IMG/VR virus record: IMGVR_UViG_3300044825_000303
Span: 1 to 25,880 of that record
Strand: one strand, 5' to 3'
DNA from: a virus
Length of the DNA: 25,880 nt
In this document: positions 1-25,880 of the stretch, piece by piece
Layout: every line of letters starts with the position of its first letter
How positions within the stretch are numbered: position 1 is the first letter of the stretch
Position numbers and translations under genes: made by a program
Notes under the pieces: generated by a model
The model's database searches: none
What the model was told of the DNA's origin: nothing
Seen by the model: only the letters and a program-made list of their open reading frames with translations

Positions 1-65
1 ACATAGTCCGTGCCGTTGAGGTTCGGGATGCAGTCGAGGCGGCTGATGTTCCAGTTGATGTCCAT
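1..65 (-). CDS. Small phage protein, N-terminal fragment (runs off window)
   Basis: Only the first 21 codons are present; the rest lies beyond the left edge. The protein starts MDINWNISRLDCIPNLNG. An AAGGAG ribosome-binding site sits about six bases before the ATG at 65. It lies 10 bases downstream of the tail-fibre gene in the same direction and belongs to the same operon. I recall short phage proteins near tail-fibre genes that begin in this way (W-x-I-x-x-L/M-D/E), but their function is unknown to me and no domain can be judged from 21 residues. Confidence 0.7.
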   Translation of the reverse strand, partial: MDINWNISRLDCIPNLNGTDY

Positions 66-75
66 GCGTTGCTCC

Positions 76-1797
76 TTATGCGTTGGCGATGGTGGTGACG
101 GTGCCGCTGCTGCCGCGATACTTGAGCGCGCCTGCCTCGACATAGAGGATGCCGCCGCCCGTGGGGTTGGTTGTTGGAACGGTCGTCGCGTTGATGATGC
201 CGACGACACGAACGCCGCCGCCAAACTGCGCGTTGCCGATTGAATAATTGCCGTCGCCCGTGACCTGCAACCGCTCGGAGTTGTTCGTGTAGACGCGGAA
301 CGCCGCAGAGGCGTTCGTCGTGCCGACATGCAGGTCGTTCGCGCCGCTCGTCGAGATGGACGCCACGCCCGCGCTGAACACACCGAGGCCCACACGCGCA
401 GCCGCAGCCGTGCCGCCGAGGTTTGAGGTGCCGTTGACCTCAAGGCGCGACCCCGGCGAAGTCGTCCCGATGCCGAGGTTGCCGCTGCTGTCTAGGCGCA
501 TACGCTCGGTGAGCGTGCCTGCGTTTGCCGTGGAAAAGGTCAGCCTTCCGAAGTCGTTCCCAACTTCAGTCGTTGCTGCAATTTGCGCGTTGACAATTGA
601 CCCGCCGTTGCGGAAGAACTGCAACCCTGTTTCGTATCCAGACGCAATATTTGCCGTGACGCGAATGTATGTGTTTGCCGCACCATTGCTTGCGCCAAAA
701 ACTTCTAGCCTTTGGGCAGGCGAACTTGTCCCGATGCCGAGGTTGCCTGCGCTGGTGAGGCGCATACGCTCTGGAGCAACCGTGTTTGCCGCAGCAGAAC
801 CCCCGGCGTACCAAGTCAGAGCGTCAAGATAAACACCAAAACCGGCGACAGAGCCAGTGCTGTCATGTTGCGCGCCCGTCGAACCGTCGCTTTTGATGTT
901 GTATCCACCAACAAAACCGCCGGGGCTTTGGTCTGCAACTCGGTAAAACGAAGCGTTACTCAACCGAAAATTCGTTGCCGCGCTGACATACCCCGCCGTG
1001 TTGATGAGATTTGTGCCGTTGAAGGTCAGCGCACTCCCGCTCGTCGCCGCCTTCGAGCCGTTCAGATACAGCACGCCGTTGGCGGTGCCGCCGGAGAGGG
1101 TGAGCGCACCGCCCACCGTGGTCGCGCCCGTAATCGTCGCCGCACCGCCCACGGACAGCGCAGAGGTGATGGAGACATTGGCACTAAAGCCAGCGTTGCC
1201 GACGATGGTAGCCACGCCGCCGACATAGAGCGACGAAGCGATAGACACATTGGCAAACCGCGCATCACCCGCGCTGTTCAACTGCGAGACGACTTGAAAG
1301 CGCGTGCCGTCATAAACGACCACCACCACCTCGCCGCTCTTGATGTCACCCGCAGCAAGGGCTACAGACCCGTCACGGGTCACAGCCTTTGCGCCGAGCG
1401 AGTCGATGTTCAGCGTCACCGCGCCCGTGTTGTCACCCGCTGCGACGAAGTAGAACATCTGCCCAGCGGCGTAGGCGGCGACCACAGGCGCACCTACCGC
1501 CGTGATGGTGTCCGTCCCAGAGACGCTCGTAAGCAGTTTGGTGACCGTGGACTGCACCTGCGACAGGTTCGCAGAGTCCGTGGCGGCAGACCCCGCCCCC
1601 AGACCCGTGAACTTGTAGGTGGACATCGGGATGTTGGCGGTAACCGTTGTCTGACCGTCCTTCGTAATGGCGGTCGAGAGGCCAGTTGCAAGGTCAGCCG
1701 TCAGGGCGTTGAACGCCGTGGACGAGACTGTCGTACCCGATACGACAGGCTGACCTGCCGTGTTGATGAGGAATGTACCCGAGCCGTTGTAGGACAT
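76..1797 (-). CDS. Tail fibre / receptor-binding protein
   Basis: A 573-residue Gly/Ala/Ser/Thr-rich beta protein, probably the distal fibre that contacts the host. Residues 10-75 (TAGQPVVSGTTVSSTAFNA, then ANIPMSTYKFTGLG) look like the virion-attachment N-terminus of podovirus fibres. Residues 95-172 form a beta segment containing AVTLNIDSLGAKAVT. Residues 185-240 are short beta repeats. ERMRL-x-S-x-GNLGIGT-x-SP occurs at about 343-360 and again at 431-448, exactly 88 residues apart, with a degenerate third copy near 506. The C-terminus (GGGILYVEAGALKYRG, then a short tail) is a plain fibre end; no S74 autocleaving chaperone domain is visible. The start follows an ACAGGAG site that overlaps the stop of the upstream gene. 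The host receptor cannot be inferred. Confidence 0.85.
   Translation of the reverse strand: MSYNGSGTFLINTAGQPVVSGTTVSSTAFNALTADLATGLSTAITKDGQTTVTANIPMSTYKFTGLGAGSAATDSANLSQVQSTVTKLLTSVSGTDTITAVGAPVVAAYAAGQMFYFVAAGDNTGAVTLNIDSLGAKAVTRDGSVALAAGDIKSGEVVVVVYDGTRFQVVSQLNSAGDARFANVSIASSLYVGGVATIVGNAGFSANVSITSALSVGGAATITGATTVGGALTLSGGTANGVLYLNGSKAATSGSALTFNGTNLINTAGYVSAATNFRLSNASFYRVADQSPGGFVGGYNIKSDGSTGAQHDSTGSVAGFGVYLDALTWYAGGSAAANTVAPERMRLTSAGNLGIGTSSPAQRLEVFGASNGAANTYIRVTANIASGYETGLQFFRNGGSIVNAQIAATTEVGNDFGRLTFSTANAGTLTERMRLDSSGNLGIGTTSPGSRLEVNGTSNLGGTAAAARVGLGVFSAGVASISTSGANDLHVGTTNASAAFRVYTNNSERLQVTGDGNYSIGNAQFGGGVRVVGIINATTVPTTNPTGGGILYVEAGALKYRGSSGTVTTIANA
464..770 (-). repeat. Paired in-frame direct repeat inside the tail-fibre gene
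   Basis: The 43-base units at 464-506 and 728-770 share an identical first 20 bases and an identical last 13 bases (37 of 43 overall by hand count). They are 264 bp apart, which is 88 codons, so they encode the repeated ERMRL...GNLGIGT...SP motif in frame. They could support recombination that changes fibre length. Confidence 0.75.
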
Positions 1798-1802
1798 CTG
1801 CC

Positions 1803-3569
1803 TTACTCCTGTTCTTCCGGCGTTGCGCCAAGAACGATACCTTGTGTTGCCAATAAACGCGCCACCGTTTCACGCTCTTGCGGCGTAAAGTTTCGGCGTA
1901 TCTTGCGTTGGACATTACGCAGCGCAACTTGAGGTGCGGTGCGACCAACAAGAACATCACGCGCCACATCGCCTGCCGCGTTCCGAAGATAAGGCAACGC
2001 AGCCGCACCAGTAAACGCACCCGCAGCAAGCGCACCGGGAAGCCCGCCAAAAGTAGCAGCAGCACCGCCCGCACCAACAACAGGTGCAGCAGTCAACATC
2101 AATCGACCCGTCTGCGGCTGGCGGTTCTCAAACACTTCTCGACCCGCAGAAGCGATGTTACGCATCCGACCGCCGCCCGCAGCGTAGCCCATGCGCGACT
2201 GCGCCCCTTGCCGCACTTCCTGCGAGAATTGCGCGGGGGTAAACCCACCTTCCCTGTCGCCAGCGCGGAACAACGCGCCCTCGACAACTTTGAAGTTGCC
2301 GTACTTGCCATCAATAGCGCGAATCTGCCGCATTACATCGGGCGGCAACTGCGATTCCAATGCTTCCGTCACGCGCTTTTCAGCACTTTCGAGCATATCC
2401 GCAGCCTCAAACGGCGCGTTCTTGTTTTGGCGAAGGTCACGCGCTTTGGCGCGGATGCGCGACCGCAGCGCAAACAGGTCATCGCTCTGCAACTGCCGCC
2501 CACGCAGCGCACTCCACTCGTTTGCCAAAAACGAATTGGCGTACTTGCGCGAAGCATCATCACCAAACGCCCTAGCAGGAACCTTCAACGCGTCAGACAG
2601 CGGGACATCCTTTCCCTGCATCCGCATGATGCGCGGAGAAACGGGGAATCCTTTACCGACCTCATACGCTTTGTCATAAGCGTCAATCAGGTCACGAAAC
2701 ATAGCCTGCGGGTCTTGGCGCGGCTGCATCGTAAAGCCGGGAGGGGCGGCTTCTTGTGCAATCAAGTTCTGCGTCTGCGTCCACCCGCGCTCGCGCGCGG
2801 CTTTGATGCGTGGGCCAATCCCCGGTATCGCCATCATGGCTTCTTCAATCTGTCCGTAGGTGCTTTCGGGCTGCATCTGCCCCGGCGTAAGGTCAACGCC
2901 GCGCTCGGTCAGCCTTCGCGCAGCAGGGGTCATGTCGCGCCCGGTCGCAAGCATCTGCGCCATGCGCTTTGCAGACGGCAACGCACCACCCGTAGCCGCG
3001 CCCACGCCAAGCCCCATAAGGCGCTCGCTGCTTTCGGTTGAAGGGTCATCAGGCCCAGCAGCCACAGCGCCCTGCACGCCGCCTTCCGTGACACCAGCCA
3101 ACACGCCACGCGGGGCCATGCCCATGCGCGTAGCCATGCCGCCAACGCCCATGCCGACAGGAAGCAACATTCCAGTCTCTCCAGCGAAGGCTCCAACATT
3201 GCCGGGAAACTGTCCCGTGATGGGAGCCGCCTCTTTCTGCGCTTCACGGACGCGCTCGGGAGAGGTCACCCCAAGCATTTCGGCAAGGTTTAACCCGATG
3301 TTGCGCGCACCAAGCCCGAAACCGTAACGGAACTTTTCCATTCCAGATAGCGGACGCATCGCGCCAGTATCACGGTCAACCGTAAACGGAGTCGGGCCAC
3401 GCGCTTCAGCAGAGGGCTGTGCTGCGGTTGTATGTGTCATCGCGGCAGCGGCGGGGCTACCCGCTTGGATTGGTGCAGACTCAAGCGGAACCCACTCCCC
3501 GTTGCGCCGGATGAGTTGCTCCCCAGTTTTCTTGTGCCGTCCGATGGTGCCTTCTTTGATTTCAGCCAT
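1803..3569 (-). CDS. Putative internal virion / DNA-ejection protein (588 aa)
   Basis: Residues 1-75 are polar with a basic patch. Residues 120-200 are Gly/Ala/Met-rich with hydrophobic stretches. Residues 218-275 carry RGVDLTPGQ, AIPGIGPRIKAARERG and a Q/N-rich continuation, a pattern I associate with podovirus virion proteins that enter the cell with the DNA. Residues 340-440 are helical and charged. Residues 488-528 form a long Ala/Gly hydrophobic segment that could be membrane-active. The ATG at 3569 overlaps the upstream TAA by one base (TAATG) and has a GAGGTG site. It sits between the tail fibre and two other large internal-protein candidates, the usual place for ejection proteins. The role is inferred from composition, motif and position. 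Confidence 0.6.
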   Translation of the reverse strand: MAEIKEGTIGRHKKTGEQLIRRNGEWVPLESAPIQAGSPAAAAMTHTTAAQPSAEARGPTPFTVDRDTGAMRPLSGMEKFRYGFGLGARNIGLNLAEMLGVTSPERVREAQKEAAPITGQFPGNVGAFAGETGMLLPVGMGVGGMATRMGMAPRGVLAGVTEGGVQGAVAAGPDDPSTESSERLMGLGVGAATGGALPSAKRMAQMLATGRDMTPAARRLTERGVDLTPGQMQPESTYGQIEEAMMAIPGIGPRIKAARERGWTQTQNLIAQEAAPPGFTMQPRQDPQAMFRDLIDAYDKAYEVGKGFPVSPRIMRMQGKDVPLSDALKVPARAFGDDASRKYANSFLANEWSALRGRQLQSDDLFALRSRIRAKARDLRQNKNAPFEAADMLESAEKRVTEALESQLPPDVMRQIRAIDGKYGNFKVVEGALFRAGDREGGFTPAQFSQEVRQGAQSRMGYAAGGGRMRNIASAGREVFENRQPQTGRLMLTAAPVVGAGGAAATFGGLPGALAAGAFTGAAALPYLRNAAGDVARDVLVGRTAPQVALRNVQRKIRRNFTPQERETVARLLATQGIVLGATPEEQE

Positions 3570-4879
3570 TACTGCACCTCAACATCTTCGTCGGCAATCT
3601 TTTTGCGCGGACGATAGTTTGGGTTGGTGATGACAGTACCAACATCCAACCCGCGAGTCTCGGCAATCGTGGAGTATTCGCCCGCGTACTGACGAATTTT
3701 TGCGTCAGCGGCCCGCTCGTACAACTTGGCAAGGTCGGCAATCTGATTGATTGCGCTTACATCAAGCGGCTTGCCTTCCATGATGCGGGCAATATAGTTT
3801 CTGGCGCGAGCCTCAAGCCCTTGCGCCTCAACTACGCGATTGAACTCGCCCTCACGCACGACCGAAGTAGGGTCAAGAAATTTGTTAAGCAAGATAACCA
3901 GCGACTGCTGCGGAATTGCCGCAATCGCCTTTGCGTCGTTGCCGTAATTTTTGAAAATGTCTGTAATTTTTTGCGTTTCGGCAAGTTGCGCCCTAAACGG
4001 CGCGGTGATTTCTTCAAAATCGCCACGCAACTTATCTTCGGCTCGCCACATAGCAGATTCGCTTGGGCCTTTTGACGCGGCATCACGCACGACCACATCA
4101 GGACGCTTGGCCGCAGCAATGCGCCCTTGCTGTGCCTCATAACCGGGAATATCTACAAACTTGCCTTGCGCGGCATCCCACATCATGCCGCCCTCCGTGG
4201 TAGGGGCTTTAACGGGCTGCTCGCGCAGTTTCAACACGCCAAAGTTGCCCGTGCGCTGATACTCCGCAAGGCTTTCGGGCGTAAAGTCAGCAGGGCTGAC
4301 CGCGCCGATTTCGGGCCGTTGCGGCTGCATCGCCGCGTACTGCATCTGCCCGATTTTCTGCACAAGCGGGTTCTGGCTAGTCAGCACGCCCTCAAGGGCA
4401 AGCGCACGCCGCTGGCCTTGCGTCAGATTGCCATAGCGCGACAACTGCACCTGCGGGGCTTCCATCGGCGGGGGTGCGCCAACGTCGATTTGAGCAGGGG
4501 CCGTGATGCGACCGCCCTCCAACTGTGGCGCGGTGACGGTCGGAGTACCCATCGGCATATCCGGCTGCTTGGCCTCCGTGACGGTATCTTCCTCCGTCAA
4601 TGCTTTGAGGAACTGGCGCGCCTCTCGCGTTTGCGCCTCTTGTGCGCTCTCCTCGGCTTCCTCGGCCTTGCGTGCGCCACGGGCGGCGAGGAACGCTTGC
4701 AGACCCTGCACCAGAGGCGCAGCGGCGGGGATGGGGGCGTTCTGGATGTCACCCGGTTGGTATGCCTGCTGCGCCATCAGTTCAGCCATACGGCGGCGAC
4801 GGCGCGCCTCGGCGGCTTGCCGCTGGTACTCGTTGGGCAAAACGAAGGTCGAGACTGTTTCGTAGCGTCCGTCAGCCAT
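3569..4879 (-). CDS. Putative internal virion protein with LDPTSVVREGEF motif
   Basis: A 436-residue protein when started at MADGRYETV (ATG 4879), which has a GGGAGG site nine bases upstream and overlaps the end of the previous gene by 8 bases. An in-frame ATG at 4906 would add nine residues but has no clear ribosome-binding site. The N-terminus has an Arg-rich amphipathic helix (AEARRRRRMAEL). Residues of roughly 85-190 are low-complexity, Pro/Gln-rich. The C-terminal third is helical and contains LDPTSVVREGEF followed by a segment ending PNYRPRK. I recall that motif from large phage virion proteins, where it marks a structural domain. A role in genome ejection or the internal core is inferred from its neighbours. 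Confidence 0.6.
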   Translation of the reverse strand: MADGRYETVSTFVLPNEYQRQAAEARRRRRMAELMAQQAYQPGDIQNAPIPAAAPLVQGLQAFLAARGARKAEEAEESAQEAQTREARQFLKALTEEDTVTEAKQPDMPMGTPTVTAPQLEGGRITAPAQIDVGAPPPMEAPQVQLSRYGNLTQGQRRALALEGVLTSQNPLVQKIGQMQYAAMQPQRPEIGAVSPADFTPESLAEYQRTGNFGVLKLREQPVKAPTTEGGMMWDAAQGKFVDIPGYEAQQGRIAAAKRPDVVVRDAASKGPSESAMWRAEDKLRGDFEEITAPFRAQLAETQKITDIFKNYGNDAKAIAAIPQQSLVILLNKFLDPTSVVREGEFNRVVEAQGLEARARNYIARIMEGKPLDVSAINQIADLAKLYERAADAKIRQYAGEYSTIAETRGLDVGTVITNPNYRPRKKIADEDVEVQ

Positions 4880-5147
4880 TCTCAAACCCTCCCCGGTCGG
4901 GGCCACCCTGCGGGTTGGTCATCCCCGGCGACTTCGGCATCTTGGGGTACTGGCGCAGGAACTGACGGGGCGCACGGTTCACATCCGCAGCGTTCTGCGG
5001 GGGCGTGTACTGCATATCCGTCTGCGCCCCTGCGTTGTTGCTGATTTGCTGGCTCTGGCCCTGCATCTGGAGCATCCGCGCCATGCGCTGACCACGACCG
5101 CCGTTCATGGTTGGGGGAGCGTTAAAAGACTGATATGGAGTTCTCAT
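4872..5147 (-). CDS. Small Gln/Pro/Asn-rich hypothetical virion protein
   Basis: A 91-residue hydrophilic protein, rich in Gln, Pro, Asn, Met and Arg, with no predicted membrane segment or recognisable domain. The ATG at 5147 shares a base with the stop of the 941-residue gene (TAATG), and its own end overlaps the next gene by 8 bases, so it is translationally coupled on both sides. Its composition resembles disordered tails of internal virion proteins. It could be an assembly factor or a small virion component; function unknown. Confidence 0.6.
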   Translation of the reverse strand: MRTPYQSFNAPPTMNGGRGQRMARMLQMQGQSQQISNNAGAQTDMQYTPPQNAADVNRAPRQFLRQYPKMPKSPGMTNPQGGPDRGGFENG

Positions 5148-7972
5148 TATCCACCAAATCCTTTACCGAAGAAGCCACCACCCGCCGCCGCGCCTGCCGC
5201 ACCAGCAAGGCTACCGTACAGCCCCATGCGGGCGTTGTATGCGCCAACTTGGTTTTGGTAGTTCTGTTGCGCGAAATTGCCCGCCGCCTGCGTAGCGCCG
5301 AAGATGGGAGCCGCCCCAACCTCTGCGCCCTGATAGGCTTGGAACTGCGGCATCTGCACTTGCGCGCCACCCATGATGGCGGCAATCTCGTTAAGCGGCT
5401 GCGAGCGCAACGCCAACTGTTCTTGTATCGCCGCCTGTCGCTGCGCGTTAAGGAAGTTCGCCGCTGCTTGCGCTTGGTTGAACCCTTGCGCTTGGAGAGC
5501 CGCTTGCGCCTGCGCCTGCTGCAACGCCGCCTGTTGGTTCTGCGCGAGGGCGGCATTGTAAAGCCCCGCGATGTCCATGTTCTGCCCGAACTGCTGTGCC
5601 GCAGCCGTGTTGTACGCACCCGCCGCGCCGATACCCTGTTGGAAGTTCTGCGCGATGGCACGGTTAACGGCTTCCTGCGCTGCCTGTCCAGTCTGGAACG
5701 AGGCCATTTGCGCCTCGCGCCCGAATTCACCCGCCGCAAGCCGCTGCGCGAACTGCTGCGCCTGTGCTTGGTTGGCAAACTGACCCGACTGAAGCGCAAT
5801 CTGCGCGTTTTGGGCGATAGCAGCGTTCTGCGCTTGTTGCGCCTGCTGACCCATCTCAAATTGCTGACCCGTCAGCGCAGCACCAACCTGCGTTCCCGTA
5901 ACAGCCTGACCAAACCGCTGCGCTTGCGCGGCCCGTGCAGCCTCGTCAACCGCCATGGCTTGCTGGAAGTTCTGCGCCATCGCTGCGTTTTGTGCTTGTT
6001 GTGCCTGTTGCGCCGTCTGGAACGCTGCTAACTGACCCTGCCGCCCAAACTCACCCGATGCCAACCGCTGCTGGAAGTTCTGCGCTTGCGCTTGATTCGC
6101 CATCGCCTGCGCGGCCTGCGCTTGACCGAAGTTTTGCCCGATGGCCTGATTGCCCGCCGCTTGACTCTGAAGGGCCGCTTGGAACGCCGCCAACTGCGCC
6201 TCGTTGCCGAACTGCCCCGCCTGCGCCCGCTGCCCGAAAGCCTGCTGCTGCGCTTGGTTCTCCGCAGCCTGACGCGCCAAAGCGTTCTGGAAGTTCTGCT
6301 GCGCTGCCGCGTTCTGCGCTGCCGTGGCCTGTTGCCCCGCGCCAAAGCCCGCCAGAGCCGCTTGGTTAGCAAAGCCACCCAATGCCTGTGCCTCGCCTAG
6401 CCCCTGCTGACGAGCCGCCATATCGAGGCTCAAGCCCTGTAGCGCGGCTTGCGTCCGCAGGTCGTTTTCGCGTTGCGCCTGCTCTTGAACAGCGGCGTTG
6501 TACGCCTCGCCGCCGCGCACCAGACCCTGATTGGCGAGTTGGGTCTCCAATTGCGCCCGCTGACGCTGCAACTGCGGCTCAAGGCGCGACATGATGGCTT
6601 GCTGCGCCGTCATACCCGCGTTAACGGGCATCGCGGCGAGTTGTGAGGTGTCCAACTGGCCTTGAAGTGTCGGGGCGGCAGGGCCACCCTGCATCGCCGC
6701 AGCAGCCTCCGGCGCACGGGCCACATCGCCCACGCCTGTTAGGTCGTACTGACCGCGAAGCGACGGCGCGCTTACGCCGCCTTGCGCTGCGCCGAACGCA
6801 CCGCCGCCCGGCCCACCGCCCGCCATGCCAAGACCGGAGGTGTCGAGCGTGGATGCGCCGATGCCCGAAGGCCCGCCTTGCGCCATCCCAAACTGCCCCG
6901 GCGTAACATTGACTTGCGCTCCGCCGACACCAGACAGGTTTAACCCTTGCAGCGTTCCCGCCGCTGGGCCACCCTGCGCCGTGCCGAACTGGCCCACCCC
7001 CGTCTGCACAGGGGCAAGGCCGGAGGTGTCCAAACCGCCGAACTGCACGCCAGCGGGGCCACCCGCAGCCATGCCGTACTGCCCCGCCGTGGGGCCGAAG
7101 TTGACCGGGAGCGCGGATACATCAGCCCTTGCTTCACCGCGCAACTCGGGAAGGGTCGGCAGGTTGCCGTAGCCGCCAAAGTTGAACTGCTGCGCGGGTA
7201 TGCCTTGCGGGGTGAAGTTCGTGGCGTAAATGTCCGACACGCGCCCGATGGCTTGTTCGCCAAGACCGGACAGCGCACGCTCAACGCGCTGCTGCGCCTC
7301 AAGGGTCGCCTGCGCCTCGGGGGTGAGATATTGCTCAATCGTTGGGGTGTCCAAGTCCACCATCTCGGTGAACATTTCGCGCGTGGGCATTACATCGCCC
7401 ATGTACCCGCCGCCATAGCCCTGCGCTGCACGGTTTGCCGCTCCCGGCCCCATGCCAGACGCATCAATGCGGTTGCCGCCGATAAGCATAGCGGTCGGAA
7501 CCTGCGCGCCTGACGGCAGCGTGGTGAAGTCAGCGCGGTTCTGCGTGTACTCGCGGCCATCGTCCAGCCCCAACGCTTCGCGCCGACCAACGGGCATACC
7601 ACCTTGCTTCATGTCGCCGTACAAACCTTCGCCAACGCGCGCGGTTTCGTCACCCGTCGTGGGCTGGAACGCGCCACCGCCCGTATCAATCGGAGCGCTT
7701 TGGGGCGGCGTTCCGGTCGGCGGTGCGCCCGTGGGAGGTGCGCCGGGAGCCTGCGGGTTACGCGCACGCCAGTCTGCCATCGCGGCGTTGTAGGCGTTCA
7801 TGTTGAACTGCGGGCGACCGAAGGTCACGCGCTGCCCGCCAAGCGGGGTGATGACATTGGGGTTCGACAGCCGCGCCGTGAGCCGCGCTGCCTCTAGGTT
7901 GGCGATGCCCTGCTGCTGTGCCGCACCCGCGTAGTCAGGTGCTGGCGGCGGTGCTGGTGATTTTTTGCCCAT
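5147..7972 (-). CDS. Large repetitive internal virion / DNA-transfer-like protein (941 aa)
   Basis: Starts MGKKSPAPPPAPDYAGAA, an N-terminus I recognise from podovirus internal or tail-tip proteins. Residues 30-60 include LSNPNVITPLGGQRVTFG. Residues 70-100 are Pro/Gly linkers. Residues 297-450 are Gly-rich imperfect repeats of 30-33 residues built on Q-[YF]-G-x-A-x-G-G-P and LDTSG. Residues 461-530 are a charged helical segment (RLEPQLQRQRAQLETQLANQ). Residues 525-794 are five Ala/Gln-rich copies with an exact 54-residue period. The C-terminus (LNEIAAIMGGAQVQMPQF, then a Gly/Ala tail with GGGFFGKGFGG) is typical of this protein type. It overlaps the acetyltransferase gene by 38 bp. Most likely a virion protein spanning or exiting the tail, but a structural fibre is also possible. 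Confidence 0.65.
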   Translation of the reverse strand: MGKKSPAPPPAPDYAGAAQQQGIANLEAARLTARLSNPNVITPLGGQRVTFGRPQFNMNAYNAAMADWRARNPQAPGAPPTGAPPTGTPPQSAPIDTGGGAFQPTTGDETARVGEGLYGDMKQGGMPVGRREALGLDDGREYTQNRADFTTLPSGAQVPTAMLIGGNRIDASGMGPGAANRAAQGYGGGYMGDVMPTREMFTEMVDLDTPTIEQYLTPEAQATLEAQQRVERALSGLGEQAIGRVSDIYATNFTPQGIPAQQFNFGGYGNLPTLPELRGEARADVSALPVNFGPTAGQYGMAAGGPAGVQFGGLDTSGLAPVQTGVGQFGTAQGGPAAGTLQGLNLSGVGGAQVNVTPGQFGMAQGGPSGIGASTLDTSGLGMAGGGPGGGAFGAAQGGVSAPSLRGQYDLTGVGDVARAPEAAAAMQGGPAAPTLQGQLDTSQLAAMPVNAGMTAQQAIMSRLEPQLQRQRAQLETQLANQGLVRGGEAYNAAVQEQAQRENDLRTQAALQGLSLDMAARQQGLGEAQALGGFANQAALAGFGAGQQATAAQNAAAQQNFQNALARQAAENQAQQQAFGQRAQAGQFGNEAQLAAFQAALQSQAAGNQAIGQNFGQAQAAQAMANQAQAQNFQQRLASGEFGRQGQLAAFQTAQQAQQAQNAAMAQNFQQAMAVDEAARAAQAQRFGQAVTGTQVGAALTGQQFEMGQQAQQAQNAAIAQNAQIALQSGQFANQAQAQQFAQRLAAGEFGREAQMASFQTGQAAQEAVNRAIAQNFQQGIGAAGAYNTAAAQQFGQNMDIAGLYNAALAQNQQAALQQAQAQAALQAQGFNQAQAAANFLNAQRQAAIQEQLALRSQPLNEIAAIMGGAQVQMPQFQAYQGAEVGAAPIFGATQAAGNFAQQNYQNQVGAYNARMGLYGSLAGAAGAAAGGGFFGKGFGG
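5591..6400 (-). repeat. Five tandem 162-bp (54-aa) repeats in the virion protein gene
   Basis: Codons 525-794 of the 941-residue protein. Aligning phenylalanines 543, 597, 651, 705 and 759, and positions 525, 579, 633, 687 and 741, shows an exact 54-residue spacing with no insertions. The consensus around the first set is F-Q-x-x-x-x-x-Q-x-A-x-N-x-A-x-x-Q-N-F-Q. Around the second it is F-G-Q-R-x-A-x-G-x-F-G-x-x-A-Q. A sixth degenerate copy starts at F795. Confidence 0.8.
6625..7084 (-). repeat. Imperfect Gly-rich repeats (30-33 aa) in the same gene
   Basis: Codons 297-450. Aromatic-Gly units (QYG, QFG, QFG, AFG) occur at residues 299, 329, 361 and 393. Each is followed by an A-x-G-G-P/V step, then LDTSG, LNLSG, LDTSG or YDLTG. 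The spacing varies (30, 32, 32), unlike the exact 54-residue array that follows. Confidence 0.7.
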
Positions 7973-8378
7973 AACGGTGTCCTAAAAAACGACACGCATC
8001 GCGTGTCATGGTCAGGAAAACAACATCACCGTCGGTGTCGGCGTCTTTGATTCGCGCTTCCTCGGTGAAACCCATTTTACGCACAAGCGACAACGCTTTC
8101 GCGTTCTTGCTTCCCACAGGGGCGATGATTTTGTCAACCCCACAGACATTGAACGGATAGTCGAAAATGGCGGCGATGTAAGCCGGGGTTAAGCGGTCAA
8201 GGAACGCGATGTGGCAGACGATGCTGCGCCCGTTCCAGTTCTCGTAGACCACGCCGCAGACCAACTCATCGCCCTTACGCAGCCCGATGGCGTTGGAGCG
8301 TTCAGCGTGATACCCGCCGCCCGTGATGTCGCATACCCATTCGCCCACATCGGGGCCGCTTGTTATATGCCAGCCCAT
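7935..8378 (-). CDS. GNAT-family N-acetyltransferase-like protein
   Basis: A 147-residue protein. Residues 37-45 (DELVCGVVY) and 52-60 fit the central GNAT strands. Residues 83-108 contain IIAPVGSKNAKALSLVRKMG, in which N92-A-K-A-x-x-L-x-x-K-x-G-F is the usual final helix and strand that close the acetyl-CoA site. The family transfers an acetyl group from acetyl-CoA to an amine; the substrate is unknown. The gene overlaps the nozzle gene by 16 bp and the next gene by 38 bp, so it is embedded in the tail module. I recall GNAT-like proteins at similar places in other short-tailed phages. The Q/R-x-x-G-x-G/A pyrophosphate loop is poorly conserved, so catalytic activity is uncertain. Confidence 0.7.
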   Translation of the reverse strand: MGWHITSGPDVGEWVCDITGGGYHAERSNAIGLRKGDELVCGVVYENWNGRSIVCHIAFLDRLTPAYIAAIFDYPFNVCGVDKIIAPVGSKNAKALSLVRKMGFTEEARIKDADTDGDVVFLTMTRDACRFLGHRYGQKITSTAAST

Positions 8379-9928
8379 CCGAGTTGATACACCACGTCAG
8401 TTGAGGCCCATTGGATAGCCAGTTTCTTGCTGCTGCTCTGGAACTGGATAGCCCCGCAAAACCCTACGCCCGTTACGCCTTGCCAGTTGTTCTGTACCTC
8501 AAGGTCTGAACCCCACACGCCCGTATCCCAAAGCGCGGTGTCCCAAACCGCCGTGGTCGGCGGCGAGAACGAAATAGGGGCCACATTGTCGGCAATGTTG
8601 AAATCGACATTGATGCCGACCGTCACCGCAGGCGTGCCGTTGCTGAAGATAGAGGGCCGCGCGCGAGTGAAAATCTTTTTTACGCCGCGCGTCTCAAAGT
8701 AGTTGAAGGCTTGCAGTATCCGACCGTTGATGTTGTTGGCATCGTCAATGTACCCATCGCTGCCCGTCGTCCACGCCTTTGCCACAAAGGTCGCCGCCCC
8801 GAAATACGGGGTGTCATCCAACAAACCGAAATGAAAGGCGTTCCACCCCGTGAACTTGCACCACGCTTTGGTGATGTTGTTCATCACGAACTGCTCTTGC
8901 GCGCCCTCGCGCACGGGGACATTGACGATAAGGGCGTTGTTCTTCGGGTTGTACAACATACACCACCCGAAGTTGCTGCCGTAGGTCGCAGCCGCCGCCG
9001 CAAACGCGCCTTGAATCTTGTCCGACAGCGCGATGTTGGGGTCAAGCCGCGAGGATTGCAGCGCAGAGGCAAGCGGCACAAGCCCATCAAGCGTCAGGAT
9101 GAGCAAATCGCCGCCGTACTTCATCAAGCAGCGGTTGCCGATGGGCGAACCCACAATCCACACGCCAATCAACGCCCATGTCGAGGCCGATGAAGGGTCA
9201 GTCCCGCGATAAACGATGACCTCACCCTTGTCGGTGACAAAAACGAGGTTGTCATCTACACCATAACCCGCGTCAATCGTCCACGATGCCATCGACACCA
9301 ATACGCCGCCGAGCCGCGCGATAGAGGACAGGTCTAACACCTGCGCTGCACCGCCGACGCTGGAGGTCGGCAGGTACCACGCCTTGAGCGTGTCCTTTTG
9401 GATGAACCACATCCGGTTCTTGAACAGCGTCGGAGAGGTGAGCGTGGTGGTTGTGACGCCCGTAATGGCAGGCGTAGATACGCCCGTGATGCTTGTCCAC
9501 GAAGTGCCGTTGTAAAGATACGGGGTGTTGACCCCGTTGGCGGCGTAGAGATAGTTACCGCCGGAAGTCGTGATGTTGGTGTATTCCCACTTGGAGTTGG
9601 ACAACCCGCTGACCGCCGCCGCGCCGATAACCCCCGCAGCCGTGGCGTTGTAGAACTTGCCATCCGACACCGCCCACAACTGGTCGGTCGTGCCGCCGCT
9701 GTAGGTCATCAGCGTCTCTACATCGTCGGGGAACCCCGTGGCGTGCTTCACATACCCGCCGCGCAGCACGACATTGGAGACACCGGGAAAGTAGTTGTCC
9801 AACTGCACGGCATCCGTAGGGGCCATGTTCGCAAGCGAGTCGCGCGCGTTCCACCCGCCTACAGGCGCGGGCAGGCTGGCGACATTGGCCGCAGCGCGCT
9901 GAACCAACTTGCGACGGGCAACAGCCAT
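8363..9928 (-). CDS. Tail nozzle-like protein (P22 gp10 / T7 gp12 functional analogue)
   Basis: A 521-residue, beta-rich protein. After a short basic N-terminus come APVGGWNARDSLANM and DAVQLDNYFPG, an opening I recognise from podovirus nozzle/stabilisation proteins. Repeated propeller-like strands follow (LWAVSDGKFYN, YLYNGTSWTSI, NRMWFIQKDTLKAWY, LLILTLDGLVPL). Residues 460-475 carry a W-D-T motif repeated three times. Such proteins form the hexameric tube end that closes the tail and holds in packaged DNA. Gene order supports this: the adaptor is immediately upstream with a TGATG overlap, and internal virion proteins are downstream. Confidence 0.75.
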   Translation of the reverse strand: MAVARRKLVQRAAANVASLPAPVGGWNARDSLANMAPTDAVQLDNYFPGVSNVVLRGGYVKHATGFPDDVETLMTYSGGTTDQLWAVSDGKFYNATAAGVIGAAAVSGLSNSKWEYTNITTSGGNYLYAANGVNTPYLYNGTSWTSITGVSTPAITGVTTTTLTSPTLFKNRMWFIQKDTLKAWYLPTSSVGGAAQVLDLSSIARLGGVLVSMASWTIDAGYGVDDNLVFVTDKGEVIVYRGTDPSSASTWALIGVWIVGSPIGNRCLMKYGGDLLILTLDGLVPLASALQSSRLDPNIALSDKIQGAFAAAAATYGSNFGWCMLYNPKNNALIVNVPVREGAQEQFVMNNITKAWCKFTGWNAFHFGLLDDTPYFGAATFVAKAWTTGSDGYIDDANNINGRILQAFNYFETRGVKKIFTRARPSIFSNGTPAVTVGINVDFNIADNVAPISFSPPTTAVWDTALWDTGVWGSDLEVQNNWQGVTGVGFCGAIQFQSSSKKLAIQWASTDVVYQLGWAGI

Positions 9929-10842
9929 CAGTTTTCGTACCCGTAGCCCGAGTCAGGGATGTTGTCGTAGCCGATAAGCACCGTGCCGGGGCGCGGGGCA
10001 AAGGACAAGTTGGCAGCACCCGTGTCCTGCGCGATAGCCGTTTCCAGTTCCGCAAGGTAGTCACGGAAAAGGGCGGTCGTGTCGAAACCCTTAGCCTCAA
10101 AGTACTTGAGTTTGGTGGACAGCACCATTACGCGGTCGGGATAGATGCAAGTGTCGGTGTCTGCCGTAAACGAGGTCTTGGCAGCACCCGCCGCGCTCTC
10201 GGCCCATGCGTTGCTGCGATACTCAAAGCCGAGCAGTTCACCCGCGTTCATGCCGGGCCAAATCTGAAAGTACTTGCCGAGCAGCCGATAGCGGATACGC
10301 GGGCCTGTCGAGATGTAACCCGACAGCAGCCACTCCCATTGCTGCGCCGACTCGGGGCCGAGCATCTCCCACCGTTTGCTCTTGTCCCAATGCGTGCGGT
10401 TGACGCTGCTGTAGTAGTCCGAGGGCAGCGCGTACTTGACCTTTTGGAATATCAGGTTGCCGTTGACCTGCGCTTCGGTCGGCTCGTAGTTGATGGACAC
10501 GGACGACGGCGACAGCACGCCCGTTACATAGGTGGCGTTGGGAATACCGACACCCTGCACCTGATAGGTCGAGTCGATGGACGAGGTGTCAGGGATGCCG
10601 GTGATGGCATACGCCGAGGTCGTCCATGTCCCCGTGGTGCTGATGGCTTCGGTGTAGAAGGTGTGCTGCTTGGTCAGTTCGCGCCAGTCAGCACGCCGCA
10701 TCAACTCGTACCCCGAGGCGTTCATCAGGGCAAGAATCTGTACCACATCCTGATTGGGGTTTCCCGCGACCGTCGAGGGGATGGGCAAACCCAGTTCAGC
10801 GGTGACCTGCTGAACCAACGCCAACATGGTTGTGGTACTCAT
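9928..10842 (-). CDS. Head-to-tail adaptor (tail tubular protein A-like)
   Basis: A 304-residue protein. Residues 1-65 are helical (LVQQVTAELGLPIPSTV, LALMNASGYELMRRADW), typical of adaptors that bind under the portal. Residues 139-250 continue with LPSDYYSSVNRTHWDKSKRW, FQIWPGMNAGELLGFEYRSN and a C-terminal helix with KYFEAKGFDTTALFRDYLAEL. Residues 78-133 look like an inserted beta module (see findings). The start follows GGAGTAACGC, in which the site overlaps the previous stop. Lying immediately before the nozzle gene, it probably forms the 12-fold ring between portal and nozzle. Confidence 0.75.
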   Translation of the reverse strand: MSTTTMLALVQQVTAELGLPIPSTVAGNPNQDVVQILALMNASGYELMRRADWRELTKQHTFYTEAISTTGTWTTSAYAITGIPDTSSIDSTYQVQGVGIPNATYVTGVLSPSSVSINYEPTEAQVNGNLIFQKVKYALPSDYYSSVNRTHWDKSKRWEMLGPESAQQWEWLLSGYISTGPRIRYRLLGKYFQIWPGMNAGELLGFEYRSNAWAESAAGAAKTSFTADTDTCIYPDRVMVLSTKLKYFEAKGFDTTALFRDYLAELETAIAQDTGAANLSFAPRPGTVLIGYDNIPDSGYGYEN

Positions 10843-10845
10843 GCG

Positions 10846-11391
10846 TTACTCCACGGCTGGCACTCGCTTCGGGCGACCCGGCTTGCGCGCCATGAGCGCA
10901 GCCATCTGTGCCTGAAGTTCAGCCAGTTGCTTTTGGGTTTCTTCGAGTTGGTTCTCCGTCTCGGAGCGATTGCGCCGAGCAAGGAACGCCTTTGCCTTCT
11001 CCCGCAGACCAACGCCGCCCATGCCGATGCGCTGCAATTGCGCGTCGGATGCGCTGGCAATCTGCTCTACGGTCTGGAACTTCAGGATGCGAAGTTCCTC
11101 AATGTGTCCACGGTTGATGTCGCCGTTGCCTTCGGCAAACCAGATGTCGAGCGAAGTGCCGACCGCAGGCGCGTCCTGCTCGTTCTGCTTCATCTGAAAA
11201 TAGAGGTACTGACGCGGAAACCGCTTCTTGTGTTCCTCTGTCATCGGCTGTTCGATGATGGTCGTCTTGTCGCCGGGGATGTTGATACGCACAAACGGCT
11301 TGCCATCCCACTTCGGGTCTACATCCTTTGCAATGTAGAACTCGACTTGGAGTTGCTCGTCTGCGTTGAAAATATCGCTGTCCAAAGGCAT
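10846..11391 (-). CDS. Conserved phage head-module protein with HhH-like segment
   Basis: A 181-residue protein. Residues 15-80 are a small beta domain (FVRINIPGDKTTIIEQPM, then EEHKKRFPRQYLYF). Residues 104-137 read KFQTVEQIASASDAQLQRIG followed by MGGVGLREKAKAFL, a helix-hairpin-helix-like arrangement. Residues 141-168 are a Gln/Glu coiled coil. The C-terminus has PGRPKR, an AT-hook-like core. I recall proteins of this layout in the head modules of many short-tailed phages, but know no proven function; DNA contact during packaging or assembly is a guess. The ATG at 11391 has a strong ACAGGAGTAACGACG leader. Confidence 0.7.
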   Translation of the reverse strand: MPLDSDIFNADEQLQVEFYIAKDVDPKWDGKPFVRINIPGDKTTIIEQPMTEEHKKRFPRQYLYFQMKQNEQDAPAVGTSLDIWFAEGNGDINRGHIEELRILKFQTVEQIASASDAQLQRIGMGGVGLREKAKAFLARRNRSETENQLEETQKQLAELQAQMAALMARKPGRPKRVPAVE

Positions 11392-11422
11392 CGTCGTTAC
11401 TCCTGTGGGGAGGGGGGAAGAA

Positions 11423-12250
11423 TCACAGGTTGTTGACCTGTGTTACGGTCGCAATGACCGAAGGAATCGCAGGCCAGACGCTTGTAGAACTGGCTGCAAG
11501 GATTCTAGCGTTGGTATTGTCCGTTGCCCACATCAATTCGACATAGTTTGTGGGTTCCAACTGGATGATGAAGTTCCACGCCGCAACAAGTCTTGAGGCA
11601 GTTCCTTGCAATGCAACGGTGCTGGCGCTGTTGGGAACGTCAACGCCGTTCTTACGCAGCCAGATGTAGATGTTAACCGTGCCGCCCGAAGTTTGGTCAA
11701 GTTGCGCCGAGAACTGGACGTTGTAAACGCCTTGATTATCAACAACGAGCCGCGACGAGGGCGAACCGATAGACACACCGTTGCTGCTATCGGTGGTGTT
11801 AAAGGTCATCCCGTAGGCGGTGTTGATGGACGCTGCAACCTGCAAAGTCGTGTCCGAAAACGACCCGTAGTGCAGGATGGGGACAGACCGCCCAAAGCCC
11901 TGCAACTCTTCCCAGAGCGTGTTGCTGACGGCAAAGAACATGGCCGAGCAGTCGGCGTTGATTGTGCCGAAGCCTGCGTTGTTGATGCTGCTGCCCGCGT
12001 CATACGGGTACACCGTGATGGGGTTGGCGGTGCTGTTCTTGACGATGACCGTCTCGCCCATCTCGGTCGGAGGTAGCCTTACGCCCGTGCCAACCGCTGC
12101 GCTCGTGACATTGGTGTAAACATAGGTCAATTGCAGCGCATTGCCTGCCGAGGTTCCGGCGGCGGTCGCGGTGCTAATACCGTCCCCGCAGATGGAGACG
12201 GTCTTGAGGCTGTCTACGCCTGCGCCCAACACCCGTGAGGGTATCGCCAT
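11423..12250 (-). CDS. Putative head fibre / decoration protein with jelly-roll-like C-terminus
   Basis: 275 residues when started at MAIPSRVLGAG (ATG 12250), one base after the upstream TGA. A longer frame back to 12298 only repeats the neighbour's coding DNA. Residues 1-105 contain a beta segment with GTGVRLPPTEMGETVIVKN, seen in phage fibre-like proteins. Residues 125-275 alternate strands in a C1q/TNF-like way: YNVQFSAQLDQTSGGTVNIY, WLRKNGVDVPNS, LVAAWNFIIQLEPTNYVELMW. Such trimeric beta domains occur in head fibres and host-binding decorations. The location between capsid and adaptor genes favours a head-surface protein. The fold assignment is by pattern only. Confidence 0.6.
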   Translation of the reverse strand: MAIPSRVLGAGVDSLKTVSICGDGISTATAAGTSAGNALQLTYVYTNVTSAAVGTGVRLPPTEMGETVIVKNSTANPITVYPYDAGSSINNAGFGTINADCSAMFFAVSNTLWEELQGFGRSVPILHYGSFSDTTLQVAASINTAYGMTFNTTDSSNGVSIGSPSSRLVVDNQGVYNVQFSAQLDQTSGGTVNIYIWLRKNGVDVPNSASTVALQGTASRLVAAWNFIIQLEPTNYVELMWATDNTNARILAASSTSVWPAIPSVIATVTQVNNL

Positions 12251-12251
12251 C

Positions 12252-13025
12252 TCAAGCCGCCATCGCCATCTTGCGGCGTTCTTCGATAATGGCGGCAATC
12301 AACCCCGGCCCTTTGGCCTCCACCGTAATTTCGGGCATCACGGTGTAAATCATCTGGAACTCGTTTGCCTGCTGCGCCATTGCGGCGTTGCAAGTGAATT
12401 TGCGCTTCTCTGCGCCGATGTACACATCCATTGTCGGGCCTGTTTTTTCGCCCGTAAACCGCTTGATGCCGTCCGCGCGGTTGCAACTGTCGTAGCCGTA
12501 CAGCACGAACTTGCGGAACCCGAGCAGGTAACCGATGTTGATGGCACGCATCCCCGAGGTTGTGCCGCCGCCTACCGCCAACTTGCCCGCACCAAGGGCT
12601 TTTAGTTCCGGCCCCTCCGACCATGAGTGCCACAGCACCACTTTGCGCTCTTTCAGCGTGTCGAAAGTGACCGGGGGGCAGCGCGAGGCGACCATGTAGG
12701 TCGTGTGCGCGTTGTGCCGCTGTATACCGCTTGTGCGGTCACGGGGGTCGAGGTTGACCCACAGGTCAGGCTCTATGCCGTTCTCGCACAGGAAGTCGTG
12801 TGCGGCCTTTACAGCGACGATAGGGCGACCCGCCTTGCGCTCTGCCCGTATCTCCTCAACGAAGTTGGGCATTGACCACCCACTCGCCACACACACGAAT
12901 GTTCCATCGTGCGTGCAGAGAGCGGGGGCCAACTCTGGCAACCCACGGGCAAGCGACGAGCGAATGTTGGAACAGAGTTCCTCCGGCTCGCCAGCCGCCC
13001 GCACCGTGAGTTCCAGTTTTTGCAT
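12252..13025 (-). CDS. MptE/DUF115-like Rossmann-fold protein
   Basis: 257 residues from MQKLELTV (ATG 13025). The reading frame stays open to 13358 but that part is a shadow of the decoration gene. Motifs: GTFVCVASGWSM (41-52) as first strand and loop, KAAHD at 73-77, GIEPDLWVNLDPR (83-95), GGGTTSG (152-158) leading into a helix, and YGYDS (176-180). This layout matches the DUF115 / 6-hydroxymethylpterin diphosphokinase MptE-like group, which also includes proteins linked to surface glycan modification. Substrate unknown. It starts two bases after the previous TAA with no Shine-Dalgarno sequence, suggesting reinitiation. An enzyme-like gene between capsid decoration genes is notable. Confidence 0.65.
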   Translation of the reverse strand: MQKLELTVRAAGEPEELCSNIRSSLARGLPELAPALCTHDGTFVCVASGWSMPNFVEEIRAERKAGRPIVAVKAAHDFLCENGIEPDLWVNLDPRDRTSGIQRHNAHTTYMVASRCPPVTFDTLKERKVVLWHSWSEGPELKALGAGKLAVGGGTTSGMRAINIGYLLGFRKFVLYGYDSCNRADGIKRFTGEKTGPTMDVYIGAEKRKFTCNAAMAQQANEFQMIYTVMPEITVEAKGPGLIAAIIEERRKMAMAA

Positions 13026-13027
13026 GG

Positions 13028-13510
13028 TTACGGGGTCGCGTTGGACGGAACCGGGATAACCATTGTCCACGCCGCCACGGCGGTCATGGCAGAGGTGGCA
13101 GAGGCGGTCAGTTCCGTGACCACACCCGCAACCAATGCACCCGACACCGTAGCGTCGTCCAGACGGCCTTCGGTCGTCGTGGTGTAGAGGGCGACCGCCG
13201 GGAGGCAGGAAGCCGACACATTCACGCGAACCTTGCCGCCCGTATGCACCCAACCGTAGTCGCCCGAGGCGATGGACACCTGCGCGAAGCCGACACGCTT
13301 GGTTTCGGCAACACGCGCGGTGGTCGCGTTCGTGGCGATGTTGGTGTTGGGGATGCACACAGCGTTGTACTGCGAGATGGCAGAGGCAGCGCGGACATAC
13401 ACCGCCGTGCCGCCGTCATCCAGCGTGACAACCGTACCCACATTGATAGCAGCCGTAGTCTGCGTATCGGTGAGGGAGGGGTACGCGAACCCATTAACGA
13501 TAACTGGCAT
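13028..13510 (-). CDS. Capsid decoration / stabilisation-like protein
   Basis: A 160-residue beta-rich protein encoded 14 bases after the major capsid gene. It contains YVRAASAISQYNAVCI, RVAETKRVGFAQVSIASGDY and GWVHTGGKVRVNVSASCLP, alternating strands and small residues like those of small capsid-stabilising proteins. Its size, position and compositional similarity to the capsid protein suggest it binds the head lattice. A ribosome-binding site, TAGGGGAT, precedes the ATG at 13510. No enzymatic motif is seen. Without a structure search the fold (DUF2190-like or other) cannot be fixed. Confidence 0.6.
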   Translation of the reverse strand: MPVIVNGFAYPSLTDTQTTAAINVGTVVTLDDGGTAVYVRAASAISQYNAVCIPNTNIATNATTARVAETKRVGFAQVSIASGDYGWVHTGGKVRVNVSASCLPAVALYTTTTEGRLDDATVSGALVAGVVTELTASATSAMTAVAAWTMVIPVPSNATP

Positions 13511-13524
13511 TTTCGTATCCCCTA

Positions 13525-14544
13525 TCAGTTGATAAGCACACCGCAGAACTGCGGGCCGGACGAGGTGAGGTTACCCGCCCAACCAATCAGTTTCACGATA
13601 GCGTCTTGGTTGACAGCCTGACGGTCGCCGCCAATCGGGACAAAGTTTCTGTCCTTGTGCGGGCGGAACATCAGGTACTTGGTGTTGAGGAACCACATAT
13701 GGTTGGCATTGCCCGTGCCGCTGTTGTACGACGACGAACCGATACCACCATCAAGCACCACATCCGAGGCCATGCCCGCGCCGAAGTACTTCAGCGAGGC
13801 GAAGCCAGCGCCAGCCATGCCCGAACCGGAGTCCGTGATGCGCTGGATGGCCTGAAGGCTCTGGAGGTAGAACTTGTAGTAGTTGTTGTCCGCAACGATG
13901 AGGTCAGGCTTGTCCGTGCCACGAATCAACTGCACCGCAACCGCATCCATGTAGCCTTGGATGTTGCTGCTGGTGACAGCACCCGTGCCGTCGCCCGTTG
14001 CCGAGTAGGCCACCGAACGCCAGAACGACCACACCTGACGGTTGATGCCGCCGTAAGTGCCAGTCGAGGGGCTGTCCGGCACAGCCGCAGCAAGACCCGT
14101 CAGGTTCTTGCCCGCGTTGCCCGTGCCATCGCCGTACAGGTCACCGCTGATGCGGTTCGCCAGTTGCGCCTCGGCAACCTCCATACGACCGTCGAGCAGG
14201 TCGATGATGGCTTCCTTACCCGAGTTCTGAATCATCTCCAGACCCGAGATGGACACAGCAGACGCGTACTGCGTGATGCTGAACTGCGCCGCCGAGATGG
14301 GCGAGTTCTGACCGACGTTCAACACCTCGTACCCGGAGTACGAGTTGGTGTTGTTTGTGGTCGCATCGTTGTACATGATTTCCTGAAGGATGACGTTACC
14401 GCCGGAGAACGTCTTGACGTTCCCGCGCTCCTTCAGCCGACGAAGCAACGCATTGTTGTTCGTCACGTTGTCAGCGAGTTCACCGCTACGGCTCTGGATG
14501 TTGGTAGCGATGATGTCGCTGATAGAGGAATTGGCAAAAGCCAT
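13525..14544 (-). CDS. Major capsid protein (HK97-fold)
   Basis: A 339-residue protein. The N-terminus (MAFANSSISDIIATNIQSRS, then LADNVTNNNALLRRLKERG) is a pattern I recognise from major capsid proteins of short-tailed phages. Next are ILQEIMYNDATT, a central segment with AVSISGLEMIQNSGKEAIID (spine-helix-like), LIRGTDKPDLIVADNNYYKFYLQSLQ cut by helices, and a beta-rich C-terminus (FLNTKYLMFRPHKDRNFVPI). The gene follows the scaffold candidate and precedes the decoration protein, the standard order. It has one of the best ribosome-binding sites in the window (AAGGAGTTAATCAA before ATG 14544), consistent with high expression. Confidence 0.88.
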   Translation of the reverse strand: MAFANSSISDIIATNIQSRSGELADNVTNNNALLRRLKERGNVKTFSGGNVILQEIMYNDATTNNTNSYSGYEVLNVGQNSPISAAQFSITQYASAVSISGLEMIQNSGKEAIIDLLDGRMEVAEAQLANRISGDLYGDGTGNAGKNLTGLAAAVPDSPSTGTYGGINRQVWSFWRSVAYSATGDGTGAVTSSNIQGYMDAVAVQLIRGTDKPDLIVADNNYYKFYLQSLQAIQRITDSGSGMAGAGFASLKYFGAGMASDVVLDGGIGSSSYNSGTGNANHMWFLNTKYLMFRPHKDRNFVPIGGDRQAVNQDAIVKLIGWAGNLTSSGPQFCGVLIN

Positions 14545-14567
14545 TTGATTAACTCCTTATCAGTTGG

Positions 14568-15530
14568 TTACAACCGCGAACTGGATTCTTCAAACGCTTC
14601 CTCCAGCATTGAGCGGCGACTATGCGCTTTGGGAGCCGTGTTAGTTCCGGGTGTGGAACCTCTGACGCTGACCGCTGCTGCTCGAGCGGCTTTCGCTGCC
14701 CGGTTCTTCTCCGTTGCCTGACGCTGTACAGTCTCTGCCTGTCGGGCCGACTGCACCTTGTCAAACAACTCTGAATCAAGCCGAATCGCTTTTTCGTAAG
14801 CGTCCTCCAGCGTTTCAGATACCCCAGATTGGAGCAACTGAATCATCGTCGGACGCGCTTCCTCAAAGTACTCGGCCTTCATCGAAAAACTGTTGATTTC
14901 GTTCAGCAGGTTCTGGTTTTCAGCCATCTCCTGCTGTTGCTTCCATCCCATGACCTCGCCACGGACGGTGTTCAGTTCGTTCTGCAACTGATACACCATC
15001 GGGTCGATGGACGGTTGGGCGGTCTGCTGACCACCCTGCATCATCTGGTTAAGGTTGATGCCGTAAGACGCAGCCAACTGCACCAGATACTGCATCCTCT
15101 GCGCCGGGGGGCTGGTACGCAGCGTGTAGTCGGCCTGCGCGAGCGCGGCGACGGCCTGCTCGGGCTTCAATCCCAGCCCCTGTATCGTCGGCAGATACGG
15201 CTCCAACGCCTGATTCATCGCATCGGCAAACTGCGCCTTCGAGAGCAGCGGCTCTACGCCGCGCTTCATCTGTTCCTCGCGCTGCCAAGCGTATTCCTGA
15301 ATCTTGGGGTCAGCCTTCGCCCAATACTCGTGGTATTCCTTCTTCCATGAGGCAGGCGGCTTACGCCACACGGGTTCTTCGACGGGTTCTGCGGGCTGCT
15401 CTACGACCTGCTTCTGGGCAAAGCGCCCCTGCTCGTCGCGTCCTTGTGTGGGGGTTTCGTCGGCCTGCTCAAATTGCTGTTCAAGCAACTCCTTGCGGTC
15501 GAGCGTCTCTGCCTGTGGGGCTTGTTCCAT
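14568..15530 (-). CDS. Scaffolding protein
   Basis: A 320-residue acidic, helical, Gln/Glu-rich protein directly upstream of the major capsid gene. Residues 1-50 are disordered and acidic. Residues 55-120 contain WRKPPASWKKEYHEYWAKAD, a segment I associate with phage scaffold proteins. Residues 170-280 are coiled-coil (YQLQNELNTVRGEVMGWKQQ). The C-terminal 45 residues are basic and end in RRSMLEEAFEESSSRL; basic C-termini in scaffolds bind the capsid protein. It would guide procapsid assembly and then leave. A leader with CACAGGAG precedes ATG 15530. Confidence 0.8.
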   Translation of the reverse strand: MEQAPQAETLDRKELLEQQFEQADETPTQGRDEQGRFAQKQVVEQPAEPVEEPVWRKPPASWKKEYHEYWAKADPKIQEYAWQREEQMKRGVEPLLSKAQFADAMNQALEPYLPTIQGLGLKPEQAVAALAQADYTLRTSPPAQRMQYLVQLAASYGINLNQMMQGGQQTAQPSIDPMVYQLQNELNTVRGEVMGWKQQQEMAENQNLLNEINSFSMKAEYFEEARPTMIQLLQSGVSETLEDAYEKAIRLDSELFDKVQSARQAETVQRQATEKNRAAKAARAAAVSVRGSTPGTNTAPKAHSRRSMLEEAFEESSSRL

Positions 15531-15877
15531 TACCGTCTCCTGTGGGGGTCGTGGGTAAATCGGATTTCATCGCGCAACCGCGACAACAACTTGTTGGCAT
15601 CCGAGTGCGTCATGTTCGCCAACTGGTGGCGCAACACATCTACTCGGCTGTTCTTCGGCTTGGGCTTGCTCACGAATTTGGTCGGGTCCTCGTTACCGAC
15701 CTCAATGCAGCCGTTGGCCTTGAGATGACGGCGATGCTGCGAGCGAGAGGTAATCATGCGCCCGTCAATCATCGACTTGTACGGCGCAATGTCAGGCACG
15801 ACATAGTGATACCGCCCGCGTTTGTCACGCGTGCGCTCCACAAACTCGCCGTCTACCATCACATAAGTCCGCTTCAT
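15530..15877 (-). CDS. Conserved small basic protein before scaffold
   Basis: 115 residues from MKRTYVMVDGEFVERT (ATG 15877), whose ATG lies in an ATGA overlap with the upstream stop. An open frame back to 15967 is a shadow. Features: YVVPDIAPYKSMIDGRMITS at about 29-48, SRSQHRRHLKANGCIEVGNE at 48-67, then a basic tail with RDEIRFTHDPHRRR at the end. I recall this short protein (PYKS-x-hydrophobic-x-G-x-x-I-x-SR-x-x-H-x-x-x-L) beside phage scaffold and capsid genes. Its role is unknown to me; assembly or nucleic-acid binding is possible. It overlaps the scaffold start by one base. Confidence 0.7.
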   Translation of the reverse strand: MKRTYVMVDGEFVERTRDKRGRYHYVVPDIAPYKSMIDGRMITSRSQHRRHLKANGCIEVGNEDPTKFVSKPKPKNSRVDVLRHQLANMTHSDANKLLSRLRDEIRFTHDPHRRR

Positions 15878-16398
15878 AGCAACAACAACACTTCCTCGTC
15901 GTCCATCTCCTGATGCTCTCGCATCAGTCTCTCTACCCTGTCGATGTCCGTTAACAGCGCGTCCCAATTAATTGTGGGCTGTGCGATGTTAACAGTTAAA
16001 TGCGGTTCAACAATCCTTTCGGCAATCTCCGGTCGTGCTTCGTGCAGTTGCTCGTAAACCGCGATTAACTCTTGCTTGCGCTTTTCGCGCTTTTCTTGCT
16101 CCGCTTCCCACCGCTTCTTGCGCGTCTTGTCGCCTTCGTGGGAGTCATCGATGACGACGATGGGGACGACAGAGGCTGTGAGGGTTCCGGTGGTTCCGGT
16201 CGCTTCCACCCCGGTAAGCGCAACCTCTCCTTGAAGGCCGACAGCACCTGTCGCGCCAGATGCTCCCACACCGGAAAGGGCAACCTCGACCGAATTGGTC
16301 TGATTTCCAATGACCCCGGTTGCGGTGACGCTTGTAACCGGGAGACTGTCCCATTGCGCGTCATCCCATGTACCTGTGTTCCACGGCCCCTTCGCCAC
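15874..16398 (-). CDS. Repeat plus coiled-coil structural protein with W-motif N-terminus
   Basis: A 174-residue protein starting at GTG 16398 (an ATG option is absent nearby), two bases after... a short gap from the previous stop at 16405. Residues 6-17 are WNTGTWDDAQWD, a tryptophan motif also seen in the nozzle protein. Residues 22-75 hold three short repeats (VTATGVIGN; EVALSGVGASGATG; EVALTGVEATGTTG) of a kind I recall from aquatic phage structural proteins. Residues 88-112 are a highly charged helix (KTRKKRWEAEQEKREKRKQE). The C-terminus is acidic then LLLL. Likely a virion or assembly component; exact role unknown. Confidence 0.6.
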   Translation of the reverse strand: MAKGPWNTGTWDDAQWDSLPVTSVTATGVIGNQTNSVEVALSGVGASGATGAVGLQGEVALTGVEATGTTGTLTASVVPIVVIDDSHEGDKTRKKRWEAEQEKREKRKQELIAVYEQLHEARPEIAERIVEPHLTVNIAQPTINWDALLTDIDRVERLMREHQEMDDEEVLLLL

Positions 16399-16404
16399 GG
16401 CTCA

Positions 16405-16860
16405 TCACACAATCCGCAGCAGCGCGGTGGACGAGTCGTTGGTCGGCATCGTCAAAATGAAGTTGCCCGCCGTCACCGTCTGCGACCCGAAGGTGTAAAC
16501 CGCGACCGCCTTGTTGCTCTGCGTGCTGTTGTAAACCAAAACCGCATCAAACGCCGTCGTCAGGGTCACCCCCGAGTAGGTGAACGAGGCAGAGGGCGTC
16601 CAATACGCCGTGGTTCCGCTTGAGGACGGCGATATGGCGTTTGTGACCGCGATGCCACCCGCGCTGTACCCCGCGCCCGACACCTCTCCAGAGGCGTTAT
16701 ACGCGGTCGTAGCCGCCCCGAGGCTGGCGGTTGCCTCGTACAGCGCAGCCTTGAACGAATCCTTCGCGGTCGTCGCGCGCGTCGGGGGCGTGCCGATGGC
16801 GTGGACACCGCCGAGAAGTTCCACCTTGAACGAAGTACACATCGCCTGCGAGTTAGGCAT
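16405..16860 (-). CDS. Conserved beta-rich structural protein (151 aa)
   Basis: The protein begins MPNSQAMCTSFKVELLGGVH and ends with GSQTVTAGNFILTMPTNDSS followed by TALLRIV. In between are Ala/Thr/Gly strands (ASGEVSGAGYSAGGIAVTNA, AFDAVLVYNSTQSNKAVAVY). I recognise this profile from short-tailed and aquatic phages, where it lies between portal and capsid genes and is annotated only as a structural or hypothetical protein. ATG 16860 overlaps the upstream stop by one base (TGATG). Possible role: minor capsid or head-surface protein. Confidence 0.7.
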   Translation of the reverse strand: MPNSQAMCTSFKVELLGGVHAIGTPPTRATTAKDSFKAALYEATASLGAATTAYNASGEVSGAGYSAGGIAVTNAISPSSSGTTAYWTPSASFTYSGVTLTTAFDAVLVYNSTQSNKAVAVYTFGSQTVTAGNFILTMPTNDSSTALLRIV

Positions 16861-17045
16861 CAGAATTTCTCCGTTTCGCCAAACAGGGCTGGGACTTGCT
16901 TGAGGTGAACATGGACAGACCGATGCACCAACTCGCCCTCATGCCAGTATTCCACCCAGCGGGTGTGTTCGTGTTCGTTGTCCACCACGCCCTCGCGCTT
17001 CTCCAAGAGCGTTTCGTCCATCAGCCCTTTGGTGGTCGTAATCAT
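16860..17045 (-). CDS. Small conserved hypothetical (61 aa)
   Basis: A charged, His-rich protein: MITTTKGLMDETLLEKREG, then DNEHEHTRWVEYWHEGELVH and RSVHVHLKQVP. It is coupled to the portal gene by an ATGA overlap and to the next gene by TGATG. I recall similar short proteins (LxKxEGxxDNExExTxWVEY) next to portal genes, without known function. The alternating hydrophobic/charged strand pattern suggests a small beta protein. Confidence 0.65.
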   Translation of the reverse strand: MITTTKGLMDETLLEKREGVVDNEHEHTRWVEYWHEGELVHRSVHVHLKQVPALFGETEKF

Positions 17046-19261
17046 TGCAGGCGCGGCTCCAGTTCAAGGGTCTGCTGCACCGCCTCCACGCCCACCGCAC
17101 GACCGTCAGGCCCGCGCACGATGCGCTTTGGGGCGGTCAGCGTGGCAAGGGCAGAACGCACGCCCCTCATGTTCTCGTCGTTGGACGAGGCCATCTGACC
17201 GTAGAGCGCAACGAGGTTCTGCATGGCCTGTCTCACCTCGCCGCCCATGTCCTGCATGACGCGCTCGGTGACGGCTTGCTGCTGCTCCAATGCGGGGATG
17301 TCGAGGCCGGGGTTGGCGGCGATGCGGGCAACCATGACCTTTGTGGCAGCGTCCAAGTCGGCCTTGTACTTCGCCATCTGCTGCTCGGCGGCGATTTTCT
17401 GCTGTGCAAGTTGCGCCTCAAACTGCTGTCGCATCTGTTCCAATTGCCGGTCGTTCTGCGCCTTGAGCGACTCAATCTGCGCGGACTGCTGCAACTTGGC
17501 CTGCTCAATCTGCGCCTCCATCTGCGCCCGTTGCATCTCGGGGTTCTCACGCGGCTGACCCGCCACTACTTTCAACTGCTCAACGGCAGCGTCAATCGTA
17601 CCCTCCAGCGGACGCGCCGCCTTGAACGCCTGCACGCCGTACTTGAGCAAGTCCATCATCACCGGCACGAGTTCCGGCGAGGCTTGGCCAACCGGCAGCG
17701 CCTGCTGCAAAAAACCGCCGAAGGCTTGCAGGAACTGCATCCTGTCCTGCTTCTCCTGCGCCTCGTCAATCTGGACAAGGCTATCGGCGGCGATGTCGAT
17801 GCGGAAGTTCCGCAGCGGCTTGTCACGGATGAGTTGCAAGGCTTGCGGGATGAGTTGCTTGTCCGCGTCCGACATCTGCTCGGCGGCGGCGTAGGCAAGG
17901 ATGGTCTGCGGCTGATACCGCGTACACATGACCTGCGCCTTCAGCCGGATGAGTTCCGTCGCAAAAAGCGCGACATCCTCCTGCATGGAGCGCAGCCGCA
18001 GGCCCGCGTACTGGCCCTTGATTTGCTGCGCCGTCGCCGTCTCTGAGGGGGCCGACTGCCCACGGATAATGTCCGCGATACCCGTGATTTCGTATATCTG
18101 GCCCTTGATGTCGGCACGCGCCTGATAGCATTGGACGAGGGCTTGGGCGATGGTGTCGAGCGGCAACAGGTCAATGCTGCCCTTGAGGCCACCCTTCTCA
18201 CCGAACGCCGCCCACTTGTCCACCGGGATAAGGGCGTTGTTGTCGCCCTCCGTCATCAGCCGCTGAAGGGCGGGCTGCGATGCGTCATACACGCCGCGCA
18301 CGCGCAGAGCCTTCACCAACCCGTCGATGCGGTCAGACAGGATGTCCAACTCCATCGCTTGGTCTTGGTACAGCACGAAGTCGGGGACGGGAACGAGGTT
18401 GTCCGAGGTCGTTGTGGCGTACAGCGGCTTCGGGCAGGGGAAAAACCCTTCCAGCCCAAGCGGGTCGTCGCGCACGTCGATGAAGTGCGGCATCCCCTTG
18501 CAGAACCAGTAGACCTTCAGCGTCTCCTTGTCCCAGAGTTCGCACACTTTGGCGAGGTTGTATTGCCGTTTGCTGTCGCGGTAGGCGTTCAGCGTCTCCG
18601 GGCCTTGGTCGGTCGGTATCTGGCGCGCCATCTCTGCGCCGAAACGCTCCACAAGCGCCTCACGGGTCATGTAGACCCAGCGCCATACCTGACCCACCTC
18701 TTCCCAAGTGCGGCCCTGCGAGTGTCCAAAATCCTTCCAATGGACGTAATCGACCGGGGCGCGCTCGTACTCAATCTGCTCAAGCGGTTGCGGTGCGCCT
18801 TCGCCCTCTTCGATGTCCGAGGTGATGAGAACGCCGTCATCGCCCTCCCCGATGGGGGCGACATGGGGTTCGTAGCGCACCCACGCCGTGCCGCGACCGC
18901 CCAAGAACCTGTCCTCGACATCGTAGCGCATGGTCGAGCGGAAGTCGGGGAAGTGTTCTATCTCAAAGTCGATGGCGCGTTCAATGAGACGCGATGCCAC
19001 GCGGCCCACGGGGTCGTTGTCACCGAAGCGGCGTTGCACATCGGCCTTCGGCAGTTTGGCGTAGACGGCAGGAATCAACGTCTGGACGTTGCTCCACAAA
19101 ATGTTGAACTTGGCCGTCACGTTGCCCGACGGCCCACGCGTGTCGTCACGGTATCGCTTGACGAGTTTCTTGACGCGCGCCTGCCACTTGGCAAACTCGT
19201 TGTCGTAGGTACCTACAGCGCGCAGGTACTTCTCAAGTTCTTGGCTGACGCGCTCGTCCAT
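17042..19261 (-). CDS. Portal protein (P22-like class)
   Basis: A 739-residue protein, a length usual for portals with a C-terminal barrel. The N-terminus has FNILWSNVQTLIPAVYAKLP, a hallmark of this portal family. Further on are IDFEIEHFPDFRSTMRYDVE, the wing region with YVHWKDFGHSQGRTWEEVGQ, FCKGMPHFIDVRDDPLG, and the stem/crown part with LSDRIDGLVKALRVRGVYDA and GQIYEITGIADIIRGQSAPS. From about residue 565 to 650 there is a long Gln/Glu/Lys coiled coil (QMEAQIEQAKLQQ onward), which would extend the portal barrel into the capsid. The portal is the dodecameric channel for DNA. It lies three bases after the preceding gene and is coupled to the 61-residue gene. Confidence 0.88.
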   Translation of the reverse strand: MDERVSQELEKYLRAVGTYDNEFAKWQARVKKLVKRYRDDTRGPSGNVTAKFNILWSNVQTLIPAVYAKLPKADVQRRFGDNDPVGRVASRLIERAIDFEIEHFPDFRSTMRYDVEDRFLGGRGTAWVRYEPHVAPIGEGDDGVLITSDIEEGEGAPQPLEQIEYERAPVDYVHWKDFGHSQGRTWEEVGQVWRWVYMTREALVERFGAEMARQIPTDQGPETLNAYRDSKRQYNLAKVCELWDKETLKVYWFCKGMPHFIDVRDDPLGLEGFFPCPKPLYATTTSDNLVPVPDFVLYQDQAMELDILSDRIDGLVKALRVRGVYDASQPALQRLMTEGDNNALIPVDKWAAFGEKGGLKGSIDLLPLDTIAQALVQCYQARADIKGQIYEITGIADIIRGQSAPSETATAQQIKGQYAGLRLRSMQEDVALFATELIRLKAQVMCTRYQPQTILAYAAAEQMSDADKQLIPQALQLIRDKPLRNFRIDIAADSLVQIDEAQEKQDRMQFLQAFGGFLQQALPVGQASPELVPVMMDLLKYGVQAFKAARPLEGTIDAAVEQLKVVAGQPRENPEMQRAQMEAQIEQAKLQQSAQIESLKAQNDRQLEQMRQQFEAQLAQQKIAAEQQMAKYKADLDAATKVMVARIAANPGLDIPALEQQQAVTERVMQDMGGEVRQAMQNLVALYGQMASSNDENMRGVRSALATLTAPKRIVRGPDGRAVGVEAVQQTLELEPRLQ

Positions 19262-19264
19262 CTG

Positions 19265-19558
19265 TTAGTCCTTCTTGTTGCGCGCAGAGATGGCTCGGGC
19301 CTTCGCCTTCGCATCTTCCTTGCTCGACGCACCCCACGCACGTAGCGCGAGGGCGAGGCGGGTCGGCTTGCCGTTCTTTTCCATCGGTCCAGCCATGTTG
19401 CCCATGCGTGCGAGGAACGATGCACGGCGCGGGTTGTCACCCTTCTTGACCGGGGGCTTCAACGTGCCGCCCGTCTCACGCTTGTACGATGCGCGGCCAG
19501 CGGCGTTGAGGCCACCCTTTGGGTTCTTGCCTTCCTTACGCTGCCATGCTGCGCTCAT
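19265..19558 (-). CDS. Short basic phage protein (DUF6321-like)
   Basis: A 97-residue, strongly basic protein: AWQRKEGKNPKGGLNAAGRA, RRASFLARMGNMAGPMEKNG, and a C-terminal Lys/Arg/Ala helix (SKEDAKAKARAISARNKKD). The K-N-P-x-GGLN-x-x-G and S-F-x-A-R-M-x-x-M-x-G motifs match, from memory, the DUF6321 family found near phage packaging genes. Function unknown; DNA binding in packaging is plausible given the charge. It starts in a TGATG overlap and lies three bases before the portal. Confidence 0.65.
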   Translation of the reverse strand: MSAAWQRKEGKNPKGGLNAAGRASYKRETGGTLKPPVKKGDNPRRASFLARMGNMAGPMEKNGKPTRLALALRAWGASSKEDAKAKARAISARNKKD

Positions 19559-19719
19559 CAGTAACCCTTTTTCTCAGGTTTAGCCGTTTTCGCAGACTCA
19601 CGAAACGCCTTTGCGGTCGGCGCACCGGGGTCACCGGGCTTACGCATCCTCTCGCCGGAGCCAGCCTTGATGCGCTCCTGCTTGGCTAGGATGTTGGCGT
19701 AGAGTCCAGCCTTTCTCAC
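19558..19719 (-). CDS. Tiny conserved basic protein, GTG start (53 aa)
   Basis: The frame is open from ATG 19776, but the first 19 codons only read through the neighbouring gene. The GTG at 19719 forms a GTGA overlap with the upstream stop, matching the coupling style of the operon, and gives (M)RKAGLYANILAKQERIKAGS, ERMRKPGDPGAPTAKAF and a Lys-rich end. I recall this LYANIxAKRxRIxxGSGExMRxPGxxGAPT pattern as a common tiny protein near terminase and portal genes in aquatic phages, of unknown function. Confidence 0.7.
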   Translation of the reverse strand: MRKAGLYANILAKQERIKAGSGERMRKPGDPGAPTAKAFRESAKTAKPEKKGY

Positions 19720-20021
19720 TTGCTGAACAGGCCGACCGCCAGCACGGCAGCGCCCGCCCCCGTCGTCACTTTCCACGGGCCGGTGGCCGCGTTGAGGTTG
19801 AGTTCAAGGCTGTAAACGCCGACTGGCGTGTTAGCCGGGATGTCCAGCACGGTCGTGCTGCCGTCAATGATGCTGACGGTGGACGATGCCGTAGCCGACA
19901 CCGTGACGATGATGCGGTGCAAGTAGTCGTTCACCGCGCCGTTGGTGCCAAGCACTTGCGCCGTCTGTCCAGCCGCCACCGTCTCGTAGGGATACTGATA
20001 CGGAAGATTAACGCCACTCAT
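19716..20021 (-). CDS. Small beta-rich protein between terminase and portal
   Basis: A 101-residue protein: PYQYPYETVAAGQTAQVLGT, DYLHRIIVTVSATASSTVSI, then strands ending AAVLAVGLFSK. It is a small beta-sandwich-like protein with no catalytic motif. ATG 20021 sits in an ATGA overlap with the terminase stop. Proteins with the same outline occur at this position in related phages; a minor head or decoration role is inferred from size and context only. Confidence 0.6.
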   Translation of the reverse strand: MSGVNLPYQYPYETVAAGQTAQVLGTNGAVNDYLHRIIVTVSATASSTVSIIDGSTTVLDIPANTPVGVYSLELNLNAATGPWKVTTGAGAAVLAVGLFSK

Positions 20022-21430
20022 ATGCGCGCCCTCCTAGAGACGCTTCGGTCGTGTACTTGCCACATATCGTTGAGCGTGACCTGATTTTGCGGCCCAACGA
20101 TAAGCACCTTGCTCTCCAGCGGCTTCTGCGCGGCAGGCTCCTGCCGCCACGCAACCGCCAACATTCGGAAAGCGTCAGCAGGGTGCGATGTCCAGTCATG
20201 TCGGGGTGATGCCCTAAACGCTTTCTTGTCCTCATCATACTCTCGTTGGTATTGGCGTAAAGCCTCTACCCCATCGCCGCAGCGCACGGAGTTGAACCAT
20301 GTGCGCGGGAGCATCTGACGCACCGCTTGGATGCCGTCCTGCAACCCGATGTTCGGCACCACGGATAAGTGACCGATGCCGAGGTGGTCGGCCAACTGCT
20401 CAACGATGCTGCGCCCCGTCTGAAGCGACTTCGCGCGCGCGTCATGCGGCAGATAGTGCTTACCGTAACGGTAACCTTTGTTAACGACCACTTCGGCGAT
20501 AGCGCGAATGTCTGCGCCCGAGACGGCGTAGAAGTCGATGCAGCGCACTTCGCCGCCCACGACCTGATACCACCAGATAGCGGTGTCATCGCGGTAGCCC
20601 AAGTCCCACGCGGTGTAGACGGGGAATTCGGGGTCATAGACCACGCGCTCGTTGATGCGCGGCTCTGCGAGACGCAGTTCCGTGCCGTAGAACGCCCCGA
20701 GAATCGCCGCCTCGAAACTGCACTCGTACTCTTGGAGGTACTGGTCCTCACTCAACTGCGCCTTTGCTGCGTTGAGTTCACTCTGCGGCAATAGGCCCGA
20801 CTCGCTCGCCGGGAGGCGCAGGACAAACCACTCGTCGGGGATGCGCCGAGCCGTCTCGTAGATGTCCCAAAACTGGTTCTTGCCCTTTGGGGTTCCGGCG
20901 AACACCGCCCAGCCCTGTTTATCGGAGAGCGCGGGGCGTATCACATTGCCGAACACCGAGGGCTTGAAGTCCCCGTACTCGTCAAGGTAAATGCCGCTGA
21001 AGCCGAGGCCACGCATGGCGTCTGCGTTGTCTGCGCCGAAGAGGCTGACCTTCGCCCCGTTAACAAGCGTGATGGTCATCATCTGCTCGTTGATGTCGCT
21101 AACGAGCGGTTGGGCGTAGTACTTGAAGTAGTCCCACGCGATGCGGCGGGCTTGGTTCTGATACGGCGCGACATACCCGAACAGGCCATTCGCCCCCCTG
21201 TACATCACCGCTGCCCTGATGATGTCGTTGACGGCGGCTACGGTCTTGCCAGCGCGACGGTGGGCGACGAGACAGGCCCACCGCTTCGTGCGGTCGTGGA
21301 ACGGCAGGAAGGCACTGCGCGGGCTATAGGGCAGGCAGATGTCAGCCAACCGGATTGCCCCACCGTATGACCATCTGCTGCTCTTTGCCGTCTGGCCCGC
21401 TGTGTTCGTGTCTGGCGAGTTTCGGCACAT
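20018..21430 (-). CDS. terL: Terminase large subunit
   Basis: DNA-packaging motor and nuclease. Walker A: AHRRAGKT (residues 56-63 of the longest frame). Walker B: GIYLDEY (146-152) with D150 and E151. Coupling motif: AGTPKG (178-183). Nuclease acidic residues: D276 in AWDLGYRDD, D330 in PHDAR and D419 in HPADAFR, the RNase H-like triad. The longest frame starts at ATG 21430, which overlaps the small terminase gene by 89 bp and has no good ribosome-binding site. Its first 27 residues look like shadow sequence. A TTG at 21349, eight bases after GGTGGGG and close to the upstream stop, would give a 443-residue protein starting just before LPYSPRSAFLPF and is a strong alternative. Confidence 0.92.
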   Translation of the reverse strand: MCRNSPDTNTAGQTAKSSRWSYGGAIRLADICLPYSPRSAFLPFHDRTKRWACLVAHRRAGKTVAAVNDIIRAAVMYRGANGLFGYVAPYQNQARRIAWDYFKYYAQPLVSDINEQMMTITLVNGAKVSLFGADNADAMRGLGFSGIYLDEYGDFKPSVFGNVIRPALSDKQGWAVFAGTPKGKNQFWDIYETARRIPDEWFVLRLPASESGLLPQSELNAAKAQLSEDQYLQEYECSFEAAILGAFYGTELRLAEPRINERVVYDPEFPVYTAWDLGYRDDTAIWWYQVVGGEVRCIDFYAVSGADIRAIAEVVVNKGYRYGKHYLPHDARAKSLQTGRSIVEQLADHLGIGHLSVVPNIGLQDGIQAVRQMLPRTWFNSVRCGDGVEALRQYQREYDEDKKAFRASPRHDWTSHPADAFRMLAVAWRQEPAAQKPLESKVLIVGPQNQVTLNDMWQVHDRSVSRRARI

Positions 21431-21641
21431 GGTATTCGAGCAGGTCGCTGAAGCACTTAAACGCCGCCTCTGCGCCCTTCTCGGCGTGTATCTCGTCCAG
21501 CCAACCCTGCAATCGACCTGCGTTGCCGTCTACGAATCGCGCTATGGCCTCTCTCGCCAGTTGCGTTGACTCGTTAGGCACACCCTTCGGTCTGCCGGGG
21601 CCACCTTTCTTGCCTTTTTTAAAAGAACCTGTGTTAACCAT
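21342..21641 (-). CDS. terS: Probable terminase small subunit
   Basis: A 99-residue protein upstream of and overlapping the large terminase. Residues 7-20 are KKGKKGGPGRPKGV-like with an AT-hook-like GRPKG, followed by helices (AREAIARFVDGNAGRLQGWL, AAFKCFSDLLEYHVPKL). The layout of a basic GRPKG head, helical middle and short acidic/Gln tail is common in small terminase candidates and helper proteins. It would recognise the packaging site and load the large subunit. A 51-base gap separates it from the upstream gene; the ribosome-binding site is weak (GGTAAA). Position and motif carry the call, since small terminases diverge strongly. Confidence 0.7.
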   Translation of the reverse strand: MVNTGSFKKGKKGGPGRPKGVPNESTQLAREAIARFVDGNAGRLQGWLDEIHAEKGAEAAFKCFSDLLEYHVPKLARHEHSGPDGKEQQMVIRWGNPVG

Positions 21642-21692
21642 GTCGGCAGTTTACCGTTGTTCACCGCGTTGTTTGACTGCTCGTTCTCACAA

Positions 21693-22727
21693 TTACCGCC
21701 ATCTGATTTCAGGCAACGACTCTTGTGGGTGATAACCCCACTCCAACATGGAGTCTCCAGAAGTCCAAATATCGCTTGCTTTCACCGTGCTTTTGACAAT
21801 TTTAAAATTGTTGTTTAACGCGTTTTGTCCATGTTCTTTTGCGTAAGCGCGGCTTGTCGTTACCCAATCGCCGGGGTTGATTTTTCCTTCCGCATCTTTT
21901 TCGACGGCTCGATACACCGTTACGGTAGCGTTTGGCCTGCCTGCTAAACGGCTCAAGGTTGAATAGGCGTCAGAGTCCAAAGCATCGTAACCGGTTCCAT
22001 AATATCGAAGCCCGTTCACCCCATAAAAATCATCGGGGTAAGTGCCATTCATCGTCACATCAAATGCCGGTGAACCGGAGTTAGGGCCAGCAGGAGTGTG
22101 CGCCCCGCCGCGCTCAAACGACCAATCCTTATATTCCACCCCTCGTTCTTTATGCAGATTCTTTAAAGCGGTGCGGCCTACTGCCGTTTTGCGTTCAGTA
22201 AATGACATTAAAGGACTGCTTGGCATTTCGGTCGGAGGCAATTCCAACGCCTGTGCAATATCCTCGTTTTCGGGTTTTACCTTCGTGCTGGTGTCAACGA
22301 CATCCCCCATTTGCGCCATCGGCCCACGGCGCAGCGCAGCGGCAAGGCGCAGCGGGTTGACGAACTCACCCGCGTACTGCCCCATCGCTCGGGGGCTTTC
22401 CATCGCACCACGCGCCCGCTCAATCTCACCGCGTACAACGGCCTTGCCCGTCTCTACGGGCTGCGTGAGGACAGCCCTACCCAACTCCACGGCTCCACGC
22501 CCCATCGCGTCTAGGCGCGGCGTAGGGCGGTCTGCGGCTTGGGAGAACTCGGCGGTGGTCATGCGCCCGATGTTGGGGTCGCTCGTCAAGGCTTCGTAAG
22601 CGAGTCCACCGACATCCCGTGCGCGGTCTGAAAGGGTATCGACCACCCCACCGCCAAACTCGGCGGCACGGTCGCGCATCTGCTGAAGGTACTGGAGCGC
22701 GGCAGCAATCCGTGACGGCTTCGCCAT
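21693..22727 (-). CDS. Two-part protein with C-terminal ADP-ribosyltransferase-like domain
   Basis: A 344-residue protein. Residues 1-140 are helical, Ala/Arg-rich (AALQYLQQMRDRAAEFGGGV, MGRGAVELGRAVLTQPVETG) and resemble internal virion proteins. Residues 205-344 resemble phage ADP-ribosyltransferase (ART-PolyVal-type) domains: AHTPAGPNSGSPAFDVTM, GTYPDDFYG, R273 in VTVYRAV, S292 in WVTTSRAYAKEHG and E329 in GDSMLEWGY, a candidate R-S-E NAD-binding set. If active it would move ADP-ribose from NAD+ to a host target. The C-terminal half is more AT-rich than the N-terminal half, suggesting mosaic origin. It lies two bases after the Dps-like gene and just before the small terminase. Activity and target are inferred, not shown. 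Confidence 0.65.
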   Translation of the reverse strand: MAKPSRIAAALQYLQQMRDRAAEFGGGVVDTLSDRARDVGGLAYEALTSDPNIGRMTTAEFSQAADRPTPRLDAMGRGAVELGRAVLTQPVETGKAVVRGEIERARGAMESPRAMGQYAGEFVNPLRLAAALRRGPMAQMGDVVDTSTKVKPENEDIAQALELPPTEMPSSPLMSFTERKTAVGRTALKNLHKERGVEYKDWSFERGGAHTPAGPNSGSPAFDVTMNGTYPDDFYGVNGLRYYGTGYDALDSDAYSTLSRLAGRPNATVTVYRAVEKDAEGKINPGDWVTTSRAYAKEHGQNALNNNFKIVKSTVKASDIWTSGDSMLEWGYHPQESLPEIRWR

Positions 22728-22729
22728 AG

Positions 22730-23110
22730 TTAACTTAAGTTCTCCAACTTGTACTTGAGGCTCGTCACCGCATCGACCACGGCGTCGAACAGGTTAACGA
22801 GGTCGCTGTCCTTCGGGAGCGCGGGCTTGATTTCGTCGAGGAAGGTCAGCAGCCCTCTGACATACGCCTTCGGGTCGCGGTTCTTGTGGAACTCAACATC
22901 GTAGCCCGTGATGATGCCGTAGCGGCCTTGATACGCCTCGGCGTATGCGTCTACGAGGTCGGGGATGGCATCGTAATACTCGCCCAACGCCTGATGGGCG
23001 GCATAGGACTTCGTGGCAAGGTGCTGGAGGTGCGTGACGGTCGCGCTGTGCAGCATCGTTCCGACAAACAACGCGGCGTTTTTTTCGTGCGAAGCCATAG
23101 CGTCCCCCAT
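22730..23110 (-). CDS. Dps/ferritin-like helical phage protein (DUF5856-type)
   Basis: A 126-residue, all-helical protein: FVGTMLHSATVTHLQHLATK, SYAAHQALGEYYDAIPDLVD, AYAEAYQGRYGIITGY, and a C-terminal helix (LVNLFDAVVDAVTSLKYKLE). The H-x-x-HL-x-T-x-SYA-x-H-x-AL-x-x-YYD core matches my recollection of DUF5856 and the Dps-like four-helix bundle. Whether it binds iron or DNA is unknown. Two starts are possible: ATG 23110 with no good site, or ATG 23098 (MASHEKN) preceded closely by GGGGGA. It is followed after two bases by the ADP-ribosyltransferase-like gene. Confidence 0.7.
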   Translation of the reverse strand: MGDAMASHEKNAALFVGTMLHSATVTHLQHLATKSYAAHQALGEYYDAIPDLVDAYAEAYQGRYGIITGYDVEFHKNRDPKAYVRGLLTFLDEIKPALPKDSDLVNLFDAVVDAVTSLKYKLENLS

Positions 23111-23134
23111 GAGGATACCATGACTCTAGACCCC

Positions 23135-23302
23135 TCACGGGCGCGTTGCAAGCCTCTCTAGCGCAAGCCAGACCACGCGAGGCACAGGGTGTCCCGCGCA
23201 GTATCGGCGCACCGTGCGCTCGTTGATTTCAAGCGCACGCGCTGCACCTCGCTGTGTGAGTCCAGCGAGGGCGAGCGCGGCACGGAAGGCGGTGGCGGTC
23301 AT
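23135..23302 (-). CDS. 55-residue helix-turn-helix DNA-binding protein
   Basis: A short frame found by translating the apparent gap. It starts at ATG 23300-23302, inside an ATGA overlap with the upstream gene, and stops at TGA 23135-23137. The protein reads MTATAFRAALALAGLTQRGA, then ARALEINERTVRRYCAGHP, then VPRVVWLALERLATRP. Residues 12-38 fit an XRE-type helix-turn-helix (LTQRGAARALEINERTVRRY): two helices with a recognition helix carrying T-V-R-R-Y. The closing LALERLA helix is also typical of small phage regulators. It could control the promoter about 830 bases upstream (24131-24166), but that link is inference. Confidence 0.8.
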   Translation of the reverse strand: MTATAFRAALALAGLTQRGAARALEINERTVRRYCAGHPVPRVVWLALERLATRP

Positions 23303-23694
23303 GCGGCTCCTTGCACCACCGCGATTGCGCGGGTGACGGTGGTCACGCCGTCTTCGCCCCGCGTCTCGTAAATGTCGTAGTGGACGGTGTCGGTGTCAGT
23401 CATTAAGTCCCACTCGTCGCGGGACACCCTGCCGACGCACACGGGGGTGGTGTACCACCGACCCGTCTCGGGGTCAGCCATGATTACATCGACCTCGTAG
23501 GTGGGGCCGACACTCGGGGTCGTGACACAGTCCACGATGGACAGCAATTCCATCCAGAGGCTGTCAGACACATCGCGGGTGTCCACAAAATCGAGCGCAG
23601 TCAGAATCTGGCGCATCACGCGACCGTCGTGGTCGGTGGCGATGTCGCCCATCAACTGGGCGATTTGGTCGTCGGTCGCGTTGGAAATGTTCAT
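23299..23694 (-). CDS. Acidic hypothetical protein (131 aa)
   Basis: Unrecognised. It is acidic, with an N-terminal helical half (NATDDQIAQLMGDIATDHDG, QILTALDFVDTRDVSDSLWM) and a beta-rich C-terminal half (YEVDVIMADPETGRWYTTPV, VHYDIYETRGEDGVTTVTRA). No membrane segment or catalytic motif. It starts after the leader CCACAGACAGGAGATACGAC, nearly the same as that of the next upstream gene, and overlaps the helix-turn-helix gene by four bases. Its small size and position after the promoter suggest an early accessory role. Confidence 0.65.
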   Translation of the reverse strand: MNISNATDDQIAQLMGDIATDHDGRVMRQILTALDFVDTRDVSDSLWMELLSIVDCVTTPSVGPTYEVDVIMADPETGRWYTTPVCVGRVSRDEWDLMTDTDTVHYDIYETRGEDGVTTVTRAIAVVQGAA

Positions 23695-23714
23695 GTCGTA
23701 TCTCCTGTCTGTGG
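23695..23714 (-). promoter_or_regulatory. Leader with ribosome-binding site, copy 1
   Basis: On the minus strand it reads CCACAGACAGGAGATACGAC directly before the ATG. It matches the leader at 24093-24112 at 18 of 20 positions. AGGAG at seven to eight bases from the start is a strong ribosome-binding site. Confidence 0.75.
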
Positions 23715-23719
23715 AAGGC

Positions 23720-23741
23720 GGCGGGGTGGCAGTCCCCCGCC
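23720..23741 (-). promoter_or_regulatory. GC-rich hairpin in intergenic leader
   Basis: A perfect 7-bp stem (GGCGGGG at 23720-23726 with CCCCGCC at 23735-23741) and an 8-base loop, lying between two minus-strand genes and five bases from the shared leader. No T tract follows on either strand, so it is not a standard terminator. A mRNA-stabilising or processing hairpin is more likely. Confidence 0.5.
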
Positions 23742-23750
23742 GAGGTTAGG

Positions 23751-24092
23751 TTAGGCGGCTTTAACGGCGCGGGCTTTGGCGTTTTGCAGGTACTTGCGAA
23801 TGCCATCTTCGCGCTCGGCTTCGGTGGCAAACCATTGGTCGGGCTTGCCGCCGCCGAAGTGAATACCGTCGCGAGTCGCGTGGAAACAAAACACATACTG
23901 CGTACCGAATTGGTTTTCACGATACAAGCGCACATCGTAACCGCTGCGGTCATCAGTTTTGATGACCTCCACCGAAAAGCGGTAGATGACAGCACCAATC
24001 GAGCGACCGCGCTTGTCCACAATTCCAAATTCGTGCTGCTCGGCTTGGCGCGAATTCAGGGGGCGGGACTTGCCGGGGATGAGGTTGTTCAT
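23751..24092 (-). CDS. Hypothetical small protein, first gene after the promoter (113 aa)
   Basis: 113 residues from MNNLIPGKSRPLNSRQ (ATG 24092), which has AGGAG seven bases upstream. The frame is open to 24131, but the extra codons would run through the leader and hairpin and have no ribosome-binding site. Content: a basic N-terminus, strands FGIVDKRGRSIGAVIYRFSV and YDVRLYRENQFGTQYVFCFH, then WFATEAEREDGIRKYLQNAK and an Ala/Lys end. Not recognised; the fold looks like a small alpha/beta protein. Being promoter-proximal, it is probably expressed early. Confidence 0.65.
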   Translation of the reverse strand: MNNLIPGKSRPLNSRQAEQHEFGIVDKRGRSIGAVIYRFSVEVIKTDDRSGYDVRLYRENQFGTQYVFCFHATRDGIHFGGGKPDQWFATEAEREDGIRKYLQNAKARAVKAA

Positions 24093-24112
24093 GTCGTTGC
24101 TCCTGTCTGTGG
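24093..24112 (-). promoter_or_regulatory. Leader with ribosome-binding site, copy 2
   Basis: Minus-strand CCACAGACAGGAGCAACGAC, the near-duplicate of the leader at 23695-23714. It differs only at two adjacent positions after AGGAG. Confidence 0.75.
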
Positions 24113-24113
24113 A

Positions 24114-24129
24114 GCCAGCCGTTGCTGGC
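24114..24129 (-). promoter_or_regulatory. Hairpin at predicted 5' end of the transcript
   Basis: A perfect 6-bp stem, GCCAGC (24114-24119) with GCTGGC (24124-24129), and a four-base loop. If transcription starts near 24131, the hairpin forms from about the third nucleotide of the mRNA. Such 5' hairpins are known to protect bacterial mRNAs from decay. Confidence 0.55.
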
Positions 24130-24130
24130 A

Positions 24131-24166
24131 TGGGGGTAGATTAGGGCTTCATGCCCTACCCGTCAA
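24131..24166 (-). promoter_or_regulatory. Candidate sigma-70-type promoter for the minus-strand operon
   Basis: Minus-strand TTGACG (24161-24166), a 17-base spacer, then TAATCT (24138-24143). The -35 box matches five of six consensus bases; the -10 box matches three, including the key T1, A2 and T6. An A7 tract lies just upstream beyond a G run and could act like an UP element. The predicted start is near 24131. This is the only minus-strand gap large enough for a promoter before the long gene run. Confidence 0.55.
24142..24158. promoter_or_regulatory. Candidate operator: inverted repeat in the promoter spacer
   Basis: TAGGGC-TTCAT-GCCCTA, a perfect 6-bp inverted repeat with a five-base centre, placed between the -35 and -10 boxes and touching the latter. 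A protein bound here would block polymerase. It can also form a hairpin, but its position favours an operator. The binding protein is unknown; the 55-residue helix-turn-helix protein is a candidate. Confidence 0.5.
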
Positions 24167-24187
24167 CCCCCCCCCCCAACTTTTTTT
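24167..24187. repeat. Homopolymer tracts C11 and T7 between divergent genes
   Basis: Eleven C (24167-24177), then AAC, then seven T (24181-24187) on the plus strand. They lie between the minus-strand -35 box and the start of the plus-strand methyltransferase. Such tracts are prone to slippage and to sequencing error, so the exact length should be treated with care. Confidence 0.85.
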
Positions 24188-24207
24188 AGCCGGGGTAAAC
24201 TGGGGGT

Positions 24208-24732
24208 ATGGACACCATTTCCGACGCCTACCGGGCGCAGCAGGTCGAACTGCACACAAATCCTGCTTACGGGGTAGCCTCCCTCACCTTTGCGCCCCTT
24301 GTGGCTAAATTGGCTGTGGATAACGCCGTCCGGTCAATCAGCGACTACGGGGCCGGGAAGAAGCACCTCCAGACCGCCCTACAGGCCGCAGGGCTGGCTT
24401 TCGACTACCGCCCCTACGACCCTGCCTTCCCCGAGTACGGCGACCCGCAGGAAGCCGACCTCGTGTGCTGCATTGATGTGCTAGAGCACATCGAACCCGA
24501 CCGTCTGGATGCCGTGCTGGATGACCTCGCCCGTATCATGCCCCGGTTGGGGTTCCTGTCCATCCATACAGGCCCGGCGGGCAAGGTGCTGCCGGATGGG
24601 CGCAACGCCCACCTTATCCAAGAAAGCGCCCGCTGGTGGCTCCCCCGGCTCTGCGAACGGTTCCACATCCACCACCTCCAGCACCACCAGTTGATGGGTC
24701 AAGGCTTCTGGGTCGTCGTCAGCCGCGCCTGA
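24208..24732 (+). CDS. Class I SAM-dependent methyltransferase
   Basis: The only plus-strand gene. 174 residues, with SAM-binding motif I at 45-51 (SDYGAGK, following a hydrophobic strand), an acidic residue for motif II (YDPAFPEY at 70-77), and motif IV-like ADLVCCIDVLEHIEPDRLDA (83-102), typical of class I (methyltransf_11/23-like) enzymes. The later strands are FLSIHTGPAGKVLP and FWVVVSRA. There is no DPPY or PC motif, so it is not an ordinary DNA base methyltransferase; the substrate is unknown. A weak GGGGT/GGGGGT stretch precedes ATG 24208. Its last 34 bases overlap the convergent nuclease gene. Confidence 0.8.
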   Translation: MDTISDAYRAQQVELHTNPAYGVASLTFAPLVAKLAVDNAVRSISDYGAGKKHLQTALQAAGLAFDYRPYDPAFPEYGDPQEADLVCCIDVLEHIEPDRLDAVLDDLARIMPRLGFLSIHTGPAGKVLPDGRNAHLIQESARWWLPRLCERFHIHHLQHHQLMGQGFWVVVSRA

Positions 24733-24995
24733 AGCCACGCGACCGTCTCGGCAGGGTCACGGGCCAGATACCATTGGTTGAGCGGCTCAAACGCCATCTG
24801 AAAGCGTTCCTGACCCCTTCGCAGTTGCCCACCCAAAGTCTTAATTTCGAGGAAGGCCGCGAAGCCCGGAGCCGTGACCAGTTTGTCGGGTACACCCTGC
24901 CCCGCCTGTCCCAAGTCGTACACGGTGAACCCTGCCTTACGCACGGCTGCGGTGATGGCGGCATCGTTAGCATCCCGGCGTGCGGCGTAGCGCAT
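24699..24995 (-). CDS. VRR-NUC-like PD-(D/E)XK nuclease
   Basis: A 98-residue protein: an N-terminal helix (NDAAITAAVRKAGFTVYDLG), then D37 in GVPDKLV, E50 and K52 in FLEIKTLGGQL, and Q62 in RRGQERF. This is the D...ExK...Q layout of VRR-NUC and resolvase-like phage nucleases, which cut branched or flap DNA during replication and recombination. The length (about 100 residues) is normal for stand-alone VRR-NUC proteins. It starts in a TGATG overlap with the next nuclease gene upstream and converges on the methyltransferase with a 34-bp overlap. Confidence 0.78.
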   Translation of the reverse strand: MRYAARRDANDAAITAAVRKAGFTVYDLGQAGQGVPDKLVTAPGFAAFLEIKTLGGQLRRGQERFQMAFEPLNQWYLARDPAETVAWLQARLTTTQKP

Positions 24996-25375
24996 CAGAA
25001 AGACCCGTCGGCGTACTCATACCACAGTCGGTACACCGCAATGAACTCATCCACGCCTTCACCTAACAACTTTGGTTTGCCGAAAGGTAACACCGAGTAA
25101 AACCGTCCGATGCGTAGCCCGTTGTCCGTATCGCCGCGCACTACCCAAACTTGAAAACCCGTAGTCCCTGCAAGTGCCTGTAGCGTTCGGCGCAGCCCTT
25201 CGGACATCGGCTCCTTCTCGCGCTTCCATTCGAGGACGAGGAATTTTCCCCTCCTCTCAATGATACCGTCGATGTTGCACGGCGTGATTTTCGGATTGTT
25301 CGGCAGCAACCCAAGAAACGCGCCGTAGTCGATATGTGGCGCGTCCCGGTTTTTCATCAGCCGTTCAAACTCCAC
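24995..25375 (-). CDS. Second PD-(D/E)XK-like protein (126 aa)
   Basis: Residues 8-30 (KNRDAPHIDYGAFLGLLPNN) match an N-terminus I recall from phage proteins of this type. D36 in CNIDGIIERRG and E49/K51 in FLVLEWKREKEP form a D...ExK motif followed by a helix (SEGLRRTLQALAG) and strands (GFQVWVVRGD). The PD-(D/E)XK fold is therefore likely, but the function is unknown. It starts at GTG 25375, with an 11-base overlap with the zinc-finger gene; ATG 25357 is an alternative start. Expected partner genes: the VRR-NUC protein downstream and the zinc-finger protein upstream. Confidence 0.65.
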   Translation of the reverse strand: MEFERLMKNRDAPHIDYGAFLGLLPNNPKITPCNIDGIIERRGKFLVLEWKREKEPMSEGLRRTLQALAGTTGFQVWVVRGDTDNGLRIGRFYSVLPFGKPKLLGEGVDEFIAVYRLWYEYADGSF

Positions 25376-25541
25376 GGCGTTTATCGTGCGCTGCGCGCTG
25401 CGGCGACACCCACCCCGCGCGCGTCTTGACCCACCCGCGCGCCTTCAGCAGTTCCTCGCCACCACACGCGCCGAGTCGATGCTGGAGGATGCTCGACGCG
25501 CCCGCGAACTTTTGGTTGCATTGCTTACAGGTGCGGGTCAT
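25365..25541 (-). CDS. Small C2HC-type zinc-finger protein (58 aa)
   Basis: 58 residues from MTRTCKQCNQKFAG (ATG 25541), with an AAGG site nine bases upstream. A TTG at 25550 would add three residues. C5-x2-C8 and H21-x4-C26 (SSILQHRLGACG) make a compact zinc finger, followed by a basic segment (LLKARGWVKTRAGWVSPQRA). Such small fingers in phages bind DNA or nuclease partners. It overlaps both neighbours: the membrane peptide upstream by 17 bases and the nuclease-like gene downstream by 11. Confidence 0.65.
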   Translation of the reverse strand: MTRTCKQCNQKFAGASSILQHRLGACGGEELLKARGWVKTRAGWVSPQRAAHDKRRGV

Positions 25542-25650
25542 GTAACACAACCTTCAGCAGCAGCGCGCAGAACAACAAGATTGCCAGCATCACGATGAGC
25601 GCATCGCGCAGCAACCGGAACAACGGGCCGAAGTCAGGTGGCTGTTCCAT
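25525..25650 (-). CDS. 41-residue single-span membrane peptide
   Basis: Starts at ATG 25650 after GAGGGGGAGCG, a clear ribosome-binding site; the open frame back to 25707 has none and only reads through the neighbour. The protein is MEQPPDFGPLFRLLRD then a hydrophobic segment at about 16-36 (ALIVMLAILLFCALLLKVV) and a short His/Pro tail. One membrane span, positive residues on the N-terminal side. It could be a small regulator of the membrane or a lysis accessory peptide; no lysis gene is next to it, so no function is claimed. Confidence 0.55.
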   Translation of the reverse strand: MEQPPDFGPLFRLLRDALIVMLAILLFCALLLKVVLHDPHL

Positions 25651-25870
25651 CGCTCCCCCTCGCACGGATGGCGGCGGCAAACTTCTCGCCCCACATTTCC
25701 ATGTCATCCAAAGCAGTCATGCTCGACGCAATCGTCAATCCGTTCTCGCACACCCGCGCACACGCCTCCCGCTCGGCCTCGACCGCTCGGGCGACAAGGT
25801 GGCGCAGTTGATTGGGCGCGAACGGGTAGTGATAGTCCCCGGTCGGCTGCAATTTGAACGCCTCTAGCAC
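25634..25870 (-). CDS. Hypothetical small phage protein (start uncertain at window edge)
   Basis: 78 residues if started at the GTG at 25870; the frame is still open to the edge, so the true start may lie outside. It contains FAPNQLRHLVARAVEAEREA, CARVCENG and MEMWGEKFAAAIRARG. Short proteins with a VEAEREACAxxCE helix and an AIRARG end are common in phage early regions, with no known function to my knowledge. It overlaps the membrane peptide gene by 17 bases. Confidence 0.6.
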   Translation of the reverse strand: MLEAFKLQPTGDYHYPFAPNQLRHLVARAVEAEREACARVCENGLTIASSMTALDDMEMWGEKFAAAIRARGSDGTAT

Positions 25871-25880
25871 AAACGCTCGG

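What the first reader, a model, noticed from the sequence alone, without database searches (positions are those of the whole stretch)
21693..22727. ADP-ribosyltransferase-like domain on a virion-like protein next to the terminase
Seen: a helical N-terminal half like an internal virion protein, then a C-terminal domain with R273, S292 and E329 in the order and context of ADP-ribosyltransferases, and the GTYPDDFYG segment I recall from phage ART-PolyVal proteins. Known: T4 injects ART proteins (Alt) that modify host RNA polymerase. Inference: this phage may package and inject an NAD-dependent effector that modifies a host target at the onset of infection.
Basis: partly seen in the sequence, partly recalled or inferred. 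Interest (0 to 1): 0.62.

Follow-up and report, generated by a model that had tools for sequence, protein, structure and literature searches.

The report
Swappable cargo protein beside phage terminase
Closely related freshwater phages keep one gene beside their DNA-packaging genes that always begins with the same short protein tag but ends in one of about eight unrelated domains, probably proteins carried in the virus particle and injected into the bacterium; in this phage the end looks like an ADP-ribosyltransferase, though that fold is not proven.

Summary
The 344-aa ORF is real (minus strand, 22727-21693). Its C-terminal domain (209-338) belongs to a widespread phage family, phrog_2579 (E 9e-31). 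R273 and E329 are invariant in about 70 aligned relatives. S292 is not: the conserved hydroxyl is T290. AlphaFold models the domain confidently (pLDDT 91-98). No PDB match is significant, but the best is an ADP-ribosyltransferase (E 0.097), and ten of 43 weak hits are ART-superfamily chains. No ART Pfam family matches. ART is plausible, not proven.

The larger finding is the locus. In relatives whose terminase is 75-94% identical, this gene keeps an N-terminal tag (R-x-AAAL-x-Y) and often a 140-aa helical module, while its C-terminus is replaced by at least seven other domain types. DNA is 93% identical upstream and 97% downstream of the exchanged segment in one pair. In a sample chosen by terminase alone, 32 of 38 loci have a tagged gene. 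This resembles T4 internal proteins (shared capsid-targeting peptide, unrelated bodies), MuF toxins and polyvalent proteins. Virion packaging and injection are inferred, not shown.

The parts
21693..22727 (-). Cargo/effector gene, 344 aa (protein P0001)
   Evidence: dN/dS 0.20 over the whole gene against L003
22653..22727 (-). N-terminal tag, codons 1-25 (MAKPSRIAAALQYLQQMRDRAAEFG), candidate virion-loading signal
   Evidence: R-x-AAAL-x-Y motif 6-14 residues from the start codon in 79 distinct proteins with at least 8 unrelated C-terminal types. The set was collected with this motif, so its invariance is by construction; the terminase-chosen sample of 32/38 is not biased that way.
22308..22727 (-). 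N-terminal helical module, codons 1-140
   Evidence: Mostly 63-81% identical in about 60 viral loci that carry other C-terminal domains; modelled helices 6-142 at low confidence
22104..22307 (-). Linker, codons 141-208, predicted disordered
   Evidence: pLDDT below 50 over most of 139-207
21714..22103 (-). ART-like domain, codons 209-338 (phrog_2579 C-terminal type)
   Evidence: phrog_2579 E 9e-31; pLDDT 91-98; fold search
22098..22100 (-). H210 codon, invariant 71/71
21909..21911 (-). R273 codon, invariant 71/71, in predicted strand 268-276
21858..21860 (-). T290 codon, T or S in 70/71; the conserved hydroxyl, in place of S292
21741..21743 (-). E329 codon, invariant 70/70; immediately precedes predicted strand 330-332
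22730..23110 (-). Upstream neighbour, DUF5856 / phrog_858; left flank of the variable locus in most sister phages
   Evidence: Pfam E 2e-19; synteny
21342..21641 (-). Downstream neighbour, terminase small-subunit-like; right flank of the variable locus
   Evidence: Weak phrog_15261 (unknown function) and DUF5681 hits, phrog_18735 terminase small subunit only at E 0.34, and position before the large subunit; synteny
20018..21430 (-). Terminase large subunit
   Evidence: phrog_2 E 6.7e-41; Terminase_6N E 2.6e-9

Best explanation
The gene is one allele of an exchangeable-cargo locus of a probably short-tailed phage. SHOWN: a short N-terminal tag, often with a 140-residue helical module, is kept while the C-terminal enzyme-like domain is swapped by recombination among close relatives, with the flanking DUF5856 and terminase genes left in place. 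INFERRED: the tag loads the protein into the virion, as the capsid-targeting sequence does for T4 internal proteins; the protein is ejected with the DNA; and the C-terminal domain acts on a host target early in infection, to counter defence or take over the host. For this allele the domain is inferred to be an NAD+-dependent ADP-ribosyltransferase (or NAD+-cleaving) domain using R273, T290 and E329, possibly with H210. The host target is unknown.
For: Swap: L035 and L051 share 93.4% DNA identity upstream, 91.3% over a stretch covering about the first 410 bp of the gene, no detectable similarity to its end, then 97.2% over 1610 bp of terminase genes; L037 and L071 share only 55 bp near the start of the gene and then 97.6% downstream. 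Window against L003: synonymous difference 0.55 in codons 1-140, 0.59-0.66 in portal and TerS, but 0.22 in codons 141-344 (P 7e-8), so the linker-ART segment moved recently; in L003/L004 the gene sits between g19716 and portal instead. Tag: 32 of 38 terminase-chosen loci; some phages carry two tagged genes (L043, L065, L253, L261). Cargo kinds: LPD23 (E ~1e-12), ART-PolyVal (weak in most, 5.8e-10 in L261), weak ParB. Virion link: L005, L077 in a structural gene cluster, L079 with the same order before terminase and portal. ART. No immunity-like gene follows the window gene (gap 51 bp) and few alleles have an ORF of 50 aa or more there.
Against: No direct evidence of packaging or injection. The ART fold match is not significant. 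The residue two before E329 is hydrophobic, not the E/Q of the E-x-E/Q-x-E motif, and S292 is not conserved. No Pfam ART model hits any of 76 relatives convincingly. Relatives also sit in non-virion contexts, such as between regA-like and DNA polymerase genes of a T4-like Vibrio phage (L078), so the domain need not be injected. The first locus search used a tag peptide among its patterns, so that set is biased towards the tag.
Confidence: 0.5

Rival explanations
1. Swappable virion-delivered cargo, but the C-terminal domain is not an ADP-ribosyltransferase; it is another enzyme or binding fold that happens to show R, T and E in ART-like order.
For: No significant PDB fold match (best E 0.097), low TM-scores (about 0.3) and high rmsd; no Pfam ART hit; hhalign to T4 ModA/ModB probability 6%; the domain ends soon after E329, without the later strands usual in ARTs.
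Against: Invariant R, near-invariant YR and WV[TS], and invariant E in ART order with strand-helix-strand spacing; 10 of 43 weak fold hits are ART-superfamily chains of seven different proteins, more than their share of the PDB would suggest (my estimate, under 1%).
Confidence: 0.25
2. The protein acts inside the producing cell (superinfection exclusion, late host takeover or anti-defence) and is not packaged; its place beside terminase reflects a recombination hot spot or accessory-gene site.
For: Accessory-gene behaviour: near-empty sites (L263), other genes in the slot such as a ParB-methyltransferase (L244), a second insertion site before portal; some relatives are free-standing in replication regions (L078).
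Against: A short protein-level tag is kept across unrelated cargoes even in diverged phages (L260, L269, L274), which a plain hot spot does not explain; fusion to a virion structural protein (L005).
Confidence: 0.19
3. It is a structural or ejection protein whose C-terminal domain serves assembly or DNA ejection, with no host target.
For: Position between structural genes; Gly/Ala-rich helical N-terminal half.
Against: Exchange for unrelated enzyme-like domains and occasional absence do not fit an assembly role; invariant polar residues suggest an active site.
Confidence: 0.06

Closest known systems
T4 internal proteins Ip1-Ip3 (PMC3012670, PMC12373910)
   Same: A conserved short N-terminal peptide on unrelated, variable bodies; several per phage possible; non-essential.
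   Different: T4 bodies are small binding inhibitors; here most recognisable bodies resemble enzymes. Tag sequence and phage type differ; packaging is proven only for T4.
MuF polymorphic toxins (PMC5576092)
   Same: N-terminal half constant, C-terminal half variable, gene beside portal/terminase, ART among the C-termini.
   Different: No MuF domain found here; no small ORF after most alleles, whereas 89% of MuF toxins have one; lifestyle of this phage not determined.
Phage polyvalent proteins (PMC5512222)
   Same: C-terminal domains drawn from the same pool: LPD23, ART-PolyVal, RadC neighbours, ParB; predicted to be injected.
   Different: The window protein has one effector-like domain, not many; the H-Y-D ART clade described there is not this domain.
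T4 Alt / ModA / ModB ADP-ribosyltransferases
   Same: Proposed chemistry and, for Alt, delivery with the DNA; R aligned with the ModA arginine.
   Different: No significant sequence similarity.
phrog_2579 ('ParB C-terminal domain')
   Same: Same domain, E 9e-31.
   Different: The family name reflects the annotation of other members; no ParB domain was found in the window protein.

Membership tests
ADP-ribosyltransferase superfamily (R-S-E type) | Arginine on the first core strand | tested here: met
   R273 71/71, in strand 268-276
ADP-ribosyltransferase superfamily (R-S-E type) | S-T-S-type hydroxyl motif on the second strand | tested here: inconclusive
   W-V-[T/S]: T290 T/S in 70/71; S292 S in only 22/71
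ADP-ribosyltransferase superfamily (R-S-E type) | Catalytic glutamate | tested here: met
   E329 70/70; conservation only, catalysis not tested
ADP-ribosyltransferase superfamily (R-S-E type) | E/Q two residues before the catalytic E | tested here: not met
   Position 327 is mostly I, L, M or W
ADP-ribosyltransferase superfamily (R-S-E type) | ART fold | tested here: inconclusive
   Top PDB hit an ART at E 0.097; no hit at E 0.001
ADP-ribosyltransferase superfamily (R-S-E type) | R, S/T and E in one pocket; NAD+ turnover | not testable with these tools
   Model coordinates are not released; activity needs an assay
Pfam ART-PolyVal (PF18760) | Profile match | tested here: not met
   No hit to the window domain
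MuF polymorphic toxins | N-terminal MuF domain | tested here: not met
   No MuF hit
MuF polymorphic toxins | Variable C-terminal domain on a constant N-terminus | tested here: met
MuF polymorphic toxins | Small immunity-like ORF directly downstream | tested here: not met
   51 bp gap in the window; few alleles have an ORF of 50 aa or more
T4 internal-protein type (tag plus cargo) | Short conserved N-terminal peptide on unrelated bodies | tested here: met
T4 internal-protein type (tag plus cargo) | Packaging in the head and injection | not testable with these tools
   Needs virion proteomics and a transfer assay
Polyvalent proteins | Two or more functionally different domains in one polypeptide | tested here: not met
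   One effector-like domain in the window protein; relatives L005, L024 and L036 do have two or more (the L024 ParB match is weak)

The most novel reading that the evidence does not exclude
The 20-25-residue R-x-AAAL-x-Y peptide is a virion-loading signal of this podovirus-like group. It makes the gene a general delivery slot through which phages exchange whole enzymes acting on the host at the onset of infection, a counterpart of the T4 internal-protein system that arose separately, with enzyme-like rather than inhibitor cargo.
Probability: 0.45. Interest if true: 0.75.

Novelty: new variant of a known kind. Interest (0 to 1): 0.6.

Why it matters
If the tag loads the virion, it marks injected proteins by sequence alone in a large group of uncultured phages, and the tagged C-termini are a ready list of candidate host-takeover or anti-defence enzymes. 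It would extend tag-plus-cargo delivery beyond T4-like phages. It would also give a function to phrog_2579 domains, now labelled 'ParB C-terminal domain' or hypothetical.

Tried and rejected
Alignment A1 as a locus query: no stretch conserved enough; closer subsets A2 and A3 were used. PDB sequence searches: nothing significant. Fold search with the full-length model: no significant PDB match, low-confidence helices add noise; repeated with the domain alone. Viral structure library: 15 hits at E 0.001 or better; those recognisable by name are relatives, so it confirms the family, not the fold. Profile comparison with T4 ModA/ModB and with the second ART-like class: weak or nothing. N-terminal module in GenBank phages: no significant match. 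A terminase synonymous figure for L003 was discarded because only 19 codons aligned. 'ParB C-terminal domain' as a function: rejected, no ParB domain here; a literature search for the phrase found nothing. Literature searches for a described tag-and-cargo locus of this kind found no match in the held open-access library; subscription papers were not searched.

Full report
OBSERVATION. The ORF lies on the minus strand, 22727-21693, 344 aa, between a DUF5856 gene and terminase genes. The record is a 25,880-base virus record, 100% identical over the compared genes to a 34,141-base IMG/VR contig. Portal relatives are in Myxococcus phage Mx8 and similar phages at 27-39% identity; the short-tailed morphology is inferred from that.

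C-TERMINAL DOMAIN. Residues 207-337 match the C-terminal end of phrog_2579 at E 9e-31. GenBank phages hold 171 records with a match; IMG/VR has at least 304 relatives of a four-sequence profile. The domain stands alone (149-aa frames), ends small proteins, or lies inside open frames of up to 3,500 aa. Across 71 rows H210, R273, D287, W288 and A296 are invariant; S326, E329 and G331 are invariant in 70 of 70; T290 is T or S in 70 of 71; S292 is variable.

FOLD. The domain is modelled with high confidence (pLDDT 91-98 in the full protein; mean 91.5, pTM 0.85 alone). The strand order, with R in a long strand, T at the end of a short strand, then helix, long strand, short strand and E, is what an R-S-E ART would show (established knowledge of that fold). 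Foldseek gives no significant PDB hit. The best is an ART (Vis) at E 0.097, and ten of 43 hits are ART-superfamily chains; that this is enriched rests on my own estimate of their share of the PDB. I call the ART reading likely but unproven.

SWAPPABLE LOCUS. A search with the whole protein returned 75 loci; most share the N-terminal half and not the C-terminal half. C-terminal types: this ART-like domain; a second ART-like type with YHGTP and NFVVF motifs, matching ART-PolyVal weakly (best 5e-5) and carrying two hypervariable inserts; LPD23 with a weak metallopeptidase match; a 'FEGRPFI' type without a family; a 'VHDYFGH' type matching phrog_3170; a type of about 700 aa without a family; a ParB-like type judged from sequence only (L264); and a clear ART-PolyVal type (E 5.8e-10). 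Gene order around the slot is the same in nearly all loci.

RECOMBINATION. Pairs with different types are 93% and 97% identical on the two sides of the exchanged segment. Between the window and L003 synonymous difference drops from 0.55 to 0.22 at about codon 140 (P 7e-8).

TAG. In diverged phages only the first 20-25 residues are recognisably shared. In loci chosen by the terminase, 32 of 38 with 3 kb upstream carry a tagged gene. The other six are a contig-truncated allele (L243), a ParB-methyltransferase in the slot (L244), two small proteins (L246, L276), a near-empty site (L263) and one with a methyltransferase-like gene and no cargo upstream of TerS (L266). On the minus strand of 1.03 Mb of these loci the motif does not occur, and every plus-strand match lies 6-14 residues from a start codon.

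DELIVERY. Inferred from context: fusion to a virion structural protein, structural-cluster position in other phages, large terminase within three genes in roughly 22 of 52 non-redundant relatives (the sum of two families assumed not to overlap), and the published argument that phage ARTs near packaging genes are packaged (PMC9503650).

PRECEDENT. [quoted passage not shown] PMC12373910). MuF toxins share the constant/variable layout (PMC5576092). Polyvalent proteins share the domain pool (PMC5512222). The idea that an ART beside terminase is injected is therefore not new; the tag-and-swap locus in this phage group is what I could not find described.

Noticed in passing
L006, L009, L011 and other second-type alleles: The YHGTP/NFVVF domain keeps a fixed core but has two hypervariable inserts, and alleles share one insert while differing in the other, as if target-recognition parts are shuffled separately.
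   Followed up: partly
window 23299-23694 (-): Residues 1-51 match phrog_8786, annotated type I-E anti-CRISPR protein, at E 7.7e-6.
   Followed up: no
window 7935-8378 (-): GNAT-like acyltransferase, phrog_4470 E 3.2e-31, among virion genes.
   Followed up: no
L043, L065, L253, L261: Two tagged genes in one phage, including a 142-aa tagged protein in L253.
   Followed up: partly
L246:4512-4877 and L276:5343-5723: Short proteins in the cargo slot share 'IPGEGGIST[IV]RSMGVN' and have a tag-like but non-matching start.
   Followed up: no
L200, L202-L204 (Myroides, Parabacteroides, Bacteroides, Dysgonomonas): Relatives of the domain in bacterial genomes, context not examined.
   Followed up: no
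L080 (Mycobacterium phage Myrna gp78): The N-terminal half also shows YRG, HWTT and DEQE motifs, as if a second ART-like domain precedes this one; no Pfam hit.
   Followed up: partly
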